DNA of 64,000 nucleotides. Source: Pseudoalteromonas sp. R3 (lineage in GTDB: Bacteria; Pseudomonadota; Gammaproteobacteria; Enterobacterales; Alteromonadaceae). The stretch is taken from contig NZ_CP034835.1 of NCBI RefSeq assembly GCF_004014715.1, positions 1,426,001 to 1,490,000 of the forward strand, read 5' to 3'. Positions 1 through 64,000 of this stretch are shown here, in pieces (the first letter of the stretch is position 1; every line of letters begins with the position of its first letter). A program made the position numbers and the translations under genes. The notes beneath the pieces were generated by a model. The model was not told the origin of the DNA. It ran no database searches and was given only the letters and a program-made list of their open reading frames with translations.

Positions 1-1163
1 TTCGGGCCAAACTCAACCGCCGGGCGGCCTGTTGTGCCGCGTCCCCACCAGGCATTGTCGTAATAGAGATTAATCTTCAGCAGCGGCTGGTTCGAGGTGG
101 TTTGCAGGGTATTCCACAGTTGTTCTGAACGCTCCTTATCCAGAGTATTAAACGCATTAGAGCGAACAAAAAGTTTTTCCAGTGCCAGGCGAGGAAGCGC
201 TAAAATGACTTTGTCGGCTGTGACTTTACCCTTATGACTACGCCCGTTTTCATCGGTGTGCAGATAGTGCAGTTCGTAGCGGTTGTCCGCCTCAAGATAA
301 GAAATTTCCTCAATACTGGTTTGCAGGTGAATGTTGTCCGTGCCTATTTTGTCCACAAGCGCATTTGGTAGGGTACTGAATCCGTCTTTGAACGTTTTAA
401 ATTGTACGCCAGCCGGGAAATCTTCCAACAATTGATAGGCTACCCCCGCATTCATTTGAGATAAAAAAGTGCCATTAAAGCCAAGTACCCGATACAGCAT
501 ATTAATACATTCCTGAGAGTAACCCATAGCTGTGTAAAGATCCCACAGGGTCCACTCATTGAGTGTTTTACCTTGCCACTGACATTCGAGACGGAACGCT
601 TGCCAGAACTCAGGGCCTCTGACTTCGGGACGTGCCTTAAATTGCGGATTGGCCTGCAATATCCGATTGAACACAACATTGACAATGTCTTTTGGGTTAA
701 CCCCTTGCTCAGATGGGGCCAGATTGTATAGTTCCGACCAAATCTTGTAATTGTCTTGTGCAGCGGTATTCACGCTGAAGCTTTTGCCACGGAAAAACAG
801 GCGATTATCACCACCACTGTTCATCGGGAAAGGGACTATCTGATCCTGCAGATCGAGATTCAGAAACAGCGCCATTAAATCGTCCATGCCGTCAAATAAA
901 AAGCGCATCCCCCCTTGCTCTTCTTTTACCGTGATAGTGGGTGGAGTATTACTATGCTGATTTTTGAATTGAATTAAATCCGAGTCAAGCCGGCCGCCGG
1001 TACGATTGGAGCGCTCAAAGATGGCGAGCTTTTCACAGTTTGATTCATTTTGCAGGCGCCACGCACTGTATAGCCCGGCCATACCGGCCCCGACAATGGC
1101 GACCTCAAGGTGATTTGGGAGGCTTTTATCATCGATTTCATTGCCAAAAGAATAATGCGTCAT
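1..1163 (-). CDS. Flavin-dependent amine oxidase family protein (partial, 3' end outside window)
   Basis: About 387 N-terminal residues are visible; the gene runs off the left edge. Residues 21-37 form a Rossmann dinucleotide-binding segment with GAGMAG at 25-30, followed near residue 57 by a GGRLDSD stretch. This is the FAD-binding signature of the monoamine oxidase / L-amino acid oxidase superfamily. The ATG at 1163 starts a soluble-looking N-terminus with no signal peptide. Several Pseudoalteromonas make antimicrobial L-amino acid oxidases that release hydrogen peroxide, and this may be one, but the substrate cannot be read from the sequence and the C-terminal substrate domain is missing. 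It is divergent from the ToxR-like regulator, which could control it; that is inference from position only. Confidence 0.8.
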   Translation of the reverse strand, partial: MTHYSFGNEIDDKSLPNHLEVAIVGAGMAGLYSAWRLQNESNCEKLAIFERSNRTGGRLDSDLIQFKNQHSNTPPTITVKEEQGGMRFLFDGMDDLMALFLNLDLQDQIVPFPMNSGGDNRLFFRGKSFSVNTAAQDNYKIWSELYNLAPSEQGVNPKDIVNVVFNRILQANPQFKARPEVRGPEFWQAFRLECQWQGKTLNEWTLWDLYTAMGYSQECINMLYRVLGFNGTFLSQMNAGVAYQLLEDFPAGVQFKTFKDGFSTLPNALVDKIGTDNIHLQTSIEEISYLEADNRYELHYLHTDENGRSHKGKVTADKVILALPRLALEKLFVRSNAFNTLDKERSEQLWNTLQTTSNQPLLKINLYYDNAWWGRGTTGRPAVEFGP

Positions 1164-1571
1164 AGTAGTTCCTTAGTTTGTTATTTACCGTTTTTGTCAC
1201 AAACGACGGCAACAATCTGTACGACGACTTCTGTTCAATTGTGTGGACTTGTTTTATTTGCCTTTCATTAAATAGGGTTGAAAGCATGAGAGGGCGCAAA
1301 ATAATCAAGCCTTATTACAATGCTGACACCAAAAAGACATAACCCATATCAAATGTAGCACAAGGGTTAATTTTTATGCTGTTTGTATTCAATAAATCAC
1401 ATTGAATAGACTATGCTGTTGAATATTTTAAGGTTAAATTTATCCATTAGTCAGGTCTTCTGTCGCAAGTCTGTTTTTCAGGGACTTGAGCCTGACGGGG
1501 AAATATTGCACACTCGTGATGGGAACACCGACACCAGCGGTGTGTGTACTGTGAATCTTAGAGATGGACCT
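1164..1571. other. Divergent intergenic region
   Basis: About 400 bases between the amine oxidase gene (leftward) and the regulator (rightward). It is AT-rich from about 1360 on and must carry both promoters, but no hexamer pair stands out. An open frame continues upstream of the regulator from 1413 to 1571, but its residues do not resemble the family, so I treat it as non-coding. Confidence 0.5.
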
Positions 1572-3203
1572 ATGCGTTATCTGCTCAACAATGTCGAGGT
1601 AGACCTGGTTAAAGGTACGGCAACGACCCGTGATGGTATACAGGATATCAGAGCTAAGACGCTGGCAGTCCTGCAGATACTGATTCAAGATTCTGAGCAG
1701 ATTGTGACCAAGGCACAGCTGCTTGATACGGTGTGGCGAGGGGTTGTTGTACAGGAGCAGGTACTGGTGCAGTCCGTTCGCGAGCTACGGGAAATCCTCG
1801 GTGCAGACGCCATCAAAACATATCCGCGTATTGGCTACCAACTGACCTTAGTACCGGTGCCGATAGGTATCTCAAGTGCAGCTCAAAAATACTCTGTTGC
1901 AGTGTTATTGAGTGTCTTGGTATTGGCGATGTCCTGGGGACTGCTGAGTAAGTGGTGGGGTGCAGAACTATCATCTGACCGTTACCCTACCGTCGCATTT
2001 TTACCAGTCGACAACGCGATACTTGACGATGTTCATGCTGCGGTCCCCCTCACAGGGCTAACATATTTGAGTGAGCATATCCAAAAAGAGTCTGCGTTGC
2101 CCGTTGTTACAGCTGAGCATGTGCTGACCACCCTATCTCATAGCCCCTGGTATTCTGATGATACTGCACAGATCAGATTATCGCGGCGACAAGACGTCCT
2201 GCAACTTCTGGAGCGATTGGGCGCTGATCTGTTGGTAGAAACACGTCTGAGTGGCTTTCCGCAAGACATGCAATTGCAATATATCTTGCACTTCAAACAC
2301 AGTGAAGAGCAGGGGGTCGTGTTTGCTGCCAGCCCTGAGCTTGCTTATCAGGCTCTGATAGCACGATTGACGACTCGTTATGGTGAACTATCACAGGCCT
2401 TGCACACGCAGCGAGATTTGGATTTTAGCAATGAGGCATTTGCCAGAGGGGTGCAGTTCTACCTGTCGCGCAATTACCATCAAGCGATCGCTTTATTACG
2501 ATCTGCACTCAGTCACTCTGACGACCCGTTAACTGTCAGACGTTATCTTGCTGCAAGCCTGGCAAACCATGGAGACGTTTCGGCTGCTCTGGCTTTGCTG
2601 CAGTCTAATATTGCCGAACAAGGCACCGATCCAGTCACCCGCCGTGAGCGGATGCGGGCCAACCTGATGATTGGTTATTTATTAGTTAACTGGCCGCAGG
2701 CAGATGACCGAGATCAAGAGCTTGAACGAGCACAGCAATATATTGCAACCGCTCATGAGCAGGCCACGGACAATGCAGACCAGTTGTTTATTGCGTATGC
2801 ACTTGAAGAGCTGGGCAAGATTAAGCGTATTCAGGGCAGGTATAGCGAGGCGTCTCGTTTGCTACACTCGGCTTTGAGCTACCATCAGCGTTTCGACGCT
2901 ATCTATGGTCAGACTAATGCACTCATAGAGTTAGCCCGAATTGCAACCGAACAGGGAGAACACAAAGAGGCTGCACGCTTGTTTGAACAGGCGCATCAGG
3001 TGGCAAAGGCGAGTAACGCTATCCCTAATCAGATCTGGATCTGGCTGGCTGAGGCAGATCTGCTGCGTCAGTCACAGCACGTAGAGCAGGCACATCGACT
3101 GGCATCACGTGCCAGAGTTCTTGCGCGTGATGCCGATGACCCCGTTTTGATTGAGCGGGTTGAGGCCTGGTTTGCCCGGGCGCCTATATACACAGTTAAT
3201 TGA
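1572..3203 (+). CDS. ToxR/CadC-type membrane-anchored transcriptional regulator with TPR-rich C-terminus
   Basis: The 543-residue product starts with an OmpR/PhoB winged-helix DNA-binding domain (about residues 1-95; VTKAQLLDTVWRG and the ending PRIGYQL are typical). One transmembrane helix follows at about 108-130, then a large, probably periplasmic part whose second half reads as tetratricopeptide-like helical pairs. This is the CadC/ToxR architecture: cytoplasmic DNA binding without a receiver domain, and extracytoplasmic sensing. The frame is open from 1413, but the ATG at 1572 places the winged helix at the N-terminus as usual and has a GA-rich stretch upstream (1560-1567). It is divergent from the amine oxidase gene and convergent with the GH16-like gene, either of which could be a target. 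The signal is unknown. Confidence 0.85.
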   Translation: MRYLLNNVEVDLVKGTATTRDGIQDIRAKTLAVLQILIQDSEQIVTKAQLLDTVWRGVVVQEQVLVQSVRELREILGADAIKTYPRIGYQLTLVPVPIGISSAAQKYSVAVLLSVLVLAMSWGLLSKWWGAELSSDRYPTVAFLPVDNAILDDVHAAVPLTGLTYLSEHIQKESALPVVTAEHVLTTLSHSPWYSDDTAQIRLSRRQDVLQLLERLGADLLVETRLSGFPQDMQLQYILHFKHSEEQGVVFAASPELAYQALIARLTTRYGELSQALHTQRDLDFSNEAFARGVQFYLSRNYHQAIALLRSALSHSDDPLTVRRYLAASLANHGDVSAALALLQSNIAEQGTDPVTRRERMRANLMIGYLLVNWPQADDRDQELERAQQYIATAHEQATDNADQLFIAYALEELGKIKRIQGRYSEASRLLHSALSYHQRFDAIYGQTNALIELARIATEQGEHKEAARLFEQAHQVAKASNAIPNQIWIWLAEADLLRQSQHVEQAHRLASRARVLARDADDPVLIERVEAWFARAPIYTVN

Positions 3204-3227
3204 TAGTTTACGCCTTAGATAGTCTGC

Positions 3228-4145
3228 TCACAGGCTGCAATAGTCCGCATACTCAGACGGGGCTACGGTGTCTTTATATTTGATATTTTGGCTTCTTAAC
3301 TGCTGGACCTGTTTGCTTACGTCATTGACCGCAACAATGCTGTCTTTAACAAAATAGACCCAGTCAACATCCTGATAATACTGTCGCATTTCATTGGAGT
3401 TAACGATTTTATTAGGATCAAACCACTGGTTAAAGTTTATCGACATTGCGACTTCCGGATAAACATCGCTGCCATGTTCTGCGTACAACTTACCGTTGAT
3501 GTAGTATTTTAAGGTCTCATTGCCCACCTGCAGAACCAGTGTATTCCATCCTTCCAATGGGGTTATGTCGTAATCGTATGCATTTACTTTGGTCCAGGGC
3601 GTAAGCTGGAAGGTTTCCCAGGAGGTAGCAAACAAGGCGTGTCTGTCGGTACCCCAGCCCCCATTGGGCAAGTATTCAAAGTCCATTTCACTATAGTTTT
3701 TATCCATAGGTGCGGCCAAAGGGCTGATAGCATAGAAAGTCTGGATAACACCATCTCCATCGGGCCCGTACTGTGGCTTGTCAGTGAAATATACCCGGGC
3801 AGCATAGGTGCCTTCGAGATATTTCCGCTTGTGGCACACTTGTACATGACGGGTATTTGCTGCGCTACCATCCGTTTTAGATGTTAAGCGCATGACACGA
3901 TTGTCAGGGCTATGTGGGTCGACATGAAAGCTCACACCTTCGTGCCACCAGGTTGCATTTTTGATCCCCGGGTGGCCGGTGTCGGAGCGAAGTTGCCAGC
4001 CGTGCTTTTGCGCCTCAGCAAAGCGTGTATAACTGAAATCATCAAACATGATTTCAGAGGGTTGTGCACCCAGCGGTTGACTGGTGCAGGCTATCAGCAT
4101 ACTGGCACCTAAGGTGGTCAGAGAAAAAAAGAGGGGGTTTTTCAT
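3228..4145 (-). CDS. Glycoside hydrolase family 16-like lipoprotein
   Basis: 305 residues with a lipoprotein signal peptide: a hydrophobic stretch ends in LIAC, giving a lipidated Cys at 20. Near residues 151-157 is SEMDFE, matching the GH16 catalytic ExDx(x)E signature with E153, D155 and E157. GH16 enzymes are retaining beta-glucanases, agarases, carrageenases and relatives with a concanavalin-like fold. The sequence also has aromatic-rich strands suited to that fold (about 60-260). Substrate is not predictable here; agar, porphyran or laminarin are all possible in a marine cell. GTG at 4148 precedes ATG at 4145; the ATG is preferred, with AAGGAA about 8 bases upstream. It stands alone and is convergent with the regulator gene. 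Confidence 0.75.
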   Translation of the reverse strand: MKNPLFFSLTTLGASMLIACTSQPLGAQPSEIMFDDFSYTRFAEAQKHGWQLRSDTGHPGIKNATWWHEGVSFHVDPHSPDNRVMRLTSKTDGSAANTRHVQVCHKRKYLEGTYAARVYFTDKPQYGPDGDGVIQTFYAISPLAAPMDKNYSEMDFEYLPNGGWGTDRHALFATSWETFQLTPWTKVNAYDYDITPLEGWNTLVLQVGNETLKYYINGKLYAEHGSDVYPEVAMSINFNQWFDPNKIVNSNEMRQYYQDVDWVYFVKDSIVAVNDVSKQVQQLRSQNIKYKDTVAPSEYADYCSL

Positions 4146-4274
4146 CACGTGTTCCTTATTGTTATTGGACAGGAACAGCGTTGACTGGAGAGAGGAGATA
4201 AGCCAGTTAAAAATGCTTAAATTAACCGTGCGGGCATATTAAAAAATATTAAATGGTTGATTTTTATGAATTGA

Positions 4275-4315
4275 TTTAAAAAATGAGCCTTAGCTCTTCC
4301 TTAAGCAGGCTCATT
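4275..4315 (-). terminator. Rho-independent terminator of the RND operon
   Basis: Read leftward, a 9-bp stem (AATGAGCCT paired with AGGCTCATT) is followed at once by a run of six T. It lies just past the stop codon of the efflux adaptor gene. Confidence 0.75.
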
Positions 4316-4330
4316 GGGCTAGTAAGCTTT

Positions 4331-5419
4331 TTAATTTTGTACGTCGACTTCCTGGCCATTGGTCAGTCGCTCGGCTCCGCGTACCGCGACTCTATCTCCT
4401 GCAAGCAGCTGGTGGTCCGGTTTAGGAGCAATTGCAACCAATTTGCCCTGACCTTTACCAACTGTCACCGGCACCTGAATAGCAGTGTTGTTGTCTTCAA
4501 TTTTGACTACATGGACGCCCTGCTTACGCAGGATGAGGGCATCGCGATTTACCAATAATGCTTGTTCGCTGGCGGCCAATGGTACTTTGACATCGACAAG
4601 TTGCCCGACAGCCCAGAGGTGTTTGCTCGCTGGCACATTTTGTTGCGCTAGCATGGCACGTACTTCAAAGGTCTGTGAACGAGGGTCGGTGGCTGGTATC
4701 ACGGCACTGATACGCGCGGAAGCGGTCTGTGGGGCATCCAGATTGCCTGCGCTGACGGGAAGTGTCTGCCCGACGCTCAGATAGCTAAGATACTTGACCG
4801 GCACATAAAGGCGGGCTTCTAGCTGATGTATATCCACCAGGTTGAGTAACTCGTCAGCCCGGCTCACATCGCGACCTGCACGGTGATAGCGTTTGCTGAC
4901 CGTTCCTGCAAACGGGGCCTTAACGGTGGCACGGTTGAGTTTGTCTTCTATCACTTTGAGCTCAACCTGCGCGAGGGCAATATCAGAGCGTACCAGGTCG
5001 TGTGCATTCTGGACCTTGTCGACCTGACTGGCTGCGGCACTGCTGGTTTTGGCCAGCTCTTTGAGGCGTGTCAGCTCCTGTTGCTGAAAACGCAAATTAA
5101 TTCGAGCGCGCTTGAGCATTTCTTGCTGGCGTGCCTTTTCAAGCTCAAGAGGGAGTGTATCCATGCGCACGAGTACATCACCTTCAGCAACTTCAAGGCC
5201 AGGCTCGGCAACATATTGCAACCGGCCTGTTACGCCCGCAGTAATCACCATATCGCGCTTGCCATGCAAGGTACCATTTACTGCCAGCTCACTGGTGAGT
5301 TGACCCTGAGACACAGGCTCTACAGCGACGGGTTGTGCGGCATCAGCCTGCTGACTGAAGGTTACTGCACCGGCGACAATAAGGGTGACCAGTGCGCATT
5401 TAAATTGATTTGCAAACAT
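4331..5419 (-). CDS. RND efflux periplasmic adaptor (membrane fusion protein, HlyD/AcrA family)
   Basis: 362 residues. An N-terminal signal peptide ending near QQADA is followed by the barrel-sandwich/lipoyl half-motif (GVTGRLQYVAEPGLEVAEGDVLVRMDTLPLE split across about 60-95), an alpha-hairpin (about 95-165, KARQQEMLKRARINLRFQQQ region), the second lipoyl half (ATVKAPFAGTVSKR, about 165-180) and a beta-barrel/membrane-proximal part. Adaptors of this type link an inner-membrane RND pump to a TolC-like channel. The gene follows the permease with a 9-base gap and has a good AGGAG-type ribosome binding site. Permease-then-adaptor is the reverse of the acrAB order. No outer-membrane channel gene is adjacent, so TolC is presumably supplied from elsewhere. 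Confidence 0.9.
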   Translation of the reverse strand: MFANQFKCALVTLIVAGAVTFSQQADAAQPVAVEPVSQGQLTSELAVNGTLHGKRDMVITAGVTGRLQYVAEPGLEVAEGDVLVRMDTLPLELEKARQQEMLKRARINLRFQQQELTRLKELAKTSSAAASQVDKVQNAHDLVRSDIALAQVELKVIEDKLNRATVKAPFAGTVSKRYHRAGRDVSRADELLNLVDIHQLEARLYVPVKYLSYLSVGQTLPVSAGNLDAPQTASARISAVIPATDPRSQTFEVRAMLAQQNVPASKHLWAVGQLVDVKVPLAASEQALLVNRDALILRKQGVHVVKIEDNNTAIQVPVTVGKGQGKLVAIAPKPDHQLLAGDRVAVRGAERLTNGQEVDVQN

Positions 5420-5428
5420 AAGAGTCTC

Positions 5429-8400
5429 CTATTGATTCGCGACCAGGTTTAACTGAGGTTTAGTGTTGTTATTAGCTTTAGGGGTTGGTTTTTTATCACT
5501 GCCAAGCTGTAACAGACTGGGCATGAGTACCAGGGTAAACAAGGCACTAATTGCCATACCGCCGACGATAACGGTCGCCAGGCCGCGATAGATCTCTGAT
5601 CCCACGCCAGGCATCAACATCAGAGGCAGCATACCGAAGAGGCTTGTCAATGTACTCAAATAAACAGGACGCGCACGCATCAGCACTGCTTGCTCAACTG
5701 CATCGCGGCGGTCCATTCCCTGAGCCTGCGCATGACGCGTTTGGTCGACAAGCAAAATGGCATTATTAACGACCAGACCCAGTAAGATAATAAAGCCTAT
5801 CATGGTAAGTAGATCTAAAGACTGAAAGGTAAACAAGTTCAGGACATAGAGCGCCAGTACACCACCGGCAATGGCCAATGGCATCACCAGTAGTACCAAA
5901 GCGCTGTCACGAACTGACTTAAATAATGCTGTCATCAGTAAGAACAAGATAAACAGGGCGAGGAAGAAGTTAAGGGTCATTTCCTCGATAGCACTATTCA
6001 TTTTCTGGGCATTACCGCCAAGAATGACGCCGGCTGTTTCTGGTAACTGAGCTTTGATTTTAGGCATCACCTGCTCAGCCAGAATCGCCTGTGCCTGTTG
6101 GAGGCTCATTTCAGCGGGCGGCGTGACTATGATACTGACAGTACGACGGCCGTTGATCCGTTGTAATTGACTGGGTCCAACAGTGCGTGTTACTTCTGCA
6201 AGCTCCCCTAAGGTCTGGATCCCAGCATCTGGTGTGAACAAAGGCAGTGCTTTAAGCTCTTCTGGAGTCTGCCAGGCTTGAGCACGCAAAATCACGTTCA
6301 TCCGTTCGTTACCGTTAAAATACTCGTTAATAAACAGGCCTCCGGTAAAGGCCTGAACAGCTTGAGAGACATCCTGACGGGTCAGTCCCGCTTGGGTAAT
6401 TCGCCGATCATTGGGTTGCAATCTGAGTTCAGGCTCTGCCATATCGAGACGAGGTTGTGGTCGCGCTGTAGCGTCAGGCATAGCGGTTTGCACTGCCTGT
6501 AGTGCTACTTGAGCACCAGCGATAAGATCGTCCATATTCGGTCCGGTAAGCTCGATATTGATGTCGCGACCGTCACCGCCATTAGCAATGTTGATCATCG
6601 ACCCGCGGAAAAAGAACACCTGAGTATCGGGCAGGTCGACAAAAATTTCTTCTCGGGCAACCTGCATAAGTTCTTCAACGCGTTGTGGATCGGCTGAATA
6701 AATAAAGCCACCAGCGTTCGCACCAAAAATATAAAAATTGAAGTCTTTGATACTCGGTTGTTTTTCGCCGTGATAATAGGGCATCAGGCGCGCACGGACT
6801 CGTTTGAGTAATTCATCCTCCATATAGGCCATGTTTCCACCTGGTGGGGTAATGAGATTAAAGAAAAAGCCGTCGGTAGGCGCGCGGGGCATGAAGTCCG
6901 TTTTCGGTAACATAGTGAAGGTCACTATTGCGGAGCCACCCAGCAGCGCACAGACCCAGCCCAATTGTTTGACCTTGCTGTTAGTCAGGCGCATGATCAG
7001 AGTTGTCAGCTTTTGCCAGTAATGCTTATACGGATCGGTTTGTGTTTTGCTATCCGGCAGGTATCGATTGGCCACAGGGATAATGGTCAATGCACAGACC
7101 ATGGAGGCGACTACAGCGATTGAGAGTGTCAGAGCCAGGTCGGAAAACAGTTGCCCCTCAATGCCCGCCATAAAGAGAATGGGGAGGAAGATAGCGACAC
7201 TGGTCGCGGTAGAGGCAAATAAGGCGCCGGCTACTTGCCCCGCACCACGTAACGCCGCTTTGTAATCATCAAAGCCATTGGATTTCAATCGGGTAATGTT
7301 TTCCTGCACGATAATTGCGGCATCTAATACCAGACCAACGGCAAACGCCAGGCCAGCCAGTGAAATTACGTTAAGACTGCGCTCGAAGGCGCTCAGTGCC
7401 AAAAACGCGACCATCAGAGATACTGGGATAGTCGCCGCTATGATCAGCGTGGTTTTTATGCCTCTGAAGAACAGCCACAGAATGGCCAGCGACAGCAATA
7501 CACCGAGTCCGAGGTTACTCTTGACCAGTAGTAAGGCATTGCGGATATGGACGGAAGCATCATAACTTAGCTCAATCGAAATGCCAGCTTCAGGCAGAGG
7601 TCCTGCGTTTAAGTCATTGATGGCCTGATTGATGCCGTCGAGCAAAGCAACCGTATTGGCACCGTTTGCTCTAGATACCGTAATATAGTAGGCCGGTTTA
7701 CCATTTCGGCCACTCATTGCCCGGCGATCTGAGTAAGTTTCGGCGACCGTGGCGACGTCACCCAAATAGATAGGTCGCTCCTGAGAGTAGCCAATACGCA
7801 TTTGCAGCATATCTTGCAGGTCATATTGGCCAGTAAAGCGCACGGTATACTGGCGTCGGCCAACGTCTGCCAAGCCTCCCGAGGTATCTCTGGAGCTTGC
7901 AAGCGTTTGTCTGATCTGTCCCAGTGAGATCCCTAATGCGGCGGCTTTATGAGGGTCAAAGGTGATACGTAATTCTTTTGGTCTTTCACTGGCCAAGTTG
8001 ACTCGGGCCACGCCGGGTATGCTTGCCAGACGAGGTTCAATCAGCTCTTCTATAGTTTTTTGAAACTGAGCCATGTCCAGGTCTAAGCCATCCCCCTCAA
8101 CGTTGAGTGGGGTTACGAGTAAGGAGGCGGCATTGGGGCCGGCTGGTCCACCATTGCCGCCTGCACTGACAACCGGATCAATGGCATCCAGCGGTAGCGG
8201 TGGCGCCTGATTCAGGTTGGTCAGGACATCCAGCATGGCTTGCTGCATATCGGTTCCGACAGCAAAAGTTAATGAGATAAAGCCGTTGCCTCGGTTTATA
8301 GTGGTATTAACTTCCAGCGCGCCTGGGGTATTTTTAACCGCGTTTTCGAGTGGCTCAATGATCACCGACTCAATCTCTTCGGGTGCAGCTTCCCGCCAGC

Positions 8401-8548
8401 CAGAAAATATGGTTATTTGTGGTTGTTCTATATCTGGTGTCAGCTGGATTGGTAACTTAAAAATACTGAGAATGCCAAACAGTATTAGCAGCACCAGGAT
8501 CACCACGACAGCAGCGGGGTTTTTCAATGAATTGCGTGTCAGGTTCAT
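5429..8548 (-). CDS. RND efflux permease (AcrB/HAE1-like family)
   Basis: 1039 residues from the ATG at 8548; an upstream TTG at 8560 is also in frame. The layout is that of the family: TM1 near residues 10-30, a large periplasmic porter loop (about 35-330), a bundle of helices (about 335-540), a second loop and helices to about 1020. The TM4 motif reads GLVLDAAIIVQEN, so only one of the two adjacent Asp residues of the AcrB proton relay is kept and the second is Ala. The substrate may be a drug, dye, lipid or other amphiphile. It is first gene of a two-gene operon with the adaptor. No local TetR-type repressor is present; the winged-helix gene at 1.6 kb is not adjacent. Confidence 0.92.
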   Translation of the reverse strand: MNLTRNSLKNPAAVVVILVLLILFGILSIFKLPIQLTPDIEQPQITIFSGWREAAPEEIESVIIEPLENAVKNTPGALEVNTTINRGNGFISLTFAVGTDMQQAMLDVLTNLNQAPPLPLDAIDPVVSAGGNGGPAGPNAASLLVTPLNVEGDGLDLDMAQFQKTIEELIEPRLASIPGVARVNLASERPKELRITFDPHKAAALGISLGQIRQTLASSRDTSGGLADVGRRQYTVRFTGQYDLQDMLQMRIGYSQERPIYLGDVATVAETYSDRRAMSGRNGKPAYYITVSRANGANTVALLDGINQAINDLNAGPLPEAGISIELSYDASVHIRNALLLVKSNLGLGVLLSLAILWLFFRGIKTTLIIAATIPVSLMVAFLALSAFERSLNVISLAGLAFAVGLVLDAAIIVQENITRLKSNGFDDYKAALRGAGQVAGALFASTATSVAIFLPILFMAGIEGQLFSDLALTLSIAVVASMVCALTIIPVANRYLPDSKTQTDPYKHYWQKLTTLIMRLTNSKVKQLGWVCALLGGSAIVTFTMLPKTDFMPRAPTDGFFFNLITPPGGNMAYMEDELLKRVRARLMPYYHGEKQPSIKDFNFYIFGANAGGFIYSADPQRVEELMQVAREEIFVDLPDTQVFFFRGSMINIANGGDGRDINIELTGPNMDDLIAGAQVALQAVQTAMPDATARPQPRLDMAEPELRLQPNDRRITQAGLTRQDVSQAVQAFTGGLFINEYFNGNERMNVILRAQAWQTPEELKALPLFTPDAGIQTLGELAEVTRTVGPSQLQRINGRRTVSIIVTPPAEMSLQQAQAILAEQVMPKIKAQLPETAGVILGGNAQKMNSAIEEMTLNFFLALFILFLLMTALFKSVRDSALVLLVMPLAIAGGVLALYVLNLFTFQSLDLLTMIGFIILLGLVVNNAILLVDQTRHAQAQGMDRRDAVEQAVLMRARPVYLSTLTSLFGMLPLMLMPGVGSEIYRGLATVIVGGMAISALFTLVLMPSLLQLGSDKKPTPKANNNTKPQLNLVANQ

Positions 8549-8992
8549 AACAACGTCCAAGTGTTGATCTTCACTGTGCAGTTTAATGAAATGACAAAAA
8601 ACTGCTAGCGGCAGGTAAGTAGGTATTTTTGAAAATCACGACAAATAGCAACATATTAGCGGTGATTTGCTATGTCGTAATACCTTGTAACGATTTAACA
8701 GAGTCAGACACAGTTTAAATACCCATCTGAAGTCGCATTTTGGCTGTTTTTTAGACTGTGGCCAGTTCAGGGGCTGTGATCTGATTGACGCTGAAGTTGA
8801 ATGCCGGGTACCTGACGGTTGGGTTATTATTTTCTCGATTCACATCAAAAAATGTCATGAAAAAATTCATTAATTGACTACTTTTTGACAACAATTTCCG
8901 GTAAGCTGCGCGCGCATTCTGGAGGATGCCCGCATTTACCATGCAGGGTTTCGATCTAACCGAGATAAATTGAGCTTAGAAGGAGAGTTGAG
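8549..8992. other. Divergent intergenic region with imperfect inverted repeat
   Basis: 444 bases between the efflux operon (leftward) and the 152-residue gene (rightward). An imperfect inverted repeat at 8638-8678 (ACGACAAATAGCAA against TTGCTATGTCGT, with a small bulge) lies about 90 bases upstream of the permease start and could be an operator or a leader hairpin. TTGACA-like hexamers occur near 8885 but lack a good -10 partner. I see no convincing gene. Confidence 0.4.
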
Positions 8993-9451
8993 ATGTTTGT
9001 TGCGTTGAAGTGGGACCATCAGATTGGTGCCCATTTTGTTTCCTGGATTGTGGTTGAATGTTCGGCCGTAAGAGAAAAGTTTGGTCTTCCGCAGGCCTTA
9101 CCACCACGGCGTGATGTCGCCTATTTTGTTGATCCAGCCACTGCTGAGGAAGACGCAAAAGCCTTTGCTGATTATAAAAATGGTGTGACCAGCATTGAGA
9201 GTTGTGCAGATTATGCCCCTTATTTGTCTGATCATCATGGATTCTGCCACTATAGCTGGGACCATACTTATCTGGAAGAGCTGGTGAAGCATGCCGTGTT
9301 GTACTGGGAAGATGGTCAACATAACCGGCCCGAGCCGGTGCGCGACGATGTCGCTTATTTCGCTTGCCCGAGAGACTCCGAGTCTGATAGCCGATTTTTT
9401 GCACAGTATAAGCTGCACACATCCACTGAGGCATTCGCAAAGTCAGCTTAA
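8993..9451 (+). CDS. Unrecognised 152-residue protein with internal duplication
   Basis: I do not recognise the family. The start is well supported by GAAGGAGAG about 7 bases before the ATG. The sequence is acidic and aromatic-rich, with no signal peptide and no membrane helix, so it is probably cytoplasmic. A motif of the form R-x-DVAYF-x2-P-x8-FA-x-YK occurs twice, at residues 40-62 and 118-140, with identical internal spacing (DVAYF to YK is 21 residues in both). This suggests an ancient tandem duplication of about 78 residues. Cys and His are clustered around residues 71-91 between the copies. It is monocistronic, followed by a strong hairpin at 9463-9488, and convergent with the NLP gene. 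Confidence 0.75.
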   Translation: MFVALKWDHQIGAHFVSWIVVECSAVREKFGLPQALPPRRDVAYFVDPATAEEDAKAFADYKNGVTSIESCADYAPYLSDHHGFCHYSWDHTYLEELVKHAVLYWEDGQHNRPEPVRDDVAYFACPRDSESDSRFFAQYKLHTSTEAFAKSA

Positions 9452-9462
9452 GGTTGCACAGA

Positions 9463-9488
9463 GCAAGCCCGCACTATCGCGGGCTTGC
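9463..9488. terminator. Hairpin terminator between convergent genes
   Basis: A perfect 10-bp GC-rich stem (GCAAGCCCGC and its complement) with a 6-base loop sits between two convergent stop codons. There is no long T tract on either strand, so termination efficiency is uncertain. Confidence 0.6.
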
Positions 9489-9495
9489 AAGAAAG

Positions 9496-10293
9496 CTACT
9501 GTGCCGCTAACACGTCAGCGTTAGTGAAAGTAGGATATCCCGTGGGTTTGAAGCGGTTAAGGTTAGTTAAAAAGCGACTGTCTTTGACGGGTAGGGTCGC
9601 TGAGCCATAATCGTATTGATTTAGCTTATCGCGCAAACCTTGATTATCTATGCCATCTCCGGACATTTCGTACCAGCTTATGATGGCCGGTGTGACAAAG
9701 CGATTGTACCCATTCTCAGCTGCTTCATTCGATTTTGCAAAACGAAATGCGTGAGTAAGAATACCGTCCTTGTGGTAGACAATTTTCAGGTGTCCATTTT
9801 CAAAGGGTAATTCGTTAGCTGGTTTAGTATACAAATCACCGTGTGCACTGTAGCTGCCGTGTGTGACCTGGCCGTCTTTGGTCCATACTGCGGCATATTC
9901 CCAGTCATGACGGTGTCCACCTCCAAAGTAGGGGAATACCTGGTCCTTTTTGAAATACATAGCATAAAAGTGACCACAGTATCGACCTTGCTCGGTTTCT
10001 GCACAGGCGTATCGGTGTACGGTATTAGAGGTGGCTAAAAACTGGCTGTCTCTGCAACTGCCACCCAAACTACCCGAGGTTTTCAATCCTGCATTCTGTT
10101 GTCCGGTCCTGCTGATCCCAGCGCTTGGCAAACATCCATCTCCATCAAAATCGAATACGGGCTCTGTACCGTTGATCACATATCCGTCTGGTAGCGCTTG
10201 ATCAAGTGCGGCGAAGTCATTGGCCAGCGCACCACCGCTTAACAAGGTGGTGGCGACAAACAAGGCAATAGCACGTGGATGATTTGTTGTCAT
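9496..10293 (-). CDS. NPP1/NLP-family secreted protein (necrosis- and ethylene-inducing-like)
   Basis: 265 residues with a signal peptide cleaved near ALA-N25. Residues 126-132 are GHRHDWE, the hallmark heptapeptide of NLP (Nep1-like/NPP1) proteins. In characterised members it lines a metal-binding cavity needed for membrane lysis. An upstream acidic stretch (DFDGDG, about 48-53) and Cys pairs (C54, C80, C97, C106) also fit. Plant-pathogen NLPs bind sphingolipids and lyse dicot membranes; homologues occur in bacteria with no plant host, where the role is unsettled. Here it would be exported by Sec. Start has GGAAC about 6 bases upstream. It stands alone, upstream of nothing related. The catalytic/lytic motif is intact, so activity is plausible. 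Confidence 0.9.
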   Translation of the reverse strand: MTTNHPRAIALFVATTLLSGGALANDFAALDQALPDGYVINGTEPVFDFDGDGCLPSAGISRTGQQNAGLKTSGSLGGSCRDSQFLATSNTVHRYACAETEQGRYCGHFYAMYFKKDQVFPYFGGGHRHDWEYAAVWTKDGQVTHGSYSAHGDLYTKPANELPFENGHLKIVYHKDGILTHAFRFAKSNEAAENGYNRFVTPAIISWYEMSGDGIDNQGLRDKLNQYDYGSATLPVKDSRFLTNLNRFKPTGYPTFTNADVLAAQ

Positions 10294-10384
10294 AATTGTT
10301 CCTTACATCATAGGGCGTTGTCATTGTGAGGCGACAATATGACACATGGGTAAATGGTATGTGAAGTTTTTTGTTCTTTTAAAG

Positions 10385-10546
10385 TTAACTAACTTCCGTA
10401 TCCAGTTTTTTTGTGAAATCGGCCTGAACTATCTCAAGTGCGGCCAGCACCTGCTCCGCAGGCACTTCGTTTTGCTCTAGCAACATGATCAGGTCTACGG
10501 CGAGCTTGATGTGTTCAGGTGCGCTTTCAAGTGTTTTTTGGGTCAT
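10385..10546 (-). CDS. ybaM: YbaM/RsmS family small protein (DUF2496)
   Basis: A 53-residue protein. The segment [19 protein letters not shown] and the following [14 protein letters not shown] closely follow E. coli YbaM (remembered as NAPDDVKLAVDLIVLLEEN). In Pectobacterium the homologue RsmS is a pleiotropic regulator, but its molecular action is not established. Its ATG overlaps the stop codon of the ComFB-like gene by 4 bases (ATGA), implying translational coupling. In enterobacteria ybaM sits next to priC; here priC lies about 1.3 kb upstream on the same strand, separated by the deacetylase-like and ComFB-like genes. Confidence 0.85.
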
Positions 10547-10815
10547 GGTTGAAATTGTTTCTTTTTCGCGATTTGTGCCAGTGCGTAATCCACGGCTTCT
10601 TTGACTTTGGCTTCCATCTCAGTTCTTTCGTCGGTGGGCAGGTAAAACTCCATGTCTACGTCATAACGAATGTAACGAGCTGGCAAACGGTTTAATGCGG
10701 TACAACACAGGTCTGCCATCACGTCTTCATCGTATTTATGGTCAAGGCCTCGTTCTTCAATGTTTTCGAGCACAATTTTCTCGTAATAATTGTGCAAATC
10801 ATCATGAAGTTTCAT
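10543..10815 (-). CDS. ComFB-like (late competence protein family) small protein
   Basis: 90 residues. The sequence [12 protein letters not shown], then [19 protein letters not shown] and YALAQI fits the ComFB family, a small helical domain first named from the Bacillus comF operon and also found in cyanobacteria and proteobacteria, where some members bind cyclic dinucleotides. No membrane segment or signal peptide. The central CC and the LPARY motif are the most typical part. The start has GGAGC about 9 bases upstream. It overlaps ybaM by 4 bases and forms a two-gene unit with it. Function in this organism is unknown. Confidence 0.75.
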
Positions 10816-10899
10816 TGTAGTGCTCCATTTTGAAGTTATTGTAATTGTACAACATAAACCACCTCTGTGGTTAATGCTACCAGCAATTTTAAAACCTGC

Positions 10900-10919
10900 A
10901 AAATGCCACTTTATGTGGC
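10900..10919 (-). terminator. Possible terminator after the deacetylase-like gene
   Basis: Read leftward, a short stem (GCCAC / GTGGC) is followed by ATTTT, directly after the deacetylase stop codon. A second small hairpin (AACCAC / GTGGTT) lies at 10857-10872. Confidence 0.45.
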
Positions 10920-10923
10920 GAGT

Positions 10924-11847
10924 TTATTGTGCAGAGGGTGTGTTGAAGCGTTCTGGCCAGACTTGCTGCAGCGCGATAAACAGCTGCTTATGTACCTCAA
11001 CCAGCCGGCTGATATTACGCTGATAGCCACCTCCAAGTACCGCCATAAGAGGGATTTTATGTTGCTTTGCATGTTTCAACACCTGAATATCCCGTCTCAG
11101 TACGCCCTCCAGGCTAATGTCTAAATGCCCGAGCTCGTCACGGTGATAGATGTCTGCTCCTGCGTTATACAGTATGATGTCGGGTTGATGAAGACGAGTA
11201 CACAGGCTCAGGGCTTCATCTAGTGTAGCGAGGTAAGTGTCATCTGAGCAGCCAATGGGTAAGGCAAAATCGTAGTCGGACGCTTGCTTCAGCTTGGGAA
11301 AATTCTGCTCACAATGGAGCGAGCAGGTAATTATCTGCGTATCTGTTGTCAGGATCTCAGCACTACCATCACCCTGATGCACGTCACAGTCCAGCAGTAA
11401 TACCGTATCGGCCTGTCCGTTGTTGATAAGGGTTCTGGCGGCAATGGCGAGATCGTTGAAAATGCAAAAACCGGCAGCTCTGTCGCTGAAGGCATGATGG
11501 TACCCGCCACTAAGATTGGCAGCAAAGCCGTTACTCAATGCAACCTCCGTGGCTTCGAGTGCCGTACCGATGGAGCGTAGTGTTCGTTCAACCAACTGTG
11601 GCGACCAGGGAAAACCCATGCGCTTAATAGCAGCAGCTGACATAGTGCCGTCAAGAAATTGTGCAACATATTGCGTATCGTGGCACATCATGAGTTGCTC
11701 TGGTGTAGCAATACACTGTGATTGCGTGAGCCATTGTGCACACGATGTCTGTGTTAGTTGCTGATAAAGCAAGCGGTATTTATCAATAGGAAACCTGTGC
11801 CTTGGCGGTAAAGTGAGATCACTGTAGCTGGGATGATAAAACAACAT
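10924..11847 (-). CDS. Histone deacetylase superfamily hydrolase
   Basis: 307 residues from the ATG at 11847; the frame stays open upstream into priC, but the N-terminal MLFYHPSYSDLTLPPRHRFP is where family members begin. The catalytic pair HH is at 117-118 (GGYHHAF) and the metal-binding DCDVHQGDG at 153-161, with a downstream YNAGAD segment (about 240). These residues define the Zn-dependent arginase/deacetylase fold. Bacterial members act on acetylpolyamines, acetoin-related pathways or acetyl-lysine; the substrate is not evident. Length of about 300 matches the short single-domain bacterial class. It follows priC by 19 bases and is probably cotranscribed with it. Confidence 0.9.
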   Translation of the reverse strand: MLFYHPSYSDLTLPPRHRFPIDKYRLLYQQLTQTSCAQWLTQSQCIATPEQLMMCHDTQYVAQFLDGTMSAAAIKRMGFPWSPQLVERTLRSIGTALEATEVALSNGFAANLSGGYHHAFSDRAAGFCIFNDLAIAARTLINNGQADTVLLLDCDVHQGDGSAEILTTDTQIITCSLHCEQNFPKLKQASDYDFALPIGCSDDTYLATLDEALSLCTRLHQPDIILYNAGADIYHRDELGHLDISLEGVLRRDIQVLKHAKQHKIPLMAVLGGGYQRNISRLVEVHKQLFIALQQVWPERFNTPSAQ

Positions 11848-11866
11848 AGAGGGGCTATTTTCCAAA

Positions 11867-12466
11867 TCAGAAGCGGGTTTGTTTTTCTTTTTGCTGGATT
11901 TTATCCTCCGTTGCGCTGATGGCTTTGCGGCAGCGCCCGAGCCGGCCATGTAGCGCAAGAATTTCTTTATTTAGCTGACTGGCCTGCTCTGGCGTTGCTT
12001 TTATCAGCTGATCCTGGCGCAGCGAGATCATTTCTTGCAGGCGCCTTTCAAATTCATGGTTTTGGGACAATTCCTGATAAAGTTCATGGGTAGGTTGCAT
12101 GATCTTTTTGACGGCCTGACGGAAGACTTTTGCCTTCTTGTGGGGCTGAAAACGGTTTTCTTTCGCCCACACGGGGGTTGATTTCAGCACTTTAATGATG
12201 GCTTCAATCTGTTCACCGATGTGTTCTACTGCATATTGCAGCGCATGGCGTTGCGACTGCGGAGGTAAATGTGCCAGCGCTTCTTTGACTTCATCTACAT
12301 AGTCGCTGAGTTTGAGGCTTTTACTACGAAACACATGACTGTCAAATAGGCTGGGTTGTGACTGAATATAGCGGTTTTTATCAAACCATTTTGCGTTATC
12401 AAACTGCTGGGCGTGATGTTGCAACTCTTCAACGCGCTGCCTGAGTTTATCCAGTGGCTGACTCAT
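11867..12466 (-). CDS. priC: Primosomal replication protein PriC
   Basis: 199 residues, highly basic and helical, with a leucine-rich N-terminal part (LDKLRQRVEELQHHAQQF) and a C-terminal helix rich in Arg/Gln (FERRLQEMISLRQDQL). This pattern fits PriC/PriN'', which binds SSB and reloads DnaB at stalled forks. The proximity of ybaM supports the call, since ybaM and priC are neighbours in enterobacteria. The ATG overlaps the stop of the TSUP transporter gene by 4 bases. Sequence conservation of PriC is low outside close relatives, so the call leans partly on context. Confidence 0.75.
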   Translation of the reverse strand: MSQPLDKLRQRVEELQHHAQQFDNAKWFDKNRYIQSQPSLFDSHVFRSKSLKLSDYVDEVKEALAHLPPQSQRHALQYAVEHIGEQIEAIIKVLKSTPVWAKENRFQPHKKAKVFRQAVKKIMQPTHELYQELSQNHEFERRLQEMISLRQDQLIKATPEQASQLNKEILALHGRLGRCRKAISATEDKIQQKEKQTRF

Positions 12467-13242
12467 ACCATATAGGCCTCAAAAATAAGTTTTGCTGTCA
12501 GGATAATCACCACAGTATTAAACAGGGGTTTGATCAACCGACTACCAAACTTTATCGCTGAATGCGCCCCAAGCCAAGCACCCAGCATTAAAAATGCGCC
12601 CATAGCCAGGCCCAGCAGGTAATTCACATGACCCAGTGCAACGAAGGTGATCAGGGAAATAAAGTTCGAAACAAAATTCATCGAACGTGCAAGACCACAA
12701 TTAAGCAGCAGGCTCATCTTATACAGCATATCATTGGATGCGGTCCAGAAAGTGCCGGTACCGGGGCCCGCCAGGCCATCAAAAAAACCTAGTGCCAAGC
12801 CTTGCAGCCACTGTTTTACCTTAAGTATGGCGGTTTTTTTGGGCAAGTCTATGGAGTCGCTGTGACTCATTTTGCCAAACAGACTATACAGAGCAACCAG
12901 CAAAATAATGACAGGAATAAGCTTATTCAGGAACTCAATACTGAGTGAGTCGACCAATAAAGTGCCTAATGCGGCGCCAATGGCGGTGGCCAGTACGGAA
13001 GCTGCCCAAAACCTCGGGTTAAAGAGGTTTTTCTTGTAATAAGTGAAACTGGCGGTTAAGGAGCCAAAGCTGGCCGCAAGCTTATTGGTGCCCAGTGCCA
13101 TGTGTGGAGGCAGGCCAGCAGTGAGCAGAGCAGGTACAGTGAGCATACCACCACCGCCGGCGATCGCATCAATGAATCCTGCTGCTAGTGCAACTGTACA
13201 TAACAACGCCAAGGTGGCTGGGTCTAAAGCAAATTCGAGCAT
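12463..13242 (-). CDS. TSUP (TauE/SafE/YfcA) family membrane transporter
   Basis: 259 residues with about eight hydrophobic helices. The signature GFIDAIAGGGGMLTVPALL at residues 22-40, followed by TNKLAASFGSL and, at mid-protein, GFFDGLAGPGTGTF (about 153-166), is characteristic of the YfcA-like branch of the TSUP family (COG0730). These proteins are associated with export of sulfite, sulfoacetate or other organic anions, but the substrate of YfcA itself is not known. It sits three bases downstream of dinG and overlaps priC by 4 bases, so the three are likely one transcript although functionally unrelated. Confidence 0.88.
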   Translation of the reverse strand: MLEFALDPATLALLCTVALAAGFIDAIAGGGGMLTVPALLTAGLPPHMALGTNKLAASFGSLTASFTYYKKNLFNPRFWAASVLATAIGAALGTLLVDSLSIEFLNKLIPVIILLVALYSLFGKMSHSDSIDLPKKTAILKVKQWLQGLALGFFDGLAGPGTGTFWTASNDMLYKMSLLLNCGLARSMNFVSNFISLITFVALGHVNYLLGLAMGAFLMLGAWLGAHSAIKFGSRLIKPLFNTVVIILTAKLIFEAYMV

Positions 13243-13245
13243 GGA

Positions 13246-15315
13246 TCAGTCTATTTGTTTCGCAAAGGGTGGCAGCGTGTCCAGCATCGCCTTGCCATAT
13301 CGTTTGGTGATCAGGCGTCTGTCGAGTATGGTGATGCGGCCAGAATCCGTTTCTTTGCGCAGCAGTCTACCACAGCTTTGGACTAATTTCTTGGCAGCAT
13401 CTGGCACCGTAATCGATAAAAATGGATTTCCTCCTTTAGACTGAATGAATTCAGCCTGTGCCTCTTCAACTGGTGACGTGGGAACTGCAAAGGGGATCTT
13501 AGTGATCACCAGGTTCTCCAGGTACTTGCCTGGCAAGTCTAACCCCTCAGACAAACTCTGAGTACCAAATAAAATACTTCCTGCGCCCAAATCAATGGCG
13601 GCGCGGTGGCGTTTAAGCAGCTCTTCTCGAGACAGTTCGCCCTGCACCAGGATCTGCCAGTTTTGTTTGCGCAGTTTGGCAACCACGTGATCCATTTGCC
13701 AGTAGGAAGCAAACAGCACCAGGTTGGCCTTTTTCTTGTCCAGGTAGTCGGGCAGCGCTTCTGCAAGATAATCACTGAAGGCTTTGTCTGTAGGCTCCGT
13801 TTTGGTCTGTGGAATATGCAGTTTGGCTTGTTTGGCATAATCAAAGGGAGAGTCGGCTTTGATATATTTGACACCTGGTTCGTTACTGAGTCCGCTTTCT
13901 CGCGCAAAGTGGTCGAAGTTACCCATAGCACTGAGCGTGGCTGAGCATAACACCGCCCCGGCACATTCGCGCCAAAGGTTATCTTTTAGATAAAATCCCA
14001 CTTCAATGGGACAGTCACACAATAGGTAGTCATGATGGTGTTTGTAGTCCAGACGTTTTATCCAGCGCGCGTGTGGCGTGCCTTCACCTTTTGTGGCATA
14101 GCTGAACCATAATTTATTGAGCTGCTCCAGGCGGTTAATATACTGACCGCTCTCCGCCAATATAGGATCGGCAAGAAAGCCCTGGACGTCACCATCGTTG
14201 ACATCCAGGGTCAACGCATCATGCATTTTACTCAGTGCGCGCAGCGCATCCTGAGTAGCATCAGCGATGTCCTTGGCACGTTCTTTGAGCTGCTCCGGCA
14301 CTTCACCATGCAAAAAACGATGGGTATCATCATCGTTGTAGGTGTAGTCAGATTGATCCAGCATGTCTCTGACCTGGCGGAGTACTTTACCCGCATCATT
14401 GGCTGCGTCATTGAGTTTGAAATTTTGCCCGATGGCTTTTTGTGACACCACAACATTGGCCATTTTACCGCTGAACTTGAGCAGTTTGTCCAGCCACTCT
14501 ATCGTACCTTTAATTGTTGCTGCTGCGGATGAGAAGTCCCGGGTAATATGCGGCAAATGGTGGGCCTCATCGATAACGTAAAAGGTCTCTTCCGGGTCAC
14601 TCAAAATGGTACCGCCACCGAGTTCCAGATCGGCAAGTAAAAGGGCATGGTTGATGACCAGTACATCCATTTGCGCGATTTTTTGCCTTGCCAGATGAAA
14701 AGGACACAAGTTGTGAGATTTCAGCTGGCGCTGACAAGCATGTTTGTCGCAAGCGATGAGGTTCCAGACTTTGTCTGGGATGGTATCGGCCCAGCTGTCT
14801 CTGTCACCTTGCCAGCGTTTATCCTGATAGGCTTTTGCCAGTTCTTGTAAGCAGCGCTGTTCCATTGCCGACAAAGGTGAGCTGGTTGTAGGCATCAGGG
14901 ACATTTGTGTTTCTTCGCCGCTTACTGCGGCCAATAGCTTTTGCACACAGATATAACGCTGGCGACCTTTCACTAGATCAAATTTAAAATCGAGGCCGGA
15001 GTGCTCTTTAAAAAAGGGGAGTTCCTTATTGAGTAATTGTTCCTGCAGCGCAACGGTGGCAGTGGATATGATCAGTTTTTTCTTTTTTGCCAGTGCCATG
15101 GGCAGAGCCCCCAAGCAATAGGCCAGAGATTTACCTGTTCCGGTCCCCGCTTCAATCACACAGATACGTTGAGATTTGTGATAGTCACCACCGAGCGTTT
15201 TGGCGATTTCTGCAACCAGATAGTTTTGTCCGGCGCGAGGGCGAAAACCCTCGAGTTGTTCAGCTATGTTGGTGTGCGCCTGACGAATGGTTTTTTTTAG
15301 AGAATCTGACAGCAT
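13246..15315 (-). CDS. dinG: ATP-dependent DNA helicase DinG
   Basis: 689 residues from the ATG at 15315; a TTG six codons upstream is in frame but lacks a ribosome site. Walker A is EAGTGTGKS (about 55-63) and the DEAH box is VIDEAHHLP. Between them lie Cys residues in RQRYICVQK, ACDKHACQR and NLCPFH that match the iron-sulfur cluster of XPD/DinG helicases. C-terminal motifs include SEGLDLPG and the motif VI-type QSCGRLLRKE. DinG is a 5'-3' helicase that resolves R-loops and other blocked structures at replication-transcription conflicts; E. coli dinG is LexA-controlled. No exact LexA box is visible in the 67-base gap to polB, which is divergent. Confidence 0.93.
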   Translation of the reverse strand: MLSDSLKKTIRQAHTNIAEQLEGFRPRAGQNYLVAEIAKTLGGDYHKSQRICVIEAGTGTGKSLAYCLGALPMALAKKKKLIISTATVALQEQLLNKELPFFKEHSGLDFKFDLVKGRQRYICVQKLLAAVSGEETQMSLMPTTSSPLSAMEQRCLQELAKAYQDKRWQGDRDSWADTIPDKVWNLIACDKHACQRQLKSHNLCPFHLARQKIAQMDVLVINHALLLADLELGGGTILSDPEETFYVIDEAHHLPHITRDFSSAAATIKGTIEWLDKLLKFSGKMANVVVSQKAIGQNFKLNDAANDAGKVLRQVRDMLDQSDYTYNDDDTHRFLHGEVPEQLKERAKDIADATQDALRALSKMHDALTLDVNDGDVQGFLADPILAESGQYINRLEQLNKLWFSYATKGEGTPHARWIKRLDYKHHHDYLLCDCPIEVGFYLKDNLWRECAGAVLCSATLSAMGNFDHFARESGLSNEPGVKYIKADSPFDYAKQAKLHIPQTKTEPTDKAFSDYLAEALPDYLDKKKANLVLFASYWQMDHVVAKLRKQNWQILVQGELSREELLKRHRAAIDLGAGSILFGTQSLSEGLDLPGKYLENLVITKIPFAVPTSPVEEAQAEFIQSKGGNPFLSITVPDAAKKLVQSCGRLLRKETDSGRITILDRRLITKRYGKAMLDTLPPFAKQID

Positions 15316-15382
15316 GTAGGATCGCTTAAGCAAAAAAGTATGGATATAATTACAGGTATTCTATTCTAGGCGGGGATCTCCT

Positions 15383-17725
15383 TTGGCACAAGCGGTATAT
15401 CAGGGCTTTATCCTTTCACGGCAACAGATCCATTTAAACAACCGATTGCACTTATGTTACTGGTTGAAATCTGCACAAGGGTTATTGAAAGTGATCACTG
15501 AGCCGCAGCAGGCGGTCTTGTTTATACGCAGTGCAGACGCTAAAAGAGCGCAAACCCGCATAGCTGAATTCACCTCAGGAGTTGAATTTAAACCACTCAC
15601 TCTCAAGCACCTCGACCAGTCACCGGTTAGCGCTCTTTACTGCTCAAATTTAAGTGATTTCTATCAATGTAAAGAGAGTTTGACCGACCACGTTACTTTG
15701 TATGAGGCAGATATTCGCCATGCTGACAGGTACCTGATGGAGCGGTTTATTCGCGGAGGTGCCTGGGTATCTGGCCAGGCAGTAGAAAAAGCCGGATACA
15801 TAGAAATCCGACAGGCTCGGTTAAAGCCATCACCGCATTTTGTCCCTAAGTTGTCTATGTTGTCGCTGGACATTGAGTGTAGCGGGGAAGGTGTGCTGTT
15901 CTCTGTTGGGCTGGTCACAGAGTCACAACGGCTTGTAATTATGATAGGCGAGCCAGAAGTCGCCGAAGTAAATGTGCGTTGGGTTGCCGATGAATTATCA
16001 TTATTGCAGGCTCTGGTTGAGGAAGTTAACCGCATGGATCCGGATGTGATCATCGGTTGGAACGTGATTGAGTTTGACTGTGCGGTATTGAATGAAAGGG
16101 CTGAAGCATTGGGCGTCTCACTCAGTTTTGGGCGAGATGGTACGCCCATGCAAGTATCGAAAGGGAACTTTACCCGGGTACTTATAGCGGGTCGGGTCGT
16201 ACTGGATGGCATAGATACGATGAAAAATGCCACTTACCACTTTGAAACCTTTAAGCTGGCTTATGTTGCTCAGCAAGTGTTGGGGGCAGGTAAACTAATC
16301 GAGCAGGACGACAGGCTTGAAGCTATCATACGCCTGTTCCACCAGGACAAGCCGGCACTGGCGGGTTATAACTTGCAGGACTGTGTACTGGTTTGGGATA
16401 TATTCACTAAGCTGTCTTTGCTGGAATTTGCTATTGCCCGAACTCAGCTAACGGGTCTGGAGTTGGAGCGTATGGGTGGATCAGTGGCTGCATTCACCAA
16501 TTTATATCTGCCTTTATTGCACCGCAGCGGTTATATTGCGCCTAATCTGGGTGAGCATGGCCTGACATTTGACAGCCCAGGGGGCTATGTGATGGATTCA
16601 CGACCCGGATTATATCAAAATGTATTGGTACTCGACTTCAAAAGCCTCTATCCCTCCATTATACGCACCTTTCATATCGACCCTATGGGATTGATAGAAG
16701 GGCTAAAATCACCCCAGGATGCTATTCCTGGCTTTAATAAAGGGGCTTTTTCCCGCACTCAGCATCATCTACCTAAGTTAGTCGCACAGCTGGCGCAGGC
16801 ACGCCAGGAGGCTAAAGACCGGGGTGAGAAAATGCTGCAGCAGGCCATCAAGATTATTATGAATAGCCTGTATGGTGTTCTGGGGTCACGGGGTTGCCGG
16901 TTTTATGATCCCCGATTGTCCAGTTCTATTACCCTGCGTGGTCACGAGATTATGCAAACCACACGAGGCTGGATCGAAGAGATGGGGTATGAAGTCATTT
17001 ATGGTGACACGGATTCGACCTTTGTATGCGTGCCTGAGTCTTTATCCGCGGCGCAATGTCAGCAACTTGGTGAAAGTCTGATGAGGGAGATTAATCTGCG
17101 CTGGGCTAAGCATATAGACAGCCATTTCAATTTGCCGAACTATCTGGAAATTGAGTTTGAAACTCACTATAGCCCTTTTTTTATGCCGACTATCCGGGGT
17201 CAGGAAACGGGATCTAAAAAGCGCTATGTCGGCCAAATACAGACAGAGCAGGGCACTGAGCTGGTGTTCAAAGGATTGGAAACGGTGCGAAGTGACTGGA
17301 CTGAAATTGCGAAAGAGTACCAACAAGCGGTCATCAGGGCACTGTTTGATGGCCAGGATGTGGTATCTGTGACGGAACAGTATATTACCTTAATCAACAG
17401 TGGCCAGGCAGACAGCAAGCTCATCTATAAGAAACGCCTGGGCAAACCCCTTAACGCCTACGTTAAGAATATTCCGCCACATGTCAGGGCCGCAAAAGAG
17501 GCGCACAGCTTGGGTATCGACAGAGTGCTCGGTAAGGGGAGTCAGGTTGCGTACTATATTAGCAGATCAGGCCCTAAACTGGTAAGCGGAGCGTTAGCAA
17601 ACCCCGATTACAGTCATTATATAGAGAAACAGATCTTACCTATTTATCAAATGCTGCCGGATATCGATCTGGAGGCTATCAGTTTACATGGCCAGCGCAC
17701 GCTGGATTTGTCCTCAGATTTGTAA
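15383..17725 (+). CDS. polB: DNA polymerase II (family B)
   Basis: 780 residues, close to the 783 of E. coli Pol II. The exonuclease domain has LSLDIECSGEG (about 157-167) and IGWNVIEFD (about 225-233). The polymerase motifs are VLDFKSLYPSIIRTF (about 416-430), KIIMNSLYGVLGS (about 491-503) and YGDTDSTF (about 538-545), all with catalytic Asp residues intact. Pol II restarts replication past lesions and proofreads. The start is a TTG at 15383 with AGGCGGGG about 8 bases upstream; there is no ATG nearby. dinG is divergent 67 bases away, a neat pairing of two genes that are both SOS-induced in E. coli. Confidence 0.95.
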   Translation: MAQAVYQGFILSRQQIHLNNRLHLCYWLKSAQGLLKVITEPQQAVLFIRSADAKRAQTRIAEFTSGVEFKPLTLKHLDQSPVSALYCSNLSDFYQCKESLTDHVTLYEADIRHADRYLMERFIRGGAWVSGQAVEKAGYIEIRQARLKPSPHFVPKLSMLSLDIECSGEGVLFSVGLVTESQRLVIMIGEPEVAEVNVRWVADELSLLQALVEEVNRMDPDVIIGWNVIEFDCAVLNERAEALGVSLSFGRDGTPMQVSKGNFTRVLIAGRVVLDGIDTMKNATYHFETFKLAYVAQQVLGAGKLIEQDDRLEAIIRLFHQDKPALAGYNLQDCVLVWDIFTKLSLLEFAIARTQLTGLELERMGGSVAAFTNLYLPLLHRSGYIAPNLGEHGLTFDSPGGYVMDSRPGLYQNVLVLDFKSLYPSIIRTFHIDPMGLIEGLKSPQDAIPGFNKGAFSRTQHHLPKLVAQLAQARQEAKDRGEKMLQQAIKIIMNSLYGVLGSRGCRFYDPRLSSSITLRGHEIMQTTRGWIEEMGYEVIYGDTDSTFVCVPESLSAAQCQQLGESLMREINLRWAKHIDSHFNLPNYLEIEFETHYSPFFMPTIRGQETGSKKRYVGQIQTEQGTELVFKGLETVRSDWTEIAKEYQQAVIRALFDGQDVVSVTEQYITLINSGQADSKLIYKKRLGKPLNAYVKNIPPHVRAAKEAHSLGIDRVLGKGSQVAYYISRSGPKLVSGALANPDYSHYIEKQILPIYQMLPDIDLEAISLHGQRTLDLSSDL

Positions 17726-17771
17726 TTGCGTGCAAGCGGTTCTTTAGCTGCTTGTAAGCAAATCTTTTTTT
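17726..17771 (+). terminator. Rho-independent terminator of polB
   Basis: A 12-bp imperfect stem (TTGCGTGCAAGC against GCTTGTAAGCAA, one mismatch and one G-U pair) starts at the stop codon and is followed by TCTTTTTTT. Confidence 0.65.
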
Positions 17772-18242
17772 CAGTCTATTTGCCATTCACCAATAAAGAT
17801 CACTGCATACAAAGCTTTATTTGAATGTAAATACATACTAACTTTTTTGAAAATGGTTTGTTTGGTTGATATTTTTTGCATAAAAAAACAGCGAACAGAC
17901 TGAGTTTTAAAATATTTTTTTTAACCAAAATGCGACTTGCAATTCTTTCCTGGTACTGGTCCCTGCATTCTTTGTGAACAACCCCTTTGTGAATTCAATT
18001 AAAAAATGCATTTATTTTGAAGTGAGTAGTAATTAACTTTAAAGGCCTGTTAAATCATTGGGTTTTGATTGTGTTTTTGGTGTGCTTGTCTGTTAAGTCG
18101 TGGGGGTTTGACGCTTAACACAGGTCGCGATTAGTATCCGTCGCGAAAATTCAGAGCCTGCTGAAATTAGACCCAGCAAGCTCGTTATAAATACCAACAA
18201 TACTCATGCTTACCGCCACGAGTAAGCCCAGGGAGAAAACAC
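17772..18242. other. Long AT-rich leader upstream of the first TonB-dependent receptor
   Basis: About 470 bases with no gene. It holds long A and T runs (17880-17925) and ends in CCAGGGAGAAAAC before the ATG, the same ribosome-site context as the second receptor. A long untranslated leader is common for these receptors; I could not identify a specific operator or riboswitch fold. Confidence 0.5.
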
Positions 18243-20882
18243 ATGTTGAACACTAAAGTAACTAAGGCCGTGCGTTTAGCACTGGCATTTGGTGCTGCGT
18301 CTACGGCTGTGATTGCACAGTCAGCCTCTGCACAAGACGGTGCTGAAAAAGTAGAACGCATTGAAATCACAGGCTCGCGTATCAAGCGTGTCGACATGGA
18401 AGGTGCAAGCCCGGTTGAAGTGATCTCTACCGCTGAATTCGAAGGTCAGGGCCGAGTCTCTGTTGCTGAGGCACTACAAAGTGTGACTTCTAACAGCTTT
18501 GGCTCTGTTATCCCAAGTTCTGGTAACAGCGGTCAGTCGCAGTCAACTGTAAGCTTACTGGGTGCCGGTGCGGGCCGTACCTTGGTGTTGATCGACGGTA
18601 AGCGTATGGGTAGCTCACCTTCACTAAACGGTGGTGGTGCTAACCTGAGCTCAATCCCAATGGCGGCGGTAGAGCGTATTGAAATTCTTAAAGATGGCGC
18701 TTCAGCTATCTATGGTTCTGACGCGATTGCCGGTGTTATTAACGTTATCCTGAAAAAAGACTTCGAAGGTGTATCTTTCGATATCCAGGTTGGTCGCCCT
18801 GAAGCAGAAGGTGCAGACACCAAGCAAATGTCAATGGCATTTGGCGTAAGCTCTGACAAAGGTAATATTACATTTGTATACGACCACCAGCAGCGTAACC
18901 CAATCTTCTCTCGTGACCGTAGCTACACAGCGGCTTCTATGGAAGATAGAAATGGTGATGGCCTAATCTCTATCTACGACGAGACTGTGGGTATTAGCTA
19001 CTTTGGTGAAACATTTAAAAAGAAATCAGGTGGTGGTTATATCGCCTCACCTAAATGTGATGAATTAACAAAAACCGTACCAGGCTTTGTTGGTGTGCTT
19101 GACCAAGGCACCAACCTAGGTGGTGTTGGTGGCGGTGAAGTCTGTGCTTATGCTCATGCAGATGTTTCAGCCAACATGGCATCGACTAAGCGCGATTCTG
19201 CGATGGCCAGTGTTAATTATGAACTCACCGATGAGTTAGAGCTGTATGCACGTGCAATGTTCAGCCGTAACGATTCATTTGGCCGTTATGCTCCGCCTGC
19301 TGACTATTTTGAAGATATGGCAGCGGACCACCCGTTAAACCCAACGGGTGAAGTTGCAAACGGCTATTTCCGCTGGTATCAGACAGGTAATCGCGATGGT
19401 GAGGTAACGGATTATCAGCAAGACTATACACTTGGCCTGAAGGGCATGTTTGGTGATACCGCTGAGTGGGAAGTGTCTTACCACAAAGCAAAGTTAGATT
19501 ACCGTACAGCAGGTCGCTACTATCTGAGTGTTGCTGGTTTGTCGCACAATATTTTGAATAAAATTTCGCTTGAGTCTGAGCAGGGCAAGGCGAATATGCG
19601 TGCCACCACTTACACAGAAAGCCAGAGCGAACTGGATCACGTCTTTGCAGGTCTGGGTTTTGAACTGGGTGAGCTAGAAGCTGGTGCGATTTCGCACTAT
19701 GTGGGTGCTGAATACTTCGATATGACGTTAGATCAACGTTACGACGCACAAAACGAAGCCGGTCTGATCGGCGGCGATGCTGGTGGTTCAGGTGCCGGTG
19801 AGCGTGATGTAACGGCAGTATTCTATGAAGTGGCATTTCCAATCTTGGATAATTTAACACTGAGCGCGGCCTATCGTTACGACGATTACAGCGACTTCGG
19901 TGGTGAAGGTAATCCAAGTGTGAAACTGGACTACCGCCCGATTGATGATCTGTTACTTCGTGCATCATACTCAGAAGGCTTCCGTGCGCCATCTCTGAAA
20001 GAGCTGAATGCAAAAGACTCTAAAGGCAGTCCGAGCGTGACTGACTATGTAAGCTGTGCAGCTCAAGGCACACCTGCTATCAAATGCAGCACGGTTGCAG
20101 TCAGTGAGGTGCGTAAGGGTAATGACCAGCTTGGTCCGGAAGAATCGACCTATATGAACTTGGGTGTGGTTTATTCTGGCTTTGAAGATGTCTCAATCAA
20201 AGTTGACTACTTTGAGCTTGAAATCGACAATGTCATTTCAATCATCACTGCGCAGGATCTGGTACATATTGAAAATGCCGGCAAGCTTGACGAAGTTCAG
20301 GCAAGATATTCATATGTTGGCATCGAGCGCGACGCTGATGGGGTTATCTCGAAGGCATATACTCAGTATGCAAACGGCGCTTCTATGTCTCGTAAAGGGT
20401 TCGATATTGACTTGTCTTACAAGCTAGAAACTTCGTTTGGTGACTTTAAGTTCAGAAATGTAACCACCTTGCTGACAGAAGTGGGTGAAGATGTTTACTT
20501 CACTGGTCCTCGTGAAGATGAGAAGGGCGCACCGGAAACACCTGAATGGCGTTCTCAGTTCACTGTTAACTACGCAGTTGATAATTACACAGTGAACTGG
20601 ACCACAGACATCATTGCTGATACTTACGAGACGCAGTCTGTTGTTAAAGTCGATGGTAAAGAACCGTTCAATGTATACGATGGCTCGCTTCCGACTTACG
20701 TAACCCACAACCTGAACATGAAGTACTACAGCGATGGCTATGGTACGTTCACTCTGGGTGCACGTAACCTGTTTGACAAAGGCGTGGTATTTAATAGCCA
20801 GGGCTTCTACGAAGACTATGCTATCTACAATACAGGCCACATTGGTCGCGAAATCTTCGCCGGTTACAACATCAGCTTCTAA
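18243..20882 (+). CDS. TonB-dependent outer-membrane receptor (large, CAZyme/peptide-type)
   Basis: 879 residues. The signal peptide is cleaved near ASA-Q31. EKVERIEITGSRIKR follows at about 36-50, typical of the plug start in Alteromonadales receptors. The plug spans about 50-170 (GRTLVLIDGKRM, ASAIYGSDAIAGVINVILK) and the 22-strand barrel runs to the C-terminal aromatic residue (YNISF). Such receptors import bulky nutrients (oligosaccharides, peptides, siderophores) using TonB energy. The closest signature class, GSRIKR with AIYGSDAIAGVIN, is usually not siderophore-specific. There are Cys pairs in extracellular loops near 277/298 and 608/617. It has its own terminator and is the first of two related receptors in tandem. 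Confidence 0.93.
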   Translation: MLNTKVTKAVRLALAFGAASTAVIAQSASAQDGAEKVERIEITGSRIKRVDMEGASPVEVISTAEFEGQGRVSVAEALQSVTSNSFGSVIPSSGNSGQSQSTVSLLGAGAGRTLVLIDGKRMGSSPSLNGGGANLSSIPMAAVERIEILKDGASAIYGSDAIAGVINVILKKDFEGVSFDIQVGRPEAEGADTKQMSMAFGVSSDKGNITFVYDHQQRNPIFSRDRSYTAASMEDRNGDGLISIYDETVGISYFGETFKKKSGGGYIASPKCDELTKTVPGFVGVLDQGTNLGGVGGGEVCAYAHADVSANMASTKRDSAMASVNYELTDELELYARAMFSRNDSFGRYAPPADYFEDMAADHPLNPTGEVANGYFRWYQTGNRDGEVTDYQQDYTLGLKGMFGDTAEWEVSYHKAKLDYRTAGRYYLSVAGLSHNILNKISLESEQGKANMRATTYTESQSELDHVFAGLGFELGELEAGAISHYVGAEYFDMTLDQRYDAQNEAGLIGGDAGGSGAGERDVTAVFYEVAFPILDNLTLSAAYRYDDYSDFGGEGNPSVKLDYRPIDDLLLRASYSEGFRAPSLKELNAKDSKGSPSVTDYVSCAAQGTPAIKCSTVAVSEVRKGNDQLGPEESTYMNLGVVYSGFEDVSIKVDYFELEIDNVISIITAQDLVHIENAGKLDEVQARYSYVGIERDADGVISKAYTQYANGASMSRKGFDIDLSYKLETSFGDFKFRNVTTLLTEVGEDVYFTGPREDEKGAPETPEWRSQFTVNYAVDNYTVNWTTDIIADTYETQSVVKVDGKEPFNVYDGSLPTYVTHNLNMKYYSDGYGTFTLGARNLFDKGVVFNSQGFYEDYAIYNTGHIGREIFAGYNISF

Positions 20883-20935
20883 TTTGCTGAGCAGTAAATA
20901 GAGCGTGAGTGCGCTTTAAGCGCGCCTTAAAATAT

Positions 20936-20972
20936 AAAAATCCGACTTCAGAAATGAGGTCGGATTTTTTAT
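20936..20972 (+). terminator. Rho-independent terminator
   Basis: A long stem (AAAAATCCGACTTC paired with GAGGTCGGATTTTT, small bulge) followed by T residues, 55 bases past the receptor stop codon. Confidence 0.85.
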
Positions 20973-22023
20973 GTTATCAACGCAGTTTCTCTAGCAAATT
21001 CTTCGCTAGTTTAAATGCCCATGGCCATATTATATGGCTCTGATCTTTCCACCTGCATAGTGGCTAGTTGCTTCCCGCTGGCAAATATCAGCACCTGTCA
21101 GAAATGTATCAAAATATGCGTTACTCTGGGTCATCGCTTTGTTTGGCTTCATTGAACAGTATTGCCATAGGTCAAAGATCTCACATGCCATTAACTTATG
21201 ATATCCATATCGACGAAGACCGCCAAGTTTCATCTGGGATAGTGCTGGGTGGCGCTCGGGGCATAGTTGATATTGCGCTTCAGCGCGATTTTTCATTGTT
21301 CAAAATCTATATATCACAGGTCGCTGAACTTGCCGCAAAGCGACTAATTTGGCTAAGGTAAGGCGCCGGTATCGATTGAAGCAACAATCATTTTCCTGTT
21401 TGCAAAAATTGTAAAAGCTGACACTGAACGCCGTTTGGTTCACATGGTTAGAGTAAAGAACGAGCGAATCATATAAATATGTACCCAAATTGAATTTCTG
21501 TCGTAGATGAGACGGGCGCCGGGTGTCATTGTAAAACAGTCTGTTCGCATTTTCATGGCGGTGAAATCGCAAAATTGGACTAGTTGCGAATTGCGTTTAT
21601 AACAATAATTTAACCATCAAAAAGACGCTATTAAGCGGTCTATTGTCCTTCCTGCAAGGTTTCTGAGCGCTAACTTGTCAAATGGCGTAAACCCTCACCC
21701 TGAATACATCGAACAGTCGTCAATATTGCCACCTTGTCATCAAGTTTTTGGTTGTTTTTAGAACAAAAAACAGACGGGTTCTGTGTAAAATAAAGTGTAA
21801 GATAATTTTTTTCTGTTATCTTTTTGTTTTTGAAGGGTTTTTGTGTTTTTTGTGTGGTATTTTTATTCCGGTTTTGAAAAAGGTTGTTGACCTTTTGTTT
21901 TTCATGCGATTAGTATGTTTCACCAATATGGCTAAAAGTGTAGTCACTTGTTACCCATATAAAAGTAAGAAAATACATAAAAACAATGCTTTAAAGAAAT
22001 ATTTAAAGCCAGGGAGAAAACAA
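20973..22023. other. Intergenic region with long leader of the second TonB-dependent receptor
   Basis: About 1050 bases. Short open frames exist on both strands between 21030 and 21572, but they overlap each other, use rare starts, lack ribosome sites and look random, so I call none. From 21748 the frame of the downstream receptor is open by chance, encoding a Phe/Lys/Cys-rich stretch unlike a protein. The region from about 21740 to 22010 is very AT-rich and probably contains the promoter and leader. It ends in GCCAGGGAGAAAAC. Confidence 0.5.
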
Positions 22024-24843
22024 ATGTTAAATAGCAAGATCTCGAAAGCGGTCCGCTTAGCACTAGTATACGGTGCTGTGTCTGCTACTGCTTTTGCAGT
22101 AAACGCAGAAGAAGCAGAAGAGAAGATTGAAAAAATCGAAGTAACAGGTTCAAGCATCAAGGGTACTGACCTTGCAGGCGCACTTCCTGTTAACATTCTG
22201 AGCGAAGAAGACATCAAAGCTACAGGTGTAACATCTGTACCTGACCTAGTTGCTCAGATTCCTTCTATGCAGGGTTTCACTACTCCAGTATCGTCAGTAG
22301 GTGGCGGTGGTGGTGGTACTGCTACAGCAGCACTACGTGGTCTTGACGAAGAATACACACTAGTACTACTGAATGGTCGTCGTATTGCACCATTCGGTTC
22401 AACTAACACTGTTGACTTGAACACCATCCCTCTTGCAGCTATCGAGCGTGTTGAAGTTCTTTCTGACGGTGCATCAGCACTATACGGTTCAGACGCTATC
22501 GCGGGTGTAATCAACTTCATCCTTAAAGACGAAGTAGACAAGTCTACTGTTTCTGTTCGTTACGACCGCCCTCAAGAAGATGGTGGTGAGCAAATGAGCC
22601 TGAGCTTCACAACTGGTTTCGGTAACTTCGACCAAGACGGGTTCAGCCTTGTTGCTTCATTAACGCATGATAAAACTGATCCAATGCGTTCAAAAGACCG
22701 TGACTTTGCTAAGACAGGTCTACTTGAGTTTGAACACAACCAAAATCAATATTACTCAATCAATGGTTCTCCTAACTCTATTCCAGGTAACGCGCAAATC
22801 CTAGTTGGTGGCCGTGACCCAGAGACAGGTGCTTTGACTGAAGGTTCTTACTTCCGTTGGTTCACTCCACATCTTGAAGCAAATGGTTCATGTGCACCAG
22901 ACACTGCTAAGCCGACTAACGATCCTCGTTGTCTGTTTGACTACACAAGTACTCTAGAAATCTACCCTGAAACAGAGCGTACGTCTCTTGTTCTTCAAGC
23001 TGACGTAGCGATTTCTGAGTACTTAACAGGTTTTGCAACGTTAACGTATACTGATTTCACACAAACTCCTCGTATCGCTCCAGAGCCTACAGGTTTCATC
23101 AACATCGGTATCGAAAGCCCGCTATTTGCTAAATATGGCGAGCCTCACCTGACTGATGACGAAAAAGGTAAGGTAACTGAGTTCCGTGGTACTTGGCGTG
23201 CACTACCAGGTGGTAACCGTACAACTGAGTGGTCTGCAGAAGCATTGAACCTGATCACTGGTGTTGAAGGTACACTTTTCGATAACATCGATTTCAACAC
23301 TGCACTTGTATACTCTACTTCAGACCGTGAAGAGAATATCCTTGGTGGTTACTACAACGGTGACACATTTGCACCGGCAATTGTTTCAGGTCAAATTGAT
23401 ATCTTCACTACTTACGAAGATTTCATGTCTAACGCAGATGCTCTTAGTGCACTAGATGCATCTCAGTGGAGAGCACCTGAGTCTGTAACAAACACAGAGC
23501 TAGTTTCACTAGACTTCCGTGCTTCACAGCCTGTATTTGAACTGCCAGCTGGTGAAGTTTATGTTGGTTACGGTGCTGACATCCGTGAAAACAGCTACGA
23601 AAACCTACGTTCAGCTGAAAACATTTCAGATAAGCGTTTTGGTGACGGCGGTGGCGATTTTGACTACAAACTAGAGCGTCAATCTTGGGGTGCATTCGCT
23701 GAATTCCAGGTTCCTGTTCTTGAAAGCCTAAACTTCAACCTTGCTCTACGTTACGATAACGTTGGTGCAGTTGACGATACTCTAAACGGCACAACTTACG
23801 GTAAAGACGAAAACGACACAACTTACAAAGTTAGCTTCCGTTACAACGCGACAGACGACTTAGTTATCCGTGGTTCAATCGGTACTGGCTTTAAAGTTGC
23901 TTCACTGACTGACATCGCTCGTCCGCTTACAGCTTGGGGTGTAACAGGTTCTTCATTCACTTGTCCACTGCCTTCAACTGATTCTAAAGCAGTATTCTGT
24001 CCTGCAGGTGACACTCAGTACCAGAACAACATCAAGGGTAACCCTGACCTAGTTCCTGAGCAGTCTACACAGAGCACATTTGGTTTTGTATACTCTCCGT
24101 CTACAGACTTCACTTTCCAAATGGATTACTGGAAAGTTGAAATCGAAGATCAGGTTCAGTACCCAGACCAAGCTTACCTGTTCGCAAATGCTGACAAGTT
24201 CGCAGATTTCTTCTTCTTGCAAGCAAACCGTTCAGATCCAACGATTCAAGAAGTTGCACTTAGAAACTCTCCGATCAACATCGGTGAAAGTGTAACAGCT
24301 GGTATCGACTGGCAAGTAATGCTTACTAACGAGCTATCGTTCGGTGAGCTGAAAACTGTACTTCAAGGTACTTACATCACTGAGTCTGAGTACACTCGTC
24401 CAGGTGTTGTTCCTTTCGAGTGGACAAGCAGCCTAGGCCGTTACGGTGAAGACGAAGAAGTTGTTTTCCGTAATGTAATGAACATCCAAAATACACTAAC
24501 ACACGGTGATTTTGCTCATACATTACGCTTCAGCTACAAGTCTGGTTGGGAAGATGCGCCAACAACTGTTGGTGTAGGTACAATCAAAGAGCCAGTAATG
24601 GTTGATGGTACACCTACAACTGAACGCGTACAGCTACACATTCCTTCTTATGTGAAGACTGACTATAAGATTGATTACCGTGGCTTTGAAGATACAACTA
24701 TCACGTTCGGTATCAACAACCTTCTTGACAAAGAGCCTCCGTTCTCACTTGCAGATCCAGAAGGCCACTTAGTAGGTTATGAAGGTCGTTACTATGACCA
24801 GTTCATGCGCACTTACTACATCAGCGTAGACTACTCTTTCTAA
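22024..24843 (+). CDS. TonB-dependent outer-membrane receptor, probably highly expressed
   Basis: 939 residues from the ATG at 22024, which follows AGGGAGAAAAC; an upstream open extension is rejected. The signal peptide (MLNSKISKAVRLAL...) ends near VNAEE. The plug follows (about 35-165: KIEVTGSSIKG, YTLVLLNGRRI, ASALYGSDAIAGVINFILK) and the barrel ends in ISVDYSF. It is a paralogue of the receptor at 18.2 kb. Codon use is strikingly biased, for example almost only GGT, CGT and GAC/GAA with many CTA/CTT and GTA/GTT, unlike the more mixed use of neighbours; this usually marks very high expression. Loop Cys pairs are near 292/302 and 651/661. The substrate is unknown. Confidence 0.94.
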   Translation: MLNSKISKAVRLALVYGAVSATAFAVNAEEAEEKIEKIEVTGSSIKGTDLAGALPVNILSEEDIKATGVTSVPDLVAQIPSMQGFTTPVSSVGGGGGGTATAALRGLDEEYTLVLLNGRRIAPFGSTNTVDLNTIPLAAIERVEVLSDGASALYGSDAIAGVINFILKDEVDKSTVSVRYDRPQEDGGEQMSLSFTTGFGNFDQDGFSLVASLTHDKTDPMRSKDRDFAKTGLLEFEHNQNQYYSINGSPNSIPGNAQILVGGRDPETGALTEGSYFRWFTPHLEANGSCAPDTAKPTNDPRCLFDYTSTLEIYPETERTSLVLQADVAISEYLTGFATLTYTDFTQTPRIAPEPTGFINIGIESPLFAKYGEPHLTDDEKGKVTEFRGTWRALPGGNRTTEWSAEALNLITGVEGTLFDNIDFNTALVYSTSDREENILGGYYNGDTFAPAIVSGQIDIFTTYEDFMSNADALSALDASQWRAPESVTNTELVSLDFRASQPVFELPAGEVYVGYGADIRENSYENLRSAENISDKRFGDGGGDFDYKLERQSWGAFAEFQVPVLESLNFNLALRYDNVGAVDDTLNGTTYGKDENDTTYKVSFRYNATDDLVIRGSIGTGFKVASLTDIARPLTAWGVTGSSFTCPLPSTDSKAVFCPAGDTQYQNNIKGNPDLVPEQSTQSTFGFVYSPSTDFTFQMDYWKVEIEDQVQYPDQAYLFANADKFADFFFLQANRSDPTIQEVALRNSPINIGESVTAGIDWQVMLTNELSFGELKTVLQGTYITESEYTRPGVVPFEWTSSLGRYGEDEEVVFRNVMNIQNTLTHGDFAHTLRFSYKSGWEDAPTTVGVGTIKEPVMVDGTPTTERVQLHIPSYVKTDYKIDYRGFEDTTITFGINNLLDKEPPFSLADPEGHLVGYEGRYYDQFMRTYYISVDYSF

Positions 24844-24885
24844 TACTTTGAAAGTGTAGCATTCGCTCTCAAGAGTGAAATGAGA

Positions 24886-24918
24886 TGCCAGTCAGCCTTG
24901 CTGACTGGCATTTTTTTT
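24886..24918 (+). terminator. Rho-independent terminator
   Basis: A perfect 9-bp stem (GCCAGTCAG / CTGACTGGC), 5-base loop, then a run of eight T, about 45 bases after the receptor stop codon. Confidence 0.93.
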
Positions 24919-25701
24919 GCGCCGAGTCCAAAGTAACTCATTAACTCCAATAGGTTGGATAAATTTAGAGGTGTTGCATAAATGCGACTCTCATGAGTAA
25001 TATTGGTCGCTTTTAGAGTTTAATATACTAGAGTTGTGTTGCTATATCTGCACAGGAAGGCAGCATAATATATGTAGCTATGTTTTCTTTTTTATATTTT
25101 ATAATTCATTTGTTTTTATTGTGGAATAAATTATATCAACTTGCCCTGATTGAATTCTAAAACTAATTTTCTTAATTAAATGTTCTATTTTGAGGCGAGA
25201 AAATATCGTCGATAACACTGCTCTCGCGTCCAGCTATCGCTGAGGCGCCTACATATATGTAGGCGAGGAAAAATTTGCGAACTTATACCTTAGGTAAAGG
25301 TTCTAAATAAGAAATTGTTAATACCATTAGCGACATATTTGCTCCTTCAAATTGAACAGGTATTAAGTGAAATTGTTATAGATTTAAATTTTCACATAAT
25401 TATTATGCAGGCTTTCCTGAATCATCACCTTGTTTTGTTAATTAATTGTTTTTTTTGATGAGCTTTGTATATCTCAGAGAGCATGCTCTGTAAGCAATTG
25501 AAATTTAATTTGGGGCGGGAGGCGCTAGTAAACATGATAAGACCACTAGCCGCGCTCTTTAATGACTGCGTCTACAGATGTATATAGAAGTGGGTATTGA
25601 TTTAATTAATAGTCGGCTCCAGCCTCTCTGTTATTCTTTGTGGTTAATGAGAATAAAATTTCGCATTCTAATATGCAAAATTTAATGTTTGGTATCGTGT
25701 G
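24919..25701. other. AT-rich gene-free region with a perfect palindrome
   Basis: About 780 bases with no credible open frame on either strand. It contains one perfect 20-bp palindrome at 25246-25265 (arms CGCCTACATA). Otherwise low in GC and without recognisable repeats, tRNA or mobile-element ends. Confidence 0.5.
25246..25265. repeat. Perfect 20-bp palindrome
   Basis: Arms CGCCTACATA and its exact complement with no spacer, in otherwise AT-rich non-coding DNA. It could be an operator for a dimeric regulator; it is not followed by a T tract, so it is a poor terminator. Confidence 0.6.
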
Positions 25702-25731
25702 TTGACAGTTGTAACAAATTATACTTATAGT
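25702..25731 (+). promoter_or_regulatory. Sigma70-type promoter for the lipoprotein triplet
   Basis: A consensus -35 TTGACA (25702-25707), an 18-base spacer and a -10 TATAGT (25726-25731, five of six matches). It lies about 120 bases upstream of the first lipoprotein ATG. Confidence 0.65.
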
Positions 25732-25855
25732 AGTTATTGGTCGTGTATCTACAAGTTTTGGTAATGGTCATTTTAAAATATTATAAGTGTCTAGAATCAA
25801 AGGTTTAAACGATTTAAAACCTGATTTATACCTACAAAAATATAAAGGATGAAAT

Positions 25856-26095
25856 ATGAAACTTCAAATTGCTCTTTCAGCATTGGCTATGCTGCTTCTC
25901 AGTGGTTGTAATTCTACAAAATCAGACCAAACAGCTGACACTGGCTATCGTTGTAAACAAGTGCGTTCATTAGGTAGCAATATCCCTAACACTTATTGTT
26001 CGACCAAGAAACAAAGAGAGGAAGCTCGGGAGAAAGCTAAAGAAGCAGTTAGAAACTCTCGGCAAACGAGTGTGATCAGTGGTGGGAATGGCTGA
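25856..26095 (+). CDS. Small lipoprotein, first of three tandem paralogues
   Basis: 79 residues. A signal peptide ends in the lipobox LSGC with lipidated Cys at 18. The mature part holds YRCKQVRSLGSNIPNTYCST followed by a basic/acidic helix (KKQREEAREKAKEA). Two conserved Cys (in RCKQV and YCST) frame the GSNIPN turn and probably form a disulfide. The same block occurs in the two next genes. I recognise it as a gammaproteobacterial small-protein pattern of unknown function (CK/GS/YC-T). Asp is absent at +2 after the Cys (Asn instead), so an outer-membrane destination is likely. The start is backed by AAGGATG. Confidence 0.8.
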   Translation: MKLQIALSALAMLLLSGCNSTKSDQTADTGYRCKQVRSLGSNIPNTYCSTKKQREEAREKAKEAVRNSRQTSVISGGNG

Positions 26096-26129
26096 TTACG
26101 GAATTTGATTTTTTAAAGGAGATAAAAAA

Positions 26130-26384
26130 ATGAAAATAGTGCTTCCACTACTAACTTTGGTATTTTTGTCTGGATGCAATACAACCTCATCGGAGCGCAA
26201 TGCTGATTCTGGTGATACAGCTAAAGCTGGTTACCGTTGTAAGCAGGTCACAGCACTGGGTTCAAATATACCTAATGTTTACTGCTCAACGAAAAAACAG
26301 CGAGAAGAAGCCGCCCAACGTGGTATTGAGGCTACCAGAACTTCTCAAAGAGTAGGAAGAATAACGGGAGGAAACGGAAGCTGA
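26130..26384 (+). CDS. Small lipoprotein, second of three tandem paralogues
   Basis: 84 residues with lipobox LSGC (Cys 16). The mature region repeats the block YRCKQVTALGSNIPNVYCST then KKQREEAAQRG. A slightly longer Ser/Asp/Ala linker separates it from the lipid anchor than in the first copy. AAAGGAG lies 8 bases before the ATG. The gap to the previous gene is 34 bases, so the genes are likely one transcript. The C-terminus ends in GGNGS, close to the GGNG of the first copy. Function unknown. Confidence 0.8.
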   Translation: MKIVLPLLTLVFLSGCNTTSSERNADSGDTAKAGYRCKQVTALGSNIPNVYCSTKKQREEAAQRGIEATRTSQRVGRITGGNGS

Positions 26385-26465
26385 ATACTTGTTAATGATC
26401 AGAATCCGTGTAATCTTCATATAGCTGGAATTTGTTTTTAAATTCAGACAAGAAAAGGATAAATT

Positions 26466-26723
26466 ATGAAAACTAAAATAGCACTTTCTCTTATCGTATT
26501 AGCTTTTGTAAGTGGCTGTAATAGCACAAGCTCTTCAAACCAAGTGGCAAAAGCAGATACTGGTCACAGATGTAAACAAGTTACCTCTCTGGGTTCGAAT
26601 ATTCCCAATGTCTATTGCTCTACCAGAAAAGAGCGCGAGGAAGCGAGAAAGCGTGGGTTGGAAGCACTTAAAAACTCTCAGGCAACAGGTCGGATAACAG
26701 GTTGCGGCTCAGCCTCTTGCTAA
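26466..26723 (+). CDS. Small lipoprotein, third of three tandem paralogues
   Basis: 85 residues with lipobox VSGC (Cys 18). The conserved block reads HRCKQVTSLGSNIPNVYCST followed by RKEREEARKRG. It differs from the first two at the C-terminus, which ends GCGSASC and adds two Cys, giving four in the mature chain besides the lipidated one. AAAAGGAT precedes the ATG. It lies 81 bases after copy two. Divergence among the copies in signal peptide and tail, with a near-constant core, points to duplication followed by selection on the core. Confidence 0.8.
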   Translation: MKTKIALSLIVLAFVSGCNSTSSSNQVAKADTGHRCKQVTSLGSNIPNVYCSTRKEREEARKRGLEALKNSQATGRITGCGSASC

Positions 26724-26761
26724 CTTTTTAAGGTTAGCTTTGATAGCTCCACGCTTACAGG

Positions 26762-26815
26762 CCCAGAGTTATAACTGACTTCCGCTCAGTTATTTTGGTT
26801 GAAGTCAGTTCTGGG
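26762..26815. terminator. Bidirectional hairpin between convergent genes
   Basis: A perfect 10-bp stem (AACTGACTTC / GAAGTCAGTT) extended by a second stem (CCCAG / CTGGG) across a one-sided bulge. It lies between the third lipoprotein and the leftward unknown gene. T tracts are weak. Confidence 0.5.
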
Positions 26816-26820
26816 TCTGA

Positions 26821-27210
26821 TTATTTAATGTCCACAACTTTACTGGCTTTCTTATATCTTATTTTAAACCCCGGCCAGGCAGGTAGTTCCCACCGTTTTG
26901 GTGCATCCTTTCTATTGCCACAAATGTACTCTAATGAAACGCGTTTTGCGCTAAAACTGTAAGCAACAAGCATGGTCAGTTCGGGCAATTCGACCTGGAG
27001 CGGATACTTTTCCATAAACGGATTGATAATCCAGTCCTCTATAGGTTGATAATAGAGGTCATCAACACCGATCAGCGCCAGATCTTCTTGTGTTTCAACA
27101 CCGAGCTCTGTCAAAGTTTGGGCAATCCATCCGGACGCTTCTGGTTGTTGCGGTGCAATATTATGCTCATATTGATGGTAGAGGGCCTCGTACGCCAGCA
27201 TGGTGCTCAC
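26821..27210 (-). CDS. Unrecognised protein translationally coupled to the HrpB-like helicase
   Basis: 129 residues, soluble-looking, with tryptophan-rich and basic C-terminal part (RWELPAWPGFKIRYKKASK). I do not recognise the family. The GTG start at 27210 overlaps the helicase stop codon by 4 bases (GTGA), and an ATG three codons later (27201) is an alternative. The helicase lacks the C-terminal domain of canonical HrpB, so this protein may be a partner or a split-off and diverged domain; I cannot align it convincingly to the missing region. It is convergent with the lipoprotein genes. Confidence 0.7.
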   Translation of the reverse strand: MSTMLAYEALYHQYEHNIAPQQPEASGWIAQTLTELGVETQEDLALIGVDDLYYQPIEDWIINPFMEKYPLQVELPELTMLVAYSFSAKRVSLEYICGNRKDAPKRWELPAWPGFKIRYKKASKVVDIK

Positions 27211-29150
27211 TTGTTTATGAACCCCTCGAAAAGAAGGTCTTGCTCAATCAGGCTGACACACGCAGGAATGACCAAAGCACCTTCAGCGCGTTGGTTCTGC
27301 TTTTGCACAGATACGCCAGCATAGGTTTCTACCTGCTCAACCCATATTGCGCCTTCCTGTATATAAGCGCGCTCAAGAACAGTTTCTGTGTTTGCATGTT
27401 GAACTAATAAAGACATAGCCACTGGCGCCGACAATGTTGCTAATGTTGTAGCCTGCTTGACGCCTTTGCCCGCCAGAGCATAAGTATCCATTACTATCAT
27501 AGCGTCACAGCTGTCGGCAATCCGTGATTCTTTGGCCGGTACGACTTCGCTGACGCCGTTGCCGAATGCGCCGCGACGATTGTGTCTTTTAATATATAAC
27601 CAGTCCGGGCGAGCAGAAGCGATTGCTCTGAGTAGCTCATCTCGGTTATAACTGGCGGCTTTGTCGAGCGGTGGCAGGGAGAAGGCTTCTCTCAGTTGTG
27701 CGCTGAATTGTCGGGCTTCACGGATAGCATCTTCCTCGATACGCAAAAAAGGGGCCTTGCCGCGCACCAGTGCGATGATCAGTTCCAGATCACAGTTGTT
27801 TGGCAGCGCTTTGCAAAGTTGATCCAGCTGATCAGCATCACTCGGAAGCTGATAGACGCGCGTAGGTACAGACATCACCGCTACGGCATCTATCATTGCC
27901 TGACGCAGGCGGTTGTCCGGCATGCAGGTGATCAGGTGGCCGAGTTCTACATCTATCGGCAAAGGGTATAGTTGTTTACCGAGTGCAGTCGCACGGTTGT
28001 ACTCATCTAGTGCGCCTATTTGTTGAAGCAGTGCAACCGCTTTTTGCCCGGAGCTTGCGGGTATGGGATCGATAAAGCTCAGTGTATTGATCCCATCAGC
28101 TGCACACCCCGCAGCTAGCACTAGCTCTGTCAGCGCTTCTCGTTGTACTTCGGGTGGAGTTCTGTCTATCAATGGGGCGTATTGCCCATACAGGCGTAAA
28201 CAAAGTCCTTCCTGAGTGCGTCCGGCCCGGCCGAGCCGCTGCTTTGCCGAATCCCGACCGATTGCATCCAGACCCAGCACTGTTTTACCATTTCTAAGGT
28301 GGGTACGTCGTTCCAGTCCTGAATCAATGACACAGGTGATATTGGGAATAGTCAGAGAGGTTTCCGCTACATTGGTAGCCAGAATAATACGTTGTTGGTT
28401 CTGCTGTTGTAGCGCTCTTTGCTGATCGATAGGGGCACAGCCACTAAACAGAGGGATCACCAGGGCATCAAGTACTTTTAACTGGGCGGCACATTGCATG
28501 ATTTCGCCTTTACCAGGCAGAAAAACCAGGATATCACCCGAAGTGCGTTGCAAAGCGTAGTCGCAGGCCGCTTTTACTCGCTCACTTAGATGGTCCCGGT
28601 CGGGCATGGCGCGCATGTCCTTAGCCAGAAAACGTTCTTCAACGTTAAACATTTTTCCTTCGGAGGTTAATAAAGGAGCATCTAAATAGCTGACGAGTCT
28701 GTTGGCTGACAAAGTAGCGGAGGTAACGACCAGTCGATGGGCTGCTTGGCGTTTCAACATCGCGAGTAACAAGTCCATATCCCAGCGTCGTTCATGGAAT
28801 TCATCCAACATGACAACGGCGAAATCGCTTAGGCGATTGTCAAAGTACCAGCGCAATGCTACGCCTGGCGTTGCAAATACTATCTCAGAGTTTTCTTGAA
28901 ACAGACCCTCAAAACGGATTGCATATCCGACCTGCTCACCAATCGGACTGTTTTGCTGCTGCGCGACATATTCAGCCAGCGAGGTACAGGCGATGCGGCG
29001 AGGCTGGATCACCAGAACCCGTCCTTGTTTGGCTGCCCAGACAGGAAGTTGCGTGGACTTTCCTGAGCCCGTAGCTGCGGCGACAATCACGTTGCCTCGG
29101 GTTAAATAGTCGCAAAACTGTGTTTTTATCTGTTCGATTGGCAGTGACAT
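27207..29150 (-). CDS. hrpB: HrpB-type ATP-dependent DExH helicase, C-terminally short
   Basis: 647 residues, about 160 shorter than E. coli HrpB (809). Walker A is AATGSGKST (about 24-32), the Walker B box is LDEFHERR (the DEFHER form is typical of HrpB), then SAT, the LATNVAETSLTIPNI motif V region (about 256-270) and QRLGRAGR motif VI (about 303-310). The HA2-like region follows. The C-terminal HrpB-specific domain, normally ending in a RYPKHxWPEDP-like segment, is absent. HrpB is a DEAH RNA-helicase-like protein of uncertain substrate in proteobacteria. It is divergent from mtfA and coupled to the downstream unknown gene. Confidence 0.88.
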   Translation of the reverse strand: MSLPIEQIKTQFCDYLTRGNVIVAAATGSGKSTQLPVWAAKQGRVLVIQPRRIACTSLAEYVAQQQNSPIGEQVGYAIRFEGLFQENSEIVFATPGVALRWYFDNRLSDFAVVMLDEFHERRWDMDLLLAMLKRQAAHRLVVTSATLSANRLVSYLDAPLLTSEGKMFNVEERFLAKDMRAMPDRDHLSERVKAACDYALQRTSGDILVFLPGKGEIMQCAAQLKVLDALVIPLFSGCAPIDQQRALQQQNQQRIILATNVAETSLTIPNITCVIDSGLERRTHLRNGKTVLGLDAIGRDSAKQRLGRAGRTQEGLCLRLYGQYAPLIDRTPPEVQREALTELVLAAGCAADGINTLSFIDPIPASSGQKAVALLQQIGALDEYNRATALGKQLYPLPIDVELGHLITCMPDNRLRQAMIDAVAVMSVPTRVYQLPSDADQLDQLCKALPNNCDLELIIALVRGKAPFLRIEEDAIREARQFSAQLREAFSLPPLDKAASYNRDELLRAIASARPDWLYIKRHNRRGAFGNGVSEVVPAKESRIADSCDAMIVMDTYALAGKGVKQATTLATLSAPVAMSLLVQHANTETVLERAYIQEGAIWVEQVETYAGVSVQKQNQRAEGALVIPACVSLIEQDLLFEGFINK

Positions 29151-29264
29151 ACGGAGTTGATACTGATAGATATTTTTTAGTGTGTCGGGGATTTTAGCAA
29201 ATCCAGCTTGAAAAGGCTGTCAATTGGGCGCATCTCAGAATTAAATTATCAAAACGTAATTACT

Positions 29265-30092
29265 ATGACAGAAATCAGTTTACTCATCGCCCTGGTCATG
29301 TTTTGTGTTATCTATTGGCGGTTTGATGACCTAAAACGAGCCTATTGGCGGCGCAAATATCAAGGTCAGTCCCTTAGCGAACTGGACAGGCAGGTGCTAC
29401 TGAAATACATGCCGATCTATCGAAACATGACCGACCATGATAGAGCAAGATTGGAGCGCCATATTATGTGGTTTCTTGGTGAAAAACGCCTGTTGGGTCG
29501 TGACGGTCTTAAAACCAACCGGGCAATGGCTTTGATCATCGCGGCGGATGCTTGTCTTTTAGTGCTTAACCAGCAATGGCCGCTGTATCCCAATGTTAAA
29601 GAGATCTTACTTTACCCCAGCAGCTATTATGCCGGGCAGAATAGCCGTGACAGTGCTGGGTTAGTCAGCTTCCATACTGTGGTGCGTCAGGGTGAGTCTT
29701 GGCCAGGTGGCACTCTGGTATTAAGTTGGCATGATGTACTGGAGGGCAATCGTCTGCCTGAAGATGGTCATAATCTGGTGTTTCATGAATTTGCCCATCA
29801 ACTGGACCAGCAAACTGGGCAAACCAATGGCACGCCACAACTGCCAAAAGGCATGAGTTACAAAAAATGGGGGGAAGTGCTGTCTCGGGCCTATCAGCAG
29901 TTGAAAACGCAACTGGCGTATCATATGCCACATGTAGTACATGAGTATGGCGCGACCAATGAAGCTGAGTTTTTTGCCGTGATCACAGAGACCTTTATCG
30001 AGAAACCTCTGCAATTGAAGCAGGAAAACCCGGAGCTGTTCAATTTACTGAGTGACTATTATCGATTCGATCCGCGAGATTGGCTCAAATAG
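29265..30092 (+). CDS. mtfA: MtfA-like zinc metallopeptidase
   Basis: 275 residues from the ATG at 29265; an upstream TTG-started extension overlaps the helicase promoter region and is rejected. Residues 174-178 are HEFAH, the HExxH zinc motif, and NEAEFFAV (about 234-241) supplies the downstream Glu ligand region. An N-terminal hydrophobic segment (5-18) may anchor it in the membrane. In E. coli MtfA binds and titrates the repressor Mlc, which controls ptsG, and has aminopeptidase activity; whether Mlc exists here cannot be seen. It stands alone between hrpB (divergent) and the amidohydrolase gene. Confidence 0.88.
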   Translation: MTEISLLIALVMFCVIYWRFDDLKRAYWRRKYQGQSLSELDRQVLLKYMPIYRNMTDHDRARLERHIMWFLGEKRLLGRDGLKTNRAMALIIAADACLLVLNQQWPLYPNVKEILLYPSSYYAGQNSRDSAGLVSFHTVVRQGESWPGGTLVLSWHDVLEGNRLPEDGHNLVFHEFAHQLDQQTGQTNGTPQLPKGMSYKKWGEVLSRAYQQLKTQLAYHMPHVVHEYGATNEAEFFAVITETFIEKPLQLKQENPELFNLLSDYYRFDPRDWLK

Positions 30093-30182
30093 CCGCAAAG
30101 AATACCATGTTGATAGCATTTTAATGGCAGGCATCGCTAAATTTTGTTGTGATGAGGTGACAATAACAACAAGAGACAATGA

Positions 30183-33100
30183 ATGAACACTACAGTTAAG
30201 ACGGTGCTTGCCCTGTCCGTTTCAGTGGCGCTAGGTAGCACCTGTTTGTCAGCCAATGAGTCGCCACAGTGGCAGGTTGATGCACCTCAAGGCGAATTCT
30301 TCGATGCAAACATCAGCGTTTCTCAGGGAACCTGGATGAATGTGGACGTCAGCCCCGATGGAACCACGCTGGTTTTCGACTTGCTCGGTGATATCTATAC
30401 GATGTCAGTCAAAGGGGGCAAGGCGCGGCAGTTAACCTCAGATATTGCCTGGCAGATGCAACCACGCTTTAGTCCGGATGGCCAATATATTGCTTTTACC
30501 TCTGATCAGGGAGGCGGTGACAACATCTGGGTTATGAAAGCCGACGGCTCGCAGCAACAAGCTATAACCAATGAAACTTTCCGTCTGCTCAATAGCCCGG
30601 CATGGAGTCCGGATGGCAATTTTATTGTGGCAAGAAAGCACTTTACAGGCACTCGTTCTTTGGGAGCCGGAGAGGTCTGGATGTATCACAAAGCGGGTGG
30701 AAAGGGCATCCAGCTTACCAAGCGAGACAACGATCAGAAAGATCTGGGTGAGCCTGCGTATTCGCCGGATGGCCGTTACATATACTTTTCGCATGACGCT
30801 ACACCGGGTAAAACTTTCCACTATTCAAAAGACTCTACTCAAGGTATCTACAAAATAAAACGCTTTGACACCCAAAGCGGGGAGATCGAGGTGATCCTTG
30901 AAGGTATGGGTGGAGCAATTCGCCCAACACCATCTCCAGATGGTAAGTCGCTGGCTTATATCAAGCGAGATGATTTTCAGTCTGCTTTGTATTTGTACGA
31001 TTTAGCTTCAGGTAAAGAAACTAAACTGTATGCTCAACTTGATCGTGATATGCAGGAAACCTGGGCTATCCATGGTGTCTATCCTACTTTATCCTGGACC
31101 CCTGACAACAACAGTCTTATATTTTGGACTGGCGGGCAGATCCATAAACTAGATATAGACGATAAACGCAGTCGAGTTATTCCTTTCGAAGTACAAACCA
31201 CGAAAAAACTGCAAAAGCCGTTACGCTTTACACAGGATATTGATGAACCAGAGTTTAAGGTGAAGATGCTGCGTCATGTTCAGGTCTCACCAGATGGTGA
31301 AACAGCGATCTTTGAGGCACTGGGGCATATATATAAGCGTGATCTGAGCAGTGGTAAGGTCAAACGCCTGACTCGTCAAAGCGAGCACTTCGAGCTCTAT
31401 CCACAGTTTTCCCGAGACGGTAAGAAGATTGTCTATGTAACCTGGGATGACAAAAATCAGGGCAGCATTCGTGTGGTATCAACGCGAACTGGCCGCGGGG
31501 ACACCCTGACACGTGAGGCTGGTAAATATATAGAGCCGACATTTAGCCCTGATGGCAAGCATGTCGTTTATCGCAAAGTTCGAGGTGGCAGCATTTTGTC
31601 TCGCGACTGGTCTTTGAACCCAGGGATCTACCGCGTATCCAGCAAGGGCGGTGAGTCTGAGTTTATCGCTGAGCAGGGCTTCCAACCTCAGTTTGGCAGC
31701 AGCAATGACCGCTTGTTTGTTATGGCAGAAGCACCGACTCCTGAGCTGAGGGTCATCGAGCTCGACACCAAGCAAAGCCGAACTGTGTATAAATCTGAGC
31801 ATGCCACTGAGTTCAGGGTATCACCTGATGGCAAATATCTGGCCTTTGCCGAACGCTTCAAAGTATTTGTTACTCCGTTTGTCGAACGTGGTAAGCCAAT
31901 CACTTTGAGTCATCAGGATAAGCAGTTCCCTGTTAAACAATTGTCGGAACGCTCTGGTGAAAACATCAGTTGGAATGGGGCCAGTGATAAGCTTTACTGG
32001 AGCCTGGGCCCACAACTGTATCATGCCTCGCTGGCTGGCATGTTTGATATAAAACACAATGCTGAAAGCGAAATCAAACTCAACACTGGTAGTGACATTA
32101 GTTTTACTCAAAAGATGGCTGAGCCCGAGGGCATGATTGCATTGGTTGGAGCCAATATTATCACCATGCGGGGGGAGCAGGTGATCCAGGACGGCGTGCT
32201 GCTAACTGATGGCAAACATATCAAGGCCGTCGGCAACAGAGCGGACGTCCGGATCCCTCGCAAGGCCAAAGTCATAGACATAAAAGGTAAAACCTTGATG
32301 CCGGGGTTGGTGGATGTGCATGCACATGGTGCACAGGGAAGTGATGAAATCATTCCTCAACAAAACTGGAAAAACTTGGCCGGTTTGGCACTGGGGGTGA
32401 CCACTATTCACGATCCCTCCAATGATACAACGGAAATCTTCGCGGCCAGCGAGCTTCAAAAAGCGGGGATGATTGTCGGCCCACGCATCTTCTCAACCGG
32501 AACCATATTGTATGGTGCTAATGTTGCCGGATACACTTCACACATTGACTCTCTAGAAGACGCCAAATTCCATCTGCAGCGCTTGCAAAAAGTTGGCGCA
32601 TTTAGTGTAAAGTCATATAACCAACCACGTCGGGACCAGCGACAGCAGGTTGTTCAGGCTGGTCGTGAACTCGGTATGATGGTCGTACCTGAGGGCGGTT
32701 CTTTACTGCAGCACAATTTGAGTATGGTCGTCGATGGGCATACCGGTGTAGAGCACTCTATTCCGGTGGCCAAAATTTATGATGATATTCGCCAGTTGTG
32801 GTCGCAAACTGAGGTTGGTTATACGCCAACTCTGGGCGTGGCTTATGGTGGGATCTGGGGGGAAAACTACTGGTATGACAAAACTGATGTGTGGAATCAC
32901 CCTCGTCTGAGCAAGTTTGTGCCTAAATCTCAGCTACTGCCGCGTTCATTACGTCGTGTTAAGGCGCCCGATCATCATTACAATCATGTTAGTAATGCAC
33001 AGGTTGCTGCTCAGCTACAAGACCTCGGCGTTATGGTGAATCTGGGGGCGCATGGTCAGCGAGAAGGGCTTGCGGCACACTGGGAAATGTGGATGTTTGC

Positions 33101-33356
33101 TCAGGGAGGGATGTCAGCACACGAGGTATTACGCGCAGCCACGCTAGACTCAGCACGCTACATTGGCCTGGATGAACATATTGGCTCACTGGAAGCTGGT
33201 AAGCTGGCTGATCTGATAGTGATTGATGGCGATCCGCTGAAAGACATTCGGGTTACAGACAAGGTGCAATATACCATGATCAATGGGCGCTTATTCGATG
33301 CGGCGACCATGAACGAAGTGGGTAAAAAGCAAAGAGATAAACTCTACTTTGAATAA
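30183..33356 (+). CDS. TolB-type beta-propeller fused to amidohydrolase, secreted
   Basis: 1057 residues with a signal peptide ending near LSANE. The N-terminal two thirds (about 45-640) hold repeated PD40/TolB-like blades (S-P-D-G motifs such as FSPDGQYIAFTSD, YSPDGRYIYFS, VSPDGKYLAFAE). The last third is an amidohydrolase: MPGLVDVHAHG at about 703-713 gives the metal-binding HxH, with later VEHS (about 859) and the C-terminal LADLIVIDGDPLKDI. Members of this periplasmic fusion class are annotated as amidohydrolases or dipeptidase-like enzymes; the substrate is unknown. A hairpin terminator follows. It is monocistronic. Confidence 0.9.
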   Translation: MNTTVKTVLALSVSVALGSTCLSANESPQWQVDAPQGEFFDANISVSQGTWMNVDVSPDGTTLVFDLLGDIYTMSVKGGKARQLTSDIAWQMQPRFSPDGQYIAFTSDQGGGDNIWVMKADGSQQQAITNETFRLLNSPAWSPDGNFIVARKHFTGTRSLGAGEVWMYHKAGGKGIQLTKRDNDQKDLGEPAYSPDGRYIYFSHDATPGKTFHYSKDSTQGIYKIKRFDTQSGEIEVILEGMGGAIRPTPSPDGKSLAYIKRDDFQSALYLYDLASGKETKLYAQLDRDMQETWAIHGVYPTLSWTPDNNSLIFWTGGQIHKLDIDDKRSRVIPFEVQTTKKLQKPLRFTQDIDEPEFKVKMLRHVQVSPDGETAIFEALGHIYKRDLSSGKVKRLTRQSEHFELYPQFSRDGKKIVYVTWDDKNQGSIRVVSTRTGRGDTLTREAGKYIEPTFSPDGKHVVYRKVRGGSILSRDWSLNPGIYRVSSKGGESEFIAEQGFQPQFGSSNDRLFVMAEAPTPELRVIELDTKQSRTVYKSEHATEFRVSPDGKYLAFAERFKVFVTPFVERGKPITLSHQDKQFPVKQLSERSGENISWNGASDKLYWSLGPQLYHASLAGMFDIKHNAESEIKLNTGSDISFTQKMAEPEGMIALVGANIITMRGEQVIQDGVLLTDGKHIKAVGNRADVRIPRKAKVIDIKGKTLMPGLVDVHAHGAQGSDEIIPQQNWKNLAGLALGVTTIHDPSNDTTEIFAASELQKAGMIVGPRIFSTGTILYGANVAGYTSHIDSLEDAKFHLQRLQKVGAFSVKSYNQPRRDQRQQVVQAGRELGMMVVPEGGSLLQHNLSMVVDGHTGVEHSIPVAKIYDDIRQLWSQTEVGYTPTLGVAYGGIWGENYWYDKTDVWNHPRLSKFVPKSQLLPRSLRRVKAPDHHYNHVSNAQVAAQLQDLGVMVNLGAHGQREGLAAHWEMWMFAQGGMSAHEVLRAATLDSARYIGLDEHIGSLEAGKLADLIVIDGDPLKDIRVTDKVQYTMINGRLFDAATMNEVGKKQRDKLYFE

Positions 33357-33372
33357 GTGATACGACAGGTAT

Positions 33373-33405
33373 AAAAAAACCGCTTCAGTTGAAGCGGTTT
33401 TTTCG
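33373..33405. terminator. Terminator between convergent genes
   Basis: Stem AAACCGCTTCA paired with TGAAGCGGTTT and a T run (TTTTTT) on the plus strand, with a matching A run upstream so it can also work leftward. It serves the amidohydrolase and the DEAD-box helicase genes. Confidence 0.9.
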
Positions 33406-33416
33406 TTTAAATCAGA

Positions 33417-35270
33417 TTATGAAAAGCTGATCTCGCCACGCTCTTTGCGTCTGCCGTCACGCTTGTCACCACGTGGGTCTTTGAAGCTGCGCTTGCGATC
33501 ACCTCGGCCTTCGCCACGTTCGCCACGACCTTCAAAGCGACGCTCATCACGACCGCCTGAACGACGTTCGCCACCGCGACGTTCACCACCGTTGCCCTGA
33601 TCGGCAGGGTGCGTGCTCTTGGTCATCTTCATTGGGCGCTGACAAATGTAAACGCTTTGGAAGTGTGACAGCGTATCTGCCGGCATATCCTGAGGCAGCT
33701 GAACGGTGCTGTGCTCATCAAACAAACGGATTTCACCAATAAACTTGCTTGAGATATCAGCTTCGTTAGCAATCGCACCAACGATGTTCTTGACCTGTAC
33801 GCCGTGCTCACGACCGACTTCGATACGATAGGTATCCATAGGACCGGTGTTGCGACGTGCATTGCCTTTGCGCTCACCACGCTCGCCACGTTCACCACGA
33901 CGCTCGCGGTTACCGTCACGGTTACCATCGCGCTCGCGACGCTCACGTTGCACCTGAATTTCCTGAACTTTCAGCGGCGACTGCTGCTGTGCCAGGCACA
34001 GAAGTGCAGCGGCCAGCTCAGTTTGGCTCAGTTCCAGTTTCTCAGCCATGCCTTGTGCTACTTCACTGAAGAACTCGATGTCTTTGTGATCCAGCGCCAG
34101 GCTTAGTTTACTTTGTAGTGCTTCAATACGCTTTTGCTCAACGACTTTCGCGTTAGGCAGTTCAACCTGCTCGATATCAGAGCGGGTATGGCGCATGATG
34201 TTACGTAGCAGGTAACGCTCATTACCTTTTACGAACAGAATAGCTTTACCTTTACGACCAGCACGACCTGTACGACCGATACGGTGTACATAGGCTTCGC
34301 TGTCTTGCGGGATATCATAGTTGATAACCAGGCTCAGACGATCTACGTCCAGACCACGTGCCGCAACGTCCGTTGCGATAACGATGTCTAACAGACCACT
34401 TTTCAGACGCTCTACCGTACGCTCACGGGCTTGCTGGTTCATGTCACCATTCAGTGGTGCCGCAGAGAAGCCTTCGCGTTCAAGTAGTTCAGCAAGCTGA
34501 ACAGTATCATTACGAGTACGAACAAACACGATAGACGCATCGTAGTCTTCCGCTTCTAAGAAGCGTACGATGGCTTTGTTTTTATGTGTCGTTGCACGCC
34601 AGTAAACTTGCTCGATTGTGTCAACAGTCGAGTTACGTGGTGTGATTTTTACTTGCTCTGCGTTATCTAAGTACTTAGAACAAATAGATTGGATCTGCTT
34701 TGGCATGGTTGCAGAGAACAAACAGGTTTGCTTCTCTACTGGTGTTTTTTCCATGATGCTTTCAACATCATCGATAAAGCCCATGCGTAGCATCTCATCG
34801 GCTTCGTCCAGCACCAAGGCTTTCAGATCCGACAAATCGATGGTCTTACGGTTAATGTGGTCAATCAAACGACCCGGTGTTGCCACGATGATCTGTGCGC
34901 CACGGCGTAGTGCACTCAGCTGTACGCCATAGCTTTGTCCGCCATACAGAGCCAATACTTCAACACCTTTGGTGTATTTTGCATATTGGTTGAAGGCTTC
35001 CGCGACCTGTAAAGCCAGTTCGCGTGTTGGAGTCAATACTAATATCTGTGGTTGCTTAACGGATGCGTCAACATTGTTTAATAGCGGCAACGCGAACGCC
35101 GCCGTTTTGCCCGTACCCGTCTGCGCTAGTCCCAGCACGTCCTTTCTTTCTAGCAATAACGGTATACATTGAGCCTGGATCTCAGAAGGTGATTGATATC
35201 CCAGCTCTTCGACTGCCTTTAAAATTGCAGGAGAAAGATCTAAAGATTCAAACGTGACTGGTTCTGACAT
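33417..35270 (-). CDS. deaD: DEAD-box RNA helicase DeaD/CsdA
   Basis: 617 residues (E. coli DeaD 629). The Q-motif region is at the N-terminus, then AQTGTGKT (about 49-56), PTRELA, DEAD at about 157-160, SAT, and HRIGRTGR (about 326-333). A DbpA-type RNA-recognition domain follows (about 480-555, YRIEVGREHGVQVKNIVGAI). The C-terminus is a long RGG/RGE-rich tail (about 560-610). This is the cold-shock, ribosome-assembly and mRNA-decay helicase. A second low-complexity RE/RG stretch (about 440-470) separates the core from the RNA-binding domain. The 5' region to grxA is 224 bases and AT-rich, compatible with a cold-shock leader. Confidence 0.96.
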   Translation of the reverse strand: MSEPVTFESLDLSPAILKAVEELGYQSPSEIQAQCIPLLLERKDVLGLAQTGTGKTAAFALPLLNNVDASVKQPQILVLTPTRELALQVAEAFNQYAKYTKGVEVLALYGGQSYGVQLSALRRGAQIIVATPGRLIDHINRKTIDLSDLKALVLDEADEMLRMGFIDDVESIMEKTPVEKQTCLFSATMPKQIQSICSKYLDNAEQVKITPRNSTVDTIEQVYWRATTHKNKAIVRFLEAEDYDASIVFVRTRNDTVQLAELLEREGFSAAPLNGDMNQQARERTVERLKSGLLDIVIATDVAARGLDVDRLSLVINYDIPQDSEAYVHRIGRTGRAGRKGKAILFVKGNERYLLRNIMRHTRSDIEQVELPNAKVVEQKRIEALQSKLSLALDHKDIEFFSEVAQGMAEKLELSQTELAAALLCLAQQQSPLKVQEIQVQRERRERDGNRDGNRERRGERGERGERKGNARRNTGPMDTYRIEVGREHGVQVKNIVGAIANEADISSKFIGEIRLFDEHSTVQLPQDMPADTLSHFQSVYICQRPMKMTKSTHPADQGNGGERRGGERRSGGRDERRFEGRGERGEGRGDRKRSFKDPRGDKRDGRRKERGEISFS

Positions 35271-35442
35271 TAATGCGCCTCAACAAGTTAAAAGAGGCGG
35301 CATTGTACAGCAAAGAAAAAACAATTGCTTGCATAAATTGGCACTAATTTTGTAGGTATTTGATATTGGTCAAAAAATAAACTTATTTATTTTTCTTGAT
35401 TATTAGAATGGCAGATAAGTGGCTATTTTAAAGGGAAAATCA

Positions 35443-35475
35443 TGCCTGAATTGCGGCTTAATGACGACTCAGGCA
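35443..35475 (-). terminator. Possible weak terminator of grxA
   Basis: Stem TGCCTGA / TCAGGCA with a 19-base loop, 20 bases past the grxA stop codon, followed leftward by a modest T-rich stretch. Confidence 0.35.
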
Positions 35476-35494
35476 GGCGTAGTGTGACACTGTG

Positions 35495-35758
35495 TTACTG
35501 ATACAGGCCCAGATTCTCTTTGGCATAGGCTTCAAATTCGGTAAAGCCACCAATGTGGTCTTGGTCAACAAAAATTTGTGGCACGGTTGGACAGGGCTTG
35601 CCTGCGGATTTTTCCAAATCGGCCTTGCTGACACCTTCTTTAATGATATCAATGTAGCGAAACTTAAAATCGTCGCGTTCATTGCTCAGGCGCTCAGCCA
35701 AGTCTTTTGCACGGACACAGTAAGGACAGCCTTCACGGCCAAAAATCACAGTAAACAT
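35495..35758 (-). CDS. grxA: Glutaredoxin 1
   Basis: 87 residues from the ATG at 35758, preceded by GGAG at a good distance; the open frame further upstream is not part of the gene. Residues 7-14 are GREGCPYC with the dithiol active site at 11-14, then VRAKDLAERLSNERDDF, nearly as in E. coli GrxA. The thioredoxin-fold motif TVPQIFVDQDHIGGF (cis-Pro and glutathione-binding GG) is intact. GrxA reduces ribonucleotide reductase, PAPS reductase and OxyR using glutathione. It is followed leftward by deaD and preceded by ppiC on the same strand. Confidence 0.95.
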   Translation of the reverse strand: MFTVIFGREGCPYCVRAKDLAERLSNERDDFKFRYIDIIKEGVSKADLEKSAGKPCPTVPQIFVDQDHIGGFTEFEAYAKENLGLYQ

Positions 35759-35860
35759 AGGGTTCTCCAAATCATTGAGCTTGATAATTAGTATATCGGC
35801 CTGCAGGCAAAATGAAACCGTCAAAAACCGATGGCTATGATAGAGAAAACCGATGATGCT

Positions 35861-36139
35861 TTAGGAGCGATACACAGTTTTGATGAGGTGGTAACCGAAC
35901 TTAGTCTTGACCGGACCATGGACTTCGTAAAGCGGCTTTTTGAAGACCACATCATCGAATGCTTTAACCATATCACCTTTGTTAAATTCGCCAAGGTCAC
36001 CGCCCCGTTTTTTCGATGGGCATAAAGAATGCTGTTTGGCCAGTTTGTTGAAGTCGCCGCCTTTGGCAAGTTTAGCTTTAATGGCAAGGCACTCTTTTTC
36101 GGTTTTAACTAAAATGTGGTAAGCACAGGCTTTTGGCAT
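35861..36139 (-). CDS. ppiC: Parvulin-type peptidyl-prolyl isomerase PpiC
   Basis: 92 residues, matching the 93 of E. coli PpiC. It is a single rotamase domain with no signal peptide, hence cytoplasmic. Signature residues include HILVKTE (8-14), FNKLAKQHSLCPSKKRGGDLGEF (about 30-52, split here only in description) and the C-terminal FGYHLIKTVYR. Active-site His residues at 8 and near 83 are present. It catalyses cis-trans isomerisation of X-Pro bonds. It lies between grxA and a TonB-dependent receptor, all on the minus strand with separate spacing. Confidence 0.95.
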   Translation of the reverse strand: MPKACAYHILVKTEKECLAIKAKLAKGGDFNKLAKQHSLCPSKKRGGDLGEFNKGDMVKAFDDVVFKKPLYEVHGPVKTKFGYHLIKTVYRS

Positions 36140-36183
36140 GATTCAGGTCTCCGGACTATCAAAGGCGCCGATCATGCAAGGAG

Positions 36184-36224
36184 AAGGCCGAAAACGCAAG
36201 TCTCAATTGTCAGCTATCGGCCTT
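36184..36224 (-). terminator. Possible terminator after the third TonB-dependent receptor
   Basis: Stem AAGGCCGA / TCGGCCTT just past the receptor stop codon, with a loop of about 25 bases and only a short T stretch. Confidence 0.45.
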
Positions 36225-36236
36225 TTCAGGGGAGTG

Positions 36237-38306
36237 TTAGAAGGTCACGCTAAACCCAATCGACGGGCGGATTGAGAAATCATCTTCCTCTTCCTCTATA
36301 TACAGGTCATTGACGGATTTAACTCTGTCATAATCCAGGTCGATATAAGAAATATTTTCCTGACCATAGGCGTTCATTAGTTCGAAAATTAATTTGCCAT
36401 CGTTACCAAATATCTCAGTTTTTCTCTCAAACCGAATATCCAGTCGGTGGTAAATTTTGAAGCGCTCAGAGAAGGGGTCGCCATAAACAGGTAAGAAACG
36501 ACCATCGTGATCAGGGTTTTCTCTCACACCAACAATGGGCGTATAAGCCTGACCACTGCGCGCGGTAAAGTTAAAACCACCTTGCCACTTTTCATTAATC
36601 TCATAGTGGAATACGGCATTAAATACCAGTGGTGTATCGGCGTAATAATCGCGGGTCACATTGCGACTCAGATCGGTACGTTCACTCTTTGAATAACTCA
36701 ATGCTATCCAGCCATACCAGTTATCGGTTTTATTTTTGTTAATTAACACATCCAAACCATATGCACGCCCTTCAACCTGGTTACTATATAAGTCGTCGGC
36801 ATTGGGACCATCATCTATGGCAAGTGGCAGGTCATCCATAGTCTTGTAATATCCTTCTATTGACCAGCTCCACTCGTCTTCGAGTTGCTGGCTGAATCCC
36901 AGTGTATAGTGATCCGCGGTTTGAGATTTAAGTTTAGGATTGCCTATTTCTGGCAGTATGTGTTCGACATTCTGCATGCGATTGTAACGCCCTGCTTTGG
37001 CAGTAAGAGTACTGTTTTCGGTAACGTAGTAGCTGATTGCTAAACGCGGTGAGGTAAAGGTTTCATCGGTGTATTTGTTATGCTGACTCTGCACTCCCAG
37101 CTCGCTCTGCCAGTCATCGCTCAGTTGCCAGATATGCGCGAGGCCAACAAAGCCACTATCGATGTCTATGCTGCGCTTACCGCTGATCCGCTCACCTTTT
37201 TTCAGGTCGCAGTCGGGATCTAATTCAGTACATAAGTACTGGAAAGTGTCGTAGCTATATTCTGTTTCGTTATCAAAGTAAGCGGCATCTAAGATCAGTT
37301 GATGGGCTGGATTAATACGGTAGTTCAGGCGTGCCTTGTAGGTATATTGTTTTTCCGACTCTTCTTCAAAATAGCCGGCAGATACCGTGGCGCGGCGGCC
37401 ATATTCCAGTCGGCCTGAATGGTCCAGCGCACCTATACCAACACGCAGGTGTAACTTGTCATTATAGTGGTCCCACAACACGTTCTGACTATTGAACTCC
37501 CTGATAAACCGCGCGTCCCCCTGAAACTCCGGGGTCTTCTGCGCCAGTTCGGAGCGTTCGTTAAACCCGGCTGCAGCGGAGTCTTCTGCGCCGGTAAAGT
37601 TGAAGGTCAGGGTGTTGTTGGCGTTAATATCCCACAAAAACTTGCCCTGATAGTCGTGATCGTCCGGTGCATCATTGATGATCACACCAGTTGGTTCGCC
37701 ATCGTCATCTTCAAGCTCCTCGCCTTCTTCAAAGAATAAGGGGAGGGTACTTTTTCGGCCCGAGACATAGAAAGCGGTGCTGTCACTCAGTTGTCCTTCA
37801 ACGAATACGCCTGCGTTAAACATGGTCAGATCCAGCGTTGTGGTGACTGGCTGGTATTTGGGGTTGCGCAGTGCCACGTCAAAGACTGCACCGGTGGCAT
37901 TGCTGTAACTTGTGCCATAGCCTGCAGAATAGAGCTGAAAGTCCTGGATAATATAGCGATTAAATATCGAGCTGCCGAAGTCATGGAAAATATAGCCCGC
38001 GGGCATAAAATCCACTTCAAACATATTGTCACTGGGAGAAGAACCTCGCACCGCTGGTGCACTCATTGAGCCGCCGGCTGCGACCACGCCAGGCAATGCG
38101 TAAACAGCGCGTAGTGGGTCGCCCATAGCACCGGGCATTTCTATCAATTTTTCTGTATCTTCAGTAATTTGAGAAGTAATAGAGCTGCGCTTGTAATGCA
38201 CTTCGATGTGTTCTATGTCTGCGCTAGTATTTGCCTGAGCTTGTAGCGCCATACAAATCATAATGGGCGACAGTACAAATGGTTGTTTGAGCGAGCAGAG
38301 TGTCAT
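36237..38306 (-). CDS. TonB-dependent receptor-like outer-membrane protein
   Basis: 689 residues, shorter than the other two receptors. The signal peptide ends near QAQA-N26. The plug (about 30-150) includes IEHIEVHYKRSSI, GAMGDPLRAVYALPGVVAAG and PAVRGSSPSDNMFEVDFMPAG, a form seen in receptors that carry a weak TonB box and a GDPLRA/LPGV motif. The barrel ends with RPSIGFSVTF, the C-terminal Phe being the outer-membrane insertion signal. Acidic loops (EEGEELEDDDGEP near 200 and EEEEDD near the end) may bind cations. The ligand is not predictable. The gene stands alone with a hairpin on each side. Confidence 0.9.
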   Translation of the reverse strand: MTLCSLKQPFVLSPIMICMALQAQANTSADIEHIEVHYKRSSITSQITEDTEKLIEMPGAMGDPLRAVYALPGVVAAGGSMSAPAVRGSSPSDNMFEVDFMPAGYIFHDFGSSIFNRYIIQDFQLYSAGYGTSYSNATGAVFDVALRNPKYQPVTTTLDLTMFNAGVFVEGQLSDSTAFYVSGRKSTLPLFFEEGEELEDDDGEPTGVIINDAPDDHDYQGKFLWDINANNTLTFNFTGAEDSAAAGFNERSELAQKTPEFQGDARFIREFNSQNVLWDHYNDKLHLRVGIGALDHSGRLEYGRRATVSAGYFEEESEKQYTYKARLNYRINPAHQLILDAAYFDNETEYSYDTFQYLCTELDPDCDLKKGERISGKRSIDIDSGFVGLAHIWQLSDDWQSELGVQSQHNKYTDETFTSPRLAISYYVTENSTLTAKAGRYNRMQNVEHILPEIGNPKLKSQTADHYTLGFSQQLEDEWSWSIEGYYKTMDDLPLAIDDGPNADDLYSNQVEGRAYGLDVLINKNKTDNWYGWIALSYSKSERTDLSRNVTRDYYADTPLVFNAVFHYEINEKWQGGFNFTARSGQAYTPIVGVRENPDHDGRFLPVYGDPFSERFKIYHRLDIRFERKTEIFGNDGKLIFELMNAYGQENISYIDLDYDRVKSVNDLYIEEEEDDFSIRPSIGFSVTF

Positions 38307-38439
38307 GTTAGTCCCTTGTTGAATCTAAGCTGAATAAGAATGGGGACTAGTGTATGAGAATAAATCGTACCTTTGTTTTACGTTAGGGTAAGAAATTGTC
38401 GATTACTCGAACACTTTCTTACACTTAGCGCAGCTTGAA

Positions 38440-38925
38440 TCAGAGTCTGGCACGTATCCCAAGCTCGCTGGAGTAGCCAACTGATCGCTCGACCACTTTC
38501 AGGTCATCTGATAATACATAATAAGTGGGATAGGCTTTGATCTTGTAATCGGAGGCAGTACTGCTATTGCCGAGTAAAACAGGCATGCTCAGTGATAAAT
38601 CCTCTACAAAGGCGCTGACAGCGTCTGTGTTTTCAAAGTCCAGCGCAATGGCAACGGCATTCACTTTGCCCGCCTCATGTAGCTTGTTAAGATTTGGCAT
38701 GCTGTATCGGCAAATACTGCACCAGGGGGCGAAAAAATAAACCACAGATTGCTGCCCTTGTAGCGACTTGATAGTGGCACGCTGTGTGGGTTGTTCTAGC
38801 AGGGGCAGTGCAAAATAGGGGGCAGGGGCTTTGCCATCGTCAGCTAGCATACCGAGTTCCTGGTAGGCAGTCACAGCCAGAAAAACAATGGCAAAAATAA
38901 TGAGTTGTAGAACTGTTTTTATCAT
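38440..38925 (-). CDS. Membrane-anchored thioredoxin-like (TlpA/redoxin) protein
   Basis: 161 residues from the ATG at 38925; in-frame TTG codons upstream (38937, 38985) are alternatives. An N-terminal hydrophobic helix (4-22) anchors a periplasmic thioredoxin fold. FFAPWCSICRYS holds the CxxC site (C-S-I-C) at about 69-72, and AYPTYYV gives the cis-Pro near 130. TlpA/ResA-like proteins reduce periplasmic disulfides, for instance in cytochrome c maturation. The gene follows the OlsF-like gene by 60 bases on the same strand and may be cotranscribed. No partner oxidoreductase is next to it, so the target is unknown. Confidence 0.85.
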   Translation of the reverse strand: MIKTVLQLIIFAIVFLAVTAYQELGMLADDGKAPAPYFALPLLEQPTQRATIKSLQGQQSVVYFFAPWCSICRYSMPNLNKLHEAGKVNAVAIALDFENTDAVSAFVEDLSLSMPVLLGNSSTASDYKIKAYPTYYVLSDDLKVVERSVGYSSELGIRARL

Positions 38926-38985
38926 GCGCGCTCGCAAATGTTGATTCCCGAGCGCGAGTATAAATAAAAAAACCGCAACAACCAA

Positions 38986-40707
38986 TCAGTCGTAGATGTT
39001 CTCTCCCAAATAACGCTTGGCTTTTTGGGGTTTGATCCGAGTCAAGTCAACTAAAACTAAGCCGTCGATACAGTTATTAAAATCAGGGTCTATGCTGAAA
39101 CTCAGGAAATTTACACCATCGGGCTCACATAGTTCAGTATATTGCTTGAACAAAGTCGGCACTTGCGCGCCCATGTTTGCCATGATGTGTTTGAGTTCAG
39201 CAAAATCCTCTTTAATATCATGACCACAAAATAGCTGAGCAAAGGCTTGTTGCTGGGAGGGCGTAAATTTAAACTCGTTTTTCGGGGTCGCGAGGGAGGC
39301 CAAATTTGAAAAGTAATGCTGGTAATGGTAAATAAGCATAGCTTTGGCTTTATCTGGCAGCGCGTTGGATAGACTAACTGCACCAAACAGATAGCGATGG
39401 TGCGGATAGCGTTTGACAAAAGCACCTATACCATACCAAAGGTAGTCCAGGCTTTTGCGTCCCCAATATTTTGGCTGTACAAAGCTTCTGCCTAATTCCA
39501 GGCCATGTTCAAAATAGGGTTGCATATGCTCAGAGTAATTAAACAAGCTGGTGGTATATAGGCCTTCCGTACCCTGTTCATTGATGACGGTTTGTGCACT
39601 AGCCAGCCGATAGGCGCCGACCAGTTCAAGGTGTTTCGCATCCCACAACACCAGGTGTTGGTAGTACATGTCATACTTATCTATATCGCGACGCTTGCCA
39701 CTGCCTTCACCAACGGCACGAAATGCGATTTCTCTTAATCTGCCCAGCTCACGGAAAATCGGTGAGCTACCCTGATATTGATACAGATATATCTGCATAC
39801 CATCCTGGGTTTCCCCCAAACGCTCGCAGGTTTCAATGGCCTGTTTGAGCTCTTTTTTACACTCCGGAACTGCGATTGGAGACTGAGTCTTTAGAGGTAG
39901 AGACTTTTTCGAGGTTAGTCGGTAGAGTTGCTTGCGGATCAGGGCAACAACTTCTTTGTCTTTGAGGTTTTCCAGCAGATAGGAGGCGGGTGGAATACTG
40001 GCACCAATCTCGAATTCCAGGGACTTTTGGCGCTGCTTAAACATTTCTTTGACCAGAAGCAAGCTGGCTAAGGGTTTGTAAATCATTGAAGTGCCGTAAA
40101 ATAGGGGGCTATTTTTGGCTTTGATATAGATGGGCAAAATAGGGCAGTTGGCCTTTTTGGCCATACGCAAAAACCCGGAGTTCCACTTGCAATCTTTAAT
40201 ACCTGTTGGCCCCAGGCGAGATACTTCTCCGGCCGGAAAAATAAGTAAGGCACCGTCTTGCTTAAGGTGGTGTTGAATATTGGCCAGCTCTTGTTTACGG
40301 CTTGCACCGGATAGATTATCTACCGGTAACAGCAGTGAGTGCATAGGAGTAATGGACATGAGCATTCTGTTGGCCACGACTTTTAAATCGGGACGCACCT
40401 GGGCCAATACTTTTATCAATGCCAGTGCATCTAATGAGCCAATTGGGTGATTGGCGACTATTACGACACTGCCTTCACTGGGAATGTGCTCAATTTGTTT
40501 GGGTTTAAAGCGTGCATCAAAGTCGAGCTCTTCCAAGACTTGTTCTACGAATTCAAGCCCCTGCAGGTGTGGGTAGGTATCAGCAAAGGCGACAAACTCC
40601 TGTTCATGAAGTAAGTATCCCAGACCCTTTTTTACTAACCCTTTTACTTTAGGTGAATTTTCTAATTGAGGCAGGTTTGCTTCAATGACCTTATCTACAC
40701 TGATCAT
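38986..40707 (-). CDS. olsF: Bifunctional ornithine-lipid synthase-like acyltransferase (OlsF type)
   Basis: 573 residues. The N-terminal half is a PlsC-like O-acyltransferase with VANHPIGSLDA (His 87, Asp 93), ending with FPAGEVSRLGP (about 177-187). The C-terminal half (about 310-500) is an OlsB/hemolysin-type GNAT N-acyltransferase: LREIAFRAVGEGSGKRRDIDKYD and VGAYRL are typical. This fusion is the known arrangement of OlsF, which makes ornithine lipids in two steps (N-acylation of ornithine, then O-acylation), replacing phospholipid when phosphate is scarce. A PHO-box-like pair of repeats sits about 63 bases upstream of the ATG. Assignment rests on architecture; substrate amino acid could differ. 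Confidence 0.82.
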   Translation of the reverse strand: MISVDKVIEANLPQLENSPKVKGLVKKGLGYLLHEQEFVAFADTYPHLQGLEFVEQVLEELDFDARFKPKQIEHIPSEGSVVIVANHPIGSLDALALIKVLAQVRPDLKVVANRMLMSITPMHSLLLPVDNLSGASRKQELANIQHHLKQDGALLIFPAGEVSRLGPTGIKDCKWNSGFLRMAKKANCPILPIYIKAKNSPLFYGTSMIYKPLASLLLVKEMFKQRQKSLEFEIGASIPPASYLLENLKDKEVVALIRKQLYRLTSKKSLPLKTQSPIAVPECKKELKQAIETCERLGETQDGMQIYLYQYQGSSPIFRELGRLREIAFRAVGEGSGKRRDIDKYDMYYQHLVLWDAKHLELVGAYRLASAQTVINEQGTEGLYTTSLFNYSEHMQPYFEHGLELGRSFVQPKYWGRKSLDYLWYGIGAFVKRYPHHRYLFGAVSLSNALPDKAKAMLIYHYQHYFSNLASLATPKNEFKFTPSQQQAFAQLFCGHDIKEDFAELKHIMANMGAQVPTLFKQYTELCEPDGVNFLSFSIDPDFNNCIDGLVLVDLTRIKPQKAKRYLGENIYD

Positions 40708-40770
40708 ATTTCAATTCTCACGTTTTATAACCGCTTTTCATCAAGATTAAAAACTCTCCATGACAAACAA

Positions 40771-40788
40771 GTTGCAGCTGTATGTCAG
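40771..40788 (-). promoter_or_regulatory. Possible PHO box upstream of the OlsF-like gene
   Basis: Read on the minus strand: CTGACAT, 4 bases ACAG, then CTGCAAC. The E. coli PhoB box is two CTGTCAT-like heptamers 4 bases apart. The first copy matches 6 of 7, the second 5 of 7 against CTGTCAC. Weak alone, but it fits the phosphate-stress role known for OlsF. Confidence 0.4.
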
Positions 40789-40870
40789 TTTGATGGCTAT
40801 CGTGTAAGTACAACTTAAGATTGGATTTTTGTTACAGTAGTGGCGATTGAAAAAGAATAAGGGAAAGAGC

Positions 40871-41791
40871 ATGGCATTATTAGTCTGTGTAACGGGCAGA
40901 GACAACAGCAAACTGATGGCGCAGCTGAGAGTACACCTGCCGGGGGTAGACATCAGAGAGTGGCCTGAAGGAGGTAATCTGGCTGAGGTTGAATTTGTTT
41001 TGGCCTGGAATGCACCTGACTCTCTATGGCAACAGTTGCCTAATCTCAAAGTGGTTCAGTCCTTTGGTGCTGGTGTCGACGGTATTCCATTGTCTGAGTT
41101 GCCGCCAGAGGTCAGGGTATGTCGGATAGTGGATCCGGCGCTTGCAGACGATATGGCGCAATACGTGCTTGGGCATGTGTTGGCGCATAAGCTCCGTTTA
41201 CCACTGTATTACCAACAGCAGCAACAGCAACTTTGGCGTCCTAAGCGGGCAAGTGGTGGTAACCGGGTCGGTATTATGGGACTGGGACAACTTGGTCAGG
41301 TGGTTGCCAAAAAGATGCAGCAAAACAACTTTGAAGTCATAGGCTGGTCCAGAAGTGAGAAAACTTTGCCGGGTATTTCACAGTTTTGGGGAGCAGAACA
41401 GCTTCATTTGTTTGCGTCACAGTGTGATTATCTTGTTTGTCTATTGCCATTAACACCACAAACCAGAGGGATTTTGGACAACACGTTATTTCAGTCGATG
41501 CCTTCGCATGGTGTCATTATTAACGTAGCCCGAGGTGCGCATATTAATGAAGCAGATCTGCTGCATGCACTGAATACAGAGCAGATAGCCGCTGCCACGC
41601 TGGATGTTTTTGTACAGGAGCCGGTTGCTGAGGAACACCCGTTCTGGCGCCATCCAAAAATCACGATGACACCTCATGTAGCAGCGCTGACAAGCATGAA
41701 AACCGCAATGGCACAGATTGTTTCGAATATGAAGGCAATGCAGAGCAATGAACCTTTATCTCATTGTGTTGACACTACCTTAGGTTATTAA
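40871..41791 (+). CDS. ghrA: Glyoxylate/hydroxypyruvate reductase A (D-2-hydroxyacid dehydrogenase)
   Basis: 306 residues from the ATG at 40871, preceded by AAGGGAAAGAG; an upstream TTG is not needed. The Rossmann motif is GIMGLGQLGQVVAKK (about 134-148). The catalytic residues lie in NVARGAHINEADL (Arg, about 218-230), the Glu in VFVQEPVAEEHPFW and the His in MTPHVAAL (about 276-283), as in GhrA. It reduces glyoxylate and hydroxypyruvate with NADPH. Standing alone, it is divergent from the OlsF-like gene with a 163-base gap that carries both promoters. Closely related enzymes act on other 2-ketoacids. Confidence 0.9.
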   Translation: MALLVCVTGRDNSKLMAQLRVHLPGVDIREWPEGGNLAEVEFVLAWNAPDSLWQQLPNLKVVQSFGAGVDGIPLSELPPEVRVCRIVDPALADDMAQYVLGHVLAHKLRLPLYYQQQQQQLWRPKRASGGNRVGIMGLGQLGQVVAKKMQQNNFEVIGWSRSEKTLPGISQFWGAEQLHLFASQCDYLVCLLPLTPQTRGILDNTLFQSMPSHGVIINVARGAHINEADLLHALNTEQIAAATLDVFVQEPVAEEHPFWRHPKITMTPHVAALTSMKTAMAQIVSNMKAMQSNEPLSHCVDTTLGY

Positions 41792-41850
41792 AGGGCACGA
41801 GCTTTCTTTGCAGTCATTGAACGGAAAAAACGACCTTGACTAATGTGGCT

Positions 41851-41874
41851 GAAGAGTAACTATGGTTACTCTTC
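41851..41874. terminator. Hairpin after ghrA
   Basis: A perfect 10-bp stem (GAAGAGTAAC / GTTACTCTTC) with a 4-base loop, 60 bases past the ghrA stop codon, without a T tract. Confidence 0.5.
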
Positions 41875-41993
41875 TAATGGGGCGTAAACACAGGATTGCC
41901 CCTTGTATAAAATACTGTATAAAAAAACATCTTGTGACATCTTATTACATTCAGTAAGTTATCAAAAAAACAATAATAAATGAGTCGCTCGTT

Positions 41994-42149
41994 ATGAATA
42001 GTAACCAAGGTGGCGTGAAGTTATCCGTCGTGCTCTTGTCGGTCATTGTGTTGGGTGTTATGGCTTGGTTTAACCAAGCTAATGCTGAAGCGGTTCCTGC
42101 AGTCCAGCAAACCGAAGAGGAAGTCAACCTTATCGCTGAGGTTGACTAA
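41994..42149 (+). CDS. Small exported or membrane protein, 51 residues
   Basis: 51 residues: a basic N-terminus, a hydrophobic run LSVVLLSVIVLGVMAWF (about 10-26) and an acidic tail (TEEEVNLIAEVD). It could be a signal peptide cleaved after ANA, leaving about 20 residues, or a single-pass membrane protein. The ribosome site is poor, but a terminator with a T tract begins at its stop codon, which argues for a real transcript. The gene before it, ghrA, has its own hairpin. No family recognised. Confidence 0.5.
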   Translation: MNSNQGGVKLSVVLLSVIVLGVMAWFNQANAEAVPAVQQTEEEVNLIAEVD

Positions 42150-42181
42150 GTGATAGCTGCTCACGCTGCTATCACCTTTTT
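42150..42181 (+). terminator. Rho-independent terminator of the 51-residue gene
   Basis: Stem GTGATAGC / GCTATCAC, 10-base loop, then CTTTTT. It starts directly after the stop codon and overlaps the end of smrA on the other strand. Confidence 0.75.
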
Positions 42182-42753
42182 GCATGTCGCTCTCGGTTCT
42201 CTACTTTTTTCTCTTCGCTTTTTTTGAGTAAAACATAGGTTGAGCCATTTCCCCCATGGCAACTCAAAGCCGAATGAAAAGCCAAAACCTGGGGCATCTC
42301 CTGCAACCACTTATTACAGTAGCTTTTCAAAATTGCCGGGAAAGGCTTACTTTTTAAGCCAATACCATGGCGTATTAGCAATACCCTGATACTGCGTTGA
42401 TGACAGTCAGTAATGAAGTCAAAAAGAGATTTTCTGGCTTCTCGGAATGGCTTTCCATGTAAGTCCAGCGTTGCGTCTATTTGATATTTACCAAGCCTGA
42501 GATTTTTGAACACGCCTTGCTGCACGCCATCTTTTTTGTAGCTGAGCAAATCATGAGGGTCGAGCAAGTCGACATACTCAGTCGAAAGAAAGTTGGGATC
42601 GAAGTCCTGTTCCTGCTCTGCTGCTTCTCTGCGTGCAAGTTGTGCCAGAGTCGGTTCGTTTTGTTGACGTTTTAGTTGAGCTTGATTGTCTTGTGCCAAA
42701 GGGACAACGTCTCCCATAGAGGCAAGAAAAAGTTCTTCATCTGTCATGGCCAT
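42172..42753 (-). CDS. smrA: Smr-domain protein SmrA
   Basis: 193 residues. The N-terminal part (about 1-85) is the family-specific extension starting MTDEELFLASMGDVVPL. The Smr domain (about 88-175) has DLHGKPFREARKSLFDFI (D-L-H-G nuclease motif), LIRHGIGLKSKP (GxG) and SCHGGNGSTYVLLKK. The ending ENRERHAKR matches E. coli SmrA/YdaL as I remember it. E. coli SmrA has Mg-dependent DNA endonuclease activity. Its tail overlaps the terminator of the opposite gene. The likely start is MAMTDEE with the upstream ATG; the second ATG is equally possible. Confidence 0.88.
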   Translation of the reverse strand: MAMTDEELFLASMGDVVPLAQDNQAQLKRQQNEPTLAQLARREAAEQEQDFDPNFLSTEYVDLLDPHDLLSYKKDGVQQGVFKNLRLGKYQIDATLDLHGKPFREARKSLFDFITDCHQRSIRVLLIRHGIGLKSKPFPAILKSYCNKWLQEMPQVLAFHSALSCHGGNGSTYVLLKKSEEKKVENRERHAKR

Positions 42754-42885
42754 ACTGCGTCTCCAAAACCAACGGGTGTGGCCAGATTGTAGCGCAGGCT
42801 AAGACATTAGAAAATATCTTTAGAAGCCTCTTCGGGGGTTTATAGCCTGCAACGCAAGGTATGTGATGGTGCAGGCTAGTTAAAA

Positions 42886-43125
42886 CTAAGGCGTGTTGTA
42901 CTGCTCGTGGGTAAAAAGCTTGAACAGATAAAATGAATTTATCAGAATTAAACCTAAGTTTGAAATCACTGAAGTATTCATCAGATCCAGGCTGAACAAG
43001 AGAAACAGGATGCTGCAGGTCGCCAATGCTGCACCGCGCAGCAGGGTCTTATGGTTAATAAAAAAGGCACCAAATCCTAGCACTAGCAGTAATAAATTAA
43101 GTAGCCAGTCAAATTCGTTCGGCAT
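42886..43125 (-). CDS. Small membrane protein, two or three helices
   Basis: 79 residues from the ATG at 43125; an in-frame TTG at 43134 is less likely. It consists of hydrophobic segments (about 6-24, 28-44 and 50-68) separated by short loops, so it is an inner-membrane protein of unknown function. No Cys, no catalytic motif and no family recognised. It lies between smrA and the Gln-rich membrane protein on the same strand with spacers of about 130 and 100 bases, so it is probably a separate unit. Confidence 0.65.
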   Translation of the reverse strand: MPNEFDWLLNLLLLVLGFGAFFINHKTLLRGAALATCSILFLLFSLDLMNTSVISNLGLILINSFYLFKLFTHEQYNTP

Positions 43126-43157
43126 GATCGTCAAAGTACTCCAGGTTGTTCAATAAA

Positions 43158-43177
43158 GGGGCGCCATTATGCGCCCC
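43158..43177 (-). terminator. Terminator of the Gln/Lys-rich membrane protein gene
   Basis: Stem GGGGCGC / GCGCCCC with a 6-base loop, followed leftward by TTTATT. It lies 50 bases after the stop codon. Confidence 0.7.
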
Positions 43178-43227
43178 AACCCCGGTCTCTTCAAACGAGT
43201 ATTTTTATAATTTTCAGATTAGTTTTT

Positions 43228-43686
43228 CTAATCTAAAACTAGCTTTACAAGCGCCGAAATAAATCCTTGTTGCTCTATAATTTGATACTTCTGGCAGGAG
43301 TCTGGATCGCTTTCATCCTGACACAAATAGAGCGTATTTCGCTCTAAAGCTGGTCTGATATGCAGGTTTGAGTCGAACAAAATGGGCTGAACCCCAGGTA
43401 AACCTGGCCAATATACACTCTGTGCAACCAGGCCGAGCTTTTCGTAAGTGATGAGTTTAGGTTTGGGAAAAATGATAATTAGAAGCAGTATAATGGCTGC
43501 GACAATCCAACGGCTTTTATTTGGTCTAACTTCTTCTTGTTGTGCAGCAGCAAGTTGTGCCTGTTGCTGTTGTTGTAATGCTCGTTGTTGTTGAGGTGAT
43601 AAACGTTTTTTTTGTGACGGTCGTTTTTTCTTGGACCTGGCATCTACCTGATTGAGTAGAGTTTGTTTTTTTGGTCTTTGTGCCAT
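43228..43686 (-). CDS. Unrecognised single-pass membrane protein with basic, Gln-rich N-terminus
   Basis: 152 residues. The N-terminal 55 residues are Lys/Arg/Gln-rich (KKKRPSQKKRLSPQQQR), probably cytoplasmic and possibly RNA/DNA-binding or a disordered linker. One strong transmembrane helix follows (about 59-73, WIVAAIILLLIIIF), then about 75 residues, probably periplasmic, with Cys at about 126 and 134 that could form a disulfide (YLCQDESDPDSC). A CAG-like repeat tract codes for the Q-rich run, so length may vary between strains. No family recognised. The ATG at 43686 opens the frame; it is divergent from the response-regulator pseudogene. Confidence 0.7.
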   Translation of the reverse strand: MAQRPKKQTLLNQVDARSKKKRPSQKKRLSPQQQRALQQQQQAQLAAAQQEEVRPNKSRWIVAAIILLLIIIFPKPKLITYEKLGLVAQSVYWPGLPGVQPILFDSNLHIRPALERNTLYLCQDESDPDSCQKYQIIEQQGFISALVKLVLD

Positions 43687-43775
43687 GCTTTGCTATAGCC
43701 TTTTGTTTGCAGGACTCTATAATAGTTCTATGCTAATAATAGCGCATTTCAATTGACTAGCCCACGGGAAAGGAT

Positions 43776-44172
43776 ATGGAACAACAAATCTCTATACTAA
43801 TTGTTGATGACGTAGGCACTGTTCGCAGTTTCTTACATCAAACTCTGATGCATCTGGGGATCGATAATGTTAAAGAAGCATCGACTGCGAAACAATGTAT
43901 TACCGCCTGTGAGGAACGTCACTTTGATATCGTTTTTTTGATATCGTTTTTTAGATATCGAACTACCTGACGGGGATGGAAAGGAGCTAATTGCGGAGCT
44001 TGCCGAGATTAATCCGGATATCAATGTAGTGATGGTGTCAGCACACTCAACAGTTGATAATGTGAAAGATGCAATTGAACGGGGAGCAAAAGGGTTTGTT
44101 GTTAAGCCTTTTTCGCCAAAGAAAATTGCGGCGATGCTAAAGAAGTTTTATCCAAAGCTAGAGTTAGCTTAA
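43776..44172 (+). pseudogene. Single-domain response regulator, frameshifted by a 13-bp net insertion
   Basis: Frame one reads MEQQISILIVDDVGTVRSFL... through HFDIVFL, a typical receiver start with acidic D-D at 10-11. It then stops at TGA 43968-43970. A second frame from 43954 continues DIELPDGDGKELIAELAEINPD...VVKPFSPKKIAAMLKKFY and ends at TAA 44170. The join lies in GATATCGT7-GATATCGT6-A-GATATCG (43926-43960). Deleting the middle 13 bases (43940-43952) restores a 127-residue receiver with phospho-acceptor Asp in FLDIELP and Lys in VVKPF. So the break falls at the phosphorylation site. It may be a dead gene or a slippage-controlled one. Single-domain receivers such as this resemble CheY or Spo0F-like signal relays. 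Confidence 0.85.
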
Positions 44173-44280
44173 CTGCTGGCTTATTATATTTGGTTTGGGC
44201 AATGAGTATTGACACACTTCCGTCCAGAGGACTTGTGTCTACTGCCTGAGTCAGCAGCGTAGAAGCTTTCTTCCAGACAT

Positions 44281-44308
44281 AAAAAAACCGACTTACGTCG
44301 GCTTTTTC
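44281..44308 (-). terminator. Rho-independent terminator of rpsT
   Basis: Read leftward: AAAAAGCCGAC, loop GTAA-like, GTCGGTTTTTTT, an 11-bp stem with one G-T pair and seven T residues, 17 bases after the stop codon. Confidence 0.93.
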
Positions 44309-44324
44309 ATATCCAAAACCACAA

Positions 44325-44585
44325 TTATAGCGCTTTGATCTTAGCAGCTAGGCGGCTCTTATGACGAGCAGCTTTGTTTTTGTGGATAAGACCTTTAGTT
44401 GCGTAACGGTCCAGGATAGGTGTAGCAACAGCGAAAGCTTGCTGTGCAGCTTCTTTGTCACCAGCTTCAATAGCAGCTACTACTTTTTTGAAGTAAGTAC
44501 GCATCATTGAACGACGGCTTGCGTTGTGCTGACGGCGTTTTTCGCTAGTGATAGCGCGTTTTTTTGCAGACTTGATGTTAGCCAA
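44325..44585 (-). CDS. rpsT: 30S ribosomal protein S20
   Basis: 86 residues, identical in layout to E. coli S20 ([12 protein letters not shown]..., [31 protein letters not shown]). It is a primary 16S rRNA-binding protein. The start codon is TTG at 44585, preceded by AGGAG six bases upstream. E. coli rpsT also starts with UUG, which takes part in its translational autoregulation, so the weak start seems conserved. A promoter (TTGACT, 17 bases, CATATT) is at 44633-44661. It is divergent from murJ, as in many gammaproteobacteria. Confidence 0.98.
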
Positions 44586-45039
44586 GGTATGCTCCTAACA
44601 ATCTTAAAATAAGCTTAGTTTAAAGGCCGAGGAATATGCCCTTTTTATTCTTTAAAGTCAATAAAAATTCCCCTCGGCTGGTCAATTTGTTTGTGTATCG
44701 CGCTTGTCCCTAGCCCCTCGCAGCCATAAGCGGCTAGTTGGGTTGCACGATAGCTTGTCTGAAACGATTGAGTGCAATCACAGTCTCAGATCGTATACCA
44801 AGTCAGCACCTTTAGCGGCACACGGCTTGGCAGTCTGGGCGCATTGTAACAAATCCATAATCGCTCTACTAGAGTGTTTATGATTATCCACACAAACGAG
44901 CGTAAATATGCCTGGCTGTTGTGCTACGATTGACCCCAATTGATCAGGCTAATACTCGCAAAAACCCTCATTTTCGCGAGTATTTATCTTTATCTGATTG
45001 TGGCATAATTCCGCGCAAAAATTTATCTGAGGAAATGCA
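44586..45039. other. Divergent rpsT-murJ intergenic region
   Basis: 454 bases. The rpsT side holds the promoter at 44633-44661. The murJ side is gene-free and presumably carries its promoter, without a convincing hexamer pair. The exact 7-bp inverted arms GCCGAGG (44626-44632) and CCTCGGC (44672-44678) flank the rpsT promoter. Confidence 0.5.
44633..44661 (-). promoter_or_regulatory. Probable sigma70 promoter of rpsT
   Basis: Read leftward: TTGACT, 17-base AT-rich spacer, CATATT. It lies about 50 bases upstream of the TTG start. Confidence 0.6.
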
Positions 45040-46626
45040 GTGGCGAAGGGGCTGTTTAAATCAGGCATGATTGTGAGTGCCATGACGATGATATCCAGGG
45101 TAATGGGATTAGTCAGAGACGCTGTGGTGGCAAATCTGCTGGGAGCAGGACTTGCCGCGGATGTTTTCCTGTTTGCAAACCGTATTCCGAATTTTATGCG
45201 CCGCTTATTCGCTGAAGGTGCGTTTGCACAGGCGTTTGTTCCTGTTCTCGCTGAGATCAAAGAACAACACGGAGATGACAAAGTCAGGGTCTTTGTTGCT
45301 CAGGCTGCAGGTACCTTAGGTACAATTCTAATGCTTGTCACCTTAGTTGGCGTCGTGGGCTCGCCAGTGATTGCCGGTTTGTTTGGCACCAGCTGGTTCA
45401 TTGACTGGTGGCACGGTGGTGAAAATGCTGAGAAGTTTGTACTGGCGAGTGCATTACTCAAGTTCACTTTTCCCTATCTTTTCTTTATCTCTTTAGTGGC
45501 GCTCAGTGGGGCGGTGCTTAATGTGTACAACCGCTTTTCTGTGGCAGCATTTACACCCGTATTACTAAATATCAGTATCATCAGCTGTGCGCTGTTATTA
45601 CATGACCAATTTGAGCAGGGCGCTTATGCATTGGCGATAGGCGTATTTCTGGGTGGCCTGGCCCAGTTCCTGTTTCAGTTGCCGTTTTTGGCCCGTCTGG
45701 GCATGCTGTCGCGACCAAAATTTGCCTGGCGTTCACCTGAAGTGGTAAAGGTGCGTAAGCTGATGTTGCCCGCCATGTTTGGTGTATCTGTAAGCCAGAT
45801 CAATCTGCTACTTGATACTGTTATTGCTGCTGCGTTGGCAACCAGCTCTATTGCCTGGTTGTACTATGCTGACAGGTTAATTGAATTTCCATTAGGCCTG
45901 TTTGGTATAGGGATTGCGACGGTGATTTTACCTGCGCTGTCGAAATTGCACGCTAAGGACAGTATTGAGGAATTCCAGCAAACGCTCGACTGGGGGGTGC
46001 GGTTTGTCATATTTCTGGGGATACCAGCGATGGCCGGACTGATGCTGATTAGTCCATTAATTATCTCTGTGTTGTTTGGCCATGGTGAATTTAACCAGGG
46101 GGAACATGACAACGTTGCTGCCGTGAGTGGCGCTGTTACAGCGTACTCGGTCGGCTTGGTGAGCTTTATGCTGATTAAAGTGCTAGCCCCTGGTTTTTTT
46201 GCCCGGCAAGACACAAAAACGCCAGTTAAAATTGGTATCATTGCCATGTCACTGAACATGTTGTTTAATCTGATGCTCGCCCCATTTATCGGCTATCTGG
46301 GGCTGGCACTGGCAACTGCGCTATCTGCGACCTGCAACGCGGCCTTGTTATACAGGCAACTCAATCAACAGGGTGTCTACCGTGTATCCAGGTTTACCAT
46401 TGCATTCACCGCAAAGTGTATCTTGTCCAGTCTCGTGATGTCCGGTGTATTAATATGGCTCAACCGCCAGTTGTCCTGGCAGGGGAATGACCTGATAACA
46501 CAAATCGGTTTACTGGGCCTTCAGCTGGTGGCTGCAATACTGGTTTATTTTAGTATGATGTACCTGATGGGGGTTCGGTTGAGCACGCTTAAAGACAGTT
46601 CAGCAGCGCCTGTACAGCCTGCGTAG
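45040..46626 (+). CDS. murJ: Lipid II flippase MurJ (MviN)
   Basis: 528 residues with about 14 hydrophobic helices, compared with 511 in E. coli. Signature segments are SAMTMISRVMGLVRDAVVA (about 12-30), NRIPNFMRRLFAEGAFAQAFVPV (about 47-69) and repeated glycine/proline helices. The cationic cavity residues of the MOP family fall in this N-terminal lobe. MurJ flips lipid-linked peptidoglycan precursor to the periplasm and is essential. The start is GTG at 45040 with GAGGAAA upstream. It is divergent from rpsT and first of the murJ-ribF-ileS-lspA-fkpB-ispH string. Confidence 0.95.
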   Translation: MAKGLFKSGMIVSAMTMISRVMGLVRDAVVANLLGAGLAADVFLFANRIPNFMRRLFAEGAFAQAFVPVLAEIKEQHGDDKVRVFVAQAAGTLGTILMLVTLVGVVGSPVIAGLFGTSWFIDWWHGGENAEKFVLASALLKFTFPYLFFISLVALSGAVLNVYNRFSVAAFTPVLLNISIISCALLLHDQFEQGAYALAIGVFLGGLAQFLFQLPFLARLGMLSRPKFAWRSPEVVKVRKLMLPAMFGVSVSQINLLLDTVIAAALATSSIAWLYYADRLIEFPLGLFGIGIATVILPALSKLHAKDSIEEFQQTLDWGVRFVIFLGIPAMAGLMLISPLIISVLFGHGEFNQGEHDNVAAVSGAVTAYSVGLVSFMLIKVLAPGFFARQDTKTPVKIGIIAMSLNMLFNLMLAPFIGYLGLALATALSATCNAALLYRQLNQQGVYRVSRFTIAFTAKCILSSLVMSGVLIWLNRQLSWQGNDLITQIGLLGLQLVAAILVYFSMMYLMGVRLSTLKDSSAAPVQPA

Positions 46627-46698
46627 GCTTTATTCGCATTTGCCGGTAACTTGGGTATAATCGGGCTTTTATACTTCTTTAGTAATCACAGGTGTTAG

Positions 46699-47622
46699 TT
46701 GTATGCAATTGATCCGAGGATCCACAATATTCGACCCCACCATTACGGCTGTGTGTTGACGATAGGAAACTTTGATGGCGTGCACTTGGGACACACTGAG
46801 GTACTGAAAGGGTTAGTTGCAGATGCACACGCACACAATTTGCCGAGCACTGTCATGCTTTTTGAGCCACAGCCGCAGGAATTTTTTGCCAGGCAGCAGG
46901 CTCCAGCCAGGTTGACCCGGCTGAGAGATAAACTGGCGTTACTGGCAGATATTGGCATTGAACGTGTTATTTGTGTGAGCTTTAACGCGCGATTTGCTAA
47001 TTTCCAGGCAGAAGACTTTGTGCGTGACGTACTGTGCACCAAGCTTGGTGTCCGAGCTTTGACTGTTGGTGACGATTTTCGCTTTGGTAAAGGGCGTGTC
47101 GGTGATTTCGCAATGCTACAGCGACTTGGCCCCGAACTAAATATGGACGTCAAAGATACACAGAGTTTCAGGCAGCAAAATAGCCGGGTCAGCAGTACGT
47201 TGATCCGTGCAGCACTGGCCGAGGGTGATGTCGCGCGTGCGCACGCAATGCTGGGCCACACCTATGCGATTTCGGGCCGTGTTATTCATGGTTGGAAAAA
47301 AGGGCGTGAGCTAGGTTTTAAGACCGCCAATGTTGCGCTTAAGCGTCAGGTTAGCCCTGTACAAGGGGTATTTGCTGTGCGCATAAATGTAGGCAATACA
47401 ATGTACAAAGGTGTTGCCAATGTGGGCACCAAGCCAACCTTAAATGGCAAGCGAGCTTTGCTCGAGGTACATATATTTGAATTTGACCAGGAAATATATG
47501 GTCAGTTTATAAAAGTGGAGCTTCTTCATAAGCTCCGTGATGAACAAAAATTTGAGTCATTGCAGCACCTAACTGAGCAGATTGCTCAGGATGTCACTGC
47601 TGCAAAACACTTTTTTCAATAA
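46699..47622 (+). CDS. ribF: Bifunctional riboflavin kinase/FAD synthetase, 5' frame disturbed
   Basis: 307 residues in the open frame. The N-terminal FAD synthetase domain has TIGNFDGVHLGH (about 21-32) and GDDFRFGKGR; the ISSTLIR-type VSSTLIRAAL precedes the C-terminal kinase (about 188-305, GRVIHGWKKGRELGFKTANV, GVANVGTKPT). The natural start seems to be ATG 46703 giving MQLIRG, as E. coli has MKLIRG, but that frame breaks and continues only if one base is added near 46719 (then IHNIRPHHYGC follows). As given, only a TTG at 46699 opens the frame, replacing six residues (YAIDPR). An AGGTG ribosome site at 46690 is spaced for the ATG. Since RibF is essential, a sequencing error is likely. 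Confidence 0.93.
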   Translation: MYAIDPRIHNIRPHHYGCVLTIGNFDGVHLGHTEVLKGLVADAHAHNLPSTVMLFEPQPQEFFARQQAPARLTRLRDKLALLADIGIERVICVSFNARFANFQAEDFVRDVLCTKLGVRALTVGDDFRFGKGRVGDFAMLQRLGPELNMDVKDTQSFRQQNSRVSSTLIRAALAEGDVARAHAMLGHTYAISGRVIHGWKKGRELGFKTANVALKRQVSPVQGVFAVRINVGNTMYKGVANVGTKPTLNGKRALLEVHIFEFDQEIYGQFIKVELLHKLRDEQKFESLQHLTEQIAQDVTAAKHFFQ

Positions 47623-47653
47623 TTTTAAGTAGCCGATACGGAAAGTAAAGTAA

Positions 47654-50482
47654 ATGAGCGACTACAAGCATACGTTAAATCTACCGGAAACCGAGTTTCC
47701 AATGCGTGGCAATTTGGCACAACGCGAGCCCAAAATGCTTAAAACATGGTACGAGCAGGATCTGTATGGTCAGATCCGTAATGCCAAAAAAGGTAAAAAG
47801 CCGTTCATTTTGCACGATGGTCCTCCTTATGCCAATGGCAACATTCACTTAGGTCACTCAGTTAATAAGATCCTCAAAGATATTATTATTAAATCAAAGA
47901 CACTTTCCGACTTCGACGCACCTTATGTGCCGGGCTGGGATTGTCATGGTCTGCCAATTGAACTGCAAGTTGAGAAGAAAGTTGGTAAACCCGGCAAGAA
48001 AGTATCAGTTGCAGAGTTCCGTGAGAAATGCCGTGAGTACGCTCGCAAGCAGGTTGAAGGCCAAAAAACTGATTTTAAACGTTTGGGTGTGTTAGGCGAT
48101 TGGGATCGTCCATACCTGACAATGAATTTCGACTTTGAAGCCAATGCGTTGCGCGTATTGGGCCGCATTATTAAAAATGGTCACCTGCATAAAGGTGCAA
48201 AGCCTGTTCACTGGTGTACAGACTGTGGTTCTGCGTTAGCAGAAGCAGAAGTTGAGTATCAGGATAAGCAGTCGCCAGCGATTGATGTCAAATTTGACTT
48301 TGTCGATGAGCAGGCACTGCTTGATGCCTTTGAACTGACAGAAGGACATCAAGGTACAGGCCCGGCAAGCACAGTGATCTGGACAACCACTCCATGGACT
48401 ATGCCCGCTAACCGTGCTGTGGCAGTGCATGGTGCTCTTGAGTACGCTTTGGTGCAGGTTGAAGATGAGGGCAAAGAGCAGCGCATGGTGCTGGGTTCTG
48501 AGCTTGTTAAAGATGCAATGGACCGATTTGGCTTCCATCGTTACCACGTGCTGGGTTACAGCAAAGGTGCTGCACTGGAAAATCTGCGCGTTGCGCACCC
48601 TATCTATGACTACGATGTGCCGGTTATTCTGGGCGACCACGTAACAACGGATTCAGGTACAGGTATTGTTCATACTGCCCCTGGTCACGGTCCTGAGGAT
48701 TTCGCAGCTGGACAGGCGTATGGCCTGGAAGTGGCAAACCCAGTTGGAGCAAATGGCGTCTTTTTACCAGACACCCCAATTTTTGCTGGCCAGCATGTAT
48801 TTAAAGCCAATGAAGCCATCATTGAGAAGCTAAAAGAAAATGGCGCGTTGGTACATCATCATGCCATGACTCACAGTTATCCGCACTGTTGGCGCCACAA
48901 GACGCCTATTATCTTCCGCGCTACACCGCAGTGGTTCGTGAGCATGGATCAGGCTAACCTGCGTCAAGATTCAATGGCAGAGATTGCTAAAACCCAGTGG
49001 ATCCCTGAGTGGGGTGAAAATCGCATTGCGAATATGGTTGAAGGCCGCCCGGATTGGTGTATTTCTCGTCAGCGCACCTGGGGTGTACCTATTGCACTGT
49101 TCGTTGATAAAGACACTGGAGCGCTGCATCCACAGACAGAGGCGTTAATTGAAGACGTTGCTAAGCTGGTCGAACAAAAAGGTATTCAGGCATGGTATGA
49201 CTTAGAACCTGCCAGCCTGCTCAATGAGGCCGATGCACAGCAGTACGTAAAAGTGCAAGATACGCTGGATGTTTGGTTCGATTCAGGTGTAACCCACGCA
49301 TGTGTGGTGGATGCTCGTGAAGAGCTGACAGGCCCTGCAGATCTGTATCTGGAAGGCTCGGATCAACACCGTGGCTGGTTTATGTCTTCGATGATGACGT
49401 CTGTGGCAATCAATGGTCATGCTCCTTATCGTCAGGTTCTGACTCACGGCTTCACTGTGGATGAAAAAGGCCACAAGATGTCTAAGTCTCTGGGCAATGT
49501 TATTTCGCCTCAGGATATTATGAATAAGCTGGGCGCGGATATTTTACGCCTGTGGGTAGCTTCAACAGACTACACTGCTGAAATGACCGTGTCAGATCAG
49601 ATCTTTAAGCGCGCGGCAGATCGCTACCGCCGGATCCGAAATACCAGCCGTTATTTGCTGTCCAACCTGAGTGGCTTCAATCCTGCAACGGACCTGGTTG
49701 CTGTAGAAGATATGATTGAGCTGGATCGCTGGATTGTCAGCCGAGCTGCGCAGCTACAGCAGGAAATTGTCGAAGCGTATGATAATTACCAGATGCTGGT
49801 AGTGACACAAAAGCTGATGAATTTCTGTACCGGTGAGCTGGGTTCGTTCTATCTTGACGTGATTAAAGACCGACAGTATACCGCGAAGAGCGACAGTCAT
49901 GCCCGCCGTTCATGTCAAAGTGCGCTTTACCATATTGCTGAAGCGATGACGCGCTGGATGGCGCCTATTATGAGCTTCACAGCCCAGGAAATCTGGGAAG
50001 TGTTACCTGGTGAGCGTGGTGAATTCGTATTTACTGATGTTTGGTACGATGGTCTTACCCAAGTGAGCGAAGGGCAGCTGAGCAATGACTTCTGGCAGGA
50101 ATTGCTGTCAGTACGTGATGAAGTTAATAAAGTACTGGAAAGTGCACGTAAAGAAGAGATTATCGGTGCTACTTTGCAGGCCGAAGTTACGTTGTACACA
50201 GGCGGTGATTTGGCACAGAAGCTGATGACTTTGAAAGACGAGCTACGATTCGTATTACTGACATCAAAAGCGCAAGTAGAAGTTGTAAATACGAAGCCAG
50301 AAGCTGCCGTTGCTACAGAAATTGACGGACTATTCATTGCCGTTAAAGCCACACAAGCACCGAAATGTGATCGTTGCTGGCATCACTGCGAAGATGTTGG
50401 TCAACATGCAGAGCACCCAGAACTATGTGGTCGCTGTGTGACGAATGTCGATGGTGCTGGTGAACAGCGTCAGTTTGCTTAA
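47654..50482 (+). CDS. ileS: Isoleucyl-tRNA synthetase
   Basis: 942 residues (E. coli 938). Class I signatures: [12 protein letters not shown] (HIGH-type, about 56-67) and KMSKSLGN (about 608-615). The editing domain (about 200-400) has [14 protein letters not shown] and [16 protein letters not shown]. The C-terminal zinc finger is [12 protein letters not shown] and CGRC (about 904-932), with four Cys. It charges tRNA-Ile and is the target of mupirocin in sensitive bacteria. The ATG at 47654 begins 31 bases after ribF, and lspA follows by 13 bases, so they form one operon. Confidence 0.98.
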
Positions 50483-50495
50483 TTAGGAGTATTAC

Positions 50496-51002
50496 ATGAC
50501 CAAATCGACCGAACGTAGTGGTCTGGTGTGGTTGTGGCTGAGTCTACTGCTGTTTGCAGTAGACTTCGGCACGAAAGCACTGGTGGTAGCAAATATGCGA
50601 CTGTATGAGTCGATTGAGTTGCTACCATTTTTTAATTTTACTTATATGCATAACTATGGTGCTGCGTTTAGCTTTCTTAGTGAAGCGGGAGGCTGGCAAC
50701 GTTGGTTCTTGAGTGGTATCGCAGTCGCTATTAGTGCTCTACTGGTGTATTGGCTTAAAAAGTTACCTGCAAAAAACTGGTTGCTGTGCAGTGCTTACGC
50801 TTTAGTGCTATCAGGCGCACTAGGTAACTTGTATGATCGGGTTACCTTAGGCTACGTAGTAGACTTTTTGCACTTTTACTATCAGGACTGGCATTACCCG
50901 GCATTCAACGTAGCGGATATGGCTATCGTTGGTGGCGCAGGTTTATTGTTATTTGACGCCATTTTTGGTGATAACGCAGATACCCAGGAGAACAAGGCAT
51001 GA
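50496..51002 (+). CDS. lspA: Lipoprotein signal peptidase (signal peptidase II)
   Basis: 168 residues with four transmembrane helices. Conserved elements are the N-terminal helix with DFGTKALVV (Asp/Lys, about 24-32), YNYGAAFSFL-like HNYGAAFSFL (about 53-62), GALGNLYDRVTLGYVVDFL (about 108-126, catalytic Asp in VVDF) and FNVADMAI (about 139-146, catalytic Asp). LspA cleaves prolipoproteins, and this window alone encodes at least five clear lipoproteins. Its stop overlaps the fkpB start by 4 bases. Confidence 0.96.
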   Translation: MTKSTERSGLVWLWLSLLLFAVDFGTKALVVANMRLYESIELLPFFNFTYMHNYGAAFSFLSEAGGWQRWFLSGIAVAISALLVYWLKKLPAKNWLLCSAYALVLSGALGNLYDRVTLGYVVDFLHFYYQDWHYPAFNVADMAIVGGAGLLLFDAIFGDNADTQENKA

Positions 51003-51439
51003 GTGAGCAGATAATAGGCCCACAGTCCGAGGTTTTATTTCACTTTTCAATAAAACTGGCTGACGGTTCTGCAGCGGACTCAACGAAAGTACATGATAAA
51101 CCGGCAAAGCTCTTTATGGGTGACGGTAGTTTGACTGAAAATTTTGAAAAATGTTTGCTGGGACTGCGTGCCGGAGATAGTAAATCGTTTGAGCTAGAGC
51201 CGCAGGATGCCTTCGGTATGCCCAACCCGGACAACATTTATTATATCGACCGCAGTAAGTTTGGTTCTGAAACACCCGCTGAAGTAGGCAGCATTATTGC
51301 CTTTACTCAGCCTGACGGAACTGAGCTGCCAGGCCTGATCCGCGAGGTTGCCGGAGATTCTGTTACTGTAGACTTCAACCATCCTCTGGCCGGGCAAAAG
51401 GTGACCTTTGAAGTTGATATTTTAGAGGTGAAAAACTAA
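50999..51439 (+). CDS. fkpB: FKBP-type peptidyl-prolyl isomerase FkpB (SlpA-like)
   Basis: 146 residues (E. coli FkpB 149). The FKBP barrel has [38 protein letters not shown] (about 38-59) and PQDAFG (about 67-72, start of the IF domain), then the IF insertion to about 120 and the closing FEVDILEV. Members isomerise prolyl bonds and act as chaperones. ATGA overlap with lspA and TAATG overlap with ispH show tight translational coupling. The linkage lspA-fkpB-ispH is conserved in gammaproteobacteria. Confidence 0.95.
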
Positions 51440-52368
51440 TGGAAATCTTGCTTGCAAATCCACGTGGTTTTTGTGCCGGGGTAGACCGAGCAATCAGTAT
51501 CGTAGAACGTGCCCTTGATATCTTTGAAAAACCCATTTATGTGCGTCATGAAGTGGTACACAACAAATATGTAGTAGACGGGCTGCGTGCCCGTGGTGCG
51601 GTGTTTGTTGAAGAGCTGGATCAGGTGCCAGATGACAGCATTGTGATATTCAGTGCGCATGGTGTATCTCAGCAGGTGCGTCAGGAAGCAAAACGTCGCG
51701 AACTAAAAGTCTTTGATGCGACTTGCCCTTTGGTCACCAAAGTACATATGGAAGTCACACGTGCAAGCCGCAAAGGCACGGAGTGTATCCTTATCGGACA
51801 CCATGGACACCCGGAAGTAGAAGGTACTATGGGCCAATATAATAACCCAGCGGGTGGTATATATCTGGTTGAAACACCTGAGGATGTCAGTACGCTGGAA
51901 GTAAAAGATCCTAGCAACCTTTTTTATTGCAGCCAGACGACCTTGTCGGTAGATGATACTTCGGATGTGATTGAAGCGCTGCGGGAAAAGTTTCCACAGA
52001 TCCATGGTCCACGTAAGGATGATATCTGTTACGCCACACAAAACCGTCAGGACGCGGTTAGAGACCTGGCTAACAAGGTCGACTTGCTGTTGGTCGTTGG
52101 TGCTAAGAATAGTTCTAACTCAAATCGCCTGCGTGAGCTTGCGGACAAAATGGGCACACGCGCATTTCTAATTGATGATGACCAATGCCTGAATGCGAGC
52201 TGGTTTGATGGTGTAAACAAAGTGGGTGTAACTGCTGGTGCTTCAGCACCTGAGGTGTTGGTGCAGCAGGTCATTGCCCGACTCAAAGCGCTTGGTGGAC
52301 AAACCGTTGTAGAAAACCCGGGTCAGGAAGAAAATGTGGTTTTCGCTGTGCCTGTCGAACTTCGGTAG
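51439..52368 (+). CDS. ispH: 4-hydroxy-3-methylbut-2-enyl diphosphate reductase (LytB)
   Basis: 309 residues. The three Cys ligands of the [4Fe-4S] cluster fall in [13 protein letters not shown] (C12), [10 protein letters not shown] (about 96) and the conserved ATQNRQDAV...[13 protein letters not shown] region with later TAGASAPE. The reaction is the last step of the MEP pathway, giving IPP and DMAPP. Conserved [13 protein letters not shown] and SQTTLS motifs are intact. It ends the murJ-to-ispH operon and is followed after 12 bases by the sensor kinase gene. Confidence 0.97.
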
Positions 52369-52380
52369 GTGCGACAGACC

Positions 52381-53424
52381 ATGGATAAGTCAGAGGCGAT
52401 TGGCCTGGGACTGCTAAAAGCCATGGTATCTGAGCGGGGCGTACTGGCTATGCTGATCGCCTCGCAATCTCTCTCCTTTATTTATACGCTCGCTGATTAT
52501 GATGACTTCTGGCTGACTTTAGGGCTGGTGAGTTTATTCACCCATGGTAACGCTTTATTGTCTTTAGGTGTTATAGCTCTTATCAGCGCCTTTAAAGTGT
52601 CTAAACCGGCTCAAAATGGTGTTCTGGAACTGAGCATCGTCTTTATTGTGTTTATTAGTGTGTGTATTGGTCTGAGTATCGGGATCCAGTTTACGCCTCT
52701 GTCTTCCCATGTGCCGATTGATTGGGGTCCGGTATTTAGCAATAGCGCCATATGTTGTTTTGTTGTGGTGATCCTGCTGTACTTTATGTCGATCTACATT
52801 GACAATGTTAATGCGCTTGAGCTGGCTGCGCGAGCGGAAATTGATGCCTTGCAGGCAAGAATACGACCGCACTTTTTACACAATACGTTAAACACGTTGG
52901 CTGAATTAACGCATGAAAATGCAGCTGATGCGGAACAAGCAGCCTTATTACTTGCCCGCCTGATGCGAGTGTCTTTTGCCGAAAAAAAATGGCATACCAT
53001 TGCAGATGAAGTGGCGCTAACGAAAGATTACCTTTGTCTGGAGCGTTTTCGTTTCGAGCAAAGGCTACAGGTTCAGTGGCTAATCGATGATGCCCTGTTG
53101 AGTGTGCCTATCCCGACACTGACGTTGCAACCTCTGGTCGAGAATGCAGTATTGCACGGCATAGAAAAGCGTGTCCAGGGCGGCACCATTACTATTCACA
53201 TTGAAAAACGTGATAATACAATCACACTGAGTGTGACTAATCCCTTACCACACGTAACACATCACTCCAGTGGCAATGGGATTGCGACAAAAAATATCGA
53301 TAAACGACTGTCACTCTATTACCAGCGCCGGGCAAGTTTGAGGATTGAGCGAGATAATGATAAATTCTTAGCTACCATTACTTTACCTGACACCGGAGCT
53401 TATGAATTATCTGATTTTGGATGA
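52381..53424 (+). CDS. LytS/AlgZ-like sensor histidine kinase
   Basis: 347 residues from the ATG at 52381. The N-terminal 140 residues contain about four membrane helices. The kinase part starts at about 155 with LQARIRPHFLHNTLNTL, where His 164 is the phospho-acceptor of the His_kinase (LytS/AlgZ) class, followed by the ATPase region LQPLVENAVLHGIEK (N-box, about 250-264) and GNGIATKNIDKRL. AlgZ (FimS) in Pseudomonas aeruginosa lacks a normal ATP site but pairs with AlgR. Here the ATP lid motifs are partly present. The gene overlaps the regulator by 23 bases. It lies between ispH and pilV, where P. aeruginosa has only the pilin operon. Confidence 0.88.
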   Translation: MDKSEAIGLGLLKAMVSERGVLAMLIASQSLSFIYTLADYDDFWLTLGLVSLFTHGNALLSLGVIALISAFKVSKPAQNGVLELSIVFIVFISVCIGLSIGIQFTPLSSHVPIDWGPVFSNSAICCFVVVILLYFMSIYIDNVNALELAARAEIDALQARIRPHFLHNTLNTLAELTHENAADAEQAALLLARLMRVSFAEKKWHTIADEVALTKDYLCLERFRFEQRLQVQWLIDDALLSVPIPTLTLQPLVENAVLHGIEKRVQGGTITIHIEKRDNTITLSVTNPLPHVTHHSSGNGIATKNIDKRLSLYYQRRASLRIERDNDKFLATITLPDTGAYELSDFG

Positions 53425-54076
53425 TGAACCTATCGCCAGACGGCGGTTACGGCGCTTGATGTCGGAGTTTGAACATTTCACTTGCGTGGCAGAAGCGGCA
53501 GACGGTGAGCAGGCGCTGCAATTGTGTGAGGATACCTTACCCGAGCTGGTGTTTCTCGATATTGCTATGCCCGGCATTGATGGTCTGGAAGTCGCGGGTT
53601 TGCTCAGACAAAAAATGCCAGAATGCAAAATTGTTTTTGTGACAGCATTCGCTGAACATGCCCTGCGAGCGTTCGATCTGCTGGCAGAAGGGTATTTGGT
53701 TAAACCCATAGATAAAGACCGCCTGGTTGCCTTACTTGAACATATCTATGGCGAGAAAATGCAGCGTCTGCAATATCAGGTAGGCCATGATACGCGCTGG
53801 GTTGCGGTATCCGATATTCTGGTAGCCAGAAGTGACGAGCGTTATACCCACATTTATTTTACCGGTGGTGAGGCATTGGTAGATATTCCCCTAAAGAAGT
53901 TACTGGCAACCTATCCACGACACTTTGTACAGGTACACAGAAATACACTGGTGAAAAAGCAGGCGGTGTTGAGTCTGGAGTCCGTGGAAGGGAATCACAG
54001 AGTCCGGTTGAATGGCTTTGCTGAGCCCATTACGGTGAGCCGCCGGGCTGCGGCTAATTTTAAGTCGCTATTCTGA
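53402..54076 (+). CDS. LytTR-family response regulator (AlgR-like)
   Basis: 224 residues. The receiver (about 1-120) has DD at 7-8, phospho-acceptor Asp 53 in VFLDIAMPGIDG and Lys in YLVKPIDKD. A LytTR DNA-binding domain follows (about 125-224: DERYTHIYFTGGEALVDIPLKKL, FVQVHRNTLVKK), the same architecture as AlgR. In P. aeruginosa AlgR activates the fimU-pilVWXY1Y2E operon. This gene lies 95 bases upstream of pilV, so direct regulation of the adjacent pilins is the obvious inference. The start at 53402 lies inside the kinase gene. Confidence 0.9.
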   Translation: MNYLILDDEPIARRRLRRLMSEFEHFTCVAEAADGEQALQLCEDTLPELVFLDIAMPGIDGLEVAGLLRQKMPECKIVFVTAFAEHALRAFDLLAEGYLVKPIDKDRLVALLEHIYGEKMQRLQYQVGHDTRWVAVSDILVARSDERYTHIYFTGGEALVDIPLKKLLATYPRHFVQVHRNTLVKKQAVLSLESVEGNHRVRLNGFAEPITVSRRAAANFKSLF

Positions 54077-54171
54077 CCATTAAACCCGACTGATTGACCG
54101 TTGAGCCCACGATCAGGTTCATGACGAAGTGATTCATTATATTATGTGATGGAGCAAACTGACTTTGAAAA

Positions 54172-54738
54172 ATGATGGCAAGAACTGTGTGTAGTAACGC
54201 AAATCGCGGATTTACCCTCTTAGAAACGCTGATCGCTTTTATGGTGTTGAGCTTTGGCCTGCTCGGTGCTGTAGCACTGCAAGCGAAGGCAAAGCAAGCC
54301 AGTTTTGACTCTATGCAACGCGCAGCTGCTGTGGCCCTGGCTGGTGATATTATGCAGCGGATCCGCAGTAACGACACCCTCAATCTAGATACACAATATC
54401 AGCAAGTATTCAGCAGCACGGCGACTATAAATGGCAATAATGGCTGTTTCAGTAATACATGTACCAATGCTGAAATTGCTGCGATGGATCTGGAGCAATG
54501 GGTTATGGCCATACAAGCCAAAGAGAACACGGGCTCGCTTGACGATACTACTGTGTGTATTAGTACAACGCCGGTGGCCAATACGCAGGGGCGAGGCTTC
54601 AATGTGACGGTCAGTGTTGCCTGGGCAGGTCGTCAGGCATTTGTCATGAATGCTGCCAACCAGGCGATTAACTGTGGCGAAAACAATGACTATCGACGAG
54701 TAGTAAGCATAAACAGTTATTTACTGGTGAGGGACTGA
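54172..54738 (+). CDS. pilV: Type IV pilus minor pilin PilV
   Basis: 188 residues. The prepilin signal is a short basic leader with Gly before FTLLETLIAFMVL, with Glu at +5 of the mature protein, giving a class III signal cleaved by PilD. A long N-terminal helix (about 13-50) is followed by a soluble region with Cys near 84, 89, 126 and 168. PilV is a minor pilin that primes pilus assembly with PilW, X and Y1. It is the first gene of a tightly packed pilV-W-X-Y1-E operon. The FimT/FimU type member, usually first in this operon, is not here. Confidence 0.9.
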   Translation: MMARTVCSNANRGFTLLETLIAFMVLSFGLLGAVALQAKAKQASFDSMQRAAAVALAGDIMQRIRSNDTLNLDTQYQQVFSSTATINGNNGCFSNTCTNAEIAAMDLEQWVMAIQAKENTGSLDDTTVCISTTPVANTQGRGFNVTVSVAWAGRQAFVMNAANQAINCGENNDYRRVVSINSYLLVRD

Positions 54739-54739
54739 A

Positions 54740-55717
54740 ATGGGACGCTCAGGGTTTACGCTGGTAGAGTTACTGATCTCCATGTTTATTGGCGCTTTGT
54801 TATTGGGTGGCGTAGTCACAGCGTATGTCAGTATGAAAGTAACAACACGAGATACGATGGCGATTGGCGAGCTTCAGGAGGTTGGCAGGCTGACACTGAC
54901 CTTGTTACGCCGTGACCTTGAGCAGGTTGGTTTCTGGGGCACCTTTTATGATAAAGGCCTGACCACGATTAATTCAACCAGTCCAGCGAATCCAACGAAC
55001 GATTGTTTTGGCGGTCTCAATAATGGTAGTTTTCCCAATGCGGTACAGACGAACTTCCGCTCTATCTACGCGGAGCAAACAAGTGGTGCGGCGTTAGATT
55101 GCATCTCAGGGGCGCGTAACAATACAGAGGTGTTACAGCTTAAGTTTCTCGAAGGAAGGCAAATTACAGATTTCGGCGATGTTGAAGACAATCGTTACTA
55201 TTTTATTGCACAGCAAGAACAGGGCACCTTTGTCGCCGGGGATAGTTTTGCTGGCATGCCGACTAACAACGCTACGTTGTGGCCCTACAGTCATCATGTT
55301 TACTATATCGAAGAGCAGCAAATTCAGATCAATAGCAAAACTATCACCACTCCAATCCTGATGCGCAGAAGACTGACCGTGAGTGGCGGGATGACCACAG
55401 AAGCTGTGATTGAAGGGGTCGAAGATATTCGCTACCTGTTTGGACTGGACACCAATGGTGACAGCCGCGTAGATACTTATCGTAGTACACAAGATATGAC
55501 CGCTGGAGACTGGGAGCGCTCAGGTGGGATTCTGACCGTGCAGATCATCGCATTAGTCAGAGTACTTGAGGCTGATGCGGATCTGGAATTGAAAAGCCAG
55601 ACTTATACCCTGGGCAATGACCCGGACAGACGAACCCTGACCTTTAATGACAATTATCGTCGGACGGTGTTCTCGACCACAATCCAACTCTATAACATGG
55701 GAATTTCAACATGGTAA
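54740..55717 (+). CDS. pilW: Type IV pilus minor pilin PilW
   Basis: 325 residues with prepilin leader MGRSG followed by FTLVELLISMFIGALL. Mature Glu at +5 is present. The long C-terminal domain (about 60-325) is mostly beta. It contains SGARNNTEVLQLKFL, and DTNGDSRVDTYR that may bind calcium (D-x-N-x-D-x-x-x-D). PilW forms the priming complex with PilV, PilX and PilY1. It starts one base after the pilV stop codon and overlaps pilX by 7 bases. Confidence 0.9.
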   Translation: MGRSGFTLVELLISMFIGALLLGGVVTAYVSMKVTTRDTMAIGELQEVGRLTLTLLRRDLEQVGFWGTFYDKGLTTINSTSPANPTNDCFGGLNNGSFPNAVQTNFRSIYAEQTSGAALDCISGARNNTEVLQLKFLEGRQITDFGDVEDNRYYFIAQQEQGTFVAGDSFAGMPTNNATLWPYSHHVYYIEEQQIQINSKTITTPILMRRRLTVSGGMTTEAVIEGVEDIRYLFGLDTNGDSRVDTYRSTQDMTAGDWERSGGILTVQIIALVRVLEADADLELKSQTYTLGNDPDRRTLTFNDNYRRTVFSTTIQLYNMGISTW

Positions 55718-56205
55718 TGGCGCATAAACAGCAGGGCATGGTGCTGATTGTTTCTATGGTCCTTATTGTGGCCGTGATGAGCGTCGCTGTGACCCTGATG
55801 AGTAGCAGTACTATAGATATTAAAGTGACAAATGCCGCGCAAGAGCGTGAAGCTGCCGAGGCATTGTTGATGGGAGAAGTACAGCGCATTATTTCACAAG
55901 AGAAAGTACTGTTTAACGAAAGTGTTTTTCATGCCCGTAACGGCCAGTTTGAAAACGATGCAGGAGAGATGGTTGGCCGGGTGATCCGCAATGATGAAGA
56001 AATAGAACTGGAAAGCCTGCAAGCCAACCTCAACAGCGGTCAGCTGTTACTGGAGTGTCCGCGTGTTTTTAACTTCACTGCTGGACTAAGCTGTGTGATC
56101 ACTGAAGTGGAAAGTACAGTGCAATATGGTGACCAAGCTCAGCATCAGGTGACCGTTGTGATTGGCGTTGCGCAGGAAGCGCTTAGCAACCTGGGGAATC
56201 AATAA
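55711..56205 (+). CDS. pilX: Type IV pilus minor pilin PilX
   Basis: 164 residues. Residues 5-8 (KQQG) precede the hydrophobic MVLIVSMVLIVAVMSVAVTL and the Arg/Glu helix (NAAQEREAAEALL), typical of PilX proteins, which have a less canonical prepilin site than other pilins. The C-terminal part is short. There is a Cys pair (in LLECPRVF and LSCVIT). It overlaps pilW by 7 bases and shares the TAATG junction with pilY1, indicating translational coupling. A second ATG at 55717 could be the start. Confidence 0.85.
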   Translation: MVMAHKQQGMVLIVSMVLIVAVMSVAVTLMSSSTIDIKVTNAAQEREAAEALLMGEVQRIISQEKVLFNESVFHARNGQFENDAGEMVGRVIRNDEEIELESLQANLNSGQLLLECPRVFNFTAGLSCVITEVESTVQYGDQAQHQVTVVIGVAQEALSNLGNQ

Positions 56206-59200
56206 TGTGGTATAGACTATTAGGCTTGCTGAGTTGTATTTGTGTGTTCAGCATTCAGGCCGAGGATATCGAGTTATTTGTTAAACATGACATCTCTAAC
56301 TCAGAAAAGTCACGAGTGCTGGTTGTTTTTGATACATCGGGAAGTATGGCGTGGGATGTGAAGGATGGCCAGCGGTGCTATGAGTATCGTAGAGGGCGGT
56401 TTCGTAGCATTGATTGCTTTGATTCTTCGCAGACCAGCAAACGTTGTTACAAGGTACGTAATGGCTGGTACCAACAATCAAACTGTGGCGATAGTCGCTT
56501 AAAGGTTGCACAGGATGCGATTACAACACTGGTAGATGACAACCCAGATTTCGATATCGGCTTAATGCGACTCTATTCCAGTTCAGGTGGATATGTACTT
56601 AATGGCCTGGGTACAGATACAACAACGCTAAAAAGTAAAATTGCTAACTTGCCAGCCAGCGGCAGCACACCTTTGTCGGAAACCCTGTGGGAGGCATATC
56701 TTTATCTAACAGGTAAACGGGTTCTTTACGGGCAGGATAAAAGCGACCGTGATCGCAGTGTTGAAAGTAATGGTTATTATATTTCGCCCTTTAAGCCGGA
56801 TCCCCTGGCGCCGAAACGCTGCGACACGTCGACCAATATCATTCTGATGACAGATGGCGATCCGACCAGTGACTCAGCGCGTAATACGGATATCTATAAT
56901 AAATATGTGTCTACGTTTGGCTCTGCGCCCAGCAGAGTATCCAACAACTACCTTAACTCACTCGCTAAAGTGATGAGAGGAACACCCGAAACTCAGGTCG
57001 ATCTTTACCCCAGTACGCCGGAAGAACTGGACTTTGCCCGCACCTATACCATAGGCTTTGGTACGGGGATGTCCAATGCGGGCAAAACCTTGCTTGAGCA
57101 AACCGCTCTTGATGGTGGCGGAGAATACAAACATGCGAATACGGCCTCTGAGCTTTCTGAAGCATTGAAAGCCACCATTACTAACATTCGCGAAAAGAGT
57201 GACAGTTTTTCATCGCCTTCTGTATCAACCAGTAGCTCAGACTTGAGTCGCAGTGGAGACTCAATCTATTACACTATGTTTTATCCAGAAACCCACACCC
57301 GGTGGCGGGGCAATCTGAAAAAGCTCAAGGTGAAAGGATCTGTGATACATGGCATGGGAAGTAGTAGCCATGCCATTAATGAAGAGGGGGTTATCGCAGA
57401 TAATGTCACCACGTATTGGTCTCAGCCTGGTTCTAAAGATGGCTCAAAAGTGGGGGTCGGTGGCGTTAACTATCAGTTATCACGGCAAACAACACGCAAG
57501 CTTTATTCAGACTATGGTAAAGGCACCTTAATGTCTTTTGACTATGCCACCGCATTGATCGCTGCGGGTGGTGACTTGTCAAAATTGAGCACCATGTTTT
57601 CGGTGGATAATGCCGGTCTGTTACCTGATGTGATTGACTGGTCCAGAGGGATTGACGTTAATGATGAAAACAATAACGGCTCAACCACTGACCGACGCGA
57701 CACCATTTTTGGCGACCCCTTGCACTCAAGGCCCGTAACGCTGGATTATGGCAATGGCGACTTGCGAGTGATTGTGGGTACTAATGCCGGGTTCCTCCAC
57801 ATGTTTAAGGACAACGGCGACACCGTGACGGAGAGCTGGGCGTTTGTTCCCGGTTCCTTGCTGGACATACTCAGACCTCAAATGGTGCGCCAGGATGATA
57901 CCAAGTTATACGGTATGGATGGCCCGATAACGGTTTATTTCTGGGACAAAAATGACGATGGTAAGGTAGGTAGCGGAGAGCGCGTTTGGCTCATTGCCGG
58001 TATGCGACGTGGTGGCAACGAGTATTATGGGTTTGATATTACGTCCCCTGATAATCCTAAGTTATTGTGGGGAGGACCTATCAAAGGCGGGTCTGCGCCC
58101 TATGAGCAACTGGCTCAAACCTGGTCTAAACCTTTGGTGACTTTTATTAAATCTAAACCGGATACGCCAGTTGTTATTTTTGGTGCCGGATATGATACCA
58201 ATAAAGATAATGCGCTCTTTTCTGACGACAACGTTGGCCGGGGTATTTATATTGTTGACATAGAAACGGGTAAGCCGTTTTGGAGCCTGACTGCGGCTAA
58301 TGGTTTCTCTGGCAAGCATAGTATCGCAGCAGACCTCAGCACCGTTGATTCTGATTATGATGGCTATATTGATCGTATCTATGCTTCGGATACAGGAGGA
58401 GGTGTCTGGCGCTTTGACATGCCCGGGACCAATCCAAGCGACCGTGAAACTCCCTGGACACACTTCAAACTGGCAGATCTTAGCGGAGACACGGACAATC
58501 ACAAGCGACGGCTTTTCTACCGTCCGGTTGTAGCTCGCACCTACTTTTCTAAGGTATCAACTGAAACGGTAAATGGTCAGACGATCACTATTCGCAGGGA
58601 CATCCCTTATGAAGGGCTACTGATTGGCAGTGGTAACCGAGCCAAGCCGACGTCTACTGCTGTGCAGGATTTTCTCTATATGATTCGGGATGAAAACACC
58701 AAAACACAATCATTTAGAGGGGACAGTGTACCGGCGACTATCACATCTGCAAACCTACTGGATGTCACCAGTGACCCCTTTTACTCTCGGCTGGATGATT
58801 TTGACCAGTTTGTAGAAAAAGAAGTTGAGCTGGGTTTGGCAAACGGCTGGAAGTTGGAACTTGCTGATGGCGAAAAAGCGATGGCGGCAGCAACCATTGT
58901 CGCCGGTGTTGCCTATTACACAACTTTTACGCCTGCCAGTGTCGAGATAAACGAGTGTTCTATCACTGCGGGCAGGGGAAGGTTATATGCGTTGCACCTG
59001 AACTATGGTATGCAGATGTTGGATCTGAGAAGTTTTCAGACTACCGCAGAAGTGCCGGATACACCCAGAGTACACTATAGCGAACATACCAATGAGGATG
59101 GCAGTACCACAATTAAAGCGCAGCTGATAAGTCCTATTGTGACTGAGAACAGTGACGATGTTATAGATGGCAAGATCCGGCTGGTGGAACCCGATGCTGC

Positions 59201-59324
59201 CGAGCCATATAGAAAGTCAGACGGCGGTGTCGGTGGTGTAACTGGTGAAAATGACGTACAAATCGAAATGCAAACTCGGTTATTGTACATATACAAAAAA
59301 GAAGAGCATGATGAAAAGAACTAA
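56205..59324 (+). CDS. pilY1: Type IV pilus tip adhesin/biogenesis protein PilY1
   Basis: 1039 residues with an N-terminal signal peptide (cleaved near IQA-E20). A von Willebrand factor A-like domain spans about 35-330, with the MIDAS DTSGSM at 43-48 and LMTDGDPTSDSA near 215. A cysteine loop insert follows the MIDAS: RCYEYRRGRFRSIDC (57-71) and RCYKVRNGWYQQSNC (80-94), two copies with identical Cys spacing. The C-terminal PilY1 beta-propeller (about 490-960) has IAGMRRGGNEYYGFDIT, IFGAGYDTN and calcium-binding-like loops DKNDDGKVGSGE and DSDYDGYID. PilY1 tips the pilus, senses surfaces and binds calcium. It is coupled to pilX upstream and overlaps pilE downstream. Confidence 0.95.
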   Translation: MWYRLLGLLSCICVFSIQAEDIELFVKHDISNSEKSRVLVVFDTSGSMAWDVKDGQRCYEYRRGRFRSIDCFDSSQTSKRCYKVRNGWYQQSNCGDSRLKVAQDAITTLVDDNPDFDIGLMRLYSSSGGYVLNGLGTDTTTLKSKIANLPASGSTPLSETLWEAYLYLTGKRVLYGQDKSDRDRSVESNGYYISPFKPDPLAPKRCDTSTNIILMTDGDPTSDSARNTDIYNKYVSTFGSAPSRVSNNYLNSLAKVMRGTPETQVDLYPSTPEELDFARTYTIGFGTGMSNAGKTLLEQTALDGGGEYKHANTASELSEALKATITNIREKSDSFSSPSVSTSSSDLSRSGDSIYYTMFYPETHTRWRGNLKKLKVKGSVIHGMGSSSHAINEEGVIADNVTTYWSQPGSKDGSKVGVGGVNYQLSRQTTRKLYSDYGKGTLMSFDYATALIAAGGDLSKLSTMFSVDNAGLLPDVIDWSRGIDVNDENNNGSTTDRRDTIFGDPLHSRPVTLDYGNGDLRVIVGTNAGFLHMFKDNGDTVTESWAFVPGSLLDILRPQMVRQDDTKLYGMDGPITVYFWDKNDDGKVGSGERVWLIAGMRRGGNEYYGFDITSPDNPKLLWGGPIKGGSAPYEQLAQTWSKPLVTFIKSKPDTPVVIFGAGYDTNKDNALFSDDNVGRGIYIVDIETGKPFWSLTAANGFSGKHSIAADLSTVDSDYDGYIDRIYASDTGGGVWRFDMPGTNPSDRETPWTHFKLADLSGDTDNHKRRLFYRPVVARTYFSKVSTETVNGQTITIRRDIPYEGLLIGSGNRAKPTSTAVQDFLYMIRDENTKTQSFRGDSVPATITSANLLDVTSDPFYSRLDDFDQFVEKEVELGLANGWKLELADGEKAMAAATIVAGVAYYTTFTPASVEINECSITAGRGRLYALHLNYGMQMLDLRSFQTTAEVPDTPRVHYSEHTNEDGSTTIKAQLISPIVTENSDDVIDGKIRLVEPDAAEPYRKSDGGVGGVTGENDVQIEMQTRLLYIYKKEEHDEKN

Positions 59325-59664
59325 TCGTACAGTATTGGGATTCACTCTGATTGAGCTGATGATCACCATCGCAATCCTGGGTATTTTAGCCAGCATTGCT
59401 TACCCCAGTTATTCATTGTATGTGAAGCGTGCAGCCAGAGCTGAAGCTGCATCCACTTTGCTTGATGCTGCGAACAAACAGGAACAGTATTTTGTGGACA
59501 ACCGGCAATATGCCAGCACATTAGCTGAGCTGGGATTGCAAACCACAACGGAGAATGATTATTTTACCCTGACCATAGCACTGGGTGCGAACCTCAATAC
59601 CTTTACAATTACGGCCACGGCATCGGGGGCCCACTTGAGGACGATCCCGATTGTACAACCCTAA
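59308..59664 (+). CDS. pilE: Type IV pilin-like PilE, C-terminus frameshifted
   Basis: The frame starts at ATG 59308 (or 59311) inside the end of pilY1. It has the prepilin leader MKRTNRTVLG then FTLIELMITIAILGILASIAY with Glu +5, and the conserved helix and NKQEQYFVDNRQYASTLAELG. The frame as given ends at 59664 (ASGAHLRTIPIVQP). Adding one G or C in the GGGGGCCC run near 59626-59633 would give ASGGPLEDDPDC and continue as TTLTINNLNI...TADQCWGR to TGA 59732, a normal pilin end of about 140 residues. So a one-base loss in a homopolymer is likely, either a sequence error or a recent mutation. PilE is the last operon gene. The missing part would hold the disulfide Cys pair. Confidence 0.88.
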   Translation: MMKRTNRTVLGFTLIELMITIAILGILASIAYPSYSLYVKRAARAEAASTLLDAANKQEQYFVDNRQYASTLAELGLQTTTENDYFTLTIALGANLNTFTITATASGAHLRTIPIVQP

Positions 59665-59901
59665 CCATCAATAACTTGAATATTCGGGGTAGTACAGGTA
59701 ACTTCACCGCAGATCAATGTTGGGGGCGATGATCACTGCGATCTAGCCAGATGCAGGTCCTGTTTTCATTCTCATGTTGACTCAGATTTAATCACCGTGC
59801 ACTGTGCCTGAATGAGCGCGTTGTGCAAAGCGCATTCAATATGAGTTATTGTACAGAGTTGGCCAATAAGGTTAGCTCAATTTGAAGGGACAAATATGGC
59901 G

Positions 59902-60417
59902 CTAATGGCATTTTGTCGTTTCTCTGAGTCTGCTTCGACCTACCACACTGACAGACAAAGCCAGCCCGATAGGATCTCCGCGAAGGCGTCTGGCACAGTA
60001 AACAAAGGTACCATTACCAAATCCTCTTAAAGTCCCTGTGTGTTTAAAGGTTATCGCTTTTCTGGGGTATTCTAACGTGTCGCTGGTCGTGATCCCCGAC
60101 AATACCATTAGCTTGATATCTCCGTTATCGAACTGAGCGCGATCCTGATAATCGGTGAAAACAGTCAGCTCCTTGTGCCACTGAGTTGTACAGTGGCCGT
60201 TGACTAATGGACACATAGTGACAGGTGCATTGTGTGTGATAGCCAGCAACCTCGATAAGGTCAGGTGACGGTCGATGTTCAATAGCGCAGTTTTGGGCCT
60301 GTCTAATTCGGTCAGTGTGTGTATGGCAGGGGCCGAGAGTAGCACCATAACACCAAACAGCGCCATGCAAATGATCAATTCAAACAGGGTAAATCCGAAG
60401 CAGTTCCTTACATTCAT
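59902..60417 (-). CDS. FimT/GspH-like pseudopilin
   Basis: 171 residues from the ATG at 60417 (an ATG at 60435 is also in frame). The prepilin signal MNVRNCFG precedes FTLFELIICMALFGVMVLLSA with Glu at +5. It continues as a GspH/FimT-like domain (about 45-165): LSRLLAITHNAPVTMCP and a Cys pair near CPLVNGHC. FimT proteins are minor pilins; in some species they bind DNA for uptake. It is encoded on the strand opposite the pil operon and has no clear terminator on its 3' side. It is similar in class, not closely in sequence, to the next gene. Confidence 0.8.
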   Translation of the reverse strand: MNVRNCFGFTLFELIICMALFGVMVLLSAPAIHTLTELDRPKTALLNIDRHLTLSRLLAITHNAPVTMCPLVNGHCTTQWHKELTVFTDYQDRAQFDNGDIKLMVLSGITTSDTLEYPRKAITFKHTGTLRGFGNGTFVYCARRLRGDPIGLALSVSVVGRSRLRETTKCH

Positions 60418-60591
60418 GAGTATGCATCCGTGCATGAGTCATTATTCTAGCGTAGATGGGGAGCGCTATATCACAAGGAGTATGAATAATTATCATGGGC
60501 GGAGTTGGTAAGTATCAGTCCTTAAGCTTAATTCCGCGACCGCGGATGTACTCAGTTCAAAGACACTTATCTAAAAACCACAATGAAGCGA

Positions 60592-61131
60592 TTAATTGCA
60601 GGTGAGCTGGGTATCACCGCGATAGAGCGCAGACCCCACAACACTTATCTCTAATTGTTGATTGGCAAAGTTGGTTGCAGAAGGGCAATAGACAAAGCTG
60701 CTGGCTTGCAGCATTGCTGTGCGGCCACTTGAATCAAAGCGTAGACTGGCACTTGGAAATGACAATGCGTCGTTTTCAGGCACGCGCTCCATCACACGCA
60801 ACAGGTCATCGGCATCAGCGTTGTACGAGCCGTTGTTATTTCGGTCTAAAAACACTGTGATGCGGTTATTTTGCCAGTCGGTCAGGCAGTTAAAGTCGCT
60901 GTTGGTTTCAACCAGCGCTTGGCTTGCGGGGCAAATTACAATGATTTCATCTGTTGCAGTTGCATGTGCTCTGGCAAACGTGACAGTACGCTTGAGTTCC
61001 TGTAAGTAAGTTTCAGAGCGGGTAGAGCTTGAAATATTTGCCCCAAATGATAAGGCAATGGCAGATAGCAATCCCAAAATGGCAATCGTGACAATGAGTT
61101 CAATAAGTGTAAAGCCTCTGTGTTTTTTCAT
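60592..61131 (-). CDS. FimT/GspH-like pseudopilin (minor pilin)
   Basis: 179 residues from the ATG at 61131. The leader MKKHRG precedes FTLIELIVTIAILGLLSAIAL with mature Glu at +5. The GspH domain (about 40-178) has FARAHATATDEIIVICPAS and FLDRNNNGSYNADADDLL, with a C-terminal C-pair (YCPSATN and LTCN). It is the better conserved of the two FimT-like proteins and could serve as the FimU-type core minor pilin missing from the pilV-pilE operon. Standing on the opposite strand, it is 130 bases from glnB, with which it is divergent. Confidence 0.85.
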   Translation of the reverse strand: MKKHRGFTLIELIVTIAILGLLSAIALSFGANISSSTRSETYLQELKRTVTFARAHATATDEIIVICPASQALVETNSDFNCLTDWQNNRITVFLDRNNNGSYNADADDLLRVMERVPENDALSFPSASLRFDSSGRTAMLQASSFVYCPSATNFANQQLEISVVGSALYRGDTQLTCN

Positions 61132-61257
61132 CGTGCACAACCAAAATTAGGAATAACTACTACTTATTATAGTGCGTCTTTTCGTGTATTAATTCAATCG
61201 CTTTGTTTGCCTTGTTTTGTTGGATTGTCTAAAATCGACGCATTACCAAAGGGATAA

Positions 61258-61605
<348 letters not shown>

Positions 61606-61668
61606 TATCAATTACACTTAACTAAGCAAATTGGTATAGCGAGTCATTGAGCTCTCAAGAAAAGACAT

Positions 61669-61705
61669 AAAAACGCCGGGTACTGTAAGCAGTCCCGGCG
61701 TTTTC
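61669..61705. terminator. Bidirectional terminator between glnB and bamD
   Basis: A 15-bp interrupted stem (AAAACGCCGGG / CCCGGCGTTTT plus an inner ACTG / CAGT) with A and T tracts on both sides, located between convergent stop codons. Confidence 0.93.
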
Positions 61706-61725
61706 AATTGTTCTGTGAAGTATAT

Positions 61726-62493
61726 TTATTGCTGACGTTGCTGGTTTTGCTCTTTGGCTTTACGGGCGTTGTCGCTGAGTTCCTCAAGACCAAGCATCGC
61801 GTAGCTCTTTTCCATCATCTCAAGTGCTGGAACCAGATAGCTGCTTTGTGAGAAATGTTCGACTACATACTTACCCCGATTAGCCGCAGCAAGATAGGCT
61901 TCACGCTCAAAGTAATAGTTGGCGACCTTTAGTTCATAACGTGCCATTTTGTTTAGCAACCAGGCAAGGCGCTTTTTGGCTTCCGGCACATAGGCGCTGT
62001 CAGGATAATTCTTTACCAGAGTCGACAAGTCCTGAAAAGCAACACGTGTTCGACTAGGGTCGCGGTCTGCACGGTCAATGCCAAAGTACTCCTGGAAGCC
62101 GTTTTCATCTGCCTTAATGTTGATAAGGCCCCGCATATAATACATGTAGTCAAGATTTTTATGGTTGGGGTTAAGGCGTAAAAAACGATCTACTGTCGCT
62201 AAAGCCTGTTCTGTGTTTCCTGTTTGATAAAAGGCATATACCAAGTCCATTTGCACCTGATGAGAATAAGGGCCAAATGGATAGCGTGAGTTAATGGCAC
62301 TCAACAGCTCAATAGCACGGGCATATAAGCCAGAGTCGAGCGTTTGTTTGGCGTCTTCGTACAATGCCTGCACAGATTTATTTGGTACGCGTTCGATTTC
62401 TTCTTGTTCTGGGGCGGATGAGCAGGCTGCTAATCCCAATACAGATGCGCTCAATACGATTGCGAAAGCGCGTTTTCCCAACGTCTTTATCAT
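61726..62493 (-). CDS. bamD: Outer-membrane assembly lipoprotein BamD
   Basis: 255 residues. The lipobox LGLAAC gives a lipidated Cys at about 24. The mature protein is five TPR-like helical pairs (about 35-225): VQALYEDAKQTL, YSHQVQMDLVYAFYQTGNTEQALATVDRFLRLNPNHKNLDYMYYMRGL (split in parts along 70-130) and YVPEAKKRLAWLLNKMARYEL. BamD is an essential Bam-complex part, interacting with BamA and receiving outer-membrane protein substrates such as the receptors in this window. It is divergent from rluD, the usual arrangement in gammaproteobacteria. Confidence 0.96.
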   Translation of the reverse strand: MIKTLGKRAFAIVLSASVLGLAACSSAPEQEEIERVPNKSVQALYEDAKQTLDSGLYARAIELLSAINSRYPFGPYSHQVQMDLVYAFYQTGNTEQALATVDRFLRLNPNHKNLDYMYYMRGLINIKADENGFQEYFGIDRADRDPSRTRVAFQDLSTLVKNYPDSAYVPEAKKRLAWLLNKMARYELKVANYYFEREAYLAAANRGKYVVEHFSQSSYLVPALEMMEKSYAMLGLEELSDNARKAKEQNQQRQQ

Positions 62494-62614
62494 TTTATTT
62501 TACTACCTTCGTTATCAGGCTAGGCCAAGTCGGCAAAACCGAGTAAACTATGCATTTATGCGATTCTAACCCAGTCGAGCATGGCTTGCACTGGTATTTT
62601 AGGTAAAGTTACAC

Positions 62615-63592
62615 ATGTCTGAGCAAATTTCTCTACAAGCCGATGTGCCAGTGGAACTGGGCGGTAAACGTCTAGACCAGATTTTGGCGCAATTGTTCCC
62701 CGATTTTTCACGTTCCAGAATAAAAACTTGGATCCTTGACGAAAAAGTCACCGTCAACGGTGACGTACTGGCGATCCCCAAGGAAAAATTGCTGGGTGGT
62801 GAAGTCGTTGCGGTGGAAACGCAAATTGAGGCTGAACGGGAGTACGAAGCGCAGGACATCGCGTTAGATATCGTTTATGAGGATGATGATATCCTTGTGA
62901 TCAACAAGCCAATGGGTCTGGTTGTGCACCCTGGCGCTGGCAATCCCAATGGCACCGTGCTCAATGCATTGTTACACCACCACCCCGAGATCATCAATGT
63001 CCCGCGTGCGGGTATAGTGCATCGTCTTGATAAAGATACAACGGGCCTGATGGTCGTGGCCAAGACCATAGTTGCGCAAACACATCTGGTGAAAAACCTT
63101 CAGGCACGTGAAAACTTTACCCGTGAGTATGAAGCGATATGTAATGGCACTATGACTGCTGGTGGCATGATAGAAAAGCCCATAGGGCGTCATGCGACTA
63201 AACGTACGCATATGGCAATCCACGAAATGGGTAAGCCCGCAATCACGCATTATCGGGTTGCCGAAAAGTTTCGGGCACACACGCGTCTGCGTTTACGTCT
63301 TGAAACCGGTCGTACCCACCAGATCCGTGTACATATGGCTTATCTTAAGCACCCGCTGGTGGGTGACCAGCTTTATGGTGGCCGTCCTTGTCCGCCGCGC
63401 AATGCGTCGCCGGAGTTTCTTGATACGCTTAGGAGTTTTAAACGTCAGGCACTGCATGCGGTAAAATTGCGTATCGCACACCCAGTCAGCGGTGAGATCA
63501 TGACCTGGGAAGCACCGATCCCGGAAGATATGCAGCAGCTTACTGCGGCATTGCGTGAAGACAGCAAGCAGAACCCACAGATAGACTATTAA
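62615..63592 (+). CDS. rluD: 23S rRNA pseudouridine synthase RluD
   Basis: 325 residues. An S4 RNA-binding domain (about 18-80: RLDQILAQLFPDFSRSRIKTWI) is followed by the RluA-type catalytic domain (about 90-310). HRLDKDTTGLMV near residue 136 contains the catalytic Asp. Other conserved parts are INKPMGLVVHPG and GRTHQIRVHM. RluD makes pseudouridines 1911, 1915 and 1917 in helix 69 of 23S rRNA. The start is supported by AGGTAAAG. The gene is followed by pgeF, one base after its stop codon. Confidence 0.97.
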   Translation: MSEQISLQADVPVELGGKRLDQILAQLFPDFSRSRIKTWILDEKVTVNGDVLAIPKEKLLGGEVVAVETQIEAEREYEAQDIALDIVYEDDDILVINKPMGLVVHPGAGNPNGTVLNALLHHHPEIINVPRAGIVHRLDKDTTGLMVVAKTIVAQTHLVKNLQARENFTREYEAICNGTMTAGGMIEKPIGRHATKRTHMAIHEMGKPAITHYRVAEKFRAHTRLRLRLETGRTHQIRVHMAYLKHPLVGDQLYGGRPCPPRNASPEFLDTLRSFKRQALHAVKLRIAHPVSGEIMTWEAPIPEDMQQLTAALREDSKQNPQIDY

Positions 63593-63593
63593 T

Positions 63594-64000
63594 ATGCTCT
63601 ACCCAGATTGGCCATTACAGGGCGTTGTTGGCGCACTGTCTACAACAAGACAGGGAGGCGTATCTGAGCCCCCTTTTGATGGCTTTAATCTGGCTTATCA
63701 TGTCGGCGACGCGGCCCAGGCCGTCGCGCAGAACAGAGCAAAGTTAGAGGCTGAGGTCTCTTTGCCAATCGCATGGCTGGAGCAAGTACACGGTAACACT
63801 GTTATCCACGCTGATGATGAGTATGATATTGCTTCACTCCCCCAGGCTGATGCCATTTTTACCCGCTCTTCCAAATTCGCTTTGGCAATAATGACCGCTG
63901 ACTGTTTACCTGTGCTGATCGCCAGTGAAGAAGGTCATGAAATTGCGGCGGTTCATTGTGGTTGGCGGCCATTGGCGGCCGGCGTTCTTGCCAAGACCCT
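63594..64000 (+). CDS. pgeF: Laccase-domain protein PgeF/YfiH (partial)
   Basis: The start (ATG 63594) follows rluD by one base; the 3' end lies beyond the window. About 135 residues show STTRQGGVSEPPFDGFNLAYHVGD (split around 20-40), WLEQVHGNTV (His, about 63-72), MTADCLPVLI (Cys, about 101-110) and AAVHCGWRPLAAGV (about 120-133), the Zn-binding residues of the YfiH/DUF152 family. This enzyme is a purine nucleoside hydrolase/phosphorylase-type polyphenol oxidase in other bacteria; in E. coli it edits cell-wall precursor UDP-MurNAc-L-Ser. The order bamD-rluD-pgeF is conserved in gammaproteobacteria. Confidence 0.95.
   Translation, partial: MLYPDWPLQGVVGALSTTRQGGVSEPPFDGFNLAYHVGDAAQAVAQNRAKLEAEVSLPIAWLEQVHGNTVIHADDEYDIASLPQADAIFTRSSKFALAIMTADCLPVLIASEEGHEIAAVHCGWRPLAAGVLAKT

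Follow-up and report, generated by a model that had tools for sequence, protein, structure and literature searches.

Is a signalling gene that carries a tandem repeat across its phosphorylation site dead, switchable, or still read through by slippage? The question is raised by a stand-alone CheY-like receiver gene at positions 43776 to 44172, plus strand, of the window (the whole stretch of 64,000 nucleotides that was analysed), in a Pseudoalteromonas genome near P. rubra that consists of two contigs of 4,496,250 and 1,328,532 bases. Recent inactivation of the receiver in this lineage by a 14-base slippage duplication, with a run of six Ts in the assembly being an under-call of seven, is the reading that we consider quite probable, and the evidence for it comes from the repeat itself, from relatives, from a truncated product encoded elsewhere and from the error pattern of the assembly.

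The gene is split by a frame break, and both of its pieces match PF00072 (30.3 and 55.5 bits, the cut-off being 30.2). Its 127-residue orthologue in P. rubra S2599, the closest relative seen, is intact (P0063) and scores 100.5 bits over residues 7 to 117 against the same cut-off, so exceeding it along the domain. The S2599 protein has D11, D12, D56, S84 and K107, whereas in the window these residues are divided over two frames; the signature sites of receivers we take to be an acidic pair, a phospho-acceptor Asp, a Ser/Thr and a Lys. The upstream frame (43776 to 43970, plus strand) gives, in the assembly, a truncated product of 64 residues, with its stop codon at 43968 to 43970. The downstream frame (43954 to 44172, plus strand) holds 72 receiver residues. 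Separate translation of this C-terminal half is ruled against by the earliest possible start codon being codon 26 of the 72. Between the two lies the break site, 43926 to 43960, and the first codon past the break is that of Asp56, which aligns with the motif aspartate (‘MDIVMP’) in a CheY of known structure and is presumably the phospho-acceptor. The initial annotation had put the codon for this Asp at the break, and had claimed that without 13 bases the gene would encode an intact 127-residue receiver; both statements are borne out, with the S2599 gene encoding a receiver of just that length and being 13 bases shorter. The solved structures nearest to the receiver are CheY proteins. The likeness to CheY-like single-domain receivers is in the domain match to PF00072, the window gene differing in being split in two, and identity with chemotaxis CheY is not shown, as the score against the CheY equivalog model is 66.3 bits, below its cut-off of 189.

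At the break, GATATCG occurs three times, starting at 43926, 43940 and 43954, with a period of 14 bases. The first unit, GATATCG-T7, occupies 43926 to 43939 and the second, GATATCG-T6-A, 43940 to 43953, one of the 14 bases differing between them; the third GATATCG, at 43954 to 43960, provides in its GAT the Asp56 codon, and from 43954 the sequence runs GATATCGA (all on the plus strand). Tandem Repeats Finder returned 43923 to 43960 with a period of 14, 2.7 copies and a score of 69, the top of its 22 rows for the 64-kb window, in agreement with the three copies and the T7 and T6-A spacers described at the outset from the letters alone. S2599 has the same flanking bases and one unit fewer, GATATCG-T7-A-GATATCGAA, so that it already possesses two GATATCG sequences, 15 bases apart and each coding D-I, within D-I-V-F-L-D-I-E; the window has one whole copy more. 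The window gene is 13 bases longer than its counterparts in five relatives, S2599 among them. Judged by the sequence, the pattern is beyond chance, S2599 already having two copies and the window apparently having gained a third.

How general is the intact form? The receiver gene was found in all 108 genomes of the genus searched, a survey with one genome per species, and in 106 of the 107 other Pseudoalteromonas genomes the match, in a single stop-free frame, begins no later than residue 4 and reaches at least residue 122. Besides the genome of the window, the sole exception is G017, where the lesion differs and is nearer the gene start: at that locus (L181, G017:C1:3051200-3052000) the orthologous receiver matches in one frame only over residues 35 to 126. 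A search for the duplicated pattern that tolerated one mismatch found it in one of the 108. All 80 loci from named genomes, the best 80 of 133 relatives, are open through the site, though a few are from other genera and there is overlap with the 108-genome set. Comparison with related strains was among the checks first proposed for this locus: the frame has been lost here and the relatives are intact, as in a pseudogene. Relative to five relatives, the substitutions confined to the window number three, all synonymous and all 5′ of the break. Such few and silent changes fit a recent event, and the same would be expected if the gene still works.

A product of the duplication is also encoded elsewhere. 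A search with the 64-residue product against 5.8 billion proteins gave eight matches, of which the best, P0004, has 59 residues and is identical end to end to residues 1 to 59 of the query; it is encoded as a single unique sequence by 13 contigs of up to 639,473 bases. Since these cannot be the 4.5-Mb contig, the repeat copy exists beyond this assembly, and the duplication looks real. P0004 ends FLISFF-stop, which is the outcome of an exact 14-base duplication (second unit with T7, then AG). As its tail fits T7, the second T run of the assembly is probably one T short. The net change of +13 claimed initially thus stands for the assembly, with its 13 bases over five relatives, and does not stand for the true length, which is probably +14, an exact 14-base tandem duplication with one T under-called. 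The 13 contigs are known by protein alone and may not be independent, with few strains, or even this strain re-sequenced, being possible sources. In the protein database search no partner covering the C-terminal half turned up for the 59-residue protein; the closest C-terminal fragments (54 matches) are 92% identical, and therefore from outside this lineage.

The number of frameshifts in the assembly is pertinent to both the missing T and the gained copy. A stretch of 400 kb (G000, C2:1290001-1690000, with the window inside) was compared with the matching part of another genome, G033, using uncurated ORFs that were 100 codons or longer and had identity of at least 60% and coverage of at least 70%. 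Frame changes in G000 break 19 of the 358 matched G033 ORFs, the receiver included. The reverse comparison gave 4 rows of 358, whose coordinates show each to be one of the genes broken in G000 as viewed from G033; breaks specific to G033 thus come to zero. Net change at the 22 junctions is −1 in 17 and −2 in two, with +1, +4 and +13 once each. Runs of three or more equal bases occur within 7 bases of the gap at 19 of the 22, versus about 51% of random places, and runs of four or more near the gap at 12 of 22, versus about 16%, an enrichment that may be partly inflated by gap placement. Among the ORFs broken in G000 are holA, pdxA and gltB as well as lptD (638.6 bits, below the model cut-off of 683), and holA and LptD each have no match in the genome other than their own two halves. 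Both holA and lptD are, we take it, essential in gammaproteobacteria. A true break in an essential single-copy gene is improbable, so sequence errors probably account for many of these frameshifts, though some may be real, and the assembly is probably in need of polishing. With about one ORF in twenty frameshifted over the 400 kb, other ‘broken’ genes in it need checking against relatives. A second split gene in the window itself, at 59308 to 59729, presumably pilin-like by its N-terminus, has lost one base relative to G033. Near C2:1353369-1353480 the five bases ATGCA are repeated in tandem once more, breaking a 501-codon ORF; this is the only other gain of a tandem copy among the 22 junctions.

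Other receivers in the genome are also split. Near residue 55 a count by eye gives three split pairs among 144 matches listed with 150 of 158 candidates scored; S2599 has none among 140 matches listed with 150 of 156 candidates scored. Besides the window gene, the pairs are phoB (C2:3837991-3838328) and a hybrid histidine kinase (C2:3807474-3807796), each one base shorter than in five of five relatives, the missing base lying within a G run or next to one. A single-base shortfall at G runs in both is therefore a signature of error and not of recoding, and recoding across the family at about residue 55 is rejected. A mutator lineage as the source of the indels is unsupported for the two repair genes covered, mutS (an 862-codon open frame) and mutL (631 codons) being intact in G000 and in five relatives.

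An under-call of the T run is favoured because 17 of the 22 junctions are net −1, because phoB and the hybrid kinase are one base short, and because holA and lptD are split. Homopolymer indel errors are described for long-read assemblies in an excerpt of PMC8011154, and the likeness to the present case is in the pattern of error, one-base losses by homopolymers that break conserved genes; errors of the type covered in that excerpt would account for the missing T, though not for the gained repeat copy. The distinction is relevant to the proposal that the insertion is entirely a product of misassembly or base-calling error, the true gene being intact. The 19 broken ORFs of 358, the single-copy holA and lptD among them, lend it some credence, as does the five-base tandem gain, but errors in this assembly do not as a rule add a repeat copy (the net change is −1 or −2 at 19 of 22 junctions), and the same novel tail is present in the truncated product from the 13 other contigs, making this proposal quite unlikely.

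What the duplication would have done can be set out with S2599 as a guide to the ancestor. A conserved stand-alone receiver would have been hit by a single tandem duplication of exactly 14 bases, GATATCGTTTTTTT. An S2599-like ancestor has TTT ahead of its first GATATCG and, 14 bases on, TTT again at the close of the T7 run; via this three-base match the nascent strand may have slipped during replication, with GATATCGTTTTTTT being copied twice. The frame would then shift just 5′ of the Asp56 codon and translation would end after about 59 residues, with the second half of the receiver, including the phosphorylation site, being lost. In the second unit, T6 would be a one-base homopolymer under-call, resulting in the apparent +13 and the 64-residue product. 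Support for a dead gene comes from S2599 having one unit fewer, from the intact frame in 106 of 107 genomes, from the 59-residue product on 13 contigs and from the downstream part having no start before codon 26. Against inactivation by slippage duplication is that the coding sequence beyond the frame break has undergone no further decay; the T6 could also be real in this strain. With slippage-made, lineage-specific pseudogenes in general it shares the gain of a repeat copy, the loss of frame and the intactness of relatives, and there is no structural difference, the probable one-base under-call being what this assembly adds. It would be a clean case of a receiver conserved throughout a genus and lost in one lineage, apparently by a single slippage event.

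The repeats and T runs had also suggested a switch, in which T runs or repeat copies vary in length in the DNA and so turn the gene on and off. Both features are prone to slippage in principle, and there is T6 here as against T7 inferred elsewhere. Both lengths seen or inferred, +13 and +14, are nevertheless out of frame, and the T6/T7 difference, the sole difference in length, resembles the error profile of the assembly. An in-frame variant carrying the duplication was absent from the genus genomes, at one genome per species, and from the protein searches, where what is displayed are representatives of 90%-identity clusters within which such a variant could hide. Of ten proteins longer than 128 residues seven were inspected, and what sets these apart from the 127-residue form lies at the termini, not at the repeat site. 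With the pattern confined to one of 108 genomes, a single unique truncated sequence across all 13 contigs, and lengths with the duplication that are all out of frame (a phase-variable gene would present both on and off lengths), a switch is highly improbable. The other option initially offered, a dead gene, gains from the same facts: a duplication in one of 108 genomes, one identical truncated product on 13 other contigs, and no in-frame length with the duplication turning up in those genomes and protein clusters.

A further possibility is that the gene is a pseudo-pseudogene, with RNA polymerase or ribosomes slipping one base in a T run and so joining the frames in a small share of the product, putatively a receiver lengthened by a few residues ahead of Asp56. 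According to an extract of PMC6260861, bacterial RNA polymerase needs seven or more Ts to slip, and in the inferred allele each T run is T7, just that minimum. As far as extracts of the two papers go, slippage-rescued ‘pseudo-pseudogenes’ are on record (PMC1088944), Citrobacter tssM being another such gene (PMC4256274), and the shared feature is a break by a homopolymer where a one-base slip joins frames; the lack of decay past the break would also be accounted for. The runs in those precedents are, however, longer, nine and eleven as against T7 or less in the window, and the window run is at or under the slippage thresholds given in the parts of PMC1088944 and PMC6260861 concerned. When the 100 bases that start at 43957 were folded as RNA, z was +0.84 and 161 of 200 shuffles folded at least equally well, so that a downstream stimulatory RNA structure is absent by this measure, and programmed frameshifting with a downstream stem gains no support. 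Rescue by slippage is, all told, unlikely. Very unlikely is a stronger version, in which the duplication is maintained, with slippage on the paired T7 runs yielding a small steady fraction of receiver whose strand before the phospho-acceptor is lengthened; if true, a core relay would in this lineage have become a low-dose or altered signal protein.

Elsewhere in the window, a short element at 25158 to 25380 matches, in reversed orientation, the stretch that follows the receiver gene in G033 (L037), with 91% identity over 58 bases and 89% over 81 bases, and yet found no match at the receiver locus of the window itself; from these matches it is possibly a dispersed intergenic repeat.
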